The notes below the pieces were generated by a model. That model saw nothing but the letters and a program-made list of their open reading frames with translations, was not told the origin of the DNA and made no database searches. Positions 1-64,000 of a DNA stretch of 64,000 nucleotides are shown here, one piece after another. The DNA is from Halomonas salipaludis (GTDB lineage Bacteria; Pseudomonadota; Gammaproteobacteria; Pseudomonadales; Halomonadaceae): assembly GCF_002286975.1 (NCBI RefSeq), contig NZ_NSKB01000002.1, forward strand, positions 62,001-126,000, given 5' to 3'. Position 1 is the stretch's first letter; every line of letters starts with the position of its first letter. Both the position numbers and the translations under genes were made by a program.

Positions 1-693
1 GATCAGGTTGCGGTGGGTCAGCATCGAGCCCTTGGCCAAGCCCGTGGTGCCGCCGGTGTACTGCAGCGCGGCGACGTCATCGGGGGTGCACTCGACCTCC
101 TGGTGCGAGAGGTTCGCGCCCTTGCTCAGGGCGTCGCGAAAGCCCACCGCGGTGGGTAGCGAGTAGGCCGGCACCATCTTCTTGACGTACTTGACCACGG
201 CGTTGATCAGCAACCGCTTGGGGAAGCCGTGCATATCGCCAAGCTCGGTGACCAACACATGCTGGATATCGGTACGCTCGAGCACCTTCTCCAGCTTGTC
301 GGCCATGTTGGCGAGGATCAGGATCGCCTTGGCACCGGAGTCCTTGAACTGGTGGGCCATCTCGCGCTCGGTGTAGAGCGGGTTGGTGTTGACCACCACC
401 AGGCCGGCGCGCATGGCACCGAACACCGCCACCGGGAACTGCAGCACGTTGGGCAGCTGTATGGCGATGCGGTCGCCAGGCTCGAGACTGGTTTCATGCT
501 GCAGCCAGGCGGCAAAGGCCTGGGACTGCTTGTCCAGTTCGGCATAGGTCAGCGTCTGCCCCATGCAGGTGAAGGCCGGCTTGTCGGCGAACTTGCTGGC
601 CGACACCTTGAAGACGTCCATCACCGACGCGTAGTCGTCGAGGCCTTCCAGGGCCGGGCCATTGAGTACCGGGGCAGTGGCGTGCTCGCTCAT
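1..693 (-). CDS. fadD: Long-chain acyl-CoA synthetase (FadD-like), N-terminal 231 residues, cut by window edge
   Basis: The minus strand is open without a stop from the ATG at 693 to base 1. It encodes the start of an AMP-forming ligase that activates fatty acids with ATP and CoA for beta-oxidation at the inner membrane. The ATP-binding P-loop signature YTGGTTGLAKG lies at residues 212-222, where FadD proteins carry it, and the segment PNVLQFPVAVFGAMRAG (81-97) is typical of the family. The C-terminal half lies outside the window. A near-perfect 16-base palindrome sits about 55 bases upstream and may be an operator. The family call is firm. The exact paralogue (FadD or another medium/long-chain ligase) is inferred. 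Confidence 0.9.
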   Translation of the reverse strand, partial: MSEHATAPVLNGPALEGLDDYASVMDVFKVSASKFADKPAFTCMGQTLTYAELDKQSQAFAAWLQHETSLEPGDRIAIQLPNVLQFPVAVFGAMRAGLVVVNTNPLYTEREMAHQFKDSGAKAILILANMADKLEKVLERTDIQHVLVTELGDMHGFPKRLLINAVVKYVKKMVPAYSLPTAVGFRDALSKGANLSHQEVECTPDDVAALQYTGGTTGLAKGSMLTHRNLI

Positions 694-746
694 GGGCTAC
701 TCTCCGCTGTTGAGATGATCGACACCCTGTCGACTCTTGCTGTTCG

Positions 747-762
747 TCAAACGATCGCTTGA
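747..762. promoter_or_regulatory. Palindromic putative operator upstream of fadD
   Basis: The sequence TCAAACGATCGCTTGA is a 16-base inverted repeat with one mismatched pair, 54 bases upstream of the fadD start. In pseudomonads and relatives, TetR-type fatty-acid regulators such as PsrA bind similar CAAAC/GTTTG palindromes. Assignment to any particular regulator is inference. Confidence 0.35.
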
Positions 763-839
763 AACTGACGTTGGAAGGTGACAGGTCGCGGCGTCAAATG
801 CCATGCCACTTTAGGCCAGCATTACCCCAAGCCTATGGT

Positions 840-1637
840 TTATTGGGCGGTTTCGCCATGATCAAGGTAGCGCGCGACGATCTCGCCATCGCGCCACACC
901 AGCAACTCGCCGGGCAGCATGCGCACCCACTGCTCGTTATCGGTGAGCGGCTCGGTGGCCAGCACCGAGACCACGTCGTGCTCGGTGGTGTGCTCGACGA
1001 AGTCGACGCTGAGCTCGGCATCCGATAGCTGCGCCTTGCCGAACGGCGCGCGTCGGGTGATATGCGCCAGCTTGGTAGAGCAGTAAGTGTAGAGATGGAC
1101 GCCGTCGGAGAGCAGCAGGTTGAATACGCCGAGGCCGCGCAGCCGCTCGCACAGCGCGTGCAGGCAGGACCAGATCGCCTCGGGCGACGCCGGCAGGTCG
1201 TCGAAGCGCCGGCGCAGCTCGCCAAGCAGGAAGCAGAAGGCGTGCTCGCTGTCGGTGCTACCCACCGGGCGATACACCGCCAGCGGCAGCGACTCCCAGC
1301 CGGCGAGCTGGCCGTTGTGGGCATAGCACCACTGGCGCCCCCACATCTCGCGGGTAAAGGGGTGGGTATTGGCCAGCTGCACCTGGCCGACATTGGCCTG
1401 GCGGATATGGCTGATGACCACATGGGATTTGATCGGATAGTCGCAGATCAAGCGCGCGATCGGCGAGTCTACCGAGGGGTGCGGGTCGCGGAAGTCGCGA
1501 TAGCCACCGGCTTCGTAGAAAGCGATCCCCCAGCCATCGCGGTGCGGGCCGGTGCCGCCACCACGATGCAGAAAGCCGGTGAAGCTAAAGCAGATATCGG
1601 TCGGGACATTGGCACTCATGCCCAGCAATTCACACAT
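840..1637 (-). CDS. Class II glutamine amidotransferase (YafJ-type)
   Basis: A 265-residue protein that begins MCELLGM, so removal of Met1 exposes Cys2 as the N-terminal nucleophile of a class II (Ntn) glutaminase domain. GWGIAFY near residue 36 and CYAHNGQLAGW near residue 107 match the glutamine-binding segments of the family. No synthase domain follows, so this is a stand-alone amidotransferase like E. coli YafJ, whose acceptor substrate is unknown. Its start overlaps the end of the upstream VWA gene by 8 bases, which indicates translational coupling. Intracellular location is expected because no signal peptide is seen. The family call is secure; the substrate is not. Confidence 0.88.
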   Translation of the reverse strand: MCELLGMSANVPTDICFSFTGFLHRGGGTGPHRDGWGIAFYEAGGYRDFRDPHPSVDSPIARLICDYPIKSHVVISHIRQANVGQVQLANTHPFTREMWGRQWCYAHNGQLAGWESLPLAVYRPVGSTDSEHAFCFLLGELRRRFDDLPASPEAIWSCLHALCERLRGLGVFNLLLSDGVHLYTYCSTKLAHITRRAPFGKAQLSDAELSVDFVEHTTEHDVVSVLATEPLTDNEQWVRMLPGELLVWRDGEIVARYLDHGETAQ

Positions 1638-3516
1638 GCGGATCCTCTCGGCGCGCAGGCCGCCGCCGGCTACGCGACCAGCCGCCCAGCACCAGCAGCG
1701 CGATCAGTGCTGCGGCAAGCCCAGCGCCCCAGCGCAGGCTCTGCTCGGCGTCCAGGCCAAGCTCATCGCCGGCCCGTTCGAGGCGCGGCAAGGTATCGCG
1801 CCATAGCGCCTGGGCCTGGCGCGGCAACTGGTTGATGGCGCTTACCAGACGTTCGGCAAGGTCGGGCTCGGGTAACGGCTCGGGCTCCTCGGCCGCCGAT
1901 GCCTCGAGCGCTTCGGCTTCCAGCCTCGCGCCATCACGCAGCGCGGCATCCACGCCGATGCGCGCCTGGGGATTGAGGACCAGCCGCGGCAGACTCAGCT
2001 CGAGACGCTGGTCGTCGAGGGTCACCGTGGCGCTGAGCAGCAGCGGCAGGCGGGTATCGTCGGGCAACGAGGGCAGCGCGATCTGCCACTGGCGCTCGTC
2101 CAGTGCCTCGACCTCCAGCGTCTCACCCTGCAGCTCGGCGTGAATCTGGGTGTTGTCGACGCTCAGCCGCGGGTGCTCGGCGTGCAGGCTGACTTGCGAC
2201 ACCGCTTCATCGACCTCGGCGGCAATCGCCGGCAGCACGTTGACCGCCTGCACCCGCTGGCGCTGGAAGCGCACGCTGTCGGCGTCGATGATCAGCCGCG
2301 CATTGCCGGTCAGGGCCGGCGCCGGCAGCACACCCCGGAAGCGCTGCTCGTCGACCGCCAGCCGGGTCGCCGACTGGACGTTACCCTCCAGGTCCTGCAG
2401 CTCGGCGCGCAGCCGCAGATCGTCAGGCCAAGCCGGTGACGGCAATATCTCGCCGTCGAGGTCGAGCCAGGCCTCGATCGGCACCTCGAACCCCTGATAG
2501 AGGGTCGCTGGCAATTCCGCGCTGCGCAGTGTCAGGGTCGAGGCGACACTGATGCGGCTGTCGAGACTAATCGGGCCCTCGACGCGCCACTCGCCCTCAG
2601 CGGGGCTAGGCACGGTGATCAGGTCGAAGCGCGGCTCGCTCTGCCAGCGCACATCGTCGGGGTGGTCGTCGCGGCTGTAGCGCTGGCCGTCGGGGCCGAT
2701 CAGGGTCAGCGGCGGCGAATCGGGGTCGTGGAACAGCAGCGCCGAGAACGACTCGACCTGATCATCGATGCTGAAACGGCCCTCTTCCAGCGGCACCCGG
2801 TCGCCGGGAAAGATACGGTCGAAGATATCCAGGAAGGCACGCAGCAGCTCGTCGGGGGATTCGGCCAGGGCGGCCAGGCCACCGCTGCGCTGGCCGAGCA
2901 GCTCGACCAGCGCCAGGTCGGCATCGGCGGAGAAGGCCACGGCGTGGATCACCACGCCCTCCTCGGCCAGTCGCGGGGTCAACTCATCGCTCAGCGTTCG
3001 CCGCGAGGCCGCATCGCGGGCGGCCTTGTCCTGGCCCGCGGCAGGCAGGTCGATCATGCCGTCGGTCAGTAGAATCAGGTGGCGGGTACCGTTGTCGGCA
3101 TCACCGGAGGCGTCGCGTACTGCCGCCTCGATATCGGTGAACAGCTGATAATCGACCAGTGCCGGGCGCAGCGCCAGCGCCTGCTGGCGCCACTCGGCAT
3201 CGACCGGCGACACCGGCAGCGGGTTGTCGACCGACTCGCCAAAGGTCCAGATACCGCCGTGGATGCCATGGGGCAGCAGCGCCACCAGCAACTCCAGGGC
3301 GCTGGCCGCCAGCTGGTCGGGATCGTTGCTGCGCATGCTGCCCGAGACGTCGATGACCACACGCACATCGGCCGCCTCACTGCGCTCACCGCTGCGTTCG
3401 ACCAGCAGCAGCGGCGGCTGGCCGCTGTCGGTGGCGAGCTCCACGGCGGGCTGTGCCATCAGCGGCATTGCCACCGCCAACAACCACCATACCCCCAGCT
3501 TCAACACGGCGCGCAT
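1630..3516 (-). CDS. Secreted/membrane-anchored von Willebrand factor A domain protein
   Basis: A 628-residue protein with a signal peptide (cleavage near AMPLMAQPA, residues 16-24). A VWA domain starts near residue 50 with the metal-binding MIDAS motif DVSGSMRSN at 56-64, and further aspartates are present in LLTDGMID. A long beta-rich middle follows, then one C-terminal membrane helix (ALIALLVLGGW, about 603-615) and an Arg-rich cytoplasmic tail. The layout resembles the TIGR03503 family of gammaproteobacterial VWA proteins. The likely topology is a periplasmic body tethered to the inner membrane. It has an AAGGAAG ribosome-binding site and sits in an operon between a small membrane protein and the amidotransferase. 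Function is unknown. Confidence 0.8.
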   Translation of the reverse strand: MRAVLKLGVWWLLAVAMPLMAQPAVELATDSGQPPLLLVERSGERSEAADVRVVIDVSGSMRSNDPDQLAASALELLVALLPHGIHGGIWTFGESVDNPLPVSPVDAEWRQQALALRPALVDYQLFTDIEAAVRDASGDADNGTRHLILLTDGMIDLPAAGQDKAARDAASRRTLSDELTPRLAEEGVVIHAVAFSADADLALVELLGQRSGGLAALAESPDELLRAFLDIFDRIFPGDRVPLEEGRFSIDDQVESFSALLFHDPDSPPLTLIGPDGQRYSRDDHPDDVRWQSEPRFDLITVPSPAEGEWRVEGPISLDSRISVASTLTLRSAELPATLYQGFEVPIEAWLDLDGEILPSPAWPDDLRLRAELQDLEGNVQSATRLAVDEQRFRGVLPAPALTGNARLIIDADSVRFQRQRVQAVNVLPAIAAEVDEAVSQVSLHAEHPRLSVDNTQIHAELQGETLEVEALDERQWQIALPSLPDDTRLPLLLSATVTLDDQRLELSLPRLVLNPQARIGVDAALRDGARLEAEALEASAAEEPEPLPEPDLAERLVSAINQLPRQAQALWRDTLPRLERAGDELGLDAEQSLRWGAGLAAALIALLVLGGWSRSRRRPARREDPHV

Positions 3517-3525
3517 GACGCTTCC

Positions 3526-3945
3526 TTAGCCGATGACCGGCTCCCGACGCTCGCTGGAGGACGGACGTTCGGCGGGCGCATCCTGCGCCTCGGGCTTGAC
3601 GCCACCGCGGCCCAGCAGCCACAGCGCCACACCGGCCAGCGCGCCCAGTCCTACCCCCAGCACCAGCAGAATCATTGCGGTGGCCATGCTGCCGCCATCG
3701 CGCTGCAGAAAAGTGATCCCGGCGACGACCACGGCCGGGGCAAAACCGCTATAGAATTCGCCCTCTTCGAGCAGCGGCAGGCGAAAGCGAGTCGGCATCC
3801 ACAGCGCCCCGGCGACCACCCCGACGAGCACCAGTCGTGGCAGGCGCGGCAGGAAGCGGACCGCCATATAGCCGGTGCCCAGCACCACCAGCGACATCAG
3901 CGCATAAATCAGCCAGAGTAGAGGGATTGAATCGGATATCAGCAT
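3526..3945 (-). CDS. Small inner-membrane protein, unknown function
   Basis: A 139-residue protein with about four hydrophobic helices (IPLLWLIYALMSLVVLG, LVLVGVVAGALW, FAPAVVVAGITFL, ATAMILLVLGVGLGALAGVALWLL) and a hydrophilic tail rich in Pro, Glu and Ser. The ATG at 3945 was preferred over one at 3990 because GGAGAG stands seven bases before it. The stop is 9 bases from the VWA gene, so the two are probably co-transcribed and the products may work together in the envelope. I do not recognise the family. Confidence 0.65.
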   Translation of the reverse strand: MLISDSIPLLWLIYALMSLVVLGTGYMAVRFLPRLPRLVLVGVVAGALWMPTRFRLPLLEEGEFYSGFAPAVVVAGITFLQRDGGSMATAMILLVLGVGLGALAGVALWLLGRGGVKPEAQDAPAERPSSSERREPVIG

Positions 3946-4019
3946 CGAACTCTCCAGACCTGCGTCAGCGCGGACGCAGCGTTGCCACATTCATGACTCA
4001 TTATGGTACACCGCACCCG

Positions 4020-6110
4020 ATGAAAGCACAGCCGCCGCGTCACAATCCGCTCAGCCAGGCAGCCGGTTCGCCGGTCGCCGACTACCGTCGCGCCGATGAC
4101 CCACGATGGCACTGGCTCGAAAGCCGCGACGACCCGCAGGTCAGCGCCTTCCTGGAAGCCGCCAACCGCGAATCCGACGCCTGGTTCGCTCCCCTCGAGG
4201 CACTCACCGAGGCACTCTATCGCGGCCATCTGGCGCGCCGCGAACTGGCCGTCGACGGATTGCCCAGCCCACTAGACTACCATTGCTACTGGAGCGAGAC
4301 CGCCGCCGACGCCGATTTTCCGCGCTGGTGGCGCTACCCGCTCGAGCAGCCCGAGGCGCGCCACTGCTTTCTCGACCTCGAGGCCCGCGCCGCCGAGCAT
4401 GACTTCTTCGAGCTCGGCGACATGGCACTCAGCCCCGACGAGCAGTGGCTGGCATGGAGTGAGGATACCCGCGGCGACGAGACCTTCGAGCTGTGGCTCA
4501 AGCGGCTGCCGGACGGCACGCCGCAGCGCGTGCTGGAAGCGATCGGCCCGGAGCTGAGCTGGGCCGAGGACGACACCACCCTGCTGTTCACCCGTTTCGA
4601 TGCCACCCAGCGCCCGGATAGCGTGTGGCGGCTGGCCATCGATGCCACGGGCCGGGCCAGTGAGTCCAGCCTGATCCTGCGCGAGGACGACCCGGAGTTC
4701 TGGTTAGGCCTGGGCAAGACCCGCTCGCGCCAGTGGCTGGTGCTGGAGTCGGCGTCCAAGGACACCACCGAGTGCTACCTGATACCCGCCGACGCTCCCA
4801 GCACCCCACCGCACTGCTTCAGACGCCGTGAGAGCGGCGTGGAGTACTCGCTGGACCATCGCCCAGGGCATTTCTACGTGCTGCACAACCGCGGCGCACC
4901 GCACTTTCAGCTCGACCGGGTCGAGCAAGCGGCAAGCCTTGCCGAGCACGCCGAGGCTACTTGGCAGCCGCTGCTGAGCCACCGCGACGATGCCACCCTG
5001 GAGGGAGTGGACGCCTTCAGCTGGGGGCTGGTGATCACCGAGCGCGACCACCAGCAGGCCCAGGTGCGGATGCGCGTCATCGAACTGGATGCCGATCACG
5101 GCATCCACCGCGACGAGCGCCTGCCGCTGCCCGAGGCGCCCTGCAGCCTGATGCTCGGCGACATGCCGCATTTCACGGCGCGCTGCCTGCGCCTGCGCGA
5201 GGAATCGTTCACGCTGCCGGTACGTTGGCTCGAGCACGACCTCGACAGCGGCGAGCGGCGTCTGCTCAAGCAGCAGCCGATCCACGGCTCGCTGCTCCCC
5301 GAGCAGCTCGAGTGCCGGCGCCTGTGGGCCACCGCCCACGACGGCGAGCAAATCCCGGTCTCCATCGTGGCCCGCGCCGATCGCCTCGGCCAGGCACCGC
5401 TGCCCACGCTGCTATACGGCTATGGCGCCTATGGCGAGGTGCTCGACCCGTGGTTCTCGGTGGCGCGGCTCGAACTGCTCGAGCGCGGCGTAGCCTTCGC
5501 CGTGGCCCACGTGCGCGGCGGTGGCGACCGAGGCGAACCGTGGTACCTGGCCGGCAAGATGGAGCATAAGCAGAACAGCTTTCGCGATTTTCTGGCCGCG
5601 CGCGACGCCCTGGCCAACACCGGGCTCAGCGACCCGGCGCGCATCGCCGCCTACGGCGCCAGCGCCGGCGGGCTGCTGGTCGGCGCCAGTCTCAACCTAG
5701 CGCCTGAAGCCTTCTGCGCCGCAGTGCTCGACGTGCCGTTCGTCGATGTACTACGCACCATGGAGAACCCCGACCTGCCGCTGACCACCGCTGAGTATAC
5801 CGAGTGGGGCAATCCCGACGAGCCGGCGGTGCGCAAGCGCATACGCGACTACTCACCGCTCGACAACCTCGCACCGCTGCCCTACCCCAGCGTCTTCCTG
5901 CAGGGCAGCTGGCACGACTCGCGGGTGCCCTACTGGGAGCCGGCCAAGCTCTATGCTCGCCTGCGCGAACTCGGCAGTGCCCGCGGCCCGGTAGTGCTGC
6001 GCACCGACATGGCGGCCGGCCATGGCGGCGCCTCGGGGCGCTTCAAGGCCTGGCAGGATGGCGCCCGCCAGGATGCCTTCATCTTGTGGGCGCTGGGCAT
6101 GGTCGACTAG
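4020..6110 (+). CDS. ptrB: Oligopeptidase B, S9 family serine peptidase
   Basis: A 696-residue prolyl-oligopeptidase-family enzyme that cleaves short peptides after Arg or Lys in the cytoplasm. An N-terminal beta-propeller (to about residue 420) precedes an alpha/beta hydrolase domain. The catalytic triad is visible as Ser548 in YGASAGG, Asp633 in WHDSRVPYWEP and His668 in AGHGGASGR. Ser and His have the same spacing as in E. coli PtrB. The start at 4020 gives normal family length. An in-frame ATG at 3993 would add nine residues, and neither has a strong ribosome-binding site. The gene stands alone and is divergent from the membrane/VWA group. A hairpin follows the stop. Confidence 0.93.
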   Translation: MKAQPPRHNPLSQAAGSPVADYRRADDPRWHWLESRDDPQVSAFLEAANRESDAWFAPLEALTEALYRGHLARRELAVDGLPSPLDYHCYWSETAADADFPRWWRYPLEQPEARHCFLDLEARAAEHDFFELGDMALSPDEQWLAWSEDTRGDETFELWLKRLPDGTPQRVLEAIGPELSWAEDDTTLLFTRFDATQRPDSVWRLAIDATGRASESSLILREDDPEFWLGLGKTRSRQWLVLESASKDTTECYLIPADAPSTPPHCFRRRESGVEYSLDHRPGHFYVLHNRGAPHFQLDRVEQAASLAEHAEATWQPLLSHRDDATLEGVDAFSWGLVITERDHQQAQVRMRVIELDADHGIHRDERLPLPEAPCSLMLGDMPHFTARCLRLREESFTLPVRWLEHDLDSGERRLLKQQPIHGSLLPEQLECRRLWATAHDGEQIPVSIVARADRLGQAPLPTLLYGYGAYGEVLDPWFSVARLELLERGVAFAVAHVRGGGDRGEPWYLAGKMEHKQNSFRDFLAARDALANTGLSDPARIAAYGASAGGLLVGASLNLAPEAFCAAVLDVPFVDVLRTMENPDLPLTTAEYTEWGNPDEPAVRKRIRDYSPLDNLAPLPYPSVFLQGSWHDSRVPYWEPAKLYARLRELGSARGPVVLRTDMAAGHGGASGRFKAWQDGARQDAFILWALGMVD

Positions 6111-6121
6111 TCGCACACCCT

Positions 6122-6146
6122 GGCCACCGCGTATCGCGCGGTGGCC
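6122..6146. terminator. Hairpin between convergent genes
   Basis: A perfect 10-base-pair stem (GGCCACCGCG / CGCGGTGGCC) with loop TATCG lies between ptrB and the convergent glycine-rich gene. There is no strong T tract on either side, so it may be a bidirectional 3'-end stabiliser rather than a classical terminator. Confidence 0.55.
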
Positions 6147-6151
6147 ATATC

Positions 6152-6832
6152 TCAGCTATCGCCGCCGCTGCCACCATTGGCACCACCGCCTGAACCGCCA
6201 CCGCCATTGCCGCCGCTGCCACCGTTGGCACCACCGCCCGAGCCGCCACCGGCACTACCGCCACCCGAGCCACCGTTGCTACCGCCGCCCGAGCCGCCGC
6301 CGGCACTACCGCCACCCGAACCACCGCCGTTACCTCCGCCTGCGCCACCGCCGCTACCGCCACCCGAACCACCGTTGCCACCGCCGCCTGAGCCGCCGCC
6401 GGCATTGCCACCTCCAGCACCGCCGCCATTGCCACCGCCCGCGCCGCCGTTACCGCCGCCGCCATTACCGCCACTGTTGCCGCCACCCGGGCCGCCATTG
6501 CTCGGCGTGGACGGATTGCCGGTATCCACCGGCTCTGCCACCGGTGCAGGCGTGGGGGCAACGGCGTCGGCACTGGTATTGACGCTGAACAGGAAGCCAC
6601 CTCCACAGCCGCCGCCCTCTTCGCCGCCGCCGGCACCGCAGCCACCGCCCCCGCCCCCGCCCGCGGCAGTAGGTGGCAGATCGTCGATCATCTCCAACAG
6701 CGCCTCATCATCCAGCGAGTCAAGCTCGCCGGGTCCTGCAACCTCACCCCAACTGTTCGACTGCGACCATGCAGCCGGTGCCGCCAGCATCAGGCACACC
6801 AGCGACAGGCCTATCCCCCGATAGCGTTTCAT
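6152..6832 (-). CDS. Secreted glycine-rich repeat protein, unknown function
   Basis: A 226-residue protein with a clear signal peptide (MKRYRGIGLSLVCLMLAAPAAWSQ). A short acidic segment (LDSLDDEALLEMIDD) precedes a Gly/Cys tract, and a Thr/Pro-rich linker leads into about 120 residues of almost pure Gly with Asn, Ser and Ala (GGGSGGG[N/S/A]GG units). The ATG at 6832 was chosen because it opens the signal peptide and follows a GGGGGGTTGA stretch. The three Cys residues in the glycine tract could crosslink or bind metal. No catalytic domain is present. The low-complexity tail is likely disordered and may form part of the surface or periplasmic matrix. The repeat tract could vary in length between strains. 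Confidence 0.7.
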   Translation of the reverse strand: MKRYRGIGLSLVCLMLAAPAAWSQSNSWGEVAGPGELDSLDDEALLEMIDDLPPTAAGGGGGGGCGAGGGEEGGGCGGGFLFSVNTSADAVAPTPAPVAEPVDTGNPSTPSNGGPGGGNSGGNGGGGNGGAGGGNGGGAGGGNAGGGSGGGGNGGSGGGSGGGAGGGNGGGSGGGSAGGGSGGGSNGGSGGGSAGGGSGGGANGGSGGNGGGGSGGGANGGSGGDS

Positions 6833-7025
6833 GCTCAACCCCCCGTGCAGATCCCCATCGCCGGCGCGCCCAGGCGCCCAGCAACACGCTGTTACATACA
6901 CTGATAAGCATCGCTGGCATGCCAGGCCACCACAATCAGAAAGCTGCCTGATTGTGGCGTACCAATTCGCTCAGCCCCGGCGGCTGAAAAGAGGTGGTCC
7001 GGCTGGTAGAAACGGCTGGCGGGCG

Positions 7026-7481
7026 CTAACCGTCGATGGGCAGGATAGCGATGATATGCTCGTCGTAATCGGCCTCGGGCACGTCACGCTGGGAGACCGC
7101 AAAGCTGGCCACGCTGATGCCCTTGCGATGCATGCGGCGGCCGTCACCGCTGATCAACGGGTGCCAGCGCGCCAGGCTGCGCCCCTCGGCCAGGCGGCGA
7201 TAGGCACAGGAGCCCGGCAGCCAGCGGAATTCGTCGATCCGCGCCGGGGTGAGCTGGGTGCAGTCGGGCACCCGTTCGAAGCGATTGGCGTAGTCGCCAC
7301 AGCGGCAGCTGCCGATATCGAGCAGCTCACAGGCAACGTTGAGTACCGCCAGGTCGCCGCTGTCCTCGTCCTGGAACTTGAGCAGGCAGCACTGGCCGCA
7401 GCCGTCGCACAGCGCCTCCCACTCCTCGTCGGTCAGCTCGTCGAGACGGTAGCGCTCCCAGAACAGTTCGCGCATCTCCAT
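7026..7481 (-). CDS. ycgN: YcgN family cysteine-cluster protein (UPF0260)
   Basis: A 151-residue protein with the family's Cys-rich metal-binding pattern: CDGCGQCC near residues 25-32, then Cys residues at GSCRCGDY and at VPDCTQL, and GSCAYRRLAEGR. The start ATG at 7481 directly follows GGGGGA. A longer upstream frame overlaps ycgL and was rejected. It is the third gene of an rnd-ycgL-ycgN operon, an order conserved in many gammaproteobacteria. The exact function is unknown. The cysteine cluster suggests an iron-sulfur or zinc site. Confidence 0.88.
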   Translation of the reverse strand: MEMRELFWERYRLDELTDEEWEALCDGCGQCCLLKFQDEDSGDLAVLNVACELLDIGSCRCGDYANRFERVPDCTQLTPARIDEFRWLPGSCAYRRLAEGRSLARWHPLISGDGRRMHRKGISVASFAVSQRDVPEADYDEHIIAILPIDG

Positions 7482-7503
7482 ACTCCCCCGGCGCCAGCGG
7501 CGC

Positions 7504-7800
7504 TCAATAGCGTGATTGCGTCGGCGTACGGTAGAGATCGAGCAGGTACGGCTCCTTGGCCGGGGGCATCTGCAGGTAGAACCCCTTCTCGGCGATCTGC
7601 GCCATGACCTCACTGGCCTCGGCGCGTGCCAGGCGCTTGCCGGCGGTGAGCAGCATGGTGGTCACCGGCAGCGGCGTGCCGAAATGCTCGAGTAGCTGCT
7701 CCGGCACCTCGGCGAGCCCCTGACGCTTGTCGACGTAGAGATACAGTTCGTCCTTGCGCGAGCTCTTGTATATCTCGCATATCAGTTTGTCGGCACTCAT
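7504..7800 (-). CDS. ycgL: YcgL domain protein
   Basis: A 98-residue protein matching the small YcgL alpha/beta family throughout: CEIYKSSRKDELYLYVDK near the N-terminus and KGFYLQMPPAKEPYL near the C-terminus. Its start overlaps the rnd stop by four bases (ATGA), so the two are translationally coupled. The genomic link with RNase D and YcgN is well known, but the biochemical role is not established. It is a soluble cytoplasmic protein. Confidence 0.9.
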   Translation of the reverse strand: MSADKLICEIYKSSRKDELYLYVDKRQGLAEVPEQLLEHFGTPLPVTTMLLTAGKRLARAEASEVMAQIAEKGFYLQMPPAKEPYLLDLYRTPTQSRY

Positions 7801-8945
7801 CCCTCATCTCCCTGCGACAGCGCCGCCGACAGCCCAGCCGAGAGCCGCTCGCCGCGCCAACCGCCCGGCAGCGGCAGGCTGCGCCCCTGCAGGTCGGCGG
7901 CGACCATCGCTTCCAGGTCGCGGCGCCTGAGCAGTACTTCCGGGGCCACCCCCAGCGCCTCAGCCTCGGCGGCCACCACCTGCTTGAGGGCCTTGAAGCG
8001 CTTCTTGAAGGCGCCGGCCAGCGGCGAGGGCAGTGCCTCGGGCAGCTGCCCCTCCTCGACCCGTCGCGCCTCGCCGACCAGCGCCAGCAGGGTGTCGCCC
8101 TCGCGCTTGACCAGCGTCGGCTTGATGCCTTCGATGGCGGCTAGCGCCTGGCGATGCTGCGGCAGCGCCTCGGCGATGGCGTAGAGCAGCTTGTCGTTGA
8201 CCAGCCAGCCGCGCGGCAGATTGCGCCGCCGCGCTTCGCCTTCACGCCAGATGGTCAGGCGCCGATAGGCCTCGATCTGGCGCGGAGTCAGGCGCCATAG
8301 CTGGCGCTGACGCAGGTACCACTGGCCGTCGGCATCGCCGCTGCGTCCGGCTTGGGCCAGCAGTTCGGCGCAGTCGGCGTGCAGCCAGGCCAGCCGCTCG
8401 AGCTCGACCAGCCGCGCCCGCTGCTGCTTCCATACCTCGAGCAGATAGACCACGTCGAGGGCGGCATAGCGGCACTGGGCCTCGGACAGCGGCCGCTCGA
8501 GCCAGTCGGAACGGGTCTCCTCCTTGGGCAGGGTCTCGCCGGTCCAGTGCTCGACCAGGCGCTGGTAACCCATCGCCGGATCTTCGCCCAGCAGCCCCTG
8601 CGCGACCTGGGTATCGACCAGCGGGGCCACCAGTACATCCGCCCAATTGCGCAGCACCTCGAGGTCTTCGCTGCTGGCATGCAGCAGCTTGAGCGGCCCG
8701 CCGCCCAGCAGATCGCGCAGCGCCGCACTGGCCTCGAGGGCCTGGGGATCGATCAGGTAGACCGCCCCACCGGCGGTAAGCTGGACCAGCGCCGGCACCG
8801 GATGAAAGGACGACTCGCGGAAGAACTCGGTGTCCAGCGCCAGGGTCTCGGCGCTGGCCAGATCGGCACAGGCGGCATCCAGCGCCGCCGGGGTGTCGAC
8901 CCAGCGAATATCGGGAGTGGCAAGCCCGGGGGCGGTATTAGGCAT
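7797..8945 (-). CDS. rnd: Ribonuclease D
   Basis: A 382-residue 3'-5' exoribonuclease that trims tRNA and other small RNA 3' ends. The DEDDy exonuclease domain shows Asp38 and Glu40 in LALDTEFFRESS, the second motif around HASSEDLEVLRNW, and the third in YAALDVVYLLEVW with its Tyr and Asp. A tandem HRDC nucleic-acid-binding region follows from about residue 210 to the end. Length is normal for the family. It heads the rnd-ycgL-ycgN operon and lies 41 bases downstream of recR on the same strand, so read-through from dnaX-ybaB-recR is possible. Confidence 0.95.
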   Translation of the reverse strand: MPNTAPGLATPDIRWVDTPAALDAACADLASAETLALDTEFFRESSFHPVPALVQLTAGGAVYLIDPQALEASAALRDLLGGGPLKLLHASSEDLEVLRNWADVLVAPLVDTQVAQGLLGEDPAMGYQRLVEHWTGETLPKEETRSDWLERPLSEAQCRYAALDVVYLLEVWKQQRARLVELERLAWLHADCAELLAQAGRSGDADGQWYLRQRQLWRLTPRQIEAYRRLTIWREGEARRRNLPRGWLVNDKLLYAIAEALPQHRQALAAIEGIKPTLVKREGDTLLALVGEARRVEEGQLPEALPSPLAGAFKKRFKALKQVVAAEAEALGVAPEVLLRRRDLEAMVAADLQGRSLPLPGGWRGERLSAGLSAALSQGDEG

Positions 8946-8986
8946 AATTAGGCATCGTCAAGGAGGTGTCCTGGCCGCGGCGCGGC

Positions 8987-9592
8987 TCATTCACTTTGAA
9001 ATGGCAGGCGGCCGTTGAAGGCGCGGCTGAGGGTGCCGCCGTCGACGTACTCCAGCTCGCCACCCATCGGCACGCCGTAAGCGAGGCGCGACAGCCGCAG
9101 GTCGCGGTCGGCGAGCTGCGCGGCGATGTAGTGGGCGGTGGCCTCACCCTCGACGGTAGGGTTGGTGGCCAGGATCACTTCGCTGACCGCCTCGGCGTCG
9201 ATACGCGCCTCGAGCTGGTCGAGGCCGATATCCTCGGGGCCAATGCCGTCCAGCGGCGACAGATGGCCGTGGAGCACGAAGTACTGGCCCTGATAGCCAC
9301 CGGCGTCCTCGATGGCCAGCATATCGGCCGGCGACTCGACCACGCACAGGATGCTGTCGTCGCGGCGCGGGCTGCGGCACAGCCCGCACAGCGTCTCTTC
9401 GGTCAGCGTGCGGCAGCGCTGGCAGTAGCCGACCTCATCGAGGGCTTGGGCGAGCACCGCGGCGAGGCGCTGGCCACCCTCGCGATCGCGTTCGAGCAGA
9501 TACAGCGCCATGCGCTGGGCGCTCTTGGGCCCGACCCCGGGCAGCACCCGCAGCGCCTCGAGCAGACGATCAACGAGCGGAGAAAAGCTCAT
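8987..9592 (-). CDS. recR: Recombination mediator protein RecR
   Basis: A 201-residue protein of typical RecR length. An N-terminal helix-hairpin-helix ([18 protein letters not shown]) is followed by a four-cysteine zinc finger ([16 protein letters not shown]) and a Toprim domain beginning at [15 protein letters not shown]. It works with RecF and RecO to load RecA at single-stranded gaps. Its ATG overlaps the ybaB stop by one base, giving tight coupling in the dnaX-ybaB-recR operon. Confidence 0.97.
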
Positions 9593-9918
9593 TAAAACGG
9601 CATCTTGAAGCCCGGCGGCAGGTTCATGCCGGCAGTGGCCTCCTCCATCCGCGCCTGGGTGTTCTCCTCGACCTTGCGCACCGCGTCATTGACCGCAGCC
9701 GCCAGCAGGTCCTCGAGCAGCTCCTTGTCCTCTTCCAGCACGCTGGGGTCGATGTCCACCTTGCTGACATCGTGACGCCCGTTCATGGTCACCTTGACCA
9801 TGCCGGCACCGGCCTCGCCGCTGACTTCGGCCTTCTGCGCCTCTTCCTGCATGCGCTGCATCTTTTCCTGCATTTCCTGGGCCTGCTTCATCAGGTTACC
9901 CATTCCGCCCTTCATCAT
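9592..9918 (-). CDS. ybaB: YbaB/EbfC family nucleoid-associated protein
   Basis: A 108-residue DNA-binding protein with the family's N-terminal amphipathic helix ([22 protein letters not shown]) and the beta core [19 protein letters not shown]. It forms dimers that bind DNA and is encoded between dnaX and recR in most gammaproteobacteria, as here. It lies 25 bases after the dnaX stop. Confidence 0.95.
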
Positions 9919-9943
9919 GGCTCATGCTCCTGGATCGAAGTGA

Positions 9944-11920
9944 TCAGCGCGCGGCCTCGCCGCTGCGCTGCTGTGGGGATACCGAGGCTTCCAGCAATCG
10001 GGCACCGAAGGCCTCGCGGAGTTCCTGTACGTGGGGGTCTGCCTCCAGCGACTTGACTGCGGCGGCATGGCGCTCGGCATTGAGGCGGTCGGCCAGCGCC
10101 CGCGGCGTCTCGATATCGGCGGGCAGCTCGCCGGGCTCGATGCTGACCTTGCGCGAAACCCCCAGCCCGAGCAGCGCCTTCTCGACCCGCTCGACGTGGA
10201 CCTCGGCATTCATCGCCGCCTGGCTGGGGTCGAGCCGCAGCTGCAGGCGCTGGCCGTCGTCATGTTCGACCAGGCAGTGGGCGGCAAGGTTGCGCGTCAG
10301 CCCACCCAGTCCCAGGTCGTCGAAACGCGCCAGCCAGGTGGCGTGGTCGAAGGTGCCGCGATGCTCGGCCGCGGGGCCGGGCTCGGCGCTCTGCGCCGCG
10401 GGCTCGACCTGCTCGGCAAGCGACGCGTCCTGCGCGGCCGTCACCTGCTCGGCCGGCGCCGCTGCGGGTATCGCCTCATCGGCGACCGGCGCGTCTTGCT
10501 CGGCTGCGGCCTGCTCGGCAGGCGCTGCAGCATGCGGCTCAACCGCCTCATGCATCGCTGCTGCCGCAGGCTGGGCAGGGGGTTCGCTCGGCATCTCCCA
10601 CGGCGGCGGCTCCACGCTCGGCGACGCGGAGGCAGCGGCTGTGTCAGCGTCGGGCCTGGGCTCGGCCGCGCCTGGTGACGGCGGCGGCGCCTCCGACGCG
10701 CTGGGCGCCGGGGGCGACGATTCGGCAGCGGCAGGCGGCGCCTGCTGGGGAGCAGGCTTGCCCTGCTGCGGCGCCGTGCCACTGATCGGCAGCGGTGTGC
10801 TGGCCGGCTTGGGCACGCCCTGGGGGCGGAAGGCCAGCATACGCAGCAGGGTCATCTCCAGCGCGGTGCGGGCATCCGGCGCGTGGTCCATGTCGCCGCG
10901 GCCCTGCAGGCCGATCTGGTAGTAGAGCTGCACGTCTTCGGCGGTAAAGCGTGCCGCCAGGGCCAGCAGCGACTCGCGGTCGCCGTGGCCGTTGTCGAGG
11001 GCGTCGGGGACCATTTGCGCCACCGCCAGGCGGTGCAGGGTGCCGAGCAGGTCGTCGAGCACGCCGGCGAAATCGGGGCCCTGCTCGGCGAGGGCCGCCA
11101 CCTCGCTGAGCACCCGGGCGGCGTCGACTTCGGCCAGCGCCTCGACCAGTGCCAGCAGATGGCGGTGGTCGAGGGTGCCGAGCATGGCCGCCACGTCGAC
11201 CTGGTGCACTGAGCCCTGGCCGAAGGCAATGGCCTGGTCGGTAAGGCTCATGGCGTCGCGCATCGAGCCGTCGGCGGCACGCCCCAGCAACCACAGCGCT
11301 GACTCGTCGAACGCCACACCTTCGGCACCCAGCACCTTGCCGAGGTGCTCGACGATGCGCTCCGGCGGCATGTTCTTGAGGGTGAACTGCAGGCAGCGCG
11401 ACAGCACCGTGACCGGCAGCTTCTGCGGATCGGTGGTGGCGAGCAGGAACTTGACGTGGGGCGGCGGCTCTTCGAGGGTCTTGAGCAGCGCATTGAAGCT
11501 GTGGGTCGAGAGCATGTGCACCTCATCGATGAGGTACACCTTGAAGCGGCCCTGGGTCGGCGCGTACTGCACGTTATCGAGCAGTTCGCGGGTGTCTTCG
11601 ACCTTGGTCCGCGAGGCGGCATCGACTTCGATCAGGTCGACGAAACGCCCCTCGTCGATGGCGCGGCAGCTCTCGCACTGGCCACAGGGGGTCGAGGTCA
11701 CGGCGCTGTCGTCGTGGCCGCCGGCGGTACAGTTGAGGCACTTGGCGAGAATCCGCGCCAGAGTGGTCTTGCCCACGCCGCGGGTACCGGTAAACAAATA
11801 GGCGTGGTGCAGGCGCCCCTGGTCGAGGGCGTTGACCAGCGCGCGCTGCACATGGTCCTGGCCGACCAGCTCGTGGAAGGTGCGCGGGCGCCACTTGCGG
11901 GCCAGTACCTGATAGCTCAT
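9944..11920 (-). CDS. dnaX: DNA polymerase III subunits gamma and tau
   Basis: A 658-residue clamp-loader ATPase. The AAA+ module opens with YQVLARKWRPRTF and carries Walker A GTRGVGKTT, a zinc site (CLNC...CGQCESC) and Walker B LIDEVHMLS. A Pro/Ala-rich linker follows (about residues 390-530), then a C-terminal domain that in tau binds DnaB and the polymerase. The ATG at 11920 was preferred to one at 12001 because it yields the canonical MSYQVLARKW start. No A-rich slippery run like that of E. coli was noticed, so a short gamma form by frameshifting is not obvious. First gene of the dnaX-ybaB-recR operon. Confidence 0.96.
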   Translation of the reverse strand: MSYQVLARKWRPRTFHELVGQDHVQRALVNALDQGRLHHAYLFTGTRGVGKTTLARILAKCLNCTAGGHDDSAVTSTPCGQCESCRAIDEGRFVDLIEVDAASRTKVEDTRELLDNVQYAPTQGRFKVYLIDEVHMLSTHSFNALLKTLEEPPPHVKFLLATTDPQKLPVTVLSRCLQFTLKNMPPERIVEHLGKVLGAEGVAFDESALWLLGRAADGSMRDAMSLTDQAIAFGQGSVHQVDVAAMLGTLDHRHLLALVEALAEVDAARVLSEVAALAEQGPDFAGVLDDLLGTLHRLAVAQMVPDALDNGHGDRESLLALAARFTAEDVQLYYQIGLQGRGDMDHAPDARTALEMTLLRMLAFRPQGVPKPASTPLPISGTAPQQGKPAPQQAPPAAAESSPPAPSASEAPPPSPGAAEPRPDADTAAASASPSVEPPPWEMPSEPPAQPAAAAMHEAVEPHAAAPAEQAAAEQDAPVADEAIPAAAPAEQVTAAQDASLAEQVEPAAQSAEPGPAAEHRGTFDHATWLARFDDLGLGGLTRNLAAHCLVEHDDGQRLQLRLDPSQAAMNAEVHVERVEKALLGLGVSRKVSIEPGELPADIETPRALADRLNAERHAAAVKSLEADPHVQELREAFGARLLEASVSPQQRSGEAAR

Positions 11921-12071
11921 TGCGGGCAGAATCCTTGCGGCCGGGTTCACGACGAAGATGGCGCCTAGCCGAGGCCGGCAAGCGCTGTCATGACAGGGCA
12001 TTCATTCTAGCGGCTGGGACTCGCAGGGGAAAGCGACAGCGCCAGGCAGCCGGAACCGACCACCCAGAATG

Positions 12072-12185
12072 GAGGTGGCCCCCGACAGCCACATCCCGGC
12101 ACACGCAGCCACCACTACCGTTGCTCCCTTCCGGGCCTGGCGGGGTTCGCAGTTTAGCGTTGCGGGAGGACCGACGAGGGCCACC
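12072..12185 (-). ncRNA. ffs: Signal recognition particle 4.5S RNA
   Basis: On the minus strand a long hairpin opens with GGTGGCCCTCGTCGG and closes with CCGACAGGGGGCCACC read on the complementary arm. The highly conserved apical part contains CGGAAGGGAGCA, which matches the GGAA tetraloop and Ffh-binding symmetric/asymmetric loops of bacterial SRP RNA, and the family piece CTCCCGCAACGC. It is about 114 nucleotides, the usual small-SRP-RNA length. It lies upstream of dnaX. The ends are assigned from the terminal stem to within a few bases. Confidence 0.93.
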
Positions 12186-12429
12186 ATAACGTTCGACGTC
12201 CGACGTGACATTTACAGCGAATGGTTACGTCATCGGGCCGAGCGAGGCGCACTATAACAGCGCCCCCACGGCCTCGCAACCGCATCGTCTTGCACGCTGC
12301 CCTTGCCCGCCACCTGCGTCCTAGCCTCACGTCTCCATGCCGCTTGGCAGGCCCGCTGGCTATCAAGTTCGTGTCACAAGGTGTAGCGTATAGAGTCATG
12401 TTCAACCAATTTCCAACGGAGGCACTACC

Positions 12430-13653
12430 ATGACCAAGGATCCCAACAAGGGCTATATCGCGCTTCTGGGCTGGAGCTTGAGTGCGGTAGAAGCCGCCGA
12501 AAACTTCGACCGCCGTTACGTGGTAGTGGCCCCGGACTGGGCCGAGGAATATTGCGAGAAGCACGATATACCCTACCTATCGTGGAACTTCGAGCGCCTG
12601 AACGACCGTTCCATGGAGATCGCCGAAACGCTGCAGGAGATGGGCGTCGACGTGGCCATCCCGCTGTATGAAGAGACCGTCGAGTGGGCTGGGGCGATCA
12701 ACTCGGTATTGCTCGACAACCCGCGTCTTTATGGCCAGTCGCTGCTGCTGCGCGACAAGGCGCTGATGAAGCGCCGTGCCCAGCTCGGCGGCATTCGCGT
12801 GGGTATCTTCGAGGAAGCCCACGACAAAGAAGATGTGGTGCGCTTCCTCAAGCGCGTCAACCAGACCCTGCTCAAGCTCGACGGTGACCCCAACGACCCG
12901 ATCCACCTCAAGGCCTTCGACAAGGCCGGCTGCCTCGGTCACCGGGTGATCCGTACCCCAGACGAGGTGGATTCGATCCCCGACGAGGAGTTCCCGGTGC
13001 TCATGGAGTCCCACCTCGATGGCTGGGAGTTCGCCGTCGAGGCCTGGATCCACAACGGCAAGATCGTCTTCCTCAACATCTCCGAGTACGTGACCCTGGG
13101 CTACTCGGTGTTCGTCCCGGCCTCGCCGGAGCTGGAGCGCTATCGCCCCCAGATCACCGCGCAGATCGAGAAACTGATCAAGACCTTCGACATCGAGTTC
13201 GGGCTGATCCACCCCGAGTACTTCGTCACCAGCGACGGTGAGATGTACTTCGGCGAAGTCGCCTACCGCCCGCCGGGCTTCAAGGTCTTCGAACTGCTCG
13301 AGCGGGTCTACGGCTTCAACGCCTATCAGGCCTCGATGCTGGTGTTCGACCCCAAGGCCAGCACCGAGGAGGTCAAGGCATTCTTCCCCAGGGAGGTCGA
13401 GGATGCCAACGGCTATGCCGGCTGCTTCGGCGTCTACCCGCGTCGCCGCGTGGTCAGCCGCCTGGAGATCCCCGAAGAGGTCGAGGACCACCCCTACTTC
13501 GAGTCCCACGAGCTGACGCCGCCAATGGAAGAGACGGTGACCAAGCGTACCGCCTTCGGCACCCACTGGGGGCTGATCTACTTCAAGGGCGAGGATCCTC
13601 ATCAGCTGCGTGACCTGCTCAAGCACCAGGAGGGTCTGGACTTCTATGTATAA
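12430..13653 (+). CDS. ATP-grasp domain enzyme, unknown substrate
   Basis: A 407-residue protein with an N-terminal Rossmann-like part (YIALLGWSLSAVEAAENF), a central nucleotide-binding region and the C-terminal ATP-grasp core: PVLMESHLDGWEFAVEAW supplies the acidic hinge, and HPEYFVTSDGEMYFGEVAYRPPG resembles the metal-binding E-x-N-x-R loop, with Tyr where Asn is usual. Such enzymes join a carboxylate to an amine or thiol using ATP. It resembles the biotin-carboxylase/carnosine-synthase branch more than RimK. GGAG seven bases before the ATG sets the start. The next gene follows by 31 bases and encodes a candidate papain-like protein, so a ligase-hydrolase pair is plausible. The substrate cannot be inferred. 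Confidence 0.78.
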   Translation: MTKDPNKGYIALLGWSLSAVEAAENFDRRYVVVAPDWAEEYCEKHDIPYLSWNFERLNDRSMEIAETLQEMGVDVAIPLYEETVEWAGAINSVLLDNPRLYGQSLLLRDKALMKRRAQLGGIRVGIFEEAHDKEDVVRFLKRVNQTLLKLDGDPNDPIHLKAFDKAGCLGHRVIRTPDEVDSIPDEEFPVLMESHLDGWEFAVEAWIHNGKIVFLNISEYVTLGYSVFVPASPELERYRPQITAQIEKLIKTFDIEFGLIHPEYFVTSDGEMYFGEVAYRPPGFKVFELLERVYGFNAYQASMLVFDPKASTEEVKAFFPREVEDANGYAGCFGVYPRRRVVSRLEIPEEVEDHPYFESHELTPPMEETVTKRTAFGTHWGLIYFKGEDPHQLRDLLKHQEGLDFYV

Positions 13654-13684
13654 TCCCTGGCAGAAACCGGGATAAGGAGTCGGT

Positions 13685-15730
13685 GTGAGCGAGCACCCTG
13701 ATACGAACAGTGCAACACAACCCCCAACCGACGGGGACAAGCTGACCGGCCTGCTGGCCAAGCTGGACGAAGCGATACAGCTGCTCGATACGGCCCGCGA
13801 GTTCGCCAAGCCAGGCAAGCTGGGGCGGGTGCTCGATACGGCGCGCCGGGTCATGATGCAGCCCGGCGGCTGTGCCGCGGTGGAAGCCCGCGCCGAGGCG
13901 CTGGAGTCGGCTGGAGTGTTCGTCGGCTCCGACTGGGCAACACCGCAGTACCTGGTGCCCTCGCTGACCACCTACGCGCTGAAGAGCGCCGATCCCAACA
14001 GCGTGGTCATCGAGTCGCTCAGCGAACTGCGCCTGCTGGCGGTGGCCATGGGCGATTACCAGCACCCGCTGATCTCCGCCGAACAGGCCCACCACTACCT
14101 GACCCAGGTGATGGCGCTGAACCTGTGGCTGCTGTTCGGTGCACCCAGCGAAGCCGAGCGCGAGACCCAGGGGCGCCTGGCACAGTTGCCCCGCCTGCTG
14201 TTTCAGCACCTCGCCGAGCGCATCGGTTACGAACATATCGTCGACCAGCTGATCGATGAAATATGGCGCATCCTGCGCCAGCGCCCCCTGCAGGTCGAAC
14301 CGGTCAAGCAGATGATCACCCAGATCGCCATCTGCCAGGCCAACCCGGCCATCGACCTGGGGGCCAGCGGCCAGGGCGCAGACCGCCTGGTCAGTTCGCT
14401 GTTCGGACCGACCCAGGCATGCCGCGAAGATCCGGGTATCGATATCTACCGGCAGCGGCTGGAGAGCATGGACCAGGCCGCCCTGCAGTACGAGGCCAGC
14501 GGCTTTGCCCGCGCCATGCACGACACCGGCCTGGTCTCGCCCTACCACAGCGTACTGATGCGCCACCTGCTCGAGCATAGCGACCACCTGCTGGCCGAGG
14601 CGCTGGGGCTCTCCTCCACCGGCCGCGACTGCCTGATGTGCTATCGCGAGCTGGTCCATGCGCTGATCCGCGGTGGCGTCTACCCGGCCACGCCGCAGGC
14701 CATCTACGGCCTGGCGCTGCTGCTCGAGCGCGGCATTCTCTATCAGCCGCCGGTCGCACCGGCCATGTGGCGCCAGCTCGGATTAACGCTTTCGGAGTGG
14801 TCGCAGCAGCGCCTGAAGATGGCCCACGGCGACGCGGTCTCACCGCGCGCGCGGCTGCTAGAGGGCGTGCTGTGCATGCTGGGGCTGCCCCTCGGCGTGG
14901 GCCAGGGCAACAACCCCACCTGTCAGTCGGCTCGCGCGCTGTCGATGTGGGCCTACAACGATCCTGACTATCTGCTGCAGATGGTCGCCTGGGCGGCGCG
15001 TGACGACGAGATCATAATGCACTTCGAGGGCCAGCCGATCTCGTCCCGCGAGAGCCTCTCTGGGGTTGCCACCGAACTGCCCATGGATCTGGATGCGGTG
15101 TCGCTGTTGGTGGTACCTCACCTCGATCGCATCTACGCCGAGATGGGGCGGCGCTGCATCGGCCGCGACGGCGACCCACACCGCTGGGTCAACCCCGAGT
15201 TCCACGGCTGGTGGTCGGGCCGCGGCTTTCGCATCAACGTCGAGGTGGCAACCGGTCAACTGGCAGACCTCGAGGACTTCCTGCGTCACTTCTATGCTGC
15301 TTACCACCCCTACTACAACGGCAACCAGCCACTGATCCACCCGCAGCCGGCGGGTATCGCCGTGACCGACAGCGCGGCACGCTTCATCGGCTGGCACGCC
15401 ATCACCCTGCTGCGCGTCAACCTCGACCCCCAGGACGTGATGCGTGTCTACTTCTACAATCCCAACAACGACAGCGGCCAGGACTGGGGCGATGGCGTCA
15501 AGGTCAGCACTGCCGGCCAAGGCGAACGCTTCGGCGAGGCCTCGCTGCCCTTCGAGCAGCTCGCCTCGCGGCTGTATATCTTCCATTTCGATCCGCTCGA
15601 GCGCGGCGAACTGGCCACCATCACCCAGCAGGAGCTCGACCGGGTGATCGGCCACGTGCACCGCAGCTGGGGCGCCGGCCGGGTGCCGGCCACCGACCTG
15701 CAGGCCAGTCCCGGGATCGACGGCGCCTGA
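13685..15730 (+). CDS. Large protein with candidate papain-like Cys/His/Asn catalytic region
   Basis: A 681-residue protein starting at GTG, with AAGGAG just upstream. Residues 1 to about 390 are mostly helical with no family I recognise. The C-terminal third carries a papain-like order of residues: Gln407 and Cys413 in GQGNNPTCQSARALSMW, His571 in GWHAITLLRV, and Asn592 in YFYNPNNDSGQDWG, the last resembling the NSWG segment of cysteine peptidases. A peptidase, amidase or acyltransferase of the papain/transglutaminase-like fold is the inference. No signal peptide is seen, so a cytoplasmic location is likely. It is probably co-transcribed with the ATP-grasp gene. Assignment of the triad is by eye and needs structure prediction. 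Confidence 0.6.
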   Translation: MSEHPDTNSATQPPTDGDKLTGLLAKLDEAIQLLDTAREFAKPGKLGRVLDTARRVMMQPGGCAAVEARAEALESAGVFVGSDWATPQYLVPSLTTYALKSADPNSVVIESLSELRLLAVAMGDYQHPLISAEQAHHYLTQVMALNLWLLFGAPSEAERETQGRLAQLPRLLFQHLAERIGYEHIVDQLIDEIWRILRQRPLQVEPVKQMITQIAICQANPAIDLGASGQGADRLVSSLFGPTQACREDPGIDIYRQRLESMDQAALQYEASGFARAMHDTGLVSPYHSVLMRHLLEHSDHLLAEALGLSSTGRDCLMCYRELVHALIRGGVYPATPQAIYGLALLLERGILYQPPVAPAMWRQLGLTLSEWSQQRLKMAHGDAVSPRARLLEGVLCMLGLPLGVGQGNNPTCQSARALSMWAYNDPDYLLQMVAWAARDDEIIMHFEGQPISSRESLSGVATELPMDLDAVSLLVVPHLDRIYAEMGRRCIGRDGDPHRWVNPEFHGWWSGRGFRINVEVATGQLADLEDFLRHFYAAYHPYYNGNQPLIHPQPAGIAVTDSAARFIGWHAITLLRVNLDPQDVMRVYFYNPNNDSGQDWGDGVKVSTAGQGERFGEASLPFEQLASRLYIFHFDPLERGELATITQQELDRVIGHVHRSWGAGRVPATDLQASPGIDGA

Positions 15731-16807
15731 TCACCGCTTGCCCGGCGGCGGCGCTGCCGCCCGCCGGGCAGTGTCAGCGCCGGGCGTCGGGTAGCGCCGC
15801 GCCAGATAGCGTGCCCAGAACGGCGCCACGACCATCAGTGCCACCATGCGCAGGATATGGTGAAAAGCGACGAACACCGGGTCGATGTCGAGCGCCACCG
15901 CGAGTATCGCCATCTCACCGATGCCACCTGGCGCCAGGGCCAGCAGCGCCACGTCCCGCGGCACCCCCAGCAGGCGATGGATGACTTCGGCGAACACCCC
16001 CAGCACCAGCAGTGCCAGCAGCGTCGCCAGGGCGGCCTGCCACAGGTACTTGCCGAAGCGGCGCCGCGACAGCCCGCGAAACTTGCAGCCGATGGCGCTA
16101 CCCAGCCCCCACAACATCACGTTCATGCCCCACTCCGGCAGCTGCAGGCTGGCCAGGTCGCTGCCCGAGAGCAGCGCGGCGAAGGCCAGTGGCGCCAGCA
16201 GCGAGGCACTCGGCAGCCGCAGCCAGTTGCCCAGCGGGATCACCAGCGGTAGCGCCAGCAGCATCCATAGATGGGTCGCCGGCTGGCTCTCCGCCGCTTG
16301 CGCCGCTGTGCCGCCCTCAAAGGCCCAGAACAGCGGCGGCAGCAGCAGGATGACCAGGACGATGCGCAGCGACTGAGCCACCGCGACCCGCTGCGGATCG
16401 CCACCGCATTTCTCGCCGAGCAGGATCATGGTCGGCATCGCTCCCGGGGCCGCGGCAAACCAGGCGCTGACCGGATCGAAGCCGCAGCGCCGGTACCAGG
16501 CCGCCGCCACCGCCGTGGACGCCGCCACCCCGATCAGCAGCAGTGCCGCCGACAGCGGCCAGTCGAGCAGCCGCTCGGCCAGCTGCGGGGTGACCTGGCT
16601 GCCCAGCACCAGCCCCATCACGCCGAGGAAAGCCTCACGCAGGCCCTCCGGCACGCGCACGTCGATGCCACGCCCGGAGGCGAGCAGATTCGCGACCAGC
16701 GGGCCCAGCATCCACGGCAGCGGCAGGTTGAGCAGCGCGAACAGCAGCCCGCCCAGCGCCCCGATCGCAAGCGCACGTAGCAGGGCCTTCAGCGAGGCAT
16801 GTGACAC
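15731..16807 (-). CDS. AbrB family putative membrane transporter (COG3180)
   Basis: A 358-residue polytopic protein with about ten membrane helices and two repeated halves, each with a PxxMLGP-like element (LPLPWMLGPLVANLLASGRGI near residue 30) and an APGAMPTMILLGE / APGGIGEMAILAV element. This is the AbrB (PF05145) family, often misnamed as ammonia monooxygenase or transcriptional regulator. The start is GTG at 16807 after GGAGGGG. It is convergent with the 681-residue gene, their stops abutting. The substrate is unknown. Confidence 0.85.
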   Translation of the reverse strand: MSHASLKALLRALAIGALGGLLFALLNLPLPWMLGPLVANLLASGRGIDVRVPEGLREAFLGVMGLVLGSQVTPQLAERLLDWPLSAALLLIGVAASTAVAAAWYRRCGFDPVSAWFAAAPGAMPTMILLGEKCGGDPQRVAVAQSLRIVLVILLLPPLFWAFEGGTAAQAAESQPATHLWMLLALPLVIPLGNWLRLPSASLLAPLAFAALLSGSDLASLQLPEWGMNVMLWGLGSAIGCKFRGLSRRRFGKYLWQAALATLLALLVLGVFAEVIHRLLGVPRDVALLALAPGGIGEMAILAVALDIDPVFVAFHHILRMVALMVVAPFWARYLARRYPTPGADTARRAAAPPPGKR

Positions 16808-16914
16808 CCCCCCTCCTTAATTAACCGGCTAACGAATCCTCAGTATTACACGTTCGGCGCCAGACGTTGACAGTGGCGCTATAATCGACGCCGATATCGT
16901 CCCAGGAAACCGCC

Positions 16915-17697
16915 ATGCCGCGTCTCGATCAGCTTCTCGTCAGCCAGGGTCTGGCCCGCACACGCACCCGCGCCCAGCGCCTGATACGGCACGGCCGGGT
17001 CAGCCTCGAGGACGACGGCCGGGTCTTGAGCAAGCCCAGCGAGAAGCTGGCCGACGACGTGCGCCTGCGGGTCGAGGCCGACCCCGAGGAGCGCTATGTG
17101 TCACGCGCCGGCCTCAAGCTCGAGGCGCTACTCGACCGCCTGGGGCTGCGCCTGGAGGGACGCGTGGTGCTGGATGTGGGCCAGTCCACCGGTGGCTTCA
17201 GCGACTGCGCGCTGCAATACGGCGCCCACCATGTGATCGGCGTGGAGGTGGGCCACGGCCAGCTCGACCCGGCGCTGCGCGACGACCCGCGGGTGACCTG
17301 CCTGGAGGGGCTCAACGCCCGGTCCATGGCCGGCGATGCGCGTCTGGCCGCAGCCCTCGCCGCCCAGGCGCCGGCCGGCCTCGACTGCGCGGTAATGGAC
17401 GTGTCGTTCATTTCGCAGACGCTGATCCTGCCTCAGCTGACCGCGTTGCTGGCCCCGGGCGGCGAGCTGCTGAGCCTGGTCAAGCCGCAGTTCGAGGTCG
17501 GCCGCGGCGGCGTCAATGCCCGCGGCATCGTCAGCGAGCCGGCGCGCTACGCCGAGGTCGAGGCGCGCATCCGCGACTGTTGCGCGGCCCACGACCTGTA
17601 CATCCGCCACTGGCAGGAGAGCCCGCTGCGCGGCGGCGACGGCAACCGCGAGTTCCTGCTCCACGCGGAGCGACAGGCTGCACCGCAGACGACCTGA
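16915..17697 (+). CDS. tlyA: TlyA family RNA methyltransferase / S4-FtsJ protein
   Basis: A 260-residue protein with an S4 RNA-binding domain at residues 1-65 (RLDQLLVSQGLARTRTRAQRLI) and a Rossmann methyltransferase domain of the FtsJ type. SAM motif I reads DVGQSTGGFSDCALQYGA, and DVSFISQTLILP and VKPQFEVGRGGV are the other family blocks. TlyA proteins methylate ribosomal RNA 2'-O positions in some bacteria. The specificity here is inferred from the family only. The gene stands alone, divergent from the AbrB-type transporter gene. Confidence 0.88.
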   Translation: MPRLDQLLVSQGLARTRTRAQRLIRHGRVSLEDDGRVLSKPSEKLADDVRLRVEADPEERYVSRAGLKLEALLDRLGLRLEGRVVLDVGQSTGGFSDCALQYGAHHVIGVEVGHGQLDPALRDDPRVTCLEGLNARSMAGDARLAAALAAQAPAGLDCAVMDVSFISQTLILPQLTALLAPGGELLSLVKPQFEVGRGGVNARGIVSEPARYAEVEARIRDCCAAHDLYIRHWQESPLRGGDGNREFLLHAERQAAPQTT

Positions 17698-17720
17698 ATA
17701 ACGCCGCGCGTCGATAAGCG

Positions 17721-18662
17721 TCAGGCGTCATCCGCCCGGTTGATCAGCGCCTCCCGGCTGGCGAAGTCCTCCTCGGCAATCCGCTCATCGAGAAAGTCGA
17801 GCAGCGCCCGCACCGCCGGCAACAGCCCACGCCGAGAGGGAAAGACCGCATGCAGGATCCCGCCCCGGGGTTCCCACCCCGGCAGAACATCTACCAGCCG
17901 CCCCACCCGGATATCCTGGGCACCCACCAGTAGTCCCAGCTTGACCACCCCGAGTCCCTCGAGCGCCGCGGCATGCAGGGTTTCGGCGCTATCGGTGACC
18001 AGGCGAGGGTGGTGGGGAATCTGCGCATTGGCGCCATCGGGCCCCACCAGGTCCCAACAGTGGCGATGGTCATGCTGCTCGAAGTCGAGGCTCGGCAACT
18101 CGGCCAGGTCCGCCGGGCTGCGCGGCCGCGGCCGGTCATCGAACAGACCGGGAGCGGCCATCAGCCGCTGAGGGCTCGACGCCAGCATCTTCATGGTCAG
18201 GTCGCTGTCCTCCAGGGGCGGGAAACGCACCCGAATCGCCAGGTCGAAGCCCTCCTTGACCACGTCCACGCGACGGCTGGTGGCCTCCACCTGCACCTCC
18301 ACCTTGGGGCACTGCGCCATGAAGCGCACCAGCAGTGGCGTGATCAGATAGTGCAGCACGCTGGGCGAGCAGCTTAGCCGTACCGTGCCCTGGGGCTCAA
18401 CGTGATGACGCTGGATCAGCTCCTCGGCGGCCTCCGCCTCCACCAGCATGGCCAGGCAGTGGCGATAGTAGGCTTGCCCCAGCTCGGTGACCGAGAAGTG
18501 GCGAGTGGAGCGCTGGATCAAGCGGGTGGCGAGGCGCTCCTCGAGCTGAGTGATTCGCCGGCTCAGCTTCGACTTGGGAATGCCCAGGGCGCGCCCGGCC
18601 GGGGCGAAGCCGCCATGATCCACCACCTGCACGAAGTAGTAGAGGTCGTTAAGATCCCGCAT
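17721..18662 (-). CDS. LysR family transcriptional regulator
   Basis: A 313-residue regulator with an N-terminal winged helix-turn-helix (RDLNDLYYFVQVVDHGGFAPAGRALGIPKSKLSRRI in pieces) and a periplasmic-binding-like effector domain from about residue 90. The AAGRALG...SRRI spacing is typical of the CrgA/DsdC-like LysR branch that regulates a divergent neighbour. It is divergent from the pirin operon, with a 120-base intergenic region holding a perfect palindrome. The effector is unknown. Confidence 0.92.
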   Translation of the reverse strand: MRDLNDLYYFVQVVDHGGFAPAGRALGIPKSKLSRRITQLEERLATRLIQRSTRHFSVTELGQAYYRHCLAMLVEAEAAEELIQRHHVEPQGTVRLSCSPSVLHYLITPLLVRFMAQCPKVEVQVEATSRRVDVVKEGFDLAIRVRFPPLEDSDLTMKMLASSPQRLMAAPGLFDDRPRPRSPADLAELPSLDFEQHDHRHCWDLVGPDGANAQIPHHPRLVTDSAETLHAAALEGLGVVKLGLLVGAQDIRVGRLVDVLPGWEPRGGILHAVFPSRRGLLPAVRALLDFLDERIAEEDFASREALINRADDA

Positions 18663-18681
18663 CCTACTGTCCTATTATTGA

Positions 18682-18694
18682 AACACTGAGTGTT
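18682..18694. promoter_or_regulatory. Palindromic candidate LysR operator
   Basis: AACACTGAGTGTT is a perfect 13-base inverted repeat about 20 bases before the lysR start and 88 bases before the divergent pirin start. Its position and symmetry (T-N11-A-like) fit an autoregulatory LysR site. This is inferred from position only. Confidence 0.45.
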
Positions 18695-18782
18695 ATTTTA
18701 GCCATCTAGTGGCTTCTTTGTTCATGAAATAGGCTTCCTGTTATCGGGAAAAACACTTCCCACGCTCTGACAGGAGTCTCTT

Positions 18783-19655
18783 ATGAAGAAGATTCAAGCC
18801 GTATACGGTGCCCCCCACGGCCACTGGGTCGGCGATGGCTTTCCGGTGCGCTCGCTGCTCAGCTACGACCGCCTGGGCGCCGCGCATCTCAGCCCCTTCC
18901 TACTGCTCGACCATGCCGGCCCGCATCGCTTCGGGCCAACCCGCCACTCGCGGGGCGTGGGCCCCCACCCTCACCGCGGTTTCGAGACCGTGACCCTGGT
19001 CTACCAGGGGGAACTGGAGCACCGCGACTCGGCGGGACATGGCGGCCGGATCGGCGAAGGCGACGTCCAGTGGATGACCGCCGGCGCCGGCATCGTCCAC
19101 GAGGAGTATCACGCCCCTGAGTTCGCCCAGTCCGGCGGCCTGCTGGAGATGGTGCAGCTGTGGGTCAACCTGCCGGCCCGGGACAAGTCCGCCCCACCGG
19201 CCTACCAGCCCCTGCTCGACGGCGAGATCCCGCGGATCGCCCTTCCGAATGAGGCCGGGCAGGTCAGGGTGGTCGCGGGCCGCTATCTTGATCGAACGGG
19301 CCCGGCGCGCACCTTCACCCCGATCAATGTCTGGGACCTGCGCCTGGTGGCCGGCGGCGATGCCCAGCTCGAGGTTCCCGAGGGGCATACCACCCTGCTG
19401 GTGGTGCTGGAGGGCACGCTGCTGGTCAACGGCGAGCGCATCGTCCGCGACGAGAGCGTGGTGGCCTTCGAGCGCCGCGGCGAGGCCTTCCACCTGGAGG
19501 CCAACAACGACGCCAAGCTGCTGCTGCTGAGCGGCGAGCCCATTGATGAACCGGTGGCCGGTCAGGGGCCCTTCGTGATGAATCACCAGGCCGAGCTCCA
19601 CCAAGCCTTTGCCGACTTCCACGCCGGGAAGTTCGGCAAGCCGAGGGGCGCCTGA
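18783..19655 (+). CDS. Pirin family protein (first copy)
   Basis: A 290-residue bicupin. The metal-binding motifs of pirins are seen as GPHPHRGFETVTLVYQGELEHRDS (two His near residues 60-62) and GAGIVHEEY (His and Glu near 108-110). Bacterial pirins can act as iron-dependent quercetin dioxygenases or redox-linked regulators. AGGAG precedes the ATG. First gene of a probable operon with a deleted hydrolase gene, a second pirin and an FMN reductase, opposite a LysR regulator. This context points to a response to quinones or aromatic electrophiles. Confidence 0.9.
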   Translation: MKKIQAVYGAPHGHWVGDGFPVRSLLSYDRLGAAHLSPFLLLDHAGPHRFGPTRHSRGVGPHPHRGFETVTLVYQGELEHRDSAGHGGRIGEGDVQWMTAGAGIVHEEYHAPEFAQSGGLLEMVQLWVNLPARDKSAPPAYQPLLDGEIPRIALPNEAGQVRVVAGRYLDRTGPARTFTPINVWDLRLVAGGDAQLEVPEGHTTLLVVLEGTLLVNGERIVRDESVVAFERRGEAFHLEANNDAKLLLLSGEPIDEPVAGQGPFVMNHQAELHQAFADFHAGKFGKPRGA

Positions 19656-19726
19656 GTCGACTCATGCCCCCGTCCCTGCCCGGCGATGGTCGCCGGGCAG
19701 GCCCTGACAGCGAAAGGAGCACGATC

Positions 19727-19855
19727 ATGTCTTTTACCTACAACCGACTCGACAAGGATGACGTGGCCCTGCTGATGGTGGACCACCAGCCCGGCCACCT
19801 GGCCGCCTATGCCAACCTGATGCAAAGCTATAACCAGCAGAGCCAGCTGGGCTAG
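19727..19855 (+). pseudogene. Internally deleted isochorismatase-family hydrolase remnant
   Basis: A 42-residue frame with a good ribosome-binding site (AAAGGAG). It begins MSFTYNRLDKDDVALLMVDHQPG, the N-terminus of YcaC-like cysteine hydrolases with the catalytic Asp of VDHQ. It then jumps to AYANLMQSYNQQSQLG, which resembles the extreme C-terminus of the same family (normally about 200 residues away). The catalytic Lys and Cys segments are missing, so this is most likely an in-frame deletion. The flanking pirin genes are intact. A strong hairpin follows. Confidence 0.7.
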
Positions 19856-19863
19856 GCAGCGAC

Positions 19864-19892
19864 CGGCCAGGGCGGATCCCGCGCCCTGGCCG
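19864..19892 (+). terminator. Strong hairpin after hydrolase remnant
   Basis: An 11-base-pair perfect stem CGGCCAGGGCG / CGCCCTGGCCG with a 7-base loop lies 9 bases after the remnant's stop. It is followed by TGTCATTGG with no U-run, so it may only attenuate reading into the second pirin gene. Confidence 0.5.
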
Positions 19893-19993
19893 TGTCATTG
19901 GTCTCGCAGCAATGCTCGCTCCCTGCCAACAGCTGGAAGGGCCTATGCTAGAAGGCCGAGCCTCTCTCCTTTTGCCCACAGGAGTCCCGAACC

Positions 19994-20935
19994 ATGAGCA
20001 ATCTCGTCAACGAACGCGAGCTCGCCACCTCCCTCGACTGCCCCGTCGTCGATGGCAAGCGCCAGGTGCAGCACGTCACGCCCCATAGCGCCGAGGTGGG
20101 CGGCATCCCCGTCAACCGTGCCCTGCCCCGCCGCCAGCGCCGGCTGATCGGCGCCTGGTGCTTCCTCGATCATATCGGTCCCGCCGACTTCGCCGCAGAC
20201 GACCCCGGCCTCAGGGTCGGCCCCCATCCGCATATCGGCCTGCAGACCTTCACCTGGATGATCGAGGGCGAGATCCTCCACCGCGACAACCTGGGCACCG
20301 CCCAGGTGATCCGCCCCGGCCAGGTCAACCTGATGACCGCCGGCCGCGGCATCAGCCATACCGAGGAGTCACTCCCCGGCGAGGCGACCCTGCACGCCGC
20401 CCAGCTATGGATCGCCCTGCCCGAGGCGGATCGCGCCACCGACCCGCGCTTCGACCACTACCCGACCCTGCCACGCTGGCAAGAGGAAGGCACCGAGCTG
20501 ACCCTGCTGGTGGGTGACTTCGCCGGCCACCGGGCCCCGACCCTGACCTTCTCTCCCCTGGTGGCCCTCGACCTGGCCAGCCCCCGGGGCGGCCCGTTGC
20601 GCCTGCCGCTGCGCGCGGATTTCGAGTACGGCCTGCTGCCCCTGGAGGGCGACCTGGCGATCGAGGGCGAGACCTTCGCCACCCATGAGCTGGCCTACCT
20701 GGGCCGCGACCGCGACGAGGTGACGGTGACCCTGCCCGCCGGCGGCCGGGTCCTGCTGGTGGGCGGCGAGCCCCTGGGCGAGGAGATCCTGATCTGGTGG
20801 AACTTCGTCGGCCACAGCAAGGCCGAGATCGCCGAGGCCCAGCGCGACTGGGAGGCCGAGAGCCCCCGCTTCGGCACCATTCCCGAGTTCGACGGCCCGC
20901 GGCTGACCGCCCCGCCGCTGCCCTGGAAAGCCTGA
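19994..20935 (+). CDS. Pirin family protein (second copy)
   Basis: A 313-residue pirin distinct from the first copy and more like the YhaK/PA3240-type branch. Cupin metal motifs are GPHPHIGLQTFTWMIEGEILHRD and GRGISHTEES. AGGAG is placed about 10 bases before the ATG. It lies between a hairpin that follows the hydrolase remnant and the FMN reductase gene, all reading in the same direction. Two paralogous pirins in one cluster suggest that they act on related substrates or form a heteromeric pair; that is inference. Confidence 0.9.
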   Translation: MSNLVNERELATSLDCPVVDGKRQVQHVTPHSAEVGGIPVNRALPRRQRRLIGAWCFLDHIGPADFAADDPGLRVGPHPHIGLQTFTWMIEGEILHRDNLGTAQVIRPGQVNLMTAGRGISHTEESLPGEATLHAAQLWIALPEADRATDPRFDHYPTLPRWQEEGTELTLLVGDFAGHRAPTLTFSPLVALDLASPRGGPLRLPLRADFEYGLLPLEGDLAIEGETFATHELAYLGRDRDEVTVTLPAGGRVLLVGGEPLGEEILIWWNFVGHSKAEIAEAQRDWEAESPRFGTIPEFDGPRLTAPPLPWKA

Positions 20936-20965
20936 TTCTCTTCTCGACCCCGCCAAGGAGGCCCC

Positions 20966-21574
20966 ATGAGCGACAGCCCCCGCATCCTGGTCTTCGCCGG
21001 CAGTACCCGGCGCGGCTCCCATAACACCCACCTGGCCCGGCTCGCCGCCGAGCACCTCGAGCGCCACGGCGCCCGGGTCACCCGGATCGACCTCAAGGAC
21101 TACCCCCTGCCCCTCTATGACGGCGACCTGGAGGCCACCGAGGGGCTACCAGCCCAGGCCCGGCGCCTGCAGGCCCTGCTCGCCGAGCACCAGGGGCTGC
21201 TGATCGCCTCGCCGGAGTACAACGGCTTCCCCACCCCGCTGCTCAAGAACACCCTGGACTGGATGACCCGTCCCGATGGCGAGCGCAGCGGCCTGGCCCT
21301 GTTCGCCGACAAGGTGGCGGCAGTGGTAGCGGCCTCCCCCGGGGCCCTGGGCGGCATGCGCAGCCTGGGCCTGACCCGCCAGCTGCTCGGCAACCTGGGG
21401 GTGATGGTGCTACCCAACCCCCTGGCCCTGCCCCGCGCCGCCCAGGCCTTCGGCGAGGACGGCGACCTGGAGGAAGACGCCGTGCGCCAGCGCCTCGATG
21501 CCCTCTGCCACCGCCTGGTCAGCACCCTGAGCCGCCTGAATGCCGCCGATGACGCCACCGGAGAGAGCCCATGA
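20966..21574 (+). CDS. NADPH-dependent FMN reductase family protein
   Basis: A 202-residue flavodoxin-fold protein. The phosphate-binding loop GSTRRGSHNTHLA (about residues 12-24) and SPEYNGFPTPLLKNTLDWM (about 86-104) are the signature of NAD(P)H:FMN/quinone reductases such as ChrR/YieF and azoreductase relatives. A strong AAGGAGG site precedes the ATG. As the last gene of the pirin operon it may reduce quinones, chromate or other electrophiles. Confidence 0.9.
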   Translation: MSDSPRILVFAGSTRRGSHNTHLARLAAEHLERHGARVTRIDLKDYPLPLYDGDLEATEGLPAQARRLQALLAEHQGLLIASPEYNGFPTPLLKNTLDWMTRPDGERSGLALFADKVAAVVAASPGALGGMRSLGLTRQLLGNLGVMVLPNPLALPRAAQAFGEDGDLEEDAVRQRLDALCHRLVSTLSRLNAADDATGESP

Positions 21575-21639
21575 GCGACGCGCCCCAGCCCCAGGAAGGC
21601 GCCCACTGCGACGGCGCCACCCTGCGGTTCCACCACCGG

Positions 21640-24600
21640 CTAACGGCCGTCGCCGCCATCGACGTCGATATCCCCTGGATCGCCCGTGGCCCCCGGCGGC
21701 GGGAAGTCGGGGTTAGTGACCTGCCCGCCGGCAAGGCTCTGCACCTTCTGCGCCGCGCCGCTGCGGTGCAGCCAGACGTCGAGCTGGTTGAAGGCGATAT
21801 CGATACCATGCTCATCGAACAGCTCGCCGACCCGGCAGTTGATTTCGTCGGTGGCATACAGCCGGTCGCCCAGGGAGTTGACGAAGATCCGCAGCTCGAA
21901 GTTGAGGGTGCTGTCGCCATAGTCCATGAAGAACACCTGCGGCTCGGGATCGGCCATCACTCGCGGATTCTCGTCGGCGGCCTGGCGTAGCAAGCGATGC
22001 ACCAGGCGATGGTCGGAACCGTAGGCGACGCCGTAGTTGAGCACCACCCGGGTGACGCTGTCGGACAGCGACCAGTTGATCAGCTGGTCGGTGACGAAGG
22101 TCTTGTTGGGGATGATGATCTCCTTGCGATCGAAGTCGGTCACCGTAGTGGCGCGGATGCGGATCTTGCTGACCGTGCCGGTGAGGTTGCCGATGGTGAT
22201 GGTGTCGCCAATCCGCACCGGCCGCTCGAAGAGGATGATCAGCCCCGAGATGAAGTTGGCGAAGATTTCCTGCAGGCCAAAGCCCAGGCCCACGCCCAGC
22301 GCCGCCACCAGCCACTGCAGCTGGTTCCAGGCCACCCCCAGGGTGGCCAGCGACATCACCAGGCCGGTGCCGACGATGGTGTAGGAGAGCAGCGAGGTGA
22401 TCGCATAGGCGCTGCCCTGCTTGAGGGTCAGACGTGACAGTACCATCACCTCCAGCAGGCCCGGCAGGTTGCCGGCCAGCATCAGCGTCAGCGCCACGAT
22501 CAGCAGCGCGGTGACGATGTCCGATACCGACACCGCACTGGTCACCAACTCAGCGCTGTCGCCGTCGGCAGCTTCCCAGATCGCCACCTGGTCGAGGTAG
22601 CCGAGCACCGTCAGCAGGTCAGCCCAGACCACATAGAACAGCGCGGCAAAGCCGATCAGCAGGATCAGCTTGGACAACCGTAGCGACTGCTGATTGACCT
22701 GCTGCATATCGAGCGGTGGCTCTTCTACCACCTCGAGCCCGCCCTCGGCGCCCTCCTGTACCTGGGCTCGGCGGCGCATCAGCGCACGCCGGTAGGCCAG
22801 GCGGCGTGCCGCCACCGCCAGGCCACGCACCACCGCCGCCTCGACCAGGATCCATAGCCCCAACAGGTAGAGGGTGATCACGAAGCGGCCCACCAGGCTC
22901 AGCGCGGTGTACTCGTAGCCGGCGACGATCAGCCCCACCAGCAACAGCGGCACCAGCGCCAGCGTCAGCCCCAACAGCAGGCGGAACAGCTTAACGCCGA
23001 AATAGGGGACATGCGCCAGGATCAAGCGCGCCAACAGCACGCTCATCGCCACCAGGCCACCAACCAGTAGCGCCAGCGCCAGCGGACGCGTCGCCAGGGT
23101 GACCTCGGTATCGCGTACCAGCGGCGTGACCATCAGCACCGGCACCAGCGCCACGCCCAGCCACAGCAGCAGCCAGCGCAGCCGCGCGACATAGCCGGCC
23201 GGCCAGTAGAAATGGCGCATCGCCACGCCGTCCTTGACCAGCAGCCGCCGTGACCAGGCAATCACCGCCCAGGCCAGCGCCAGATGCCACAGGGCATGGC
23301 CCAGCGCGACAGCGATCCCCTCGCCGCCGGCCACCAGACCAGTGCCGACCCCGGCCAGGCCCAGCGACATGGGCAGGGCCAGCAGCGCGTTCAGCGCCAC
23401 CGCCTGGGGCGTGTGGCCCTGGGTGTCGCTGCGCAATCGACCGATCTGATCGTTGAGTAGTGCCAGACGCGCGCGCAGCCGGCGACGCGCCGCCAGCAGC
23501 CCCGCTGCTATCAACAGCAAGGGTAACCCCAGCAGCGCCTCGAGACTCGGCAGCCGCCAGCGCTGTGGCAAGCCTGCGCGCCACTCGCCCTCGTGCCATT
23601 CAAGCACCAGGTTGGACGGTAGCTGGCGCAGCCACTGCCAGTCCAGTGGCCGGCTGTTGGCCACCCAGAACAGCTGCTCATCGATGGTGGTGCGCAGCGC
23701 CTGGGCACTCTCCAGCAGCTGCTGCTGATTGAGCTGCAGTTCGATACCGGTGCTGAGCAACTCGCCGTAGGTCTGCTCGAGCTGGTCGACCAGTTCGCGG
23801 CGCGACTGATAGAGCCGCTGCAGCGAATCCACCAGGCCCTCGGTGATCTCCACGCCGGCCTCTTCCAGGCGCTGGTTGGCCAGCCGCTCGCCCTGGCGCA
23901 GCAGGTCGCGCTGGCGCCCCAGGTCGAACTGGCGCAGGCGCAGGTCGGCGATCTCGTCCTGCAGGTCGCGGCGCGCCGCCACCTGGGGCAGCGACTGGCG
24001 CTGCTCGCGCAGGATCCGTGCCAGCAGCAGGCTGCCGCGCACCGCACTGATCTGCTCGTTGAGGCTACGCTGCAGCTGAGTGACCTGGTCGAGCTGACTG
24101 CGCACCGTGATCGCCTCACGTAGCAGCGCATTACGACGATCATTGGCGCGCAGCAGCTCCAGGCTGAGGTCCTGGTTGACCTGTTGGGCACGCTCCAGCA
24201 CCGGGTGGCCTGCCGCGATCAGCGGGTCGTCGCGGGCGGCGTCGGCGATGGCCTGCTCCGAGGCCAGGCGGCGCTGGCGGTCGATCACGCTCTGCAACAG
24301 TAGCAGCAGGCTCTCCTGATGACCGGTCTGGGCGGTGAGCAGCTCACGGCGCTGCTGGGCAAGCTCGCGCAGGCGAGTATTCGAGCCCAGCTCACGCTGG
24401 TATAGGCGCTGCTCGCGTTCGGCCAACTGCCGCTCGGCGCGCAGCGCCAGCATTCGGGGGTCGTCGTCGGGGATATCGCGTCCGGCCAGCTCATCCTGGG
24501 CGCGGCGCGCCTGTTCGGCACGCTGCATGGCATCGGCGATGGCCTGCTGGGCCCGCTCGGGCAGGGTCTGGGCGGTCAGCAGTTGAGCATTGACCTCGGC

Positions 24601-25107
24601 CACGCGGTCCTGCAAGCGCTGCAGCTCGCCGAGCGCCTCCTGCTGGCGATCTTCGAGTTCGGCCAAGGGCCGGTCGTCGAGATCCGCGGCGGAGAGCTCG
24701 CCCGCCGCCTGCTCCTCATCCTGCAGCTCGCGCTCCAGGCGCATCAGCTCGGCAGGAGCCTCCTGCAGACGGCGGTCGAGCGCGGCCAAGCGCTCCTCGA
24801 CGTCCTCGAGGCGCTGCAGGGCATCGATGGCATCCTCCAGCGCATCGCGCTGGCGCTGCTGAGCCTGGCTCAAGGTCTCGCCCTCGCCGGGCTCGAGCTC
24901 GGCCAGCCGCGCTTCGAGCTGCTCCAGCTCGGGCAACTCGGCCTGCGCCAGGACCGGCAATGGTAAGCACAGCAGTAACAGCACAAGCCCGCCCAGCCAC
25001 ACGGGGACGGCGACAGGCAAGGCGCGAAGGCGACGACAGATCACGGCAATCTCCCCACGGACCCGATGGTGGTCCAAGGGGCGATTTTGGGTCCCAGGCG
25101 TCGCCAT
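21640..25107 (-). CDS. mscK: Large mechanosensitive channel (MscK/MscM type)
   Basis: A 1155-residue protein with a signal peptide (hydrophobic LGGLVLLLLCLPLPVLAQA), then about 500 periplasmic residues of coiled-coil character (long Gln/Glu/Leu/Arg-rich helices). About eleven membrane helices follow, and the C-terminal MscS module contains LGVGLGFGLQEIFANFISGLIILFERP, the pore-lining TM3 Gly/Ala pattern and conduit. Such channels open on hypo-osmotic shock and release solutes, which suits a halophile. It may respond to ionic strength like E. coli MscK. Divergent from the phospholipase gene across 92 bases. Confidence 0.93.
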   Translation of the reverse strand: MATPGTQNRPLDHHRVRGEIAVICRRLRALPVAVPVWLGGLVLLLLCLPLPVLAQAELPELEQLEARLAELEPGEGETLSQAQQRQRDALEDAIDALQRLEDVEERLAALDRRLQEAPAELMRLERELQDEEQAAGELSAADLDDRPLAELEDRQQEALGELQRLQDRVAEVNAQLLTAQTLPERAQQAIADAMQRAEQARRAQDELAGRDIPDDDPRMLALRAERQLAEREQRLYQRELGSNTRLRELAQQRRELLTAQTGHQESLLLLLQSVIDRQRRLASEQAIADAARDDPLIAAGHPVLERAQQVNQDLSLELLRANDRRNALLREAITVRSQLDQVTQLQRSLNEQISAVRGSLLLARILREQRQSLPQVAARRDLQDEIADLRLRQFDLGRQRDLLRQGERLANQRLEEAGVEITEGLVDSLQRLYQSRRELVDQLEQTYGELLSTGIELQLNQQQLLESAQALRTTIDEQLFWVANSRPLDWQWLRQLPSNLVLEWHEGEWRAGLPQRWRLPSLEALLGLPLLLIAAGLLAARRRLRARLALLNDQIGRLRSDTQGHTPQAVALNALLALPMSLGLAGVGTGLVAGGEGIAVALGHALWHLALAWAVIAWSRRLLVKDGVAMRHFYWPAGYVARLRWLLLWLGVALVPVLMVTPLVRDTEVTLATRPLALALLVGGLVAMSVLLARLILAHVPYFGVKLFRLLLGLTLALVPLLLVGLIVAGYEYTALSLVGRFVITLYLLGLWILVEAAVVRGLAVAARRLAYRRALMRRRAQVQEGAEGGLEVVEEPPLDMQQVNQQSLRLSKLILLIGFAALFYVVWADLLTVLGYLDQVAIWEAADGDSAELVTSAVSVSDIVTALLIVALTLMLAGNLPGLLEVMVLSRLTLKQGSAYAITSLLSYTIVGTGLVMSLATLGVAWNQLQWLVAALGVGLGFGLQEIFANFISGLIILFERPVRIGDTITIGNLTGTVSKIRIRATTVTDFDRKEIIIPNKTFVTDQLINWSLSDSVTRVVLNYGVAYGSDHRLVHRLLRQAADENPRVMADPEPQVFFMDYGDSTLNFELRIFVNSLGDRLYATDEINCRVGELFDEHGIDIAFNQLDVWLHRSGAAQKVQSLAGGQVTNPDFPPPGATGDPGDIDVDGGDGR

Positions 25108-25199
25108 GGCAATCTCTTTGCATTCCGATGCAAGACCAGTTGACTTGCCCTCCGGGCGTGGTAGAACGGTGGCTCATATCCCCTTGTGAGCACTTGTTC

Positions 25200-26222
25200 A
25201 TGACCCTGCTTCGCACCACTGCCACTGTAGGCGCCGCGCTGGCCATCCTCAGCCTGGTCGTCACGGCAGGGGCCCACGCCGATACCCGGCGTGCCGAGAT
25301 CGAAAATCGCATCGATGCTCTCCACCAGGAGCTAGAGAGGCTGCAGTCGCAGCTCGAGACGATCCCCGACGAGCAAGCCGCGCCGGAGGTCGACCAGACC
25401 ACCGCCGAGACGCTGCAGCTGGCCCAGGAGCGGCGTGAGCTGGAGCGAGAGTCGGATCGTAACCCGCTGGCCATCACCGCCTACCGGCGCAACTACCTGC
25501 TGCCGGTGAGCTATAACGCGCGCCAGAATCCCGACAACTTCCGCTTGATCAGCGAGGAGAACGGCGTCGACGATATCGAGGTCAAGTTCCAGTTCAGCGC
25601 CAAGGTCAACCTGGCCGAGGGACTGTTCGGCGACCGCGCCGACCTCTATTTCGCCTATACCCAGCGCAGCTGGTGGCAAGCCTACAACTCCATGGCCTCG
25701 TCACCTTTTCGCGAGACCAACTACGAGCCCGAGGCCTTCCTGAGCTTCGATAACGATTCGCGACTGTTCGGTTGGACCAACACCCGTAACCGGCTGGCCT
25801 TCAACCATCTCTCCAACGGCCGCTCCAGCGAACTGTCACGGAGCTGGAACCGGATCTATCTCGAGAGCACCTTCCAGCGCGGTGACTGGGCACTCACCGT
25901 GACCCCGCACTGGCGAATCCCGGAATCCGACGGCGACGACGACAATCCCGATATCGACCGCTATATGGGCTACGGCGACATCGAGGTGGCACGCCGCTTC
26001 GCTAACGACCACGAGGCCAGCATGCTGGTGCGCGGCAATCCCAGCGCCGGCAACCTGGGCTCCCAGGTCGACTACTCCTGGCCGCTGTTCGGCAACATCC
26101 GCGGCCATGTGCAGTACTACGTCGGCTACGGCGAGAGCATGATCGACTACGACAACTCCAACCACCGCCTCAGCGTCGGCTTCAGCCTCAACCCGCTGTT
26201 TGCCGGGCGCCCGGAGTTGTAG
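25200..26222 (+). CDS. pldA: Outer-membrane phospholipase A1
   Basis: A 340-residue protein with a signal peptide (MTLLRTTATVGAALAILSLVVTAGAHA) and a 12-strand beta-barrel with alternating aromatic residues. The catalytic motif is RLAFNHLSNGRSSELSRSWNR with His203 and Ser205, matching the His and Ser of E. coli OMPLA (NHDSNG there, NHLSNG here). The enzyme hydrolyses phospholipids that reach the outer leaflet. A coiled-coil stretch (about residues 31-75) between the signal peptide and barrel is longer than in E. coli. The ATG at 25200 was chosen because it opens the signal peptide; upstream codons in the frame overlap mscK. Confidence 0.9.
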   Translation: MTLLRTTATVGAALAILSLVVTAGAHADTRRAEIENRIDALHQELERLQSQLETIPDEQAAPEVDQTTAETLQLAQERRELERESDRNPLAITAYRRNYLLPVSYNARQNPDNFRLISEENGVDDIEVKFQFSAKVNLAEGLFGDRADLYFAYTQRSWWQAYNSMASSPFRETNYEPEAFLSFDNDSRLFGWTNTRNRLAFNHLSNGRSSELSRSWNRIYLESTFQRGDWALTVTPHWRIPESDGDDDNPDIDRYMGYGDIEVARRFANDHEASMLVRGNPSAGNLGSQVDYSWPLFGNIRGHVQYYVGYGESMIDYDNSNHRLSVGFSLNPLFAGRPEL

Positions 26223-26300
26223 CGCAGCCCACGGGCTGATTGAAGTCGCATGGCTACCTGCTATGCTGAGGGCGTCATTCACCGTCAAAGGAAGACCCCG

Positions 26301-26633
26301 ATGGCAAGCCGCAAACCCAACACCGATGCCAGTACCGAGCAGCTCAAAGCTGACCTACATCACCTGACCCAGACCATCGAAGAGCTGGTCAACGCCACCG
26401 CCGACGACTCGCGCAGCAATATCAAGGAACTCCGCGAGCGCGCCGAGAAGCGTCTGCACGACACCCGAGACCGTCTCGAAGCCCGCGGCGAGCGCCTCTA
26501 CGGCGAAGCCCGCGACTCGGTGCGCGAGCAGGTCGATGCCTGCGATCATTATGTCCACGAAAACCCCTGGTCCAGCGTCGGCATCGCCGCCGCCGCCGGG
26601 ATGGTCATTGGCCTGCTGATCGGGCGGCGCTGA
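26301..26633 (+). CDS. yqjD: YqjD/ElaB-family (DUF883) membrane protein
   Basis: A 110-residue protein. A long charged helical region with heptad-like Glu/Arg/Leu spacing precedes a C-terminal membrane segment (VGIAAAAGMVIGLLIGRR). This matches the DUF883 family, whose members bind ribosomes at the inner membrane in stationary phase. The start at 26301 follows AAGGAAG. It heads a trio with the next two genes, overlapping the yqjE-like start by one base. Confidence 0.85.
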   Translation: MASRKPNTDASTEQLKADLHHLTQTIEELVNATADDSRSNIKELRERAEKRLHDTRDRLEARGERLYGEARDSVREQVDACDHYVHENPWSSVGIAAAAGMVIGLLIGRR

Positions 26634-27025
26634 TGAGCCACGGCCAAGGACCGGCCGAGCGGCTGTTCGGCGCCACCAAGCGGCTGATTGCCAGCCTGCT
26701 CAGCAACGGCGAGGCGCGTCTGCGCCTCGCTGTCGTTGAGCTCGAGGAGGAGCGCGCGCGGCTGGTCACCCTGCTGCTGCTGGCGGGCATCAGTCTGCTG
26801 ATGGTGATGCTGGGACTGACCGTGCTGACGCTATTCGTGGTAGTGCTGTTCTGGGAGACCCATCGCCTGCTGGCGATCGCCGCCAGCGCATTGGTGCTGC
26901 TCGGCGGCGGCCTGGCGCTCGGCGCCTGGGTGGTACATCTGGCCAAGCGGCCGACGCTGCTCAAGAGTACCCTCAGGCACCTGGCTACCGACCGCGCGCT
27001 GATGGAGACCTCGCGTGACGACTAA
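26633..27025 (+). CDS. yqjE: YqjE-like phage-holin-family membrane protein
   Basis: A 130-residue protein with two strong membrane helices (LVTLLLLAGISLLMVMLGLTVLTLFVVVLF and LLAIAASALVLLGGGLALGAWVVHL in pieces) flanked by charged loops. It belongs to the YqjE/DUF1469 family, which neighbours yqjD in enterobacteria. Its ATG overlaps the previous stop (TGATGA context). The function is poorly known; it probably forms part of an inner-membrane complex with its neighbours. Confidence 0.82.
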   Translation: MSHGQGPAERLFGATKRLIASLLSNGEARLRLAVVELEEERARLVTLLLLAGISLLMVMLGLTVLTLFVVVLFWETHRLLAIAASALVLLGGGLALGAWVVHLAKRPTLLKSTLRHLATDRALMETSRDD

Positions 27026-27314
27026 GTCCCCCTCTGCTCGCCAACTGCGCCGCCAGCGCAAGGCTGCACTGGAAACGCAGATCGAGCAGCAGCGCGTCGA
27101 CCTGATGGTCGAGTCGAGCCGCTGGCTCGGGGCAACACAGCAGATCGACAGCACCTTTCAGCGCTTCAAGCTTCCCACCTACGCCCTGGGCGGCCTGGCA
27201 CTGCTGGCCAGCGCACGCCATCCCCACGCCCTGGTGCGCTTCGCCCAGCGCGGCATCGCCGGCGTGCTGCTATTGCGTCGCGCCCAGCGGCTGCTCAAGA
27301 TGCTCCGCCGCTGA
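27015..27314 (+). CDS. YqjK-like small protein
   Basis: A 99-residue protein overlapping the previous gene by 11 bases. An Arg/Gln-rich N-terminal helix (SARQLRRQRKAALETQIEQQR) is followed by a moderately hydrophobic middle (ALGGLALLASAR) and an Arg-rich end. It matches the layout of YqjK in yqjDEK operons and is assigned mainly by position. GTG at 27015 is the start. Confidence 0.7.
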   Translation: MTTKSPSARQLRRQRKAALETQIEQQRVDLMVESSRWLGATQQIDSTFQRFKLPTYALGGLALLASARHPHALVRFAQRGIAGVLLLRRAQRLLKMLRR

Positions 27315-27327
27315 GCGTTCATTACCC

Positions 27328-28518
27328 TCAGAGCGACTGCCCGCAGGCCACCCCCGATGCCCAGGCCCACTGGAAGTTGTAGCCGCCCAGTTCGCCGGTG
27401 ACGTCGAGCACCTCGCCAATGAAGCGCAGCTGCGGCATGTCGTTAACGGCAAAGGTCTTGGATGAGATCGCCCGGGTATCGACGCCGCCCATCGTCACCT
27501 CTGCGGTGCGCCAACCCTCGGTGCCGGCGGGCTTTACCCGCCATCCCGACAGGCGCTGCTGCCAGGCTTCCAATTGAGCGTTGGAGAGTTCGGCCAGGGT
27601 TGGCGACTCGCCATACCACTCGCCAATCGCCGTGGCCAGGCGCCGGGGTAAGTGCTCACTCAGCCAGGTCATCAGCTGGCGGCGCGGTGTCTCGCGCCGC
27701 GCCGCGGCCAGCGCCGGTGCCACGTCGAGGCCCGGCAGCAGGTCGACTTCCAGCTCGTCGCCGGGCTGCCAGTAGCTGGAGATCTGTAGCATCGCCGGCC
27801 CCGACAGGCCACGATGGGTGAACAGCAGCGGCTCGCGGTAGTGCCCATGGCGCTGGCCGTCGCGGCGACAGTGAACGCTCACCTCGCAGGCCACCCCGGC
27901 AAGCTCGTTGGCGCGATCCTTCCACTGTGAGGTCAGGGTAAAGGGCACCAGCGCCGGGCGCGTCTCGGTGACCGTCAGGCCGAACTGGCGGGCGAGATCG
28001 TAGCCGAAGCCGCTAGCGCCCATGGTCGGAATCGACAGGCCACCGCAGGCCACCACGACTGCCCCCACATCGATAGGTCCTTGTGAGGTAAGCAAGCGCA
28101 TACTCTCACCGCAGCGCTCGACCCGCGTAAGCGAGGTCTTGAGCGCCACCTCGACGCCGGCCCACTCACATTCGGTGAGCAGCATGGCGACGATCTGCTT
28201 GGCCGAGTCGGCGCAAAACAGCTGGCCGGGGGCCTTCTCGACGTACTCGATGGCGTGGCGCTCGACCAGCTCGACGAAGTGCTCGGGCCGATAGCGCTTG
28301 AGCGCCGAGATGCAGAAAGGCGGATTGCCCGAAAAGAAGTTCGCTGGCGAGGTCGCCATGTTGGTGAAGTTACAGCGCCCGCCCCCCGACATCAGGATCT
28401 TCTTGCCAGCCTTGTTGGCATGATCGATCACCAGCACCCGCCGCCCGGCGTAGCCGGCGGTAAGGGCACACATCAGGCCGGCGGCACCGGCGCCGATCAC
28501 GGCGACGTCATAGGTCAT
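27328..28518 (-). CDS. YhiN/HI0933-family flavoprotein (FAD-dependent oxidoreductase)
   Basis: A 396-residue protein with the dinucleotide-binding loop VIGAGAAGLMCALTAGYAG near the N-terminus. The family signature HANKAGKKILMSGGGRCNFTN (about residues 33-53) and the C-terminal VTMGGVDTRAISSKTFAVNDMP and DVTGELGGYNFQWAWASG are also present. This is the BaiN/YhiN family of FAD proteins, whose physiological substrate is largely unknown. Convergent with the yqjK-like gene, only 13 bases apart. Confidence 0.93.
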   Translation of the reverse strand: MTYDVAVIGAGAAGLMCALTAGYAGRRVLVIDHANKAGKKILMSGGGRCNFTNMATSPANFFSGNPPFCISALKRYRPEHFVELVERHAIEYVEKAPGQLFCADSAKQIVAMLLTECEWAGVEVALKTSLTRVERCGESMRLLTSQGPIDVGAVVVACGGLSIPTMGASGFGYDLARQFGLTVTETRPALVPFTLTSQWKDRANELAGVACEVSVHCRRDGQRHGHYREPLLFTHRGLSGPAMLQISSYWQPGDELEVDLLPGLDVAPALAAARRETPRRQLMTWLSEHLPRRLATAIGEWYGESPTLAELSNAQLEAWQQRLSGWRVKPAGTEGWRTAEVTMGGVDTRAISSKTFAVNDMPQLRFIGEVLDVTGELGGYNFQWAWASGVACGQSL

Positions 28519-28623
28519 GGGCAGGCGGGCTCCCGTACATGGCCTCTTGGTGAGGCGCGTTGGCTCAGGCGCGGCATTCTAGCAAGCTGAACAGCGGGCG
28601 TCGCCTGCCAGCGCCGAGCGAAC

Positions 28624-28651
28624 TTATACGGCGCAATATATTCTGTATAAC
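28624..28651 (+). promoter_or_regulatory. Candidate sigma-70 promoter for the RND operon
   Basis: TTATAC (28624-28629) and TATAAC (28646-28651) are spaced by 16 bases in an A/T-rich patch about 130 bases before the adaptor start. The two halves TATAC and GTATA also form an inverted repeat that could serve as a repressor site. This is a weak prediction. Confidence 0.3.
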
Positions 28652-28780
28652 TGGCGCATCATTAAGTAAGCTGGGCAAAATGCCTCATTATTGCCACATT
28701 CCCGGCCACAGTGGTAAGTAGCCTAATGACAGGGAGCACAGGAGGTGCGCCTGCCGACTCATCGACCGTGTAGAGACATC

Positions 28781-29875
28781 ATGACCCTTATTCCGATGGC
28801 GCCACGCGCCTGGCTGGCGCTTGCCCTGACGCTCTCCCTGCCCCTTTTCAGCGCTGTCGTCCTATCCGACGAGCGCACCGCGGTGATTGGCGCCCGCGCC
28901 GACCAGCAACGCTGGTCAGATCCCCTCGAAGCCCTCGGCACCCTGCGCGCCGACGAGAGCGTGACGCTCTCCGCCACCGTCACCGAGATCGTCAGCGAGT
29001 TGAACTTCGTCGACGGCGAGCGGGTCGAGGCCGGCCAGCTGCTGGTGGGACTCGATGACAGCGAAGAGCAGGCCCAGCTACGCGCCGCCCAGGCGCTGCG
29101 CGACGAGCGCCGCAACGCCGTCTCCCGCGCCTCGCAGCTGGAGTCGCGCAATCTCGGCTCACGGGCCGACGTCGAGGACAGCCAGGCGCGTCTGCGCCAA
29201 GTCGAGGCCGAAATCGAAGCCATCGAGGCACGCCTGTCCAGCCATCGCATTCGCGCCCCCTTCGACGGCGTGGTGGGCTTTCGCAATATCAGCAGCGGCG
29301 CGCTGGTCACGCCGGGCATGGAACTGGTGACCCTCGACAAGCTGGATGTGGTCAAACTCGACTTCAGCGTGCCCGAGGTATACCTGTCGATGCTGCGCCC
29401 GGGGCTCAACCTCAGCGCCCACAGCGTGGCCTTTCCCGACCAGCGCTTCATGGGCGAGGTCGCCAGCATCGGCGCCCGGGTCGACCCGGTCACCCGCAGC
29501 GTCCAGGTACGCGCCGAGTTCGACAACGCCGAGCTGATCCTGCGTCCCGGCATGCTGATGGAGGTGGTACTGCAGCGCAGCCCGCGGGATGCCGTGGTGG
29601 TCGCCGAGAGCGTGTTGGTCCCCAGTGGCGAGCGACAGTACGTGATGCTCATCGATGAGAGCGACGACAACCGCATCAGCCGCCATGAGATCGTGATCGG
29701 CGAGCGCCGCACCGGCCAGGTGGAAGTGCTCGAGGGGCTCGAACCCGGCGATCTGGTGGTCGGCCACGGCGTGCAGCGCGTCCGCGACGGCGACCGCGTC
29801 AGACTGCTGGGCATCGCCGACGACGAGCACTCGATCCGCGAGATCCTCGAGCAACATCGCGGGGATGATGCCTGA
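28781..29875 (+). CDS. RND efflux periplasmic adaptor (membrane fusion protein)
   Basis: A 364-residue protein with an N-terminal signal/anchor (PRAWLALALTLSLPLFSAVVLS). The lipoyl halves read VTEIVSELNFVDGERVEAGQLLVGLDD and SHRIRAPFDGVVGFRNISSGALV, around an alpha-helical hairpin (about residues 95-150). Beta-barrel and membrane-proximal domains follow. It belongs to the AcrA/MexA-like HlyD class. Its stop overlaps the permease start (ATGA-type). No outer-membrane factor gene is adjacent, so the system probably recruits a TolC encoded elsewhere. Confidence 0.93.
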   Translation: MTLIPMAPRAWLALALTLSLPLFSAVVLSDERTAVIGARADQQRWSDPLEALGTLRADESVTLSATVTEIVSELNFVDGERVEAGQLLVGLDDSEEQAQLRAAQALRDERRNAVSRASQLESRNLGSRADVEDSQARLRQVEAEIEAIEARLSSHRIRAPFDGVVGFRNISSGALVTPGMELVTLDKLDVVKLDFSVPEVYLSMLRPGLNLSAHSVAFPDQRFMGEVASIGARVDPVTRSVQVRAEFDNAELILRPGMLMEVVLQRSPRDAVVVAESVLVPSGERQYVMLIDESDDNRISRHEIVIGERRTGQVEVLEGLEPGDLVVGHGVQRVRDGDRVRLLGIADDEHSIREILEQHRGDDA

Positions 29876-32800
29876 TGCGCCTCTCGGATGTCTCGGTTCA
29901 ACGCCCGGTTCTGGCCACGGTCCTCGCCCTGCTGATCGTGGCCTTCGGATTCCTAGCCCTCGAACGCCTGCCGCTGCAGGAGTATCCCTCCATCGACCCG
30001 CCGGTGGTCAGCATCGATACCCGCTATCCCGGGGCCTCGGCCAGCGTGGTCGAGACCCGCATCACCCAGGTGCTCGAGGATCGCATCGCCGGGGTCGAAG
30101 GCATCCAGCTGATCACCTCCTCCAGCGAGGATGGCCGCTCGCGGATCAATATCGAGTTCGGCCTGGAAATGGACATCGATGCCGCCGCCAACGACATCCG
30201 CGACCGCATCTCCGGCGCCCTGCGCAACCTGCCCGACGAGGCCGACCCGCCCGAGGTGCAGAAGGCCGACAGCAGCGAGGACGTGATCCTGTGGCTGAGC
30301 CTCTCTGGCGAGGACTACAGCATTCCCGAACTGACCGACTACGCCAACCGCTACCTGGTCGACCGCTTCTCGGTGCAGCCCGGCGTGGCCCGGGTGCGGG
30401 TCGGCGGCGGCCGCGACTACGCCATGCGCGTGTGGCTCGACCGCAACGCCCTGGCGGCGCGCGACCTCACCGCCGGCGACGTCGAGAATGCGCTGCGCGC
30501 CGAGAACGTCGAGCTGCCGGCGGGCTCCATCGAGTCCGACGAGCGCCAGTTCGTGGTGCGGCTGCCGCGCAGCTTCGCCACGCCGGACAACTTCCGCGCC
30601 CTGGCGCTGTCGCGCAGCGACGACTATATCGTGCGGCTAGGCGACGTGGCGCGCATCGAGATCGGCTCGGTGGAGGATCGCTCGGTATTCCGCGCCAACG
30701 GCGTGCCGCTGGTCGGGCTGGGCATGATCAAGCAGTCCACCGCCAACGTGCTGGAAGTCTCGCAGGGCGTCACTGCCGAGATGCAGCGCCTGCAGGACAC
30801 CCTACCCGAGGGCATGGAGCTGAGCATGAACTTCGACTCCTCGGTGTTCGTTTCCGGCGCCATCCAGCAGGTGGTGATCACTCTGTTCATCGCCATGGGC
30901 CTGGTGGTGGTGGTGATCTTCATGTTCCTGGGCAACCTGCGCACTACCCTGGTGCCGGCGGTGACCGTGCCCATCGCGCTGATCGGCGCCTTTATCGCAC
31001 TGGCCGCGCTGGGCTTCTCGATCAACCTGCTGACCCTGCTGGCGCTGGTGCTGGCCATCGGCCTGATCGTCGACGACGCCATCGTGGTGCTCGAGAACAT
31101 CAACCGCCGCATGCAGGCCTACGGCGAAACGCCGCTGGTGGCGGCCTTCCGCGGCACCCGCCAGATCGCCTTCGCGGTGATCGCCACCACCCTGGTGCTG
31201 ATCGCCGTGTTCGTGCCGCTAAGCATGCTGCAGGGTGATATCGGCCGGCTGTTCTCGGAGTTCGCCCTGACCCTGGCGGCCGCGGTGGCCATCTCCAGCC
31301 TGCTGGCGCTGACCCTGACGCCGATGATGGCCTCGAAGATTCTCAGCCCCAACATGCACGAAGGCCGCCTGGCCCACGCCGTGCAGACGCTGCTCGAGTT
31401 CAGCCAGCGGCTGTATCGGCGCATGCTGCTCACGGTACTCAAGCTGCGCCTGCTGGTACTGGCGCTATTCATCGCCCTGGTGGCGGGCACCGGCTGGCTT
31501 GCCAGCGTCCTGCCCAACGAGTACACCCCCCAAGAGGACCGCGGCAACTTCATCATCCTGGTCAACGGCCCCGAGGGTGCGACCTTCGACTACATCATGG
31601 ACTATATGGACGAGATCGAGAGCCGCCTGGAGCCGATGGTCGAGTCGGGTGAGTTGGAGCGGGTGGTGATCCGCGCGCCACGCGGCTTCGGCAATATCGA
31701 GAACTTCAACAACGGCTTCGTGATCGTCAACATGGCCGACTGGGGCAGCCGCCGCAGCGCCTGGGAGATCATGGACGAGGTGCGCGCCAAGCTGCGCGAC
31801 CTGCCCGGGGTGACCGCTTCACCGGTGATGCGCCAGGGCTTTGGCCAGCGCATCCAGAAACCGGTGCAGTTCGTGCTCGGCGGCGGCACCTATGAGGAGC
31901 TGGCTGAATGGCGCGATATGATGTTCGAGCATATCCGTGAGCACAACCCCCGCCTCACCGCGCTGGACAGCAACTACCAGGAGACCCAACCGCAGCTGCG
32001 CGTGGATATCGACTACGAGCGCGCCGCCTCGCTCGGCGTCACCGTGACCGAGATCGGCCGCACCCTGGAGACGCTGCTTGGCGGGCGCAACGTGACCCGC
32101 TACGTTGATGATGGCGAGGAGTATGACGTGATCCTCGAGGGTGATCGTAGCGCCCAGCGCAGCGCTCGCGCGCTGGACAACATCCAGGTACGCTCGCAGC
32201 GCTCCGGCGAGTTGATCCCGCTGGCCAGCCTGGTAACACTGACCGACTTCGCCGGCCCCAGCACCCTGAGCCGCTTCAACCGGGTGCGCTCGATCACCCT
32301 CGAGGCCAACCTGGCGGGCGGCTATCCGCTCGGCGAAGCCCTCGACTACCTGCAGCAGACCGCCGACGAGATCCTGCCCGCCGAGGCGCAGACCGACGTC
32401 GACGGCCCCTCGCGAGACTTCCAGGAGGCCAGCGGCGCCACCACCTTCCTGCTGCTGCTGGGGGCGCTGGTGGTATTCCTGGTGCTGGCCGCCCAGTTCG
32501 AGAGCTTCGTGCACCCCTTCGTGATCATGCTCACCGTACCGCTGGCGATGAGCGGCGCGCTGCTCGGGCTGTTCCTCACCGGCCAATCGCTGAACATCTA
32601 CAGCCAGGTGGGGCTGGTGATGCTGATCGGCCTGGCGGCCAAGAACGGCATCCTGATCGTCGAGTTCGTCAACCAGCTGCGCGACCAGGGCGTGGCCTTC
32701 CAGGAGGCACTGGTCGACGCCGCCGTGACCCGCCTGCGCCCGATCCTGATGACCGCGGTGACCACCATGGCGGGCTCCGTTCCGCTGATCATCGGCAGCG

Positions 32801-32997
32801 GTGCCGGCGCCGAGACGCGCCTGGTGATCGGTACCGTGATCATGTGCGGGGTGGCGGCGGCGACACTGTTCACGCTGTTCGTGGTGCCAGTGGCCTATGA
32901 CCTGCTGGCTCGCAACACCGGCTCGCCGGGGGACGTGCAGCGCCGCCTGCAGCGCGAGATGGACGACCATCACACTGTCGCCGCCGACACGCACTAA
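29875..32997 (+). CDS. RND multidrug efflux transporter, inner-membrane permease
   Basis: A 1040-residue AcrB-type proton antiporter with twelve membrane helices and two large periplasmic loops. It opens with MRLSDVSVQRPVLATVLALLI; the proton-relay pair Asp400/Asp401 lies in GLIVDDAIVVLENIN of TM4. The pseudo-twofold second half includes GLAAKNGILIVEFVNQLRDQG, where Lys faces the relay. Length and motifs fit the HAE1 family. It works with the adaptor gene immediately upstream. Substrates are unknown. Confidence 0.95.
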   Translation: MRLSDVSVQRPVLATVLALLIVAFGFLALERLPLQEYPSIDPPVVSIDTRYPGASASVVETRITQVLEDRIAGVEGIQLITSSSEDGRSRINIEFGLEMDIDAAANDIRDRISGALRNLPDEADPPEVQKADSSEDVILWLSLSGEDYSIPELTDYANRYLVDRFSVQPGVARVRVGGGRDYAMRVWLDRNALAARDLTAGDVENALRAENVELPAGSIESDERQFVVRLPRSFATPDNFRALALSRSDDYIVRLGDVARIEIGSVEDRSVFRANGVPLVGLGMIKQSTANVLEVSQGVTAEMQRLQDTLPEGMELSMNFDSSVFVSGAIQQVVITLFIAMGLVVVVIFMFLGNLRTTLVPAVTVPIALIGAFIALAALGFSINLLTLLALVLAIGLIVDDAIVVLENINRRMQAYGETPLVAAFRGTRQIAFAVIATTLVLIAVFVPLSMLQGDIGRLFSEFALTLAAAVAISSLLALTLTPMMASKILSPNMHEGRLAHAVQTLLEFSQRLYRRMLLTVLKLRLLVLALFIALVAGTGWLASVLPNEYTPQEDRGNFIILVNGPEGATFDYIMDYMDEIESRLEPMVESGELERVVIRAPRGFGNIENFNNGFVIVNMADWGSRRSAWEIMDEVRAKLRDLPGVTASPVMRQGFGQRIQKPVQFVLGGGTYEELAEWRDMMFEHIREHNPRLTALDSNYQETQPQLRVDIDYERAASLGVTVTEIGRTLETLLGGRNVTRYVDDGEEYDVILEGDRSAQRSARALDNIQVRSQRSGELIPLASLVTLTDFAGPSTLSRFNRVRSITLEANLAGGYPLGEALDYLQQTADEILPAEAQTDVDGPSRDFQEASGATTFLLLLGALVVFLVLAAQFESFVHPFVIMLTVPLAMSGALLGLFLTGQSLNIYSQVGLVMLIGLAAKNGILIVEFVNQLRDQGVAFQEALVDAAVTRLRPILMTAVTTMAGSVPLIIGSGAGAETRLVIGTVIMCGVAAATLFTLFVVPVAYDLLARNTGSPGDVQRRLQREMDDHHTVAADTH

Positions 32998-33068
32998 GCA
33001 GACGGCTGCTATGCTGCTGTTGAGCCCCGCCCCAGCATCGCGCGGCGGGTCCAACAGGAGGCCATGAG

Positions 33069-33482
33069 ATGATCGAACTACTTCCGTCAGGCGCCGCCCA
33101 TCTGGTCGCGATGCGCGTCAGCGGCCGCGTCGATGTTGACGACCTGCAAGTCATCATCGACGCCATCGAGGAGGCCAAGCGCCAGCAGCCGCGCATCAGT
33201 TTCTACGCCGAGCTCGACCAGATGCGCTGGATGACCGCCACTGCGTTGCTGCGCGATGTCGGCTATGGGCTGACCCAATTGAGTGAGCTATCGCACTATT
33301 ACCGCGCCGCGGTGGTCAGCGACAAGCGCTGGGTAAGACGTGTGGTGCGACTGGAGGATCGGCTGTTTCGCTCGCTGGAGATGCGTGTCTTCCCCACTCG
33401 GCAGCACGCCACCGCGCTGGAGTGGGCACGCCACCGGCCCGAGGCACCCGAGCCTGCCGCGGCGGGCGCCACGGCAGGCTGA
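33069..33482 (+). CDS. SpoIIAA-like STAS-fold protein
   Basis: A 137-residue soluble protein with features of the SpoIIAA-like family (PF11964): MIELLPSGAAHLVAMRVSGRVDVDDL at the N-terminus, a middle helix with RISFYAELDQMRWMTATALLRD, and VVSDKRWVRRVVRLEDRLF. Such proteins bind lipids or small ligands in some structures, with no firm role. The start follows AGGAGG. A short C-terminal Pro/Ala tail is not conserved in the family. It follows the RND operon by 71 bases. Confidence 0.8.
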   Translation: MIELLPSGAAHLVAMRVSGRVDVDDLQVIIDAIEEAKRQQPRISFYAELDQMRWMTATALLRDVGYGLTQLSELSHYYRAAVVSDKRWVRRVVRLEDRLFRSLEMRVFPTRQHATALEWARHRPEAPEPAAAGATAG

Positions 33483-33501
33483 GTTTGGCCGCCACTGGGG
33501 C

Positions 33502-33927
33502 TCAGCAGTCGCCGAGACGCTCGCCTTGCATGCTGGTATTCATGACCATGTCGCCCATCGGCGTGGTGGTGTCGACCTGCATGTCGCCCTCCATGCGGTC
33601 CGAGAAGTAGCGCATCTCGCCCACCACCATGGCTTCACCGCCCTCGCCCTGGCACGACATGCGGTAGCTCATGCTCTCGCTGCTGGCCTCCTGCTCGAGG
33701 AACTCGCAGCCCTCTTCTTCCTGGATGAACGCCGAGTTGGCCTCGTCGATGGCATCCTGGGTCAGGCACTCGCGGTGGGTATCGGTTTCATCGGGAATCG
33801 GGAAGTCGCCCTCCACGGTCGTGGTGCTGGTGAACTCCCATTCGCCCGGCTCGAGATTGGGGGACTCCGCCAACGCGGCAAGGGGCAGGGCGAGCAGCGC
33901 GGCAGACGCCAGGGCACGTAACAGCAT
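33502..33927 (-). CDS. DUF3617-type periplasmic protein
   Basis: A 141-residue protein with a signal peptide (MLLRALASAALLALPLAALAES). The mature part begins PNLEPGEWEFTSTTTVEG, the usual opening of DUF3617 proteins, and has the conserved Cys pairs (ECLTQ, GCEFLEQ, MSCQGEGG, LGDC). The start at 33927 follows CGGAGG. Function is unknown. It is convergent with the STAS-like gene. Confidence 0.8.
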   Translation of the reverse strand: MLLRALASAALLALPLAALAESPNLEPGEWEFTSTTTVEGDFPIPDETDTHRECLTQDAIDEANSAFIQEEEGCEFLEQEASSESMSYRMSCQGEGGEAMVVGEMRYFSDRMEGDMQVDTTTPMGDMVMNTSMQGERLGDC

Positions 33928-34019
33928 GGGACAACCTCCGAAACAGTGAGTGACGCCTTGCAACAGGCGCGGTGTCCCGACAGCTTAGCCCAGGCGTGGC
34001 GTCATGCAAAAGCGCCCCA

Positions 34020-34189
34020 CCACACAAGTAGGGCCCAACCTTGGTGGCCGGGCCCTTCTCAGCGTTGCACTCCTTGCTGCCTCCATGGGCGTCCTGCCCA
34101 TACTTCCCTGTGCTGGTGCGCCTCCCTGGCGCTTGTCTTCCTTGGCTGAGCGACTCCTTGCTCAACGGTCACCACCTTCGCATGCTCAG
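34020..34189 (-). ncRNA. Candidate CsrA/RsmA-sequestering small RNA
   Basis: No protein frame fits here, but the minus strand holds seven GGA motifs in about 110 bases, four of them in hairpin loops: TGAGC-loop AAGGAGTC-GCTCA (34147-34164), GCGCC-AGGGA-GGCGC (34118-34132), ATGGGC-AGGAC-GCCCAT (34085-34101) and GCA-AGGAG-TGC (34067-34077). Loops of the form AnGGA are the known CsrA/RsmA-binding signal, and tandem arrays of them define CsrB, RsmY and RsmZ. A very stable 11-bp hairpin with G-U pairs (34030-34056) could end the RNA, though its U tract is weak. A sigma-70-like promoter lies just upstream. The ends are estimates. Another structured RNA family (for example RtT-like repeats) is possible. 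Confidence 0.55.
34030..34056 (-). terminator. Stable hairpin at the 3' end of the candidate sRNA
   Basis: AGGGCCCGGCC and GGTTGGGCCCT pair over 11 positions (two G-U) around loop ACCAA, followed on the minus strand by UACUUGUGUGG, which is only moderately U-rich. Confidence 0.5.
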
Positions 34190-34195
34190 CGCGTC

Positions 34196-34225
34196 ATTAA
34201 GCTAACCCAGGTTAAGGAGTGGCAA
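34196..34225 (-). promoter_or_regulatory. Candidate sigma-70 promoter of the sRNA
   Basis: On the minus strand TTGCCA (-35, five of six to consensus) and CTTAAT (-10, four of six) are separated by 18 bases. They place a start near 34189, just before the GGA-rich region. The remaining sequence up to 34458 shows no gene or clear signal. Confidence 0.4.
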
Positions 34226-34458
34226 AGAAAAAGGCATAGAAAGAGACTGAGTAGCGACCCCCGCGACCAAGGAGGGATCCCATGCACCTATCGACGTCAT
34301 CTCTCACGCGTTCGGCGTATAACTCACCTGCCTGCGCTGTCTCAACTGCAACGTCTATGACGAAGTTCGGCTCTCGGGTATCGCCGCGGGGCTCAAGCCT
34401 ACTGGCTGATGCCGTTACCACTCTACGGTCAACCCTACACCATGCGCTAGCTTCCGGT

Positions 34459-34707
34459 TCATTCGAGACGCGACCAGTCACGTCCGCCATTGCCGCTGAT
34501 CAATAACTGTCCCTGCTCATCGGCCACCACCAAACGCTGGGGGGCGTTCGGATCCACCGCCAGGTGCAGCAAGTAGCGCTCACCCCAGCCTCGCTTTACG
34601 ACGTCCCACTCGCGGTTTGCTTCCTCGACTCCCAGCAAGCCGCCCCCTACCATGAAGACATAAAGCTCCCCCTGGCCGGCCACGGTATCGCAGGTGCCGA
34701 GGCAGCC
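34459..34707 (-). pseudogene. C-terminal remnant of a BNR-repeat (F510_1955-like glycosylhydrolase-type) protein
   Basis: A short frame directly after the multicopper oxidase stop ends with APQRLVVADEQGQLLISGNGGRDWSRLE. This is the style of the last BNR/beta-propeller blade (S-x-D-G-G-x-x-W) of the F510_1955 family, which is often encoded next to copper oxidase genes. The rest of the propeller (normally about 300 residues) is absent, and no signal peptide remains. The sequence keeps good codon use, so the loss looks recent. It could instead be a misplaced short gene, but its own start context is poor. Confidence 0.6.
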
Positions 34708-36318
34708 TCAGTTCACGCGGATCGTCGCCATCATGCCCAGTTCCTCGTGCTCGATGATGTGGCAATGGAACAGCCAGTCGCCGGGCTCGCGGAACACCAT
34801 GCGCAACTTCATGCGCTGGTAGGGCACCAGGTTGATGGTGTCCTTCCAGGCCAGCCAGGGCGCCTCGCGCCACTCGCCATCGGCATCGCGGGTGGCGATC
34901 ACCTGGAAGTGGGTGCCGTGGACATGGAAGGGGTGGTCCATGTGGGAGTTGTTGAAGACCTCCCACTCCTCCACCTCGCCGACCTGGCCCTCGAAGAGGA
35001 TCTCGTCCATGGCGAAGGCGCGACCGTTGATCAGGAAGTCCACCTCGGGGCGGGCATCACCGCCCTGGCTGGCCCCGTGGTCCGCATGACCGGCGCCTGG
35101 GTCATGGGAGCCATGGCGGCTGCCGCTGCCGCCGCCTTCGTGGGCGGCATGGGGGGCGTCGTGTTCCATTCCGTGATCGTTATGGTCCGGCATGACCTCG
35201 GTGAGCTCCACCTGGCGATACACGTCCGGTTCGCCCAGGGGCGCTACGCGCCCCAGTCGCTCGGGTAGTGATATGGCAGGGAAGACACCGGCGTTAAGAG
35301 TATGGATCGACAGTAGCGGTGCGACCTGATCCAGATGAGGCGGCCGAGCGCCCATCCAGCCGCGCTCATAGGGGTGGCTTGCCAGCAGGAAGCGTCCATC
35401 GGCCCGCTCACTGACCCGTACCAGCAGGTCGGCGCGCTCGCCCGGGGTGAGCAGCAGCTCCTCTAGCGGCTGCGGCCGCTCGATCAACCCTCCATCGGTG
35501 CCGATCAAGGTCAGCTCGTGCTGCTCCAAGCGCAATCGCAAATATCGGCCAGCGCAGGCGTTGACCAGCCGTAGCCGCAGGGTCGTGCCAGGCGCAACAT
35601 CCAGGCGCGGTTCGCGCTGTCCGTTGACCAACAGTAGCTCACCCTCGCGTCCGTTCATCCAGTCCTCGGCGGTATGCGCTGCCACCTCACCCTCCACATC
35701 GAGACGCAGGTCGCTGACCATCAGCAGGTGCTCTTCCACCTCCGCCGGCAACACGTCCTGAGCGGGCCTTACCAGCAATGCTCCCGCCAACCCGTGGGCG
35801 ATTTGCCGGGCGGTGCCATGGTGTGGGTGAGGATGGAACCAGTGCAGGCCGGCGCTGCCCTCGGGGAGGGTGTAGCGGTACTGGCGGGACTCGCCTGGCA
35901 CCACGGCGTCCCATGGGGCGCCATCCTGGGCCTGCGGCACCGGCACGCCATGCCAGTGCACGGTGGTCTCATGCGACAGTTCATTGGACAGGGTGATATC
36001 CAGTTCATCGCCTTCCCGCACTTCTATCAGCGGCAGCACCTTGCCGTTATAGAGCCACAGCCTGGCCTCCAACTCGTCGTGCAATGGCACTGCATGAGCA
36101 GCCGGGGTCAAGGTACTTTGAAAATGGCCGGCAGCATCGCTCAGGTTGACGATGCGCGGCAGCGGCTGCAGCGCTAGCCCACCCTCCGGCAAGGCGGCAA
36201 GCACCGCGGGTGTAGCCGAATGGGGATATTGACGAGACAGGGCAAAGCCCATGCCGCCCGTTGTGGATAGCACCAGGGCCCCTAGCGCCGAATAGCCCAA
36301 AAATTCGCGACGATTCAT
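34708..36318 (-). CDS. Multicopper oxidase, Tat-exported (CopA/CueO-like)
   Basis: A 536-residue protein opening with the twin-arginine motif MNRREFLGYSALGALVLSTTGG, so it is exported folded to the periplasm. Three cupredoxin domains carry the copper ligands: HWHGVPVPQ, WFHPHPHH, HPFHVHGTHF and HCHIIEHEELGM, which together form the type 1 and trinuclear sites. A His/Gly/Asp-rich insert (about residues 385-425: HGMEHDAPHAAHEGGG, GSRHGSHDPGAGHADHGAS) probably binds extra copper. It oxidises Cu(I) or phenolic substrates and protects against copper. It heads a minus-strand unit; the remnant BNR gene follows it. Confidence 0.93.
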   Translation of the reverse strand: MNRREFLGYSALGALVLSTTGGMGFALSRQYPHSATPAVLAALPEGGLALQPLPRIVNLSDAAGHFQSTLTPAAHAVPLHDELEARLWLYNGKVLPLIEVREGDELDITLSNELSHETTVHWHGVPVPQAQDGAPWDAVVPGESRQYRYTLPEGSAGLHWFHPHPHHGTARQIAHGLAGALLVRPAQDVLPAEVEEHLLMVSDLRLDVEGEVAAHTAEDWMNGREGELLLVNGQREPRLDVAPGTTLRLRLVNACAGRYLRLRLEQHELTLIGTDGGLIERPQPLEELLLTPGERADLLVRVSERADGRFLLASHPYERGWMGARPPHLDQVAPLLSIHTLNAGVFPAISLPERLGRVAPLGEPDVYRQVELTEVMPDHNDHGMEHDAPHAAHEGGGSGSRHGSHDPGAGHADHGASQGGDARPEVDFLINGRAFAMDEILFEGQVGEVEEWEVFNNSHMDHPFHVHGTHFQVIATRDADGEWREAPWLAWKDTINLVPYQRMKLRMVFREPGDWLFHCHIIEHEELGMMATIRVN

Positions 36319-36389
36319 TAAGTTGTCCTCATAACATGAACACTCTCACCGTGGATCGATCATCACGGTGCCATGGGGGGGTAAGAGGC

Positions 36390-36728
36390 TCAGGCGCGAG
36401 GAGGGCGCTCGAAGGGGGCGGGAGGCTCTGACGGATAGCCCAGGCTTGGCCCGGGCAGGGGGGAGGAAGATACCGCTGCCTCAGCGGCCAGCCGAGCCAT
36501 GGAGGCTCCACACTGAGCGCAGGGCATGCAGCAAAGAGACACTGCAGTGGGGTGAGACTCACCCATCTCGGCCGTTGCAGCCAGATCCCAGGCCTGCGGG
36601 TCATGCGTGGCCAGCTTCTCCTGACAGACGGCATCGCCCTGATGCCCGCCCGCGGCCATAGGCGGTGCGAAAGCCATCAGAAGGGACATCATCATGCAGA
36701 TTAGCCAGTGGTAGCAGAGTCGAGACAT
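36390..36728 (-). CDS. Small secreted Cys/Met-containing protein of the copper cluster
   Basis: A 112-residue protein with a signal peptide (LCYHWLICMMMSLLMAFAPPMAAGG). A Cys motif LCCMPCAQCGASMA lies near residue 70, and the tail is Pro-rich. It precedes the multicopper oxidase gene on the same strand by 71 bases. The size and CxxC arrangement recall DUF2946-like proteins of copper clusters, but I cannot assign it firmly. The start at 36728 was chosen to open the signal peptide. Confidence 0.6.
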   Translation of the reverse strand: MSRLCYHWLICMMMSLLMAFAPPMAAGGHQGDAVCQEKLATHDPQAWDLAATAEMGESHPTAVSLCCMPCAQCGASMARLAAEAAVSSSPLPGPSLGYPSEPPAPFERPPRA

Positions 36729-36830
36729 GCGCTGAAACGGCCATTCAAGCCAAAACAGCGGCGAGTATTTCACGCCCTCAAGGAAGCTCGCAACCGACGT
36801 CCTGCACGCAGGTTGACCATCGCGGCTCGC

Positions 36831-36844
36831 TTGATCTGCATCAA
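36831..36844. promoter_or_regulatory. Perfect FNR/Anr box in the divergent copper-cluster spacer
   Basis: TTGATCTGCATCAA is an exact match to the FNR/Anr consensus TTGAT-N4-ATCAA. It lies in the 396-base spacer between the small Cys protein (minus) and the Met-rich protein (plus), suggesting that low oxygen controls one or both units. No convincing -10 at the class II distance is seen on either side. Otherwise this spacer (36729-37124) shows no gene. Confidence 0.6.
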
Positions 36845-37124
36845 TGGAAAGGTTGCGGCGTTGAACTAAGGTGAGTGCACCACCCTGTCAGTCGAGCCTC
36901 GCGCCATGGACCTGGCCGAACCCGCGACATGCCCAGACTCAAGGCGGGTCGGACTGCCGCCCTGCCCCGGTCATTACGATCTACCTGCTCACTCAGCGGT
37001 TCAGGCCTCGAGACTCACTCATCGTTGGTGCTGAAGAAACGACATTGACCTGCGTGCAACACACAGCTCGCAGAATGTAGACGATGGCAATCGATCGGGC
37101 CTCTCGCCCGACGGGAGAATGAAC

Positions 37125-37721
37125 ATGAAGCTTCGCAAGCAGACGTTGACACTCGCACTCGCCGTGGCACTCGCTGCCAGTGGCACCGGCATTACCCTCG
37201 CCCAGGGGATGATGGGCGGCAGCCAGGGCGGTATGAGCTCCGGCATGATGGGTGGCGGCCAGGGCGGCATGGGTCCCGGCATGATGGCTGGAATGATGGG
37301 GGGCGACCAGGGCGGCATGGGCCCCGGCATGATGAAGGGCATGATGGCTGGCGGCATGATGCCCTGCCCGATGATGGGCGGCGGCGCCGGCATGGGCATG
37401 ATGTCGATGCTCGACGATGAGCAGCGCAGTGCGATGCGCGAGCTGATGCAGGAGCACCGCCCTGCCCAGTTCGAGCGCATGGGGCAGATGATGAACCTGC
37501 GCGACGACCTAATGGCCGAGATGCACGGCGAACGCCCCGACCCTGATGAGGTCCAGGCGCTACACGGCCAGATGGCCGAGCTGCACGGTGAAATGATGGC
37601 CGGGATGGTGCGCATGCGAAACGCCATGCATGACCTGATGAGCGACGAACAGCGCCAGCAGCTCGAACAGGCCACGCCCGAGGGCGGCGCCAATCCCGAC
37701 GACCACGATGCCCATCACTGA
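37125..37721 (+). CDS. Met/Gly-rich periplasmic protein, copper-binding candidate
   Basis: A protein of about 198 residues with a signal peptide (KLRKQTLTLALAVALAASGTGITLAQ). A Met/Gly-rich region (repeats of GGMMGG, GGMGPGMM, about residues 30-85) is followed by a helical half with the LTxxQ/Spy-like character: LDDEQRSAMRELMQEHRPAQFERMGQMMNLRDDLMAEMHGERPD. It ends in a His/Asp-rich tail. Met clusters bind Cu(I). The ATG at 37125 is preferred to one 6 bases earlier because GGGAG stands seven bases before it. It precedes the copper ATPase on the same strand and may act as its periplasmic metal buffer. Confidence 0.8.
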   Translation: MKLRKQTLTLALAVALAASGTGITLAQGMMGGSQGGMSSGMMGGGQGGMGPGMMAGMMGGDQGGMGPGMMKGMMAGGMMPCPMMGGGAGMGMMSMLDDEQRSAMRELMQEHRPAQFERMGQMMNLRDDLMAEMHGERPDPDEVQALHGQMAELHGEMMAGMVRMRNAMHDLMSDEQRQQLEQATPEGGANPDDHDAHH

Positions 37722-37801
37722 ACCGCGTTGATAGCAGCGCCAGGATGTTCCGGCGGCCACCCAGTGGCCGCCCCTTCGGCCCCGCCCGCAGGAGGCATGC
37801 T

Positions 37802-40306
37802 TTGAGCGATTCCACCGCGAACAAGATCACCCTGACGGTGCCCGGCATGGGCAGTGACCACTGTGCCGGCATCGTGCGCAAGACGCTCCAACGCCTCGAC
37901 GGCGTGGGCGAGATCGAGACCAATATCGCCAACCATCGGGTCAGCGTGACCATCGACGATGACGGCCCCGATGGAGAGACACTGAAAGGCGCCGTGGAGG
38001 GCGCCGGCTATGACGTGGCCGCCGTCAGTGGCGATAGCGGCAAGCAACAGATTCGCCTGACGGTGCCCGGCATGGGTTCGGACCACTGTGCTGGCATCGT
38101 GCGCAAGACGCTTGAACGCCTGTCGGGCGTCGAGTCGATCGACACCAATATCGCCAATCACCGTGTCTCGGTCACCGTTAGCGGCGACCTCGATGGCGAC
38201 ACGCTCAAGAGCGCCGTGGAGGGCGCCGGCTACGATGTCGCCGCCGTGCAGAGCGACGAGGCGGAGGAAGGCGAAAGCGACGCCGAGATCGAGGAGGCCT
38301 ATCTGAGCCAGGCCCGCAAGCGGCTATGGATCGCCGGCGTGCCCACCACCCTGATCATGCTGCTGATGATGCCGCACATGTTCTGGCAGCCGCTTCCCGG
38401 CTATCTGGCGATCGTGGCGCTGCTGGCCTTCCCGGTGGTGTTCCTCTACGGCGGGGCAGCCACCCATAAATCGAGCTGGCGCTCGCTGAAGAACGGCACC
38501 TTCAACATGGACGTGCTGATCTCCATGGGCAGCCTACCGCCCTACCTGATCGGCCTGATCGGCTTCGTCTACCCGATGACCTCGTTCATCGAGATGGCCG
38601 CCACCATCATGACCTTCCACCTGCTGGGGCGTTACCTGGAAGCCCTGGCCAAGGGGCGCGCGTCCCAGGCCATTCGTCGCCTGCTGACCCTGGGCGCCAA
38701 GACGGCACGGGTGGAGCGCGACGGCGAAGAGGTCGAGGTGGCAGTGAAAGAGTTGGCACCCGGCGACATCATGGTCGTGCGCCCCGGCGACAAGATCCCC
38801 ACCGACGGCGAGGTAGTCGAGGGCGAGAGCCATATCGACGAGTCCATCGCCACCGGCGAGTCGATCCCGGTCTACAAGAGCAGCGGCGACAGCGTGATCG
38901 GTGCCACCATCAACAAGGAGGGGCGCTTGCGGGTCAAGGCGACCCGGGTTGGCGGCGATACCTTCCTGTCACAGGTGGTCAAGCTGATCGACCAGGCCCA
39001 AGGCTCGCGGGTGCCGATCCAGGAGTTCGCTGACCGCATGACCGGGCGCTTCGTGCCGGCGGTACTGGCCATCTCCCTGGCCAGCCTGGTTGCCTGGGCA
39101 GTGTTCCCGGATGCCCTGCGTCCGATCCTCGACTGGGGCGCGACCTTCCTGCCGTGGGTGAACCCCGAGGCTGCCACGCCGATCCTTGCCATCCTCGCCG
39201 CCATCGCGGTACTCGTCATCGCCTGCCCCTGCGCGCTGGGCCTGGCCACGCCCACCGCACTGATGGTGGGCTCCGGCATCGGTGCCGAACGCGGCATCCT
39301 GATACGCTCCGGCGAGGCGATCCAGACCTTCAAGGACGTCAAGGTCATGGTGCTCGACAAGACCGGCACCATTACTCGCGGCGAGCCGACGCTAACCGAA
39401 GCGGTCGCCGCCGACGGCGTCGACGAGACACGCCTGCTGACCCTGGCGGCGAGCGTGGAGAACGCCTCGGAGCACCCCATCGCCCGAGCCATCGTGGATG
39501 GGGCCAAGCAGCGCGACGTGAAACCCGGCGAGGTCAGCGAGTTCCGTTCCACCGGGGCACGCGGCGTCTCAGGCAAGGTCGGCGAGGAGACCGTGCTGAT
39601 CGGCAATCGTCGACTGCTGGAAGAGGAAGGTGTGCAGGGCCTCGAGTCACTGGATGACGCCATGAGCGAGCTCGAGGGCAAGGGCCGCAGCGTGGTGATC
39701 GTCGCCGCCGACGGCCAGGCGCTGGGCCTGGTGGCCGTGGCCGACACCCTCAAGGAAGAATCGATCGAGGCCATCCGCGGCATGCATGCGCTGGGCCTGC
39801 ACGTGGTGATGATCACCGGCGACAACGAGCGCGCCGCCCGCGCCGTGGCCGTCGAGGTCGGCATCGATGAGGTCCAGGCCGGCGTGCTGCCGGAAGGTAA
39901 GGTCGATGCCATTCGCGCACTTCAGGAAAAACACGGCAACCACGTGGCAATGGTCGGCGACGGCATCAACGACGCCCCTGCCCTCACCCAGGCCAACGTC
40001 GGCATCGCCATCGGTGCCGGCGCCGACGTCGCCATCGAGGCCGCCGACGTGACACTGGTGAGCGGCGAGCTGACCGGGGTGGTGGACGCCATGCATCTCT
40101 CTCGTGCCACCTACGGCAAGATCGTGCAGAACCTGATCTGGGCCAGCGGCTACAACATCGCGGCCATCCCCATCGCCGCGCTGGGCCTGCTGCATCCCAT
40201 GATCGGCGTGATCGCCATGACCGCAAGCTCGCTGTCGGTGATCGGCAACTCGCTGCTGCTCAAGCGGCGTTTCACCCGCGAGACCCCGCAAGGAGACGCC
40301 CAATGA
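37802..40306 (+). CDS. copA: Copper-transporting P1B-type ATPase with two atypical HMA domains
   Basis: An 834-residue metal pump. A TTG start at 37802 was chosen because AGGAGG stands six bases before it; an ATG at 37745 lacks such a site. Two N-terminal HMA-like domains (residues 8-75, 83-150) each carry GMGSDHC instead of the usual GMxCxxC, so one Cys (21 or 96) remains with a neighbouring His. Downstream are TGES, the Cu(I) channel motif CPC (475-477), the phosphorylated Asp519 in DKTGT, and GDGIND. It exports Cu(I) to the periplasm. The unusual HMA sites may shift metal preference or regulation. Confidence 0.93.
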   Translation: MSDSTANKITLTVPGMGSDHCAGIVRKTLQRLDGVGEIETNIANHRVSVTIDDDGPDGETLKGAVEGAGYDVAAVSGDSGKQQIRLTVPGMGSDHCAGIVRKTLERLSGVESIDTNIANHRVSVTVSGDLDGDTLKSAVEGAGYDVAAVQSDEAEEGESDAEIEEAYLSQARKRLWIAGVPTTLIMLLMMPHMFWQPLPGYLAIVALLAFPVVFLYGGAATHKSSWRSLKNGTFNMDVLISMGSLPPYLIGLIGFVYPMTSFIEMAATIMTFHLLGRYLEALAKGRASQAIRRLLTLGAKTARVERDGEEVEVAVKELAPGDIMVVRPGDKIPTDGEVVEGESHIDESIATGESIPVYKSSGDSVIGATINKEGRLRVKATRVGGDTFLSQVVKLIDQAQGSRVPIQEFADRMTGRFVPAVLAISLASLVAWAVFPDALRPILDWGATFLPWVNPEAATPILAILAAIAVLVIACPCALGLATPTALMVGSGIGAERGILIRSGEAIQTFKDVKVMVLDKTGTITRGEPTLTEAVAADGVDETRLLTLAASVENASEHPIARAIVDGAKQRDVKPGEVSEFRSTGARGVSGKVGEETVLIGNRRLLEEEGVQGLESLDDAMSELEGKGRSVVIVAADGQALGLVAVADTLKEESIEAIRGMHALGLHVVMITGDNERAARAVAVEVGIDEVQAGVLPEGKVDAIRALQEKHGNHVAMVGDGINDAPALTQANVGIAIGAGADVAIEAADVTLVSGELTGVVDAMHLSRATYGKIVQNLIWASGYNIAAIPIAALGLLHPMIGVIAMTASSLSVIGNSLLLKRRFTRETPQGDAQ

Positions 40307-40494
40307 ACCGCCTTCACCACTGGATGATGACCGCCTGCCTGGTGCTGATGGGGGCAGTCATGCTGCTGCTGATGTGGCGCGCCCAATCGCTGAGCGGCGG
40401 CGCTTGGCTGCTGCTACCCATGGCACTGTGCCTGGGGGCTCATTGGCTGCTGCATCGCCACTGCGATAAGGAACAGGACACTGGCGATCGATGA
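40303..40494 (+). CDS. Small membrane protein, DUF2933-like
   Basis: A 63-residue protein whose ATG overlaps the copA stop (ATGA), so it is translationally coupled. It has two membrane helices (MMTACLVLMGAVMLLLMW and AWLLLPMALCLGAHWLL) and a His/Cys tail (HRHCDKEQ) that could bind metal. Layout and location match the small DUF2933 proteins of copper clusters. Confidence 0.68.
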   Translation: MNRLHHWMMTACLVLMGAVMLLLMWRAQSLSGGAWLLLPMALCLGAHWLLHRHCDKEQDTGDR

Positions 40495-40574
40495 CTGGAC
40501 AAGCGCGGCGAGCACGTCGAGGATAGGGCCCCGTTGTAGCCTCGCTTCCTCCTGCCATCAGCCGAGAGTGTGCC

Positions 40575-41948
40575 ATGCCGCCTGTCACCGAAACGCCCCA
40601 CCAGGTTCCGTTCCGTGAGGCCGTGATGGTCTGGCTGCGCATCGCCATGCTGAGCTTCGGCGGCCCGGCTGGGCAGATCGCGGTGATGCACCGTATCCTG
40701 GTCGAGGAGAAGCAGTGGATCGGCGAGCGGCGTTTCCTGCACGCCCTCAACTACTGCATGATGCTGCCAGGACCGGAGGCCCAGCAGCTGGCGATCTACA
40801 TCGGCTGGCTGATGCACCGCACCAAGGGCGGCCTGGTTGCCGGTTGCCTGTTCGTGCTGCCCGGCTTCATCGCCATCCTGGCACTCAGCTACCTCTATGC
40901 GGCGCTGGGTAACGTGGGGCTGGTGGAGGGGCTGTTCTTCGGCCTCAAGGCCGCCGTACTGGCGGTGGTGCTCAATGCCGTGGTACGGATCGGCAAGCGG
41001 GCACTCAAGAATCGGATCATGCTGGGCCTGGCAGCGGCAGCCTTCGTGGCCATCTTCTTTTTCGACGTGGCCTTCCCATTGATCATCCTGAGTGCGGCGC
41101 TGCTGGGTTACTGGGGCGGCAAGCGCGGCATGATGGCCTTTCAGGTGGGCGGCGGCCATGGCAATGGCAACGACCAGGGACTCAGCGACCGCGACTCGCT
41201 GCTCGGTGAGGGGCTGCCGGCCCACGCACAGCCCAACCCCGGCTGGTCGCTGCGCATCTCGGCCATCTTCCTGCTGCTGTGGCTGACACCGGTGGCGCTG
41301 CTGTTGATCACGCTGGGTGGTGAAAACGTCTTCAGCCAGATCGCCACCTTCTTCAGCAAGATGGCGGTGGTGACCTTCGGCGGCGCCTATGCGGTGCTCG
41401 GCTATGTGACCCAGGAAGCGGTTCAAAACTACGCTTGGCTGGCCCCCGGGGAGATGCTCGACGGCCTGGGCATGGCCGAGACCACCCCGGGACCACTGAT
41501 CCAGGTGGTGCAGTTCGTCGGCTTCATGGCTGCCTACCGCGAGGCCATTGGGCTCGATCCGATGCTGGCGGCGACCCTGGCAGCAGTGCTCTCCACCTGG
41601 GTGACCTTCGTGCCCTGCTTCCTGTGGATCTTCCTCGGCGCGCCCTACGTGGAGCGCCTGCGTGACAACCGCGCCCTCAGTGCCGCGCTGTCGGCCATCA
41701 CCGCGGCGGTGGTCGGCGTGATCCTCAACCTGGCGATCTGGTTCGGGCTCCACGTGATCTTTGCCGAGGTCGAAGAGTGGCGCGCCCTGGGGGCTCGCCT
41801 GCTGATCCCGGACCTGGCCTCGCTGGAGCCGCTTGCCCTGCTCCTGTCTGCCGCGGCCATGCTTGCCATCTTCCGCTACAAGGTCGGTATGCTCACTGTG
41901 CTGGGCGGCTGTGCACTACTCGGGGTGCTGTTCTCCTTGGTGTTCTAG
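40575..41948 (+). CDS. chrA: Chromate transporter ChrA
   Basis: A 457-residue bidomain CHR transporter with two homologous halves of about five to six helices. The signature FGGPAGQIAVMHR opens domain 1 (about residues 30-42), and VTFGGAYAVLGYVTQEAV with GLGMAETTPGPLI marks domain 2. It exports chromate (or a related oxyanion) from the cytoplasm. It follows the copA unit by 80 bases and completes a metal-resistance block. Confidence 0.94.
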   Translation: MPPVTETPHQVPFREAVMVWLRIAMLSFGGPAGQIAVMHRILVEEKQWIGERRFLHALNYCMMLPGPEAQQLAIYIGWLMHRTKGGLVAGCLFVLPGFIAILALSYLYAALGNVGLVEGLFFGLKAAVLAVVLNAVVRIGKRALKNRIMLGLAAAAFVAIFFFDVAFPLIILSAALLGYWGGKRGMMAFQVGGGHGNGNDQGLSDRDSLLGEGLPAHAQPNPGWSLRISAIFLLLWLTPVALLLITLGGENVFSQIATFFSKMAVVTFGGAYAVLGYVTQEAVQNYAWLAPGEMLDGLGMAETTPGPLIQVVQFVGFMAAYREAIGLDPMLAATLAAVLSTWVTFVPCFLWIFLGAPYVERLRDNRALSAALSAITAAVVGVILNLAIWFGLHVIFAEVEEWRALGARLLIPDLASLEPLALLLSAAAMLAIFRYKVGMLTVLGGCALLGVLFSLVF

Positions 41949-41971
41949 CATAGAATTTTTCAGCGCTGCGC

Positions 41972-42673
41972 TTACAGCACCTGGTCATATAGCGCACGAT
42001 CAGCACGATAGCAGCCACACGATGCGTTTATGAGGCCCTCGCGGTCGAGCACGATAATGTTGCCACGATGGTAGCTGATCAAGTCGCGGTGCTGCAGTGC
42101 CAATGCCGCCGACGTAACGCCCGCCCGCCTGACGCCCAGCATCCCCGCGAGAAACTCATGGGTCAGCTGGAGCGTGCTGGAGCTGGCACGGTCTTGGGTC
42201 ATCAGCAACCAACGCGCCAGTCGCGCCTCGACTTGGTGAAAGTGCGTGCAGGCAGCCGTTTGGGCAAGCTGAACCATGACCACATAAAGATAGCGCTGGA
42301 GTCGCTGCTGAAGGGCGGGAAAGCGCAGCATCATGCGCCGAAAACATGCAGCGTCCATGCGTAGCGCCAAGCCTGAGCCTTGTACCAACGCGCACAGTGG
42401 GAATTCCTCGACGCCCAGGAGCAGCGACTCACCAACCATCCCTTCGCGCCCGGCCATGGCGACCTCCAGCCACTTATCGCCCTCATGACCGACAATCAGT
42501 GAGATAAAGCTATCGAGTGGAAAATAGACGTGCTCAACGAGCGCTCCAGGCTCAATCAGCCTCTCGCCAAAGCTAAGCTCAACGACCTCGCAGGCAGCGA
42601 CAAAGGTGGCGTGCTCACTCGGCAGTAATTCATCGAGCAGCTGGTTAGCTACGGGGAGTGAAAGGAGATCAAC
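41972..42673 (-). pseudogene. Crp/Fnr-family regulator, nearly complete but without a start codon
   Basis: The minus strand encodes a nearly full Crp/Fnr protein: the cyclic-nucleotide-like beta roll from LPVANQLLDELLPSEHATF, then a C-terminal helix-turn-helix (LTHEFLAGMLGVRRAGVTSAALALQ) and the end NIIVLDREGLINASCGCYRADR. From 42673 down to the first ATG at 42457 (middle of the sensor domain) no in-frame ATG, GTG or TTG exists. The 5' end runs into the frame of a second Crp/Fnr fragment. It is likely inactive, unless a CTG codon is used. Cys residues for an iron-sulfur cluster are not evident. Confidence 0.75.
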
Positions 42674-42960
42674 TCCGCCCGCTGCAGCTTGCCGGCCGAC
42701 TCCGTGACGCCTTCCCGACGTACGCCCAGCATGTTGGCGATCAACTCCTGCGTCATCACCAGCTTGTCACCCGGCAGGCGATCGAGACTCAGCAGCAGCC
42801 AACAACACAGCTGCTGATCGACACTGTGGTGGCGATTGCACACCGCTGTCTGGGCCATCTCCGTCAGTAGCGCCTGGGTATATCGCAGCAGCAGCCGCTG
42901 CATCACAGCGGCACGATAGAACTCATCCTTGATGTGCTGGCCTTTAAGCCGATAGGCATC
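42649..42960 (-). pseudogene. C-terminal fragment of a second Crp/Fnr-family regulator
   Basis: The frame AYRLKGQHIKDEFYRAAVMQ to RLLLRYTQALLTEMAQTAV and VMTQELIANMLGVRREGVTE is the helix-turn-helix half of a Crp/Fnr protein. It is preceded by a stop (TAG) at the junction with a GGDEF fragment and ends early at FHSP, with the last family block missing. It overlaps, in another frame, the start of the next fragment. Two such genes in tandem appear to have lost their ends by deletion. Confidence 0.75.
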
Positions 42961-43239
42961 CTAGGCGGCGATGAATTCTTGATTCTACTGACCGAGGTGC
43001 AGGATATCGATGGTGTCCGGCACGTCGCCGATGCCGTCTTCGACGCATTGCTAGCGTCGCACCCGGTAGGGGGGCAGGCGATCACCATCACCGCCAGCCT
43101 GGGTATCAGCCGCTATCCGGATAGCGGCACGACCCCGTATGAGCTGATGCATCACGCAGACACCGCCATGTATTGCAGCAAGCGCCGGGGGCGCAACAAT
43201 TACCAATTCTTTTCCGGTGATATGCTGCACGGTCTATAA
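42961..43239 (+). pseudogene. Fragment of a GGDEF diguanylate cyclase
   Basis: Beginning right at the junction, the plus strand reads LGGDEFLILLTEVQDIDGVRHVADAVF and ITITASLGISRYPDSGTTPYELMHHADTAMYCSKRRGRNNYQFF, the C-terminal half of a GGDEF domain with its active-site GGDEF. The N-terminal half and any sensor domain are missing. A start ATG at 42934 exists but reads through Crp sequence on the other strand, so it is not the original. Confidence 0.78.
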
Positions 43240-43623
43240 CGCCAAGCACGCAGCGTAACCCCCCAAAAAATAAGTGAAAATATTGCTCTGGTGTTCGCCA
43301 GCGCACAGTCGGAGTGGCGGATAAGGCTTACTATCAATTCGAGTGAGGCGAGGGAAATGCCTAGATAGGATGTCGCACTATGCGCCGCAGAGGATGGGGC
43401 GCTAACCATTTACGTAAGGCATTAATAGAAAAATCACCATGGCACTAAAGAATGCCGCCCCTCGGGTTGATGCTGTTTTCTGCATAACAGCACAGCTTGG
43501 CTTTTTCGTCATGAGTGACATCCACGCCGCAGACAGCACTCTCCCCTTATATTACCCGACTTGACGCCGCCACTCTGCGACTGGAGGCGGCCATTCACAG
43601 GGCCGCCATGCCAGTCGGCGGGC
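43240..43623. other. Intergenic region without gene, A/T-rich
   Basis: A 384-base stretch between the GGDEF fragment and the end of putA, with lower GC than neighbours and no convincing coding frame on either strand. It holds one hairpin (43586-43607). It may be decayed sequence like the adjacent remnants. Confidence 0.6.
43586..43607 (-). terminator. Hairpin downstream of putA
   Basis: GGCGGCC / GGCCGCC form a perfect 7-base-pair stem with loop ATTCACAG, 17 bases after the putA stop. There is no U-run, so it may be a weak terminator or 3' stabiliser. Confidence 0.45.
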
Positions 43624-46600
43624 CTATTCGGCCGTCGCCAGCAGGCTGGCATTACCCCCCGCGGCAGTGGTATCGATGCACAGATGGCGTTCCACCACGT
43701 AGCGTTCCGGCGCAATGACCTGGGTCTCGAGCGGGATGATCGCACCGTCGCGCTTGGCGAGGGCCAGCCGCAGCTCGCGGGTCCAGTCGCTGGCGCCGGC
43801 GGCGGCTACTGCGGCGATGCCATTGAGGTCGCTCAGCGCCTTCGGCATAACGATGCCGTCGAGCCCAACCAGCGGCGCCCCGGCATCGATCAGCGGCTTC
43901 ACCGCCTGCTCGGCGCCTGTCGCCACCACCACCGCCGCACAGCCTGTGCCCAGCGCCTGGGCGGCCTGCGCCAGGGCGATATCCAGGGTCGGTCCCAGGC
44001 ACAGCACCGGCCCCTTCGGGTACTGCGACAATCGATTACTTTCCCCCGTCGGCCCCGGCAGGGTCTGCGGTGTCATGTCCAGTGCCGCCGTCTCATTGAG
44101 CGCCCTGCGTACCACGCCGCCCTTGCCGGACAGCGCGCGGCGCAGCACCTCGACCCGGTCGGGTCGCGCCGCCCAGTTGCGTGAGTCGAGCCCGTCGAGG
44201 GCCGGCTGCAGCGCCTCGAGTGTTACGGCCTTGCCCTGCGGTGCGTCGTAACGCTCCGCGGGTGCAGTACGCCGGAAGCGCGAGACGTAGAGCGGACCGC
44301 CGGCCTTGGGACCGGTGCCCGAGAGGCCCTCGCCGCCGAAGGGCTGGGAGCCGACGATGGCGCCGATCTGGTTGCGATTGACGTAGATATTGCCGACATG
44401 GATGCGCTCGACGATCTGCTGCACGCGGTCGTCGATGCGGGTATGCAGGCCGAAGGTCAGCCCGTACCCGCGGTCGTTGATGGCATCGACCACCTTGTCG
44501 ATGTCGCGCGCCTTGAAGGTGGCCACGTGCAGGACCGGACCAAATATCTCACGCTCGAGATCCTCGATCCCGCCGACCTCGACCACCGCCGGGGTAACAA
44601 AGGTGCCGGTGTCCGGCACCGGCAGCGTCTTCATCACCTTGCCGGTTTTTTCCTGCTCCGCCACGTAGGCGCTGATGTCGGCCTGGGCCTCGGCGTCGAT
44701 CACCGGCGAGACGTCGGTGTCGGTATTCCACGGATCGCCGATGGTCAGCGCGTCCATGGCGCCGTCGAGCATGTGGAGTAGCCGCTCGCGGGCCTCTTCC
44801 TGGACGTAGAGCATGCGCAGCGCCGAACAGCGCTGGCCGGCCGACTGGAAGGAGGAAATCAGGATGTCGCGCACCGCCTGCTCGGTCAGCGCCGTGGAGT
44901 CCACGATCATGGCATTCAGCCCGCCGGTCTCGGCGATCAGTACCGCGTCCGGCCCGGCATTCTGCGCCAGGGCCTGGTGGATGATCTGCGCCACCGGGGT
45001 CGAGCCGGTGAAGCACACACCAGCAATCCGCGGATCGTTGGTCAGCGGACCACCCACCGTCGGCCCGTCACCAGGCAGCAGTTGCAGCGCCGCTTCCGGC
45101 AGTCCGGCCTCACGCATCAGTTCGACGGCGCGGGCGGCGATCAGCGGCGTCTGCTCGGCGGGCTTGGCCAACACGGCATTGCCGGCCGCCAGCGCCGCAG
45201 CGATCTGGCCGGTGAAGATGGCCAGCGGGAAGTTCCACGGGCTGATGCAGACGAACATGCCGCGGGCACTGCCAGGCTCCTCCGCCTCCAGCCGCTCGGC
45301 CTCGTTGGCATAGAAGCGCAGAAAATCCACCGCTTCGCGCACTTCGGCGATGCCATCGAACATCATCTTGCCGGCCTCGCGGGTGGCGATCACGGTCAGC
45401 TCGGCGATGTGCGCTTCATAGAGGTCGGCGGTGCGGTGCAGCACCTCGGCGCGCTGCGCCGCCGGGCGCGCCGACCATTCGCGGAAGCCCTGCTCGGCGG
45501 CATCGAGGGCGGCGGCCACCTCCTCCAGTGTCGCTTCATGTACCTTACCAATCACCCGCGAGCCGTCGGCGGGCGACAGGGCGTCGCGAGCCGGCCCTTG
45601 CGGTGCCGGACTGCCCACCAGCATGGGGCCTGCCGTCCAGGTGGCGTCGGCAAAGGCCTCACGCGCCTTGAGCAGCGGCAGGATCGAGGCGGGTTCGTTG
45701 ATGCGGTAGCCCTTGGAGTTCTTGCGATCGGGCGCGAACAGCTCGCCGGGCTGGCGAATCAGCGGGCTTGATACGTCCTTGCCAAGCTGCTGGAACCCGG
45801 ACACCGGATCCTTCGAGACCTCGCTGGGAGGGATCGAGCTATCCACTACCTGGTTGACGAACGAGGAGTTCGCACCATTCTCCAGCAGGCGGCGCACCAG
45901 GTAGGCCAGCAGGTCACGGTGCGCGCCGACCGGGGCGTAGATACGGCAGTGCGTGCCTTCCGCCTGCTTGACGATATGGTGCAGTGATTCACCCATGCCG
46001 TGCAGGCGCTGAAATTCGTAGCTCTCCTTGTCACCGCCGGCCATGGCCACCACGGCGGCGCAGGTGTGGGCATTGTGGGTGGCGAACTGTGGGTAGATAC
46101 GGTCACGACGGTCGAGCAGCATTTGGGCGCAGGCCATATAGCTGACGTCGGTATTGACCTTGCGCGTGTAGACCGGAAAGGTCTTGACCCCCATCTCCTG
46201 GGACAGCTTGATCTCGGTATCCCAGTAGGCACCCTTGACCAGGCGCACCATGATCTTGCGGTCGAAGCGTTCGGCAAGCTCGTAGAGCGCCTCGATGACC
46301 GGCGCGGCGCGGCGCCCATAGGCCTGTACCACGACCCCGAAACCGTCCCAGCCATCGAGGCTGGGGTCCGACATCAGCGCTTCGATCACGTCGAGGGAGA
46401 GGTCGAGCCGGTCCTGCTCCTCGGCGTCGATATTGAAGCCGATATTGGCCTTGGCCGCCTGCTGCACCAGCTCCCTGGCGCGTGGCACGAGTTCCGCCAT
46501 CACCGTGTCACGATGGGTATATTCATAGCGCGGATGCAGCGCCGAGAGCTTCACCGAGATGCCGGGGCTGCCGCGCACATCGCCCTTGGCCTGCTTGGCA

Positions 46601-47289
46601 ATCGCGCTGATCGCCTTGGCGTAGGCCCGGTGATAGCGGACGGCATCCTCGTCGGTGCGTGCCGCTTCGCCGAGCATATCGTAGGAGTAGGTGTAGCCCT
46701 GCTTCTCGAGTTCGCGGGCATTCTTCATGCCCTCCTCGATGGTCTGGCCGAGCACGAACTGGCGGCCGAGGATCTTCATCGACTGGCCAACGGCCTTGCG
46801 CACCACCGGTTCGCCCATGCGGCGGACCAGACCGCGCAGCGCCCGCGTCGGCCCCTTGGGATCCTCTTCCAGCACCTTGCCGGTCAGCAGCAGCGCCCAG
46901 GTCGAGGCGTTGACCATCGACGAGGACGACTTGCCCAGGTGGGCACCCCAGTCGGACGGCTCGATCTTGTCGTGGATCAGATCGTCGATGGTTTCCGCAT
47001 CTGGCACGCGCAGCAGCGCTTCAGCCAGACACATCAAGCCCACGCCCTCGGTGGTCGAGAGTCCGTACTCGGCCAGGAACGCCTCCATCATCGAGGGCGA
47101 CCTCTCCTTGCGCACCCGTGCCACATAGTTGGCGCCCACGGCGGCCACCTCGCGGCGCTCCTCCTCCGACAGTTTGATACGCTCGACAAGCGCCTGCAGC
47201 ACCGCTGCTTCATCGGCGTCGTAGTTGGCGCGGATGCGTGCCCGGAGGTCTGCCGAATCGATGTGCAGATATCGCTTGGCGTCGTTCAT
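43624..47289 (-). CDS. putA: Bifunctional proline dehydrogenase / P5C dehydrogenase PutA
   Basis: A 1221-residue enzyme converting proline to glutamate. The proline dehydrogenase barrel (about residues 190-500) contains FNIDAEEQDRLDLSLDV and VRLVKGAYWDTEIK. The aldehyde dehydrogenase domain (about 530-1000) holds the catalytic Cys in SAGQRCSALRM. A C-terminal conserved domain follows. The N-terminus (MNDAKRYLHIDSADLRARI) has no ribbon-helix-helix domain, so unlike E. coli PutA it cannot repress its own operon directly. It lies 94 bases after putP on the same strand, with a hairpin between. Regulation must come from elsewhere. Confidence 0.97.
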   Translation of the reverse strand: MNDAKRYLHIDSADLRARIRANYDADEAAVLQALVERIKLSEEERREVAAVGANYVARVRKERSPSMMEAFLAEYGLSTTEGVGLMCLAEALLRVPDAETIDDLIHDKIEPSDWGAHLGKSSSSMVNASTWALLLTGKVLEEDPKGPTRALRGLVRRMGEPVVRKAVGQSMKILGRQFVLGQTIEEGMKNARELEKQGYTYSYDMLGEAARTDEDAVRYHRAYAKAISAIAKQAKGDVRGSPGISVKLSALHPRYEYTHRDTVMAELVPRARELVQQAAKANIGFNIDAEEQDRLDLSLDVIEALMSDPSLDGWDGFGVVVQAYGRRAAPVIEALYELAERFDRKIMVRLVKGAYWDTEIKLSQEMGVKTFPVYTRKVNTDVSYMACAQMLLDRRDRIYPQFATHNAHTCAAVVAMAGGDKESYEFQRLHGMGESLHHIVKQAEGTHCRIYAPVGAHRDLLAYLVRRLLENGANSSFVNQVVDSSIPPSEVSKDPVSGFQQLGKDVSSPLIRQPGELFAPDRKNSKGYRINEPASILPLLKAREAFADATWTAGPMLVGSPAPQGPARDALSPADGSRVIGKVHEATLEEVAAALDAAEQGFREWSARPAAQRAEVLHRTADLYEAHIAELTVIATREAGKMMFDGIAEVREAVDFLRFYANEAERLEAEEPGSARGMFVCISPWNFPLAIFTGQIAAALAAGNAVLAKPAEQTPLIAARAVELMREAGLPEAALQLLPGDGPTVGGPLTNDPRIAGVCFTGSTPVAQIIHQALAQNAGPDAVLIAETGGLNAMIVDSTALTEQAVRDILISSFQSAGQRCSALRMLYVQEEARERLLHMLDGAMDALTIGDPWNTDTDVSPVIDAEAQADISAYVAEQEKTGKVMKTLPVPDTGTFVTPAVVEVGGIEDLEREIFGPVLHVATFKARDIDKVVDAINDRGYGLTFGLHTRIDDRVQQIVERIHVGNIYVNRNQIGAIVGSQPFGGEGLSGTGPKAGGPLYVSRFRRTAPAERYDAPQGKAVTLEALQPALDGLDSRNWAARPDRVEVLRRALSGKGGVVRRALNETAALDMTPQTLPGPTGESNRLSQYPKGPVLCLGPTLDIALAQAAQALGTGCAAVVVATGAEQAVKPLIDAGAPLVGLDGIVMPKALSDLNGIAAVAAAGASDWTRELRLALAKRDGAIIPLETQVIAPERYVVERHLCIDTTAAGGNASLLATAE

Positions 47290-47341
47290 GCTGAATCTCT
47301 CCTTGCTACCCGAGACGTAGCATTGATGCGCCGCATAGTTG

Positions 47342-47359
47342 GAGCTCCCGCAGGAGCTC
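47342..47359 (-). terminator. Hairpin between putP and putA
   Basis: GAGCTCC-CGCA-GGAGCTC is a perfect 7-base-pair stem in the 94-base spacer after the putP stop and before putA. It lacks a strong T tract and may only attenuate transcription. Confidence 0.4.
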
Positions 47360-47383
47360 TCTCACTACGTGGACTGCGCCCTG

Positions 47384-48874
47384 CTAGCGAGTGATGTGCT
47401 GATATTCACCAGCATCGGCCGTCACGCTGCTCACCACCATGATGGCAACAAAGGAAGCGATGAAGCCAGGAATAATCTCGTATACACCGGGGCCACCCAT
47501 AAACTCACCGTTCCAGCCCAGGGTGATCCAGATCATCACGGTGGCGGCACCCACCACCATGCCGGCGATGGCGCCGGCGCCGTTGGTGCGAGGCCACATC
47601 AGCGACAGAATGATCAGCGGGCCGAATGCCGCCCCGAAGCCCGCCCAAGCGTTACTGACCAGCCCCAGCACCTGAGAGTCTTCATCGGACGCAATCACGG
47701 CGGCCACGATACCCACCAGCACCACACACACGCGGCCCACGGCCACGCACTGCTGCTCGGTCGCGTTCTTATGCAGGAACAGGCGGTAGAAGTCCTCGGT
47801 CAACGACGAAGACGACACCAACAGCTGACTGGAAATCGTGCTCATGATGGCCGCCAGCAGCGCCGCATAGAGGAAGCCGGTAATCAGCGGATGGAACAGC
47901 AGCTCCGCGAGGATGATAAAGATCGTTTCCGGGTCCTCGACGTCCATGCCGTTGCGGATCGCATAGGCGCGGCCGAAGATCCCCAGCGAGACCGCACCGA
48001 TCAGCGAGATAAGCATCCAGCTCATGCCGATGTTGCGGGCAACCGGAACGTCCTTCAGCGAGCGGATCGCCATGAAGCGCACGATGATATGCGGCTGACC
48101 GAAATAGCCCAGCCCCCAGGTCACCGCCGACAGCCAGCCGATAAAGGTCAGCCCCGAGGTCCAGGAGAGCAGCGTGGGATCGACTTCATTCAAGGTCTGT
48201 GAGGCCTGGCTAAAACCGCCGCCCCCTTCGCCGAAGAGCACCACCGCCGGCATGATCACCAGCGCCAGCATCATGATGCAGCCCTGCACGAAGTCGGTCA
48301 TGCTCACGGCCAGGAAGCCGCCGACGACGGTATAGATCAGCACCACGCCGAGGGTGATCATGACCCCCATGGCGTAGTTGCTCATGTCGCCGAAGTTGTA
48401 TATCCCGGCGAACGCGCTTTCGAACAGCTTGCCGCCCGCTACCAAGCCTGACGCGGTGTAGACCGCAAAGAAGATCACGATGACGATGGCGGACACCGTC
48501 CGCAGAGAGAGCGCCCGAGTCGGAAACCGGTTGGCCAGGAACGCCGGGATGGTAATCGCATTGCCGTAATGCACGGTCTGCTCACGAAGCCGCGGCGCCA
48601 CCAGGGTCCAGTTGAAGAACGCACCCACCAGCAGGCCGATACCGATCCACGCCGAGCCCAGGCCGGAGACGAACATTGCCCCGGGCAGCCCCAGCAGCAG
48701 CCAGCCACTCATGTCCGATGCGCCGGCTGACAACGCCGCCACTTGCGGGCTGAGGCCTCGGCCACCCAGCATATAATCCTCGGATGAGGCCGTCGCTTTG
48801 CGCATGGCATAGATGCCGATGGCGATCATCAGCGCAAAGTAACCAAACAAGCTAATCCAAACACCAGTAGCCAT
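47384..48874 (-). CDS. putP: Sodium/proline symporter PutP
   Basis: A 496-residue solute:sodium symporter with about 13 membrane helices. It opens WISLFGYFALMIAIGIYAMRKATASSEDYMLGGRGLSPQ. The family Na+ site region SAGASDMSGWLLLGLPGAMFVSG (about residues 52-74) and the GWLSAVTWGLGYFGQPHIIVRFMAI block are conserved. It imports proline with Na+, for nutrition or as an osmoprotectant. The start at 48874 follows GGGAGA; an in-frame ATG at 48952 was rejected. Shares a strand with putA. Confidence 0.96.
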   Translation of the reverse strand: MATGVWISLFGYFALMIAIGIYAMRKATASSEDYMLGGRGLSPQVAALSAGASDMSGWLLLGLPGAMFVSGLGSAWIGIGLLVGAFFNWTLVAPRLREQTVHYGNAITIPAFLANRFPTRALSLRTVSAIVIVIFFAVYTASGLVAGGKLFESAFAGIYNFGDMSNYAMGVMITLGVVLIYTVVGGFLAVSMTDFVQGCIMMLALVIMPAVVLFGEGGGGFSQASQTLNEVDPTLLSWTSGLTFIGWLSAVTWGLGYFGQPHIIVRFMAIRSLKDVPVARNIGMSWMLISLIGAVSLGIFGRAYAIRNGMDVEDPETIFIILAELLFHPLITGFLYAALLAAIMSTISSQLLVSSSSLTEDFYRLFLHKNATEQQCVAVGRVCVVLVGIVAAVIASDEDSQVLGLVSNAWAGFGAAFGPLIILSLMWPRTNGAGAIAGMVVGAATVMIWITLGWNGEFMGGPGVYEIIPGFIASFVAIMVVSSVTADAGEYQHITR

Positions 48875-49390
48875 GAACGTTCTCCCGTTCGTCAGGGTAG
48901 AACCAGCACCGTCAGGCAAACGCTTTACCCGTGATGAGCCCGGTGGTGGCACGCATTTTTAACGCCGCTTTTTATTCGCGTCACTCATTCGCGTAACAAG
49001 GCGGTACTGCCTGTGACGCCAGTCGTTCATCGCCATGCTCACCTCCTCCCGTTACATTTCGCCTTGTATGTATTCAAGAAATCAGCCTCCTTCCTTCTTT
49101 TGGTCCCACGTGATAGCCATCATGATGCTCACCACGATAGGTCTCTCTACTTATCAGGAGTTTGCTTAACATTACAAAGCGTAGCAGGTAATTCACTCCG
49201 CTGGCCTGCCGTCCTGCATACGGTGATTGGCCACCGCCGGCGATGAATTTACGACAAGAGCACGAAGCGAATAACAGACAGTTGCGTGCCACCCCATAAC
49301 CCATAAGAGATGGGTAATGCCGGGCTGAACGAGAAAGGCCGTCGACTCGCGCAAGGGCAAGGGCAAGGACGCGAGGTAGTGACACCGCCA
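48875..49390. other. Long spacer upstream of putP
   Basis: About 515 bases between putP and the tRNA-Ser terminator with no convincing gene. It is A/T-richer than neighbours and contains a direct repeat ATTCGCGT (near 48976 and 48989). On the minus strand TTGTAA near 49178 and GATAAG near 49156 could be a sigma-70 promoter for putP, but this is weak. A long leader is consistent with osmotic control, which is inference. Confidence 0.45.
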
Positions 49391-49421
49391 GAAAAAGAAA
49401 AAGCCGCTGAAATCAGCGGCT
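49391..49421 (-). terminator. Rho-independent terminator of tRNA-Ser
   Basis: On the minus strand AGCCGCTGATTTCAGCGGCT forms an 8-base-pair stem, followed by TTTTCTTTTTC. It lies 14 bases after the tRNA CCA end and is a textbook intrinsic terminator. Confidence 0.85.
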
Positions 49422-49434
49422 TTCTCGATATTTG

Positions 49435-49522
49435 TGGCGGAGGGGGAGGGATTCGAACCCTCGAAGCCTTTCGACTTACACACTTTCCAGGCGTGCTCCT
49501 TCGACCACTCGGACACCCCTCC
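49435..49522 (-). tRNA. tRNA-Ser(GGA)
   Basis: An 88-nucleotide type II tRNA with encoded CCA. The acceptor arm opens GGAGGGG and closes CCCCTCCG. The anticodon GGA lies in CCTGGAAAG, the variable arm is long (as in all tRNA-Ser), and the T loop reads GGTTCGAATCC. It reads UCC/UCU codons. Confidence 0.96.
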
Positions 49523-49643
49523 ACATTGTGGCTCTTTCGCAGGATCGGGCGGCGTTAGCGGCTCGGCCTATGCGTCAGAACGGCGCACACTGTAACGAGC
49601 CAAGCCTGTGATTGCAAGCCGTTTTTCCGCTGCGGGCGGGGCG

Positions 49644-50162
49644 TCAGGTGGGCGATGAGGGCAGTACGGCATAGTCGCCGCCAGCCTCGAAGCAGAGCGT
49701 TTCGCCGCAGTAGAGGTGCTGAACGAGACTGATGCGGCCCTTGCCGCGGTTGGTGAGTCGTTCCCTCAACGCGGCCACGCCATCCGCCGAGGCGGGCTCG
49801 CAGCGCAGGCGGTAGTCGCCGCTGACCGGGGCCAGGAAACGCTGCCGGGCATCGGCGATGACCACGTCCTGAGCACGCCCCTGCTGGCGCAGCCACAGGG
49901 TCAGCCAGCACCAGCCGATCAGGATGGCCTGAGAGGCCATGGCGCCGCCGAAGCCGGTGCCCTTGTCGTTGAGGCTGGGAGCCAACTCGAGATGCCATTC
50001 GAGCGCCTCACCGTCCAGTCCCATGCGCTGGATGCCGAGATGCGCCACCTGGGGTATGGCCTGCTGCAGCCAGTGCTGAAATGCCTCCAGGTCATCCCCC
50101 AGCCCCGCCTTCGGCAGCGCCAGGCGCGGGTGTGGCTGGCCGGGGCGGCGCGGTATATCCAT
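49644..50162 (-). CDS. YiiD-type thioesterase (YiiD_C domain)
   Basis: A 172-residue hot-dog-fold protein. DKGTGFGGAMASQAILIGWCWLTLWL (about residues 66-91) matches the YiiD_C domain, here without the N-terminal acetyltransferase of E. coli YiiD. Its ATG overlaps the nitroreductase stop (TGATG). A longer reading upstream lies inside the nitroreductase gene in another frame and was rejected. Probable acyl-CoA thioesterase. Confidence 0.8.
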   Translation of the reverse strand: MDIPRRPGQPHPRLALPKAGLGDDLEAFQHWLQQAIPQVAHLGIQRMGLDGEALEWHLELAPSLNDKGTGFGGAMASQAILIGWCWLTLWLRQQGRAQDVVIADARQRFLAPVSGDYRLRCEPASADGVAALRERLTNRGKGRISLVQHLYCGETLCFEAGGDYAVLPSSPT

Positions 50163-50722
50163 CAGTCCCAGCGCTCGACGAAGTCGGCCGGGTCGCGCTC
50201 GGGAAGCGGCTTGTGGCGCCCGGCCAGCTGACCGAGGTAAAGAAAGCCGACGATCTCGTCGTGCTCGCCAAGGCCAAGCCCCTTGCGCACGGTGCTGTTG
50301 AAGGCGTAGTGGCCGCTGCGCCACATGGCGCCGAGGCCCAGGGCATGGGCGGCGAGTACGATGCCGTGGGCGGCGCAGCCGGCGGAAATCACCTGCTCCA
50401 CTGGCGGTACCTTGGGCAGATCCGGGGTCACCTTGGCAATCACCGCGATCACCATCGGTGCGCGAAGGGGCTTCTTGCGCGCGGCGTTCAGGGTGTCATC
50501 GCCACTGTGCGGGTCGTCGCGGTACTCGGCCTCGGCGAACAGCTCACCGAGGCGGTCGAGGCCCTTGCCGGAGAACTCGATGAAGCGCCATGGCGTCAAT
50601 TCCTTGTGGTCGGGCGCGCGCAGCGCGGCGCGGTACAGCGCCTCGCACTGGGCGGCGTCAGGGGGCGGGCCCATCAGCTTGCCCATGGAACTGCGCTCGT
50701 GCAGCAGCGTCATGGCATCCAT
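50162..50722 (-). CDS. Nitroreductase family protein (YdjA-like)
   Basis: A 186-residue FMN-dependent oxidoreductase of the small YdjA subgroup. PDAAQCEALYRAALRAPDHKELTPWRFIEF carries the FMN phosphate-binding Arg/His/Lys, and GLGAMWRSGHYAF and HDEIVGFLYLG are typical of the C-terminal half. It is coupled to the thioesterase gene. The natural substrate is unknown. Confidence 0.9.
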   Translation of the reverse strand: MDAMTLLHERSSMGKLMGPPPDAAQCEALYRAALRAPDHKELTPWRFIEFSGKGLDRLGELFAEAEYRDDPHSGDDTLNAARKKPLRAPMVIAVIAKVTPDLPKVPPVEQVISAGCAAHGIVLAAHALGLGAMWRSGHYAFNSTVRKGLGLGEHDEIVGFLYLGQLAGRHKPLPERDPADFVERWD

Positions 50723-50774
50723 CCGGCGTCTCCTCGTAGTGGTGTCGAATAGGCCACCAGCTTACCGCAGTGGC

Positions 50775-51611
50775 TTACTGCCGAGCCAGGCGCAGCGGCT
50801 CCGGCGGGCGCTCGCCGGGGGTCGCGCGCCAGGGGCTGATATCCAGGCCGCCGCGACGCACGTAGCGCGCCAGCACCAGCAGCCGTTCGGGTCGGGCGCG
50901 GACCATCAGGTCGCTGAAGATGTGCTCGACGCAGTGCTCATGGAAGTCCTGGTGCTGGCGATAGCCGATCAGGTAGCGCAGCAACCCTTCACGGTCGAGC
51001 CGGGGGCCGCGGTAGCGGATCATCACGCTGCCCCAGTCGGGCTGGCCGGTGACCGGGCAGTTGGACTTGAGCAGGTGCGAGTGCAGCGTCTCCTCGACGA
51101 TCTCCTCCCCTACCTTCAGATGGGCGGCACTCGGAGTGTAGTCGTCGACCTCGATGTCCAGGTCATCCAGGCACTCGCCGGGCAGGCGCCGCGGTGCCAG
51201 CGCCTGGTCGTCGACGCCGAATAGTGCTACCTCGACGGCTGATCCGGCCACGCCGCTCAGATCACGCTCGAGCTTCGCTATCACCTCTTCGCGGCTGGCG
51301 AAGCGGGTCTGATTGAAGCCGTTGAGATAGAGCTTCCACGACTTCGACTCGATCAGATTCGGCGAGTCCGCCGGCAGCCGGAAGCGCGCCACCGCCACCA
51401 GCGGCTTGCCGCGGGCGTTGAGCCAGGAGACCTCGAAGGCGTGCCACTCGTCCTCGCCAACGAACGGCAAGGCGCCCTCCTCGATGCCTAGCGGCGCGCG
51501 GTTGGCGGCCCGCGGGATGGAATAGAGCAGCGTGGCGTCGTAGCGCTCCGGGTAGGCCGATTCGCGGCCCAGCGGAGCGTGTTGCAGGGTATCGGGACGA
51601 TGCTGGCTCAT
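50775..51611 (-). CDS. queF: NADPH-dependent 7-cyano-7-deazaguanine reductase QueF
   Basis: A 278-residue two-domain (YqcD-type) QueF that reduces preQ0 to preQ1 in queuosine biosynthesis. The catalytic Cys185 and Asp192 are in LKSNCPVTGQPDWGS, and the second-domain motif FHEHCVEHIFSDL is conserved. The ATG at 51611 was chosen as it overlaps the ABC permease stop by four bases; an upstream extension in frame is antisense-like and rejected. Linkage to an ABC exporter is a context, not a pathway, clue. Confidence 0.95.
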   Translation of the reverse strand: MSQHRPDTLQHAPLGRESAYPERYDATLLYSIPRAANRAPLGIEEGALPFVGEDEWHAFEVSWLNARGKPLVAVARFRLPADSPNLIESKSWKLYLNGFNQTRFASREEVIAKLERDLSGVAGSAVEVALFGVDDQALAPRRLPGECLDDLDIEVDDYTPSAAHLKVGEEIVEETLHSHLLKSNCPVTGQPDWGSVMIRYRGPRLDREGLLRYLIGYRQHQDFHEHCVEHIFSDLMVRARPERLLVLARYVRRGGLDISPWRATPGERPPEPLRLARQ

Positions 51612-52381
51612 GAACGAATTCCCTTGCCGTGTTCGAGCATCCACAGCGCAATGCCGAACAGCACCACGATAAAGGCCACGATGGCGCTCAGCGCCCAGAC
51701 CACCGGGATGTCCGAGACGCCCAGGAAGCCATAGCGGAACACGTTGACCATGTACAGGATTGGGTTGAGCATCGACACCCCCTGCCACAGCGCTGGCAGC
51801 ATCGAGATCGAGTAGAACACCCCGCCGAGGTAGGTCAACGGCGTGAGGATGAAGGTCGGCACGATGGAGATATCGTCGAACTTGTCGGCCAGCAGCGCAT
51901 TGATGAAGCCGCCGATGGAGAACAGCGCCGAGGTCAGCACCACCACCACGATGGTCAAAATTGGGTGGGCCATGCTGATACGCGTAAAGAACAGCGACAC
52001 TATGGTCACGATCAGCCCTACGCCCAGCCCGCGCGCCATCCCCCCCAGCACGAAGCCGGTCAGGATAACCCAGTTGGGCATCGGCGAGACCATCATCTCC
52101 TCGATGGAGCGCTGGAACTTGTTGGAGAAGAAGGATGACGCGACGTTGGAGTAGCTGTTGGTGATCACCGCCATCATGATCAGCCCGGGGACGATGAAGT
52201 CCATGTAGCTGAAGCCATCCATGTCGCCGATCCGCGAGCCGATCAGGTTGCCGAAGATGATGAAGTACATGGTCATGGTGATCGACGGCGGCAGCAGGGT
52301 CTGCGGCCAGATCCGCGTGAAGCGCTTGATCTCCTTGTGCACCAGGGTCCATAGCGCGATGGCGATCTGTGTCGGGCTCAT
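51608..52381 (-). CDS. yadH: ABC transporter permease (YadH-like, ABC-2 type)
   Basis: A 257-residue inner-membrane protein with six helices. FIVPGLIMMAVITNSYSNVASSFFSNKFQRSIEEMMVSPM is the conserved first-half motif, and LTYLGGVFYSISMLP the second. It matches the E. coli YadH family of ABC-2 exporters. Four-base overlaps with both neighbours show tight coupling: yadG-yadH-queF. Confidence 0.92.
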   Translation of the reverse strand: MSPTQIAIALWTLVHKEIKRFTRIWPQTLLPPSITMTMYFIIFGNLIGSRIGDMDGFSYMDFIVPGLIMMAVITNSYSNVASSFFSNKFQRSIEEMMVSPMPNWVILTGFVLGGMARGLGVGLIVTIVSLFFTRISMAHPILTIVVVVLTSALFSIGGFINALLADKFDDISIVPTFILTPLTYLGGVFYSISMLPALWQGVSMLNPILYMVNVFRYGFLGVSDIPVVWALSAIVAFIVVLFGIALWMLEHGKGIRS

Positions 52382-53343
52382 GGGCGCGCCTCCGCCGCGG
52401 CAGCGGCACGCGCAAGGTCGGCATTGCCCTGCTCGACCATGGTTACGAACATCTCCTCGAGGCGGTTGGCGCGGTTGCGCATCGACACCACCTCGATGCC
52501 CTGTTCGCCCAGGGCGGCGAAGATATCGTTGAGCCGCTGCCCGCGGTGCACCATGACCGCGAGCTGGGCGCCGTCTACCTGCTGCACCTCGAAGCCTTCG
52601 ATGTGCGGCACCGCCTCCAGCGGTGCGGCCAGGTCGAACAGGAAGGTCTCGGTGTCGAGCTCGGTGAGCAGTGCCCTGACGCTGGTATTACGGATGATCT
52701 CGCCGTGGTTGATGATCGCCACGTTGCGACACAGGCTCTCGGCTTCCTCGAGGTAGTGGGTGGTGAGAATGATGGTGGTGCCCTCCTCGCGGTTGATGCG
52801 GCGCAGGTACTCCCACATGCTGCGGCGCAGCTCGATATCCACCCCGGCGGTAGGCTCGTCGAGGATCAGCAGCTTGGGGCGGTGCATCAGCGCGCGGGCG
52901 ATCATCAGCCGGCGCTTCATGCCGCCGGAGAGCATCCGCGCGCTGCCATCGCGCTTGTCCCACAGGCCGAGGTCGCCGAGCAGCCGCTTGGCGCGGGGCA
53001 AGGCCTCGCTGCGCGGCATGCCGTAGTAGCCGGCCTGGGCCAGCACGATATCGATGACCTTCTCGAACTGGTTGAAGTTGAACTCCTGGGGCACCACGCC
53101 GAGGTGATACTTGGCGCGGGCGAAATCGCGGTCGGTATCGATGCCAAAGATCGAGATCTGACCGGCGCTCTTCTGCACCAGTGAGCAGACCACGCCGAGG
53201 GTGGTCGACTTGCCGGCCCCGTTGGGCCCGAGCAGCGCGAAGAAGTCGCCCTGTTGCACGTCGAGATCGATGCCCTTGAGGGCGTGAAAACCGTTGCCGT
53301 AGACCTTGGTCAGCCCACGGATGGACAGCGCCGGTGTGGCCAT
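52378..53343 (-). CDS. yadG: ABC transporter ATP-binding protein (YadG-like)
   Basis: A 321-residue ATPase with Walker A GPNGAGKSTT, signature motif LSGGMKRRLMIARALMH, Walker B LLILDEPTAGVD and the switch His in TTHYLEEAE. The C-terminal 80 residues are an accessory domain as in E. coli YadG. It pairs with the downstream permease; the exported compound is unknown. Confidence 0.94.
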   Translation of the reverse strand: MATPALSIRGLTKVYGNGFHALKGIDLDVQQGDFFALLGPNGAGKSTTLGVVCSLVQKSAGQISIFGIDTDRDFARAKYHLGVVPQEFNFNQFEKVIDIVLAQAGYYGMPRSEALPRAKRLLGDLGLWDKRDGSARMLSGGMKRRLMIARALMHRPKLLILDEPTAGVDIELRRSMWEYLRRINREEGTTIILTTHYLEEAESLCRNVAIINHGEIIRNTSVRALLTELDTETFLFDLAAPLEAVPHIEGFEVQQVDGAQLAVMVHRGQRLNDIFAALGEQGIEVVSMRNRANRLEEMFVTMVEQGNADLARAAAAAEARP

Positions 53344-53444
53344 CGGGATCTCCCGGGAGATGGGTGAATCATTAGGCGACTAAAGATATGGCCGATCGTC
53401 GAGAATTCAAGGGCCTCGAGAATCAGATAAGGAAGGGGATTATT

Positions 53445-53519
53445 TGGAGCGGGAAAAGTGATTCGACCGGGCTGGCGCACCAGCTCGCGACCGTCACGTT
53501 GGCCTGCTCGGGACTCGCT
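53445..53519 (-). repeat. Degenerate tRNA-Gly 3'-end repeat, copy 1
   Basis: A 75-base unit directly after the CCA end of the first tRNA-Gly. It ends on the minus strand in GGTCGAATCACTTTTCCCGCTCCA-like sequence, imitating the T arm and 3' end of tRNA-Gly, but the rest is unrelated and includes a GCTGG-TGC-CCAGC hairpin. A near-identical unit follows the second tRNA-Gly. Confidence 0.7.
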
Positions 53520-53594
53520 TGGAGCGGGAAACGAGATTCGAACTCGCGACCCCAACCTTGGCAAGGTTGTGCTCTACCACTGAGCTATTCCCGC
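53520..53594 (-). tRNA. tRNA-Gly(GCC), copy 1
   Basis: A 75-nucleotide tRNA with encoded CCA. The acceptor arm GCGGGAA/TTCCCGC, anticodon GCC in CTTGCCAAG and T loop AGTTCGAATCT are clear. It is identical to copies 2 and 3. Confidence 0.96.
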
Positions 53595-53616
53595 ATAATG
53601 AAGCGTGGCAGCAAGG

Positions 53617-53692
53617 TGGCGTCCCATAGGGGGTTCGAACCCCTGTTACCGCCGTGAAAGGGCGGTGTCCTGGACCACTAGACGAATGGGAC
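53617..53692 (-). tRNA. tRNA-Glu(UUC), copy 1
   Basis: A 76-nucleotide tRNA with encoded CCA, acceptor GTCCCAT, anticodon TTC in CCCTTTCACGG and T loop GGTTCGAACCC. It is identical to copies 2 and 3. A short T-rich tract follows it on the plus strand at 53699-53705. Confidence 0.96.
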
Positions 53693-53711
53693 GCAATATT
53701 TTTTTGGTGCT

Positions 53712-53785
53712 TGGAGCGGGAAACGAGATCGACCGGGCTGGCGCACCAGCTCGCGACCGTCACATTGGCCTGCTCGGGTCTTACT
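53712..53785 (-). repeat. Degenerate tRNA-Gly 3'-end repeat, copy 2
   Basis: A 74-base unit directly after the CCA end of the second tRNA-Gly, closely matching the unit at 53445-53519. Its 3' end on the minus strand, CGATCTCGTTTCCCGCTCCA, copies the last bases of tRNA-Gly almost exactly. The third tRNA-Gly has no such unit. Confidence 0.7.
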
Positions 53786-53860
53786 TGGAGCGGGAAACGA
53801 GATTCGAACTCGCGACCCCAACCTTGGCAAGGTTGTGCTCTACCACTGAGCTATTCCCGC
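53786..53860 (-). tRNA. tRNA-Gly(GCC), copy 2
   Basis: Identical to copy 1 in sequence: GCGGGAA acceptor, GCC anticodon and encoded CCA. Confidence 0.96.
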
Positions 53861-53887
53861 TTGTATCGCAACCTATCGATGATCGAG

Positions 53888-53963
53888 TGGCGTCCCATAG
53901 GGGGTTCGAACCCCTGTTACCGCCGTGAAAGGGCGGTGTCCTGGACCACTAGACGAATGGGAC
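53888..53963 (-). tRNA. tRNA-Glu(UUC), copy 2
   Basis: Identical to copy 1: anticodon TTC, encoded CCA, 76 nucleotides. Confidence 0.96.
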
Positions 53964-53980
53964 GCAGCGCTTGCGGTTCT

Positions 53981-54055
53981 TGGAGCGGGAAACGAGATTC
54001 GAACTCGCGACCCCAACCTTGGCAAGGTTGTGCTCTACCACTGAGCTATTCCCGC
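53981..54055 (-). tRNA. tRNA-Gly(GCC), copy 3
   Basis: Identical to copy 1, preceded on the minus strand by tRNA-Glu copy 3 with a 45-base spacer. Confidence 0.96.
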
Positions 54056-54100
54056 GCAGGCCCTTCACCAACCGATCATCCAGCACCTGACGAGAGGAAG

Positions 54101-54176
54101 TGGCGTCCCATAGGGGGTTCGAACCCCTGTTACCGCCGTGAAAGGGCGGTGTCCTGGACCACTAGACGAATGGGAC
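54101..54176 (-). tRNA. tRNA-Glu(UUC), copy 3
   Basis: The first gene of the tRNA array in transcription order. Sequence is the same as copies 1 and 2. The array promoter should lie between 54177 and about 54320 on the minus strand. Confidence 0.96.
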
Positions 54177-54359
54177 GCGGCGTTCCCTCATCGAGGTGGC
54201 GCGTATGTTACTGAGCGCCCATTAGGCTGTCAAGCGACTGCCCAAGCGGGATTTTCCCGACCGGCCAGCTACGCTGATAATAGCCGTGTCGAGACTAGCC
54301 AGACACCCCCCGAGCGGTGTTTGATGGCCACAGATTCACCCGCAGCGAGAGAGACCGCC

Positions 54360-54761
54360 ATGCGCAACAAAGTCGAGAAAAGCGACGCCGAGTGGCGTGC
54401 CCAGCTAACTCCGGAGCAGTATCGCGTCACCCGTGAGAAAGGCACCGAACGGCCGTTCAGCGGCGACTATCAGGTCAGCAACGACCACGGCATCTACCAC
54501 TGTGTGTGCTGCCAGGCGCCGCTGTTCGAAAGCGAGCACAAGTTCGATGCTGGCTGCGGCTGGCCGAGCTTCGACCGCCCGCTGGGAGTCAACGCCGTGG
54601 AAGAGCACGTCGACGACAGCCACGGCATGCAGCGCACCGAGGTGGTCTGCGCCCACTGCAACGCCCACCTCGGCCATGTCTTCCCCGATGGCCCGCCCCA
54701 GACCACCGGCCTGCGCTACTGCATCAACTCGGTGTCGCTGAGCTTTCACGACGGCGAATGA
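54360..54761 (+). CDS. msrB: Peptide-methionine (R)-S-oxide reductase MsrB
   Basis: A 133-residue enzyme that reduces Met-R-sulfoxide. Two zinc CxxC motifs (CVCC near residue 46 and CAHC near 95) and the catalytic Cys in [13 protein letters not shown] are present, with GCGWPSF as the substrate-binding block. The ATG at 54360 follows GAGAGA; an in-frame ATG at 54324 would add twelve residues with a weaker site. Confidence 0.95.
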
Positions 54762-54847
54762 GCCTGCCCGGGCCGGCGTTTGCCGGCCCACGCACGGGTT
54801 ACGCTCTGCTAGAATGGTCACCTTTTGCACGCTGATGGAGAGTGGCC

Positions 54848-55801
54848 ATGCTCGGCTGGTTCCCGGGACACATGAACAAGGCGCGCCGCCAGATCAAGGA
54901 GGCGCTGCCGGAGATCGACGTGGTGCTCGAGGTGCTGGATGCCCGCCTGCCCTACTCCAGCGCCAATCCGATGCTCGCCGAGCTCACCGAACACAAGCCG
55001 GTGCTCAAGATCCTGTCGCGGGCCGACCTCGCCGACCCGGCGCGCACCGCCGAATGGGTCGCCCACTTCGACGCCCAGCCCGACACCCGCGCCCTGGCAG
55101 TGACCACCACCAACGCCCGAGAGCTCAAGCACATCCCCAAGCTGTGCCACGAACTGGCCGGCCAGATCCGCGCCGACCGCGACGTGCGGGTAATGGTGAT
55201 GGGCATACCCAACGTGGGAAAATCGACCTTGATCAACGGCCTGGCCGGCCGCAAGATCGCCAAGACCGGTAACGAGCCGGCGGTGACCAAGCGCCAGCAG
55301 AAGGTGCGCCTCGACGGCCGGGTGGCGCTGGTCGACACCCCCGGGGTGCTGTGGCCGAAGATCGAGGACCAGGCCAGCGCCTACCGCCTGGCCGCCAGCG
55401 GCGCGATCCGCGACACCGCCATCGACTACATCGACGTGGCAGTGATCACCGCCGCCGAACTGGCCAAGCGCTATCCCGAGGCCCTCACCGCGCGCTATAA
55501 GCTCAAGGCCCTGCCCGCCTACACCGCCAACCCCGAGGCGGCGCGGGTCGAGGCTGACGGCCCGGCACGGCCCGACTTCCTGGCCCTGGCCGGCTTCGAC
55601 GGCGCGGCCATCGTCGCCGAGATCGCCGCCAGGCGCGGCGGCCTGCGTGCCGGCGGCGAAGTCGACCTGCACCGCGGCGCCGAGGTGCTGCTGCACGAGC
55701 TGCGCGACGGCAAGCTCGGCCCGGTAACGCTCGAGACCCCGGCGGACATCCCCGCGCCAGCGGCCGAGGACGACGCCCCGAGCACCACCGATAACCAATG
55801 A
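54848..55801 (+). CDS. ylqF: YlqF/RbgA-type ribosome-assembly GTPase
   Basis: A 317-residue circularly permuted GTPase. The G4-type element (SRADLAD, usually NKADL) comes before G1 GIPNVGKST (119-127) and G3 DTPGVL. It opens LGWFPGHMNKARRQI, the signature of the YlqF/RbgA family, which assists large-subunit assembly. The start ATG 54848 follows GGAG by seven bases. The G4 Asn is replaced by Ser, a mild oddity. Confidence 0.92.
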   Translation: MLGWFPGHMNKARRQIKEALPEIDVVLEVLDARLPYSSANPMLAELTEHKPVLKILSRADLADPARTAEWVAHFDAQPDTRALAVTTTNARELKHIPKLCHELAGQIRADRDVRVMVMGIPNVGKSTLINGLAGRKIAKTGNEPAVTKRQQKVRLDGRVALVDTPGVLWPKIEDQASAYRLAASGAIRDTAIDYIDVAVITAAELAKRYPEALTARYKLKALPAYTANPEAARVEADGPARPDFLALAGFDGAAIVAEIAARRGGLRAGGEVDLHRGAEVLLHELRDGKLGPVTLETPADIPAPAAEDDAPSTTDNQ

Positions 55802-55847
55802 GACGCCCCTCGTGGGCCCACTACTGGACGCATTTTTCGGACACCAC

Positions 55848-57074
55848 ATGGACACCCCGATCAGGAAATCGCACAAGCTATACAACGTCTGCTACGACAT
55901 TCGCGGCCCGGTGCTCGACCACGCCAAGCGCCTGGAAGAGGAAGGCCAGCGCATCCTCAAGCTGAATATCGGCAATCCCGCGCCGTTCGGCTTCGAGGCG
56001 CCGGAGGAGATCCTCCAGGACGTGATGCGCAACCTGCCCACCGCCCAGGGCTACTGCGATTCCAAGGGGCTCTACTCGGCGCGCAAGGCGATCATGCAGG
56101 AGTGCCAGCGCAAGCAGATCCCCAGCGTCGGCATCGAGGACATCTACATCGGCAACGGCGTCTCGGAGCTGATCGTGATGGCCATGCAGGCACTCCTCAA
56201 CGACGGCGACGAGGTACTGATCCCGGCACCGGACTACCCGCTGTGGACCGCTGCCGCCAACCTCTCCGGCGGCCGCCCGGTGCACTACCTGTGCGACGAG
56301 CAGGCCGACTGGGCACCGGATATGGACGATATTCGCGCCAAGCTCACCAGCCATACCCGCGCCATCGTGCTGATCAATCCCAACAACCCCACCGGCGCGG
56401 TATATCCGCCGGCGGTGGTCAGCGAGCTGCTCGACATCGCCCGCGAGCACGACCTGGTGGTGTTCTCCGACGAGATCTACGACAAGATCCTCTACGACGA
56501 CGTCGAGCACGTCTCCACCGGCGCCCTGGCCAGTGACGACCAGCTGGTGGTGACCATGAACGGGCTCTCCAAGAGCTACCGCTGCGCCGGCTTCCGCTCC
56601 GGCTGGATGATCCTCTCCGGCAGCGTCGCCAAGCAGCGCGCCGCCGATTACATCCAGGGCCTGACCATGCTCGCCTCGATGCGGCTGTGTGCCAACGTGC
56701 CGGCCCAACACGCCATCCAGACCGCACTGGGCGGCTACCAGTCGATCAACGACCTGATCCTGCCTGGCGGACGGCTGCGCGCCCAGCGCGATATCACCGT
56801 GGAGAAGCTCAACGCCATCCCCGGGGTCTCCTGCACCACGCCCAAGGGCGCGCTCTACGCCTTCCCGCGGCTCGACCCCAAGGTGTTCAATATCCAGGAC
56901 GACCAGCAGCTGGTGCTCGACCTGCTGCTGCAGGAGAAGATCCTGCTGGTGCAGGGTACTGCCTTCAACTGGCCGGAGCCGGACCACGTGCGCATCGTCA
57001 CTCTGCCGTGGGCCGAGCAGCTCGACGATGCGCTGGAGCGCTTCGGTAATTTCCTGTCGCGCTATCGTCAATGA
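55848..57074 (+). CDS. alaA: Glutamate-pyruvate aminotransferase AlaA
   Basis: A 408-residue PLP-dependent fold-type I aminotransferase that makes alanine from pyruvate and glutamate. It is very close to E. coli AlaA: NVCYDIRGPVL near the N-terminus, NPNNPTGAVY, FSDEIYDKILYDD with the PLP Asp and Tyr, and the Schiff-base Lys242 in NGLSKSYRCAGFR. The ATG at 55848 was preferred to a GTG at 55812 because it aligns with the family start. Confidence 0.95.
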   Translation: MDTPIRKSHKLYNVCYDIRGPVLDHAKRLEEEGQRILKLNIGNPAPFGFEAPEEILQDVMRNLPTAQGYCDSKGLYSARKAIMQECQRKQIPSVGIEDIYIGNGVSELIVMAMQALLNDGDEVLIPAPDYPLWTAAANLSGGRPVHYLCDEQADWAPDMDDIRAKLTSHTRAIVLINPNNPTGAVYPPAVVSELLDIAREHDLVVFSDEIYDKILYDDVEHVSTGALASDDQLVVTMNGLSKSYRCAGFRSGWMILSGSVAKQRAADYIQGLTMLASMRLCANVPAQHAIQTALGGYQSINDLILPGGRLRAQRDITVEKLNAIPGVSCTTPKGALYAFPRLDPKVFNIQDDQQLVLDLLLQEKILLVQGTAFNWPEPDHVRIVTLPWAEQLDDALERFGNFLSRYRQ

Positions 57075-57094
57075 CGCATAAAACGCCAGTGGCG

Positions 57095-57123
57095 CTTGAA
57101 ACCCGGGCCCACAGGCCGTATCT
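57095..57123 (+). promoter_or_regulatory. Sigma-32-like heat-shock promoter of htpX
   Basis: CTTGAAA (57095-57101) and CCGTATCT (57116-57123) are separated by 14 bases, close to the sigma-32 pattern CTTGAAA-N11/15-CCCCATNT. They lie 44 bases before the htpX ATG. htpX is a heat-shock gene in E. coli, which supports the reading. Confidence 0.55.
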
Positions 57124-57166
57124 AATCCACAGCTAATTTGTCGTTTCTTGCCGGAGACCGCGTAAC

Positions 57167-58069
57167 ATGATGAGAATCCTGCTTTTCCTGGCCACCAACC
57201 TGGGGGTGATCCTGGTCGCCAGCATCACCCTCAGGCTGCTCGGCATTGAGCCCTACCTCAATGCCCAAGGCCTGAACATGAACTCGCTGCTGATCTTCTG
57301 CTTCATCTTCGGCATGGCCGGCTCGATGATCTCGCTGTTCATCTCCAAGTGGATGGCCAAGCGCAGCACCGGCACGGTGGTCATCGAGCAGCCGTCGAAC
57401 AGCACCGAGAAGTGGCTGCTCGACACCGTCGAGGAGCTGTCCCGGGAGGCCGGCATCAAGACCCCCGAAGTGGGCATCTTCCCGGCCCAGCAGTCCAATG
57501 CCTTCGCCACCGGCTGGAACAAGAACGATGCCCTGGTGGCAGTCTCCGCCGGCCTGCTCAACCGCATGCGACCGGAGGAGGTGCGTGCGGTGCTGGCCCA
57601 CGAGATCGGCCACGTGGCCAATGGCGACATGGTCACCCTGGCGCTGATTCAGGGGGTGGTGAACACCTTCGTGATGTTCTTCGCGCGCATCGTCGCCCAC
57701 CTGGTGGACAGCTTCCTGAAGAGCCGCACCGACGGCGCCGGGCTCGGCTTCATGGGCTACTTTGCGGTGGTGATCGTGGCCGAGATCGTGTTCGGCATCG
57801 TCGCCTCGGCGATCGTCGCCTGGTTCTCGCGCTTCCGCGAATACCGCGCCGACGCCGCTGGCGCCCAACTGGCCGGCTCCGGGGCGATGATCAACGCCCT
57901 GGCGCGCCTCAAGGCCGAGACCGAGCTGCCCGACCAGATGCCGGACACGCTGCGCGCCATGGCCATCACCAAGGGCCAGACCCGCTCGCTGATGGAGCGC
58001 ATGTTCGCCAGCCACCCGCCGCTGGATGATCGCATTCGCGCCCTCAAGGAAGCCGCCTACCGCCAGTAA
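57167..58069 (+). CDS. htpX: Membrane zinc metalloprotease HtpX
   Basis: A 300-residue protease with two N-terminal membrane helices, the zinc motif HEIGH (145-149) in [14 protein letters not shown], two further helices and a distal Glu in [10 protein letters not shown]. It degrades misfolded inner-membrane proteins with FtsH. Length fits the family. A strong terminator follows. Confidence 0.96.
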
Positions 58070-58105
58070 GCGGCGCGCTGACTAGTCGGCGCTCCACCAC
58101 CCACA

Positions 58106-58140
58106 ACGCTACCGCCCCTCGGGGCGGTGGCGTTGCTTTT
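58106..58140 (+). terminator. Terminator after htpX
   Basis: AACGCTACCGCCCC-TCG-GGGCGGTGGCGTT is a stem of about 13 pairs (one interrupted) followed by GCTTTT on plus. It lies between convergent htpX and pdxB. Confidence 0.85.
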
Positions 58141-58146
58141 CGTGGC

Positions 58147-59307
58147 TCAATACCCCCTCACCCGAAAGCCCGCCGCGGCGCACAGTGGCACCAGCGACTG
58201 GCTGTCCTTGCCGAATGCCACCTCGAGAGTGGCGAATTCACGCCGTAGCGGATAGCCGGCACGCCAGGCGTCGAAGCCGCGGGCCATGCCCAACTCGGCC
58301 GCCATCCGTGCCAGGCCGTCGTGGTCGCGGCGCACATCGTAGACAGCGCGCATGCACAGCCGCAGCGCCTCCCATGGCGACAGCCCACTGCCCAGCTCGA
58401 GGCGCGTCAGTGGTGGCGGCGGCGCCAGGTCCTCGAAGCTCAGCCCGGCCGGCATCCCGAAGCGTCGCAGCGCCGCGGCATAGACCTGCTGGGTGCCGCG
58501 CAGCTTGCCATCGAGGCTATAGCCGGCGATATGCGGCGTGGCGATATCCGCCAGCTGCCACAGCGCCGCGTCGATACCCGGCTCGGCTTCCCAGACATCG
58601 AGCACTGTGCGCAGGTCGCCGGCATCGGCCAGGCGCTGGCGCAGTGCCGCGCCATCCAGGCAGTCGCCGCGCCCGGCATTGAGCAGCCAGGTGCCCGGCT
58701 TGAGTGCCGCTATGCGCTCGGCGTTGAGCAGGTGGTGGGTCGCGTGCGGCCCGTCAGGTACCAGCGGGGCGTGAAGGCACAGCACCTCAGCCCACTGGCA
58801 CAGCCCATCCAGGTCATAGAAGCGCTCACCCGGCTCCGCCTCGGCGCGCGGTGGGTCGCAGCGCCGGCAGTCGAGCCCCAGCGCCGTCAGCCGCCGATAG
58901 AGCCGCTCGCCGACGTTGCCGGCGCCGACGATGCCGATGCGACGCTGGTCGAGCGCTGCATCGGTGCGCTCGGCGAGCAGCGTCAGGCTCGACAGCACAT
59001 AGTCGACCACCGCCTCGGCGTTACAGCCCGGGGCGCTGGCAAACTCGATGCCGCGTGCGGCCAGCGCCGCCTGGTCGACATGATCGGTGCCAATGGTACA
59101 GGTGCCGACGAAACGCAGCCGCGCCCCGGCCCGTTCGGCGGCCTCGAGCAGCGCCGCATCGACCCGCGTGATCGAGCGCACGATCAGCGCCTCGGCGCCG
59201 GCCAGCGCCGCGCCATCGATCTCGCGGCCGGGCAACGCGATGACCTCGCCAAGCGCACCGAAGCAGCGCTCGGCGGCGGGGATGTTGGCATCGACGATCA
59301 CACGCAT
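58147..59307 (-). CDS. pdxB: Erythronate-4-phosphate dehydrogenase PdxB
   Basis: A 386-residue NAD-dependent dehydrogenase of the pyridoxal 5'-phosphate pathway. The Rossmann loop GIVGAGNVGERLYRRL, the Arg and Glu of the catalytic site (LNAGRGDCLDG, VWEAEPGID) and His in TPHIAGYSLDGK are visible. A PdxB-type C-terminal dimerisation domain follows (from about residue 290). Length is near E. coli PdxB. GGGAGCC precedes the ATG. Confidence 0.95.
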   Translation of the reverse strand: MRVIVDANIPAAERCFGALGEVIALPGREIDGAALAGAEALIVRSITRVDAALLEAAERAGARLRFVGTCTIGTDHVDQAALAARGIEFASAPGCNAEAVVDYVLSSLTLLAERTDAALDQRRIGIVGAGNVGERLYRRLTALGLDCRRCDPPRAEAEPGERFYDLDGLCQWAEVLCLHAPLVPDGPHATHHLLNAERIAALKPGTWLLNAGRGDCLDGAALRQRLADAGDLRTVLDVWEAEPGIDAALWQLADIATPHIAGYSLDGKLRGTQQVYAAALRRFGMPAGLSFEDLAPPPPLTRLELGSGLSPWEALRLCMRAVYDVRRDHDGLARMAAELGMARGFDAWRAGYPLRREFATLEVAFGKDSQSLVPLCAAAGFRVRGY

Positions 59308-59437
59308 ATGGGGCTCCCAACTATTGCGTTAGCAGGCAAGCACAGCGCTATGGCTATGGGCGGCGGCGCCGTTACAATAGCACGCTGATCAGCGTCGAGC
59401 GCCCAACCACGCTCGCCAACCACCTTCAGGAGCCCCG

Positions 59438-59719
59438 ATGATCATCCGCTGGGAGAGTGAACATGACTACGTGCTGGTGCATATCCATCAGGACATGTTC
59501 GGCGACTGGATCTTCAGTCGTGCCTGGGGGCAGATCGGCACCCAGTTCGGCGGTCTCAAGCACCAGCTTGCCGACGACTACGCCCAGGCGATGATGTGGC
59601 TCGACGACATCGGCCATATCCAGGCCTCGCGGGGCCTTCACAAGGTACTGGAGGTACAGGACGACACCCCCGAGGGGCGCGATGCGGTGCGCCAGCTATC
59701 GCTGCTGGATAGTGCCTGA
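59438..59719 (+). CDS. Stand-alone WGR-like small protein
   Basis: A 93-residue protein with CAGGAG before the ATG. YVLVHIHQDMFGDWIFSRAWG and IGTQFGG strongly recall the WGR domain (F-G-D-W-x-x-x-R-x-W-G-x-I-G). WGR domains bind DNA ends or nucleic acid in PARP and MolR-like proteins. Here no partner domain is attached, and the Arg of W-G-R is Gln. Function is unknown. The gene is divergent from pdxB. Confidence 0.68.
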   Translation: MIIRWESEHDYVLVHIHQDMFGDWIFSRAWGQIGTQFGGLKHQLADDYAQAMMWLDDIGHIQASRGLHKVLEVQDDTPEGRDAVRQLSLLDSA

Positions 59720-59724
59720 TACTG

Positions 59725-60354
59725 CTAAACAGGCATCGTACGCAGGTGATCCAGCACCATGGCGACAGCGTGCGCCTCGCGCTCTTGAATCAAGGTGATA
59801 TGCGCCAGATCAGTGTCGAAAATCACCGATAACGTATGAATATTAGAGAGATAGAAGTAGCCTAGCGCAGCGATCGATATATACAGCTGGACCGGATCGA
59901 CGTCACGACGAAACACCCCCTTCTCGGCGCCACGCTCGATCAAGGTCTGGATCTGCGCCACAAGAGGCGAGTGCAACTCTCTTATCTCGGGAAGTAGCTT
60001 AAGGAAGCGCGCATGGTGAAGATTCTCTGTGGTCAACAGGCGAATGAACCAGGGATTCTGATGAAAGTGCCGAAACGTAAAGCGCACCAGCCTATCCATG
60101 GCCTCCTCAGGAGAGTATTGGTCAAGACTCAGCTCCTTTTCCCCCGCCCGAATAGTACGATATGCACCGGATAGAACCGCACAGTACAGCTGTTCTTTAT
60201 CGCCAAAATAATGATATAGCAGACGTTTATTGGCCCCCGCGCGCGAGGCAATGCTATCGACCCTGGCCCCATCGAACCCACGCTCACAGAACTCATCATG
60301 TGCAGCCTTGAGAATATCGCCCTTGGTCAATTCCGGATTGCGTTTTCGAGCCAC
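59725..60354 (-). CDS. TetR family transcriptional regulator
   Basis: A 209-residue regulator with a GTG start. The N-terminal helix-turn-helix GDILKAAHDEFCERGFDGARVDSIASRAGANKRLLYHYFGDKEQL (in pieces) is typical, and a C-terminal ligand domain resembles the TetR_C_6/YcdC-like group. It is the last gene of the tctCBA unit, 25 bases after tctA, and the region is visibly richer in A and T than the window average. Confidence 0.9.
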   Translation of the reverse strand: MARKRNPELTKGDILKAAHDEFCERGFDGARVDSIASRAGANKRLLYHYFGDKEQLYCAVLSGAYRTIRAGEKELSLDQYSPEEAMDRLVRFTFRHFHQNPWFIRLLTTENLHHARFLKLLPEIRELHSPLVAQIQTLIERGAEKGVFRRDVDPVQLYISIAALGYFYLSNIHTLSVIFDTDLAHITLIQEREAHAVAMVLDHLRTMPV

Positions 60355-60379
60355 GGTACGGCACCTTGCGTGAGTTCAT

Positions 60380-61930
60380 TTATCGTTCATGCCTGGCTTT
60401 TCCCCATAGCTTCCCATGCAGCCCCAGCGCCAGACACAACCGTTTTATCGTTCTACTAACCACAGGAATGCTTATCAAGATTACCAGCAGTGTTATACCG
60501 AATAGTAACATACTGATTGGACGGGTAAAGAAAGGCGTCGGATCACCGTCGGTCAACGCCAGGCCACGACGCAGATTGGTGTCCAACAGCGTTCCCAGAA
60601 TAATGCCGAGTACGATAGGTGCCATGGGATATTTCATTTCACGCAAGATGAACCCCGCCAGCCCGAAGAATATCATGACATAAACATCGAACATTCGCTG
60701 TGATATGGCGAAAGGTCCGATCACACATAGCACATATACCACCGGCATCAATTTCTCGCGTGGGATAGCGAGAACTTTCACCAGAACCTTCGTCAATGAC
60801 AAACCATAGAGCGTAATCGCCAAGGTGGTGAATAACAGCATGGCGACGACTTGATAGAGAAACTCGGGATTCTCGATCATTAACATTGGCCCCGGACGAA
60901 TATCATGAATCAACATGGCAGCAATCAGCACGGCAGCTGCCGTAGAGCCAGGAATTGCCAGTGTCAATACAGGGATGAGTGCGCCAGGAATAACGGCACT
61001 GTTACCGGTTTCAGCTGCCGTCAGCCCCTCATAAGAGCCTTTGCCGAACATCTCTTTCTCTTTGCTGGCACGGCGCGCGGCAGCATATGATGCCCAACTG
61101 CCAATATCCTCACCGACACCGGGTACGATACCTACAAAAGTCCCGATAATCCCCGAGCGTACCGATGTTCTTTTAAAGCGCCAGACATCCTTGAAGCGAG
61201 GCACCACTCTATCTTGCGATACCAGCACCTTGGCGTCATAGCGGCGGCGCATGACGGTCAATATCTCAGCAAAGCCAAAGGCTCCAACCATGGCCGGTAT
61301 AATGTCGATCCCTCCGGAAAGCTGGTGGACACCAAAGGTGAAGCGTTGGTATGCCTGCAGACTTTCCATGCCGATCATGGCAACGAGAAGGCCGAGAATA
61401 CCGGCGATGTAGCCTTTCAAAGGGTCACCCATGGCGGTCAATCGACCTGAAATCACCACCCCGAATACGGCCAACCAGAAAAACTCATAGGTACCGAAGT
61501 CAAAGGCCAGCTCTGCCAGCAGTGGAGCAAATACCGCCAGGCAGATAATACCGATGACGGTTCCGATCGCCGAGCTGACCGTTGCCAGCCCCATGGCATA
61601 GCCCGCTTTTCCCTGCTGCGCTAGCGGAAACCCATCCAGACTGGTCGCGGCACTCGCCGGTGTGCCGGGGATATTCAGCAAGATGGCACTACGGCTACCG
61701 CCGTAAATGGCTCCAACATACATGCAGATCAGCGTCAGGATCGCCTGATCTCCCGGCATGCCGTAGGTCAGGGTTACGAGCAACGCAACACCCATGGTGG
61801 CAGTCAGCCCCGGCAGCATACCGATAACGATACCCAGCAGGGTTGCCCAGGCAACATTGAACAGGCTGAGTGGGGTCAAGAAATGCTGGATGCCGCCTCC
61901 CAACATGCTCAGCCCTTCGATCATGAACAT
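60380..61930 (-). CDS. tctA: Tripartite tricarboxylate transporter large permease TctA
   Basis: A 516-residue membrane protein with about 12 helices. The family signature is present: GMLPGLTATMGVALLVTLTYGMP, then IYGGSRSAILLNIPGTPASAATSLDGFPLAQQGKAGYAMG in pieces near residues 75-115, and the second-half counterpart GIVPGVGEDIGSWASYAAA. It imports a carboxylate bound by TctC using a cation gradient. GGAGAG lies before the ATG. Confidence 0.94.
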   Translation of the reverse strand: MFMIEGLSMLGGGIQHFLTPLSLFNVAWATLLGIVIGMLPGLTATMGVALLVTLTYGMPGDQAILTLICMYVGAIYGGSRSAILLNIPGTPASAATSLDGFPLAQQGKAGYAMGLATVSSAIGTVIGIICLAVFAPLLAELAFDFGTYEFFWLAVFGVVISGRLTAMGDPLKGYIAGILGLLVAMIGMESLQAYQRFTFGVHQLSGGIDIIPAMVGAFGFAEILTVMRRRYDAKVLVSQDRVVPRFKDVWRFKRTSVRSGIIGTFVGIVPGVGEDIGSWASYAAARRASKEKEMFGKGSYEGLTAAETGNSAVIPGALIPVLTLAIPGSTAAAVLIAAMLIHDIRPGPMLMIENPEFLYQVVAMLLFTTLAITLYGLSLTKVLVKVLAIPREKLMPVVYVLCVIGPFAISQRMFDVYVMIFFGLAGFILREMKYPMAPIVLGIILGTLLDTNLRRGLALTDGDPTPFFTRPISMLLFGITLLVILISIPVVSRTIKRLCLALGLHGKLWGKARHER

Positions 61931-61948
61931 GGCACTTCTCTCCTCGGG

Positions 61949-62470
61949 TCAGGGCAGACGGACTAGGAAGCCATACTGAAAGACGAGCGTCACGATGGCG
62001 GCTACCAGCACTGCCTGTAGTAGCGCCAGGACTAGGCTACGCCACAGCCTTCGGGGCTTATCCGACAGCACGGTTTCGAAGATGACGATCGATGCCCACA
62101 CATACAGCCCCGTGGCGAGCCAGAATGGCAGCCAACCCAGCAGGACCAGGGTGTACATCAAGGCCAGCGCAATCATCGCCCATAGCCGGCGCGACTCTAC
62201 GCTGGCGATCAGCATTCTCCACGAGGTGTGTTGCGATAGCTTGCCCAGCGCGCCCTGCTTCGCCGCACGCCAGCCGAGCAATGCGCCGCATAGTGCCAAC
62301 AGCCCTCCCAACAGCAGCGGCACAACCCCTGGTGCCACCCACGGGTGCACACCACGGTTGGCAAAGCGGGGCATTTCCCAGGCTGCATAGGCCACCGCCA
62401 ACCCCAGCAGTATGAAGACGCCGCCGGTAATCAGGTCGGCCCGGGCTGATTGCCTACCCTCTTCCATCAT
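61949..62470 (-). CDS. tctB: Tripartite tricarboxylate transporter small permease TctB
   Basis: A 173-residue protein with four membrane helices (LITGGVFILLGLAVAYAAW, WVAPGVVPLLLGGLLALCGALLG, LWAMIALALMYTLVLLGWLPFWLATGLYVW in pieces, LVLALLQAVLVAAIVTLVF). Size and layout are those of TctB. It has a GAGGAGAGG site and lies between tctC and tctA. Confidence 0.88.
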   Translation of the reverse strand: MMEEGRQSARADLITGGVFILLGLAVAYAAWEMPRFANRGVHPWVAPGVVPLLLGGLLALCGALLGWRAAKQGALGKLSQHTSWRMLIASVESRRLWAMIALALMYTLVLLGWLPFWLATGLYVWASIVIFETVLSDKPRRLWRSLVLALLQAVLVAAIVTLVFQYGFLVRLP

Positions 62471-62538
62471 CCTCTCCTCGCAACGTTAGCGCCCCGGCCA
62501 GCACCACTTGCGGTGGTACGGGCCAAGGCATAGAGGGA

Positions 62539-63573
62539 TCAGCGCTCCACTTCGGTGCGAGTATCGCAGTCGATACCAATCTCGATGGGATCGATTTCCG
62601 CTTCACCACGCTCAACGTAAGCGCAGGCCTCCTGGATCGCGATCGGCATGGCACGCGCTCGTGCCTCTTCACCATAGGAGGGATCGAACACCGCCCCCTG
62701 GCGATCGGCGTAGTCACGCAGTGCATCGGAGTTCATTACCTGCTCCTCCCAGATCCGATCCATGGTGGCCACGACGTCATCCGGAACGCCGCGCGGCAAG
62801 AAGATGCCGAAGTAATCGGGGGCAATCGGCAAATCAGGCAACCATTCGGTCACTGGGGGAATGGGGTCGGCCCCCTCGATGGTCAGCGCGGTATCACTCA
62901 ATACTGCCAAGGGCCGCAGTCGACCACCGCGGATCATCTCCGACTGTTCCACCGCCAACTGGGTGGTGACCATGGCCTCGCCGCGAGCGGCGGCCACTAC
63001 GGCCGGATTGCCGCCATCGTAGGTGATCATGCGGTACTCGAATTCACCTGCCTCGCTTAGACTGCCGATCGCAGTGCCACCCGACGAGGTCACGCCCGCG
63101 GTGGCCACGGTGATCTCACTGCCACGCTCCTGAAAGCCGCGCAGCAAGTCGCCGAAATCCTCGAACTCACTATCGGCAGGCACACTGACCACCGGCACAT
63201 TGGCCACCGACAGGTAGATATGCCAGTCATCGATATCGGTGCCTTCGATCAACCCCGTGACCGCATAATTGGCATTGTTGGCAATCGCATTGGCGGTCCA
63301 TGTGTATCCGTCGAGATCACCCTCCAGTACTTCTCGGGTACCGATCGCCCCAGACGCACCGGACTGATTGACAATCACGATATTCTGATCCAGTGCCTCG
63401 GCCAGAATCGGCGCCGTTGCGCGCGTCACCTGGTCCGTCGAGCCTCCAGCCCCCCAGGGCACGATAATGTTGATCGGCCGTTCCGGCTGCCACTCCTGGG
63501 CTACTGCCAAGCCTGAAACCAGGGAAGCGGCAAGCATCACACTGCTCGTCTTGATGTAGCGTTGGATTTGCAT
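62539..63573 (-). CDS. tctC: TctC/Bug-type solute-binding protein
   Basis: A 344-residue periplasmic binding protein with signal peptide (QIQRYIKTSSVMLAASLVSGLAVAQ). RPINIIVPWGAGGSTDQVTR is the conserved first strand and ligand loop of the Bug family, and NQSGASGAIGTREV the second. It binds a carboxylate and feeds TctAB. The substrate is unknown. Confidence 0.92.
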   Translation of the reverse strand: MQIQRYIKTSSVMLAASLVSGLAVAQEWQPERPINIIVPWGAGGSTDQVTRATAPILAEALDQNIVIVNQSGASGAIGTREVLEGDLDGYTWTANAIANNANYAVTGLIEGTDIDDWHIYLSVANVPVVSVPADSEFEDFGDLLRGFQERGSEITVATAGVTSSGGTAIGSLSEAGEFEYRMITYDGGNPAVVAAARGEAMVTTQLAVEQSEMIRGGRLRPLAVLSDTALTIEGADPIPPVTEWLPDLPIAPDYFGIFLPRGVPDDVVATMDRIWEEQVMNSDALRDYADRQGAVFDPSYGEEARARAMPIAIQEACAYVERGEAEIDPIEIGIDCDTRTEVER

Positions 63574-63612
63574 GGCTGTCTCCGTTGTTGTCGTTGTTTG
63601 ACGCCCTATCGC

Positions 63613-64000
63613 TCATACCACGCTTAGATAGCGCGCCTTGCACACCTCCAGCACCTCAGGTGCCGGCTTTTTCCACCAGTGGTGGGCGGAAAATATCTCT
63701 ACTTCGTGAAAACCGGCATAACCGGCGTACTCTACCCAGCCGCGAATGAGCGGGATATCGATGACACCGTCGCCCATCATGCCGCGATCGAGCAGCATGT
63801 CTTGCATCGGCACCAGCCAGTCGCAGATATGGAACGCTAGCAGCCGGGACTTGCCAGCACGTCGAATTTCAGCCTCCAGCATGGGATCCCACCACACGTG
63901 GAACACGTCCAGCGCAATTCCCACCCCCTGCCCCACGGCATCGCACAGGTCGTTGGCCTGGGCCATGCTATTGACGCAAGCGCGATCAGCCGCATACATC
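63613..64000 (-). CDS. Sugar phosphate isomerase/epimerase-like protein, C-terminal part, cut by window end
   Basis: The open frame runs off the right edge. It holds a xylose-isomerase-like TIM-barrel C-terminus: GIALDVFHVWWDPMLEAEI with a metal-binding Asp/His, LLAFHICDWLVP, GDGVIDIPLIRGWV and FHEVEIFSAHHWWKK. This is the AP-endonuclease-2 / IolE-like superfamily. It precedes tctC by 39 bases and may metabolise the imported compound. Confidence 0.82.
   Translation of the reverse strand, partial: MYAADRACVNSMAQANDLCDAVGQGVGIALDVFHVWWDPMLEAEIRRAGKSRLLAFHICDWLVPMQDMLLDRGMMGDGVIDIPLIRGWVEYAGYAGFHEVEIFSAHHWWKKPAPEVLEVCKARYLSVV

Follow-up and report, generated by a model that had tools for sequence, protein, structure and literature searches.

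A co-occurring ATP-grasp ligase and candidate papain-like enzyme as parts of a possible amide make-and-break system

A salt-tolerant bacterium carries two adjacent genes, here called A and B, that encode an ATP-grasp ligase and a candidate papain-like enzyme. In the genomes surveyed they are found together, across 12 families, wherever either exceeds remnant form, offering an entry to a new metabolite or modification. Among the papers listed in literature searches at abstract level, none gave an account of this pair. We regard the chances as evenly balanced that A and B are linked, depend on each other and belong to a single cytoplasmic system for making and breaking (or transferring) amides, usually with a third, HDAC-like gene (D) encoded elsewhere. 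Coordinates below refer to the window, i.e., the whole stretch of 64,000 nt that was analyzed, in which position 1 is the first letter.

Gene arrangement and co-occurrence

A lies at 12430–13653 (plus strand; 407 aa) and encodes a predicted ATP-grasp carboxylate-amine ligase with a fold resembling that of L-amino acid ligases, as indicated by its open reading frame and by Pfam, fold and profile matches. B, which represents an unnamed family, follows on the same strand at 13685–15730 (681 aa), with residues 16–400 all-helical and residues from about 400 to 665 forming the candidate papain-like catalytic part. The 31 bases between them (13654–13684, plus strand) hold AAGGAG ahead of the GTG start of B, and a GGAG stretch is found a short way 5' of both start codons. 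The ORF calls agree with the preliminary description of this DNA in the two frames, their lengths and the gap. Its remark that no biosynthetic gene adjoins the pair likewise holds, with the flanks identified on both sides: dnaX and a small bacterial SRP RNA gene lie upstream, the latter in the interval between dnaX and the pair (12080–12176, minus strand; Rfam RF00169, 71.6 bits) and part of the context rather than of the system, and genes for a PF05145 (AbrB) membrane protein and an S4/FtsJ methyltransferase lie downstream. Neither A nor B contains a long hydrophobic stretch, and both look cytoplasmic.

Among 369 genomes of the class, 13 carry B and the identical 13 carry A (scored at E <= 1e-30; Fisher 3e-24, a p-value that ignores relatedness); without the two Halomonadaceae, 11 genomes carry B and the identical 11 carry A. 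The suggestion that the genes belong together is thus borne out, and a wide distribution of either one alone was not seen. Across 151 genomes of the family, B never occurs without an A match, and the A matches in the four genomes that lack B are short remnants or distant ATP-grasp proteins. In the phylum sample, A lies within the fetched B locus in all 11 B-carrying genomes. Co-occurrence extends over 12 families and five arrangements: the A-B order of the window, the B-A order (L035, L036, L041, L150 and L152), divergent genes (L176, L179 and L181), convergent genes (L147 and L149) and unlinked genes, with A and B about 55 kb apart in genome G437.

A near-full A is absent beside B in 7 of 80 named loci, and B copies with no adjoining A include L031–L034, L037–L040, L042 and L043, among others. 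Where a remnant of A stands beside an intact B (G039, G058, G079, G095 and G128), an intact second A is present elsewhere in all five genomes. Apart from overlapping-frame shadows and small groups from the same genus, lone B has no conserved neighbor in 19 loci. That A and B are mere neighbors sharing a lineage seems scarcely credible to us: in Halomonadaceae the locus passes down together with the chromosome, and counts within this family are accordingly not independent, but coincidence accounts poorly for co-occurrence over 12 families and five arrangements that include unlinked genes. In 21 paired loci, distances between A sequences also track those between B sequences (Pearson 0.68; 0 of 5000 permutations), a correlation that shared ancestry alone could explain.

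The ATP-grasp ligase A

Judged by its modeled fold, A is an ATP-grasp ligase whose nearest relatives are the L-amino acid ligases. The ATP-grasp core noted earlier was recovered both by profile, with a match to Pfam ATP-grasp_4 (E 7.1e-6; 26.2 bits, 0.8 below the curated cut-off of 27 bits), and by fold, where a weak model (pLDDT 66.5) gave 340 Foldseek matches at E <= 0.001, including RizA (4wd3) at E 2.1e-19, placing A in the superfamily. RizA and BL00235 (3vot) are the best fold matches among the best 50 of 1568, and L-amino acid ligases are also among the three profile matches. A differs from RizA and BL00235 in sequence, with 15–19% identity in the fold alignments, and in being accompanied by B; the LAL_C2 domain gives a weak C-terminal hint below cut-off (E 0.13, 13 bits vs. 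29.4). Residues 58–394 of A align to positions 56–398 of 416 in NCBIfam NF005543 (PRK07206; E 1.4e-7), but with 30.6 bits, far short of the cut-off of 302, A falls outside that family. A is highly conserved, the A of the window being 75–88% identical to those of 15 loci in other families.

The proposal that a tyrosine replaces the metal-site asparagine of A did not survive alignment. Profile alignments of A with BL00235 (EVGAR) and with 4dim (ELTGR) put Ala278 of GEVAYR at the aligned position, with Tyr279 one residue further, and Tyr279 was consequently discarded as an altered metal residue. We take the ATP-grasp metal-site motif to be E-x-N, with its asparagine corresponding to Ala278; A lacks this motif and has E276-V-A278 in all 21 aligned members, in which Glu263, Glu276 and Arg280 are invariant. 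As BL00235 and 4dim likewise have no asparagine at this position, the deviation is unremarkable and no bar to ATP-grasp membership.

These relatives bear on whether A acts on proteins. A protein or peptide tagging system, in which A would attach an amino acid or peptide to the C terminus or a side chain of a protein in the manner of RimK, B would remove it and D would deacylate lysines, strikes us as improbable. Pairs of ATP-grasp proteins and proteases do exist, namely RimK/RimB and rloABC (as far as the available part of PMC12239564 describes them), and the large size of B and its long helical part could allow a protein to dock. However, RimK is absent among the best 50 of 1568 fold matches and the three profile matches of A, the relatives found there form dipeptides or have small-molecule substrates, and 20 loci yielded no conserved peptide of at least 45 aa next to the pair. 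The rloABC and rim loci of Pseudomonas resemble A and B in partnering an ATP-grasp protein with a protease, and rloB is an inactive transglutaminase (in the part of PMC12239564 available). Their proteases are, however, aspartic, and those of Rlo are secreted, whereas nothing suggests export of A or B, which look cytoplasmic, and the candidate catalytic residues of B are retained.

The candidate papain-like enzyme B

B matched no family in Pfam, NCBIfam or the PDB. The four residues singled out in the preliminary description are present at the positions given there and are invariant in 33 of 33 sequences (the B of the window and 32 relatives, 40–83% identical): Gln407, a candidate oxyanion-hole residue (codon 14903–14905, plus strand); Cys413, the candidate nucleophile and sole invariant cysteine (14921–14923, plus strand); His571, the candidate base (15395–15397, plus strand); and Asn592, the candidate third residue (15458–15460, plus strand). 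The long helical N terminus was also confirmed, as an all-helical region of ~385 residues in an AlphaFold2 model with a mean pLDDT of 87.2. In the secondary structure of this model Cys413 opens a helix (413–425), His571 sits within a strand (567–580) and Asn592 directly follows the next strand (586–591), a placement such as papain-like enzymes require. The order Cys-His-Asn with a glutamine ahead of the cysteine is that of papain, and the Gln-Cys distance of 6 residues equals that of Q19-C25 in papain.

The papain-like arrangement proposed for B stands as regards order and motif and is compatible with the modeled secondary structure, but it finds no match to a sequence family. Neither a Pfam search over 35 catalytic domains nor a PDB profile search linked B to the papain clan, and hhalign of B to papain gave a probability of 0.4%. 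Foldseek with the whole chain returned mainly helical-repeat proteins and no match at E <= 0.001; among the best 31 viral matches were three entries named papain-like, papain family or cathepsin, at E 0.22, 0.39 and 1.1. Bacterial C1 peptidases were found in 5 of 55 genomes, too few for a profile. B thus resembles the papain-like cysteine enzymes of Pfam clan CL0125 in its Gln-x5-Cys at a helix start, its histidine in a strand and its asparagine after the next strand, and differs from them in its unusual helical part and in having no sequence, whole-chain fold or Pfam match, so that its assignment to the papain superfamily derives from motif and topology. If B is papain-like, it represents a new family of this superfamily with an unusual domain. 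Among relatives of B flagged with one stop codon, readthrough or recoding was ruled out in the six examined, the stop being the ordinary end of the protein.

The HDAC-like gene D and the ectoine link

In a survey of ORFs of at least 45 aa around 20 pair loci from 11 families and two further lineages (13 groups), an HDAC-family gene was the only one besides A and B to recur in more than three groups; the remaining clusters consisted of shadows in overlapping frames or, in three, of a methionine-sulfoxide-reductase-like gene. This HDAC-like amidohydrolase gene, D, adjoins the pair in four families. Of 80 genomes, 33 have the pair and 24 of these carry D, whereas 0 of the 47 others do; leaving out the four genomes that supplied its profile gives 20 of 29 vs. 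0 of 47, and within the family of the present bacterium D occurs in 10 of 17 pair genomes vs. 0 of 18 others. Its absence from 9 of the 33 pair genomes indicates that D is not obligate. Away from the pair, no conserved neighbor of D was seen in 19 loci, 16 of which were examined gene by gene. D contains the Hist_deacetyl domain (Pfam E 9e-96; 321 bits vs. 27.9) and is, by family, presumably a zinc enzyme. Among the best 60 of 120 PDB matches are class II HDACs (E 5e-115), HDAH (3e-62) and the acetylpolyamine aminohydrolase 3men (1e-32). It shares Hist_deacetyl with the HDAC-like amidohydrolase 1zz0, matched at E 3e-62, but forms a separate subfamily of ~365 aa with an extra N terminus of ~45 residues, seen only in pair-carrying genomes among the 80 searched. 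The presence of D supports an amide or acyl chemistry of the system.

The pair is tied to ectoine. In the class sample EctC scores above cut-off in every one of the 13 genomes with the pair vs. 53 of 369 overall, EctB does so in all 14 pair genomes searched for it, and contig L152 (a single contig of 5.6 kb in a genome of about 230 contigs with 4% contamination) carries B-D-A-ectC on one strand. However, EctC is also found in 40 of 356 pairless genomes, and the tie may therefore just mark salty habitats. Ectoine biosynthesis itself was rejected as the function of the pair, 40 of the 53 EctC genomes being pairless.

Glutathionylspermidine synthetase/amidase (GspSA) couples an ATP-grasp amide ligase to a thiol enzyme of the papain superfamily, and the preliminary description had drawn on it as an analogy. 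The enzyme logic holds up, A and B likewise being an ATP-grasp ligase and a candidate papain-like thiol enzyme, and D fits such chemistry; the domains do not, with no Pfam match at E <= 10 to GSP-synthetase or CHAP in A or B. GspSA is moreover recognized by both domains in one chain, whereas A and B are separate genes, and it differs from the pair in B's helical part of ~385 residues and in the HDAC-like third gene that often accompanies A and B. We consider it unlikely that the pair forms a polyamine-conjugate system, in which A would load a polyamine with a peptide or amino acid, B would take this off again and an acetylpolyamine deacetylase would provide the free amine. Besides the shared enzyme logic, such a system would suit an HDAC-like D, which has HDAC10 (a named polyamine deacetylase) among its PDB relatives, low in the best 60 of 120; in the same matches, however, D is closer to class II HDACs and HDAH than to 3men, and the polyamine reading, besides finding neither GspSA domain, leaves the ectoine tie unexplained. 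The lone B of L032–L034 lies near a FAD oxidoreductase gene and a 343-aa Hist_deacetyl gene, by our reading an acetylpolyamine amidohydrolase, which favors polyamines, but these three loci come from one genus and hence represent one event. At L032 an APC permease gene lies in between.

Proposed function

In the amide make-and-break system that we favor, A would first use ATP to convert a carboxylate to an acyl-phosphate and join it to an amine, in the way of the L-amino acid ligases, which are closest to it in fold. Cys413, His571 and Asn592 of B, with Gln407 in the oxyanion hole, would then attack an amide, as their invariance and topology suggest, and the amide would be hydrolyzed or its acyl group handed to another amine, with the helical part possibly selecting the substrate. 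D may finally take an acyl, probably acetyl, group off the same compound or a precursor. As substrate we would expect, instead of a protein, some small compound of amino-acid or diamine type tied to the salt-adapted, ectoine-producing metabolism. Only tentatively do we propose, as a possibility with appreciably more against it than for it, a previously undescribed three-enzyme amide cycle of ectoine-producing Proteobacteria, made up of A, D and B as a new papain-like family with its long helical domain. Such a cycle would build and turn over a new amide metabolite that might serve as an osmolyte or store and come from diaminobutyrate, acetyl-diaminobutyrate or a lysine-type diamine. Salt-tolerant Halomonas strains are in industrial use, and a new osmolyte or nitrogen-store pathway in Halomonas would, if true, be of practical use.

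Alternatively, B could act forward as a synthetic acyltransferase after A, like a transglutaminase or phytochelatin synthase, instead of as a reversing amidase, which we judge rather unlikely. The joint retention of A and B suits two steps of a pathway more than a futile make-and-break couple, and the papain-like superfamily takes in transglutaminases and acetyltransferases (according to the available part of PMC10318531). Against this, Transglut_core has no Pfam match at E <= 10 in the 35 B catalytic domains, and the sequence is neutral between hydrolysis and transfer by B.

A phage or viral origin of B was ruled out, no phage or viral match being found for it, and the pair had no PADLOC or PHROG match that would point to phage or anti-phage defense. 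On plasmids, B occurs in one record, a 1.83-Mb Halomonas plasmid.

Distribution and arrangement of the A-B pair

Genes encoding an ATP-grasp ligase (A, 407 residues; 12430–13653, plus strand) and a candidate papain-like protein (B, 681 residues; 13685–15730, plus strand) lie in the window, which covers positions 62001–126000 of contig C12 in a genome of 5.48 Mb. Both reading frames are uninterrupted and co-directional, the gap of 31 bases given in the preliminary description was confirmed, and a GGAG stretch is located just 5′ of each start.

Linkage of A and B was observed directly across the surveyed genomes, with co-presence over 12 families when all samples are combined. Among 151 Halomonadaceae genomes, 99 carried B and 103 carried A. 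Four of these genomes (G018, G026, G044, and G150) had distant or short A matches without B, and one (G112) retained remnants alone of both genes. A was split into two pieces in G009 and G117, the latter also carrying one B in two pieces beside a second, intact B, and in G136 B was broken into four pieces. Scoring the first five as lacking the genes and the last three as having both, the adjusted count was 98 genomes with both, none with one alone, and 53 with neither. Profile searches of 369 gammaproteobacterial genomes detected B in 13, and these were exactly the genomes in which A was detected (two Halomonadaceae, the remainder from eight other families). B occurred in 11 of 398 Pseudomonadota genomes, including six Halomonadaceae and one of another class, and A lay within the fetched B locus in 11/11, as counted from the B-bearing genomes. 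Among 80 named public loci, the best 80 of at least 539 and with close relatives over-represented, a full A stood beside B in 72, A from residue 17 on in one, and shorter A pieces only in five (four remnants beside B, one incomplete copy at the distal end of the locus); no A was visible in two.

The commonest arrangement was A-B on one strand. The order B-A on one strand (L035, L036, L041, L150, and L152), divergent (L176, L179, and L181) and convergent (L147 and L149) arrangements were also found, and in G437 the genes were ~55 kb apart. In this last genome (L196, 9030–11952) A is immediately preceded on its own strand by an aldehyde dehydrogenase gene, which by eye only resembles aminoadipate-semialdehyde dehydrogenase. 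In five Halomonadaceae genomes (G039, G058, G079, G095, and G128) an intact B had only a remnant of A next to it, and an intact second A, 79–80% identical, was present elsewhere; extra B copies (53–58% identity) often had no adjoining A, yet A was present in their genomes. From these patterns we infer that A and B are needed together and are able to work in trans. Across 21 paired loci the mean uncorrected distance of B was 0.40 and that of A was 0.18.

Conserved residues and predicted structures

Searches of Pfam, NCBIfam, and PADLOC with B found nothing, and those of PDB sequences and PHROGs gave matches at chance level only (E 0.29 and E 0.098, respectively). The nearest named relatives of B are from Halomonas and Franzmannia (94–97% identity), and on this basis the genome is assigned to Halomonadaceae. 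Gln407, Cys413, His571, and Asn592, to which the preliminary description had drawn attention, are present at the positions claimed and invariant across 33 aligned sequences (the window's B and 32 relatives 40–83% identical to it), Cys413 being the sole invariant cysteine. The sequence Q-G-x-x-P-T-C and the N-P-N motif were conserved in 35/35 catalytic-domain sequences. The AlphaFold2 model built from the 33 sequences (mean pLDDT 87.2, pTM 0.83) consists of helices only from residue 16 to ~400, and predicts Cys413 at the beginning of helix 413–425, His571 within strand 567–580, and Asn592 immediately after strand 586–591. As modeled, the succession Gln407-Cys413-His571-Asn592, with Gln six residues ahead of Cys, is the order of papain-like enzymes (Q19, C25, H159, and N175 in papain). 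Foldseek searches of the whole chain against the PDB returned mainly helical-repeat proteins and nothing at E ≤ 0.001, and sequence-profile comparisons gave no connection to papain-like families. In the viral library, three of the best 31 matches carry papain or cathepsin names (E 0.22 to 1.1), which is no more than a hint.

A matched Pfam ATP-grasp_4 slightly below the curated cut-off (E 7.1e-6), and NF005543 aligned across most of the protein with a score far under that model's cut-off (E 1.4e-7). Its predicted structure was weaker than that of B (pLDDT 66.5), and the best PDB fold matches of this model were RizA and BL00235, both of them L-amino acid ligases. Two glutamates of A, Glu263 and Glu276, are invariant. 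Tyrosine had been proposed in place of the metal-site Asn; this assignment was not upheld, since in profile alignments GEVAYR falls opposite ELTGR (4dim) and EVGAR (BL00235), which puts Ala278 at the Asn slot, where 4dim and BL00235 likewise have no Asn.

Association with an HDAC-like gene and with ectoine genes

In 20 loci with the pair, representing 11 families and two further lineages, the only extra gene to recur in as many as five groups was of the HDAC family. In four families it is the HDAC-like gene D, which adjoins the pair and follows B (L154), separates B from A (L152), follows A (L150), or faces B (L181); in the fifth group, Methylonatrum (L130), it is a different HDAC ~5 kb from the pair. 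D contains a Hist_deacetyl domain and, among solved structures, is closest to class II HDACs and HDAH. With a profile built from the four pair-adjacent proteins, 80 of the 106 genomes initially listed were searched, 33 carrying the pair and 47 lacking it; full-length subfamily members were accepted at E ≤ 1e-140 (next match 4e-82). D was present in 24/33 pair genomes vs. 0/47 pairless genomes, in 20/29 vs. 0/47 when the four profile-source genomes were left out, and in 10/17 vs. 0/18 within Halomonadaceae. The window's own genome carries D at C2:47863–48948. D was not found in nine pair genomes (G001, G007, G009, G019, G054, G066, G096, G310, and G528), and no conserved neighbor of D away from the pair was seen in 19 D loci.

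EctC (ectoine synthase) scored above cut-off in 53/369 gammaproteobacterial genomes and in 13/13 with the pair (Fisher 3e-12, relatedness ignored); with Halomonadaceae removed, it was present in 11/11 pair genomes (1e-10, relatedness ignored). EctB was above cut-off in 14/14 pair genomes tested and in 0/14 controls, the sole non-pair genomes compared. The order B, D, A, ectC was seen on a single 5.6-kb contig, which belongs to a fragmented genome. Participation of the pair in ectoine synthesis itself is ruled out because 40 EctC genomes lack it; the pair marks a subset of ectoine producers.

Regarding chemistry and substrate, we infer that A would ligate a carboxylate to an amine, that B would serve as an amidase or acyltransferase of the papain-like kind, and that D would act as an amidohydrolase; all three may work on a single small compound of the cytoplasm or on its precursors. 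The analogy to glutathionylspermidine synthetase/amidase drawn in the preliminary description captured the enzyme logic of the pair well, but A and B are not members of that family. No description of the pair was found in the literature listings searched, the most relevant amidoligase survey lying outside that search.

Further observations

In three loci of one genus (L032, 1–7552; L033; L034) a lone B is found beside Hist_deacetyl, FAD oxidoreductase, and transporter genes, with an additional APC permease gene in L032. By our reading the Hist_deacetyl gene is an acetylpolyamine amidohydrolase, and these loci look like amine catabolism. A second HDAC-family gene, 68–72% identical to that of L032 and of a different subfamily from D, occurs ~1.4–1.6 kb before A on the other strand in the Halomonas-type loci L057, L066, L111, L118, and L121. 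Three loci have a peptide-methionine sulfoxide reductase-like gene at a distance of a few kb from A and B: L129 (4219–4833), L130 (4450–5064), and L175 (14061–14786).

Elsewhere in the window, two consecutive pirin genes occupy 18783–20935 on the plus strand. Six consecutive tRNA genes at 53523–54176 on the minus strand, with two alternating scores, are probably a tandem duplication.
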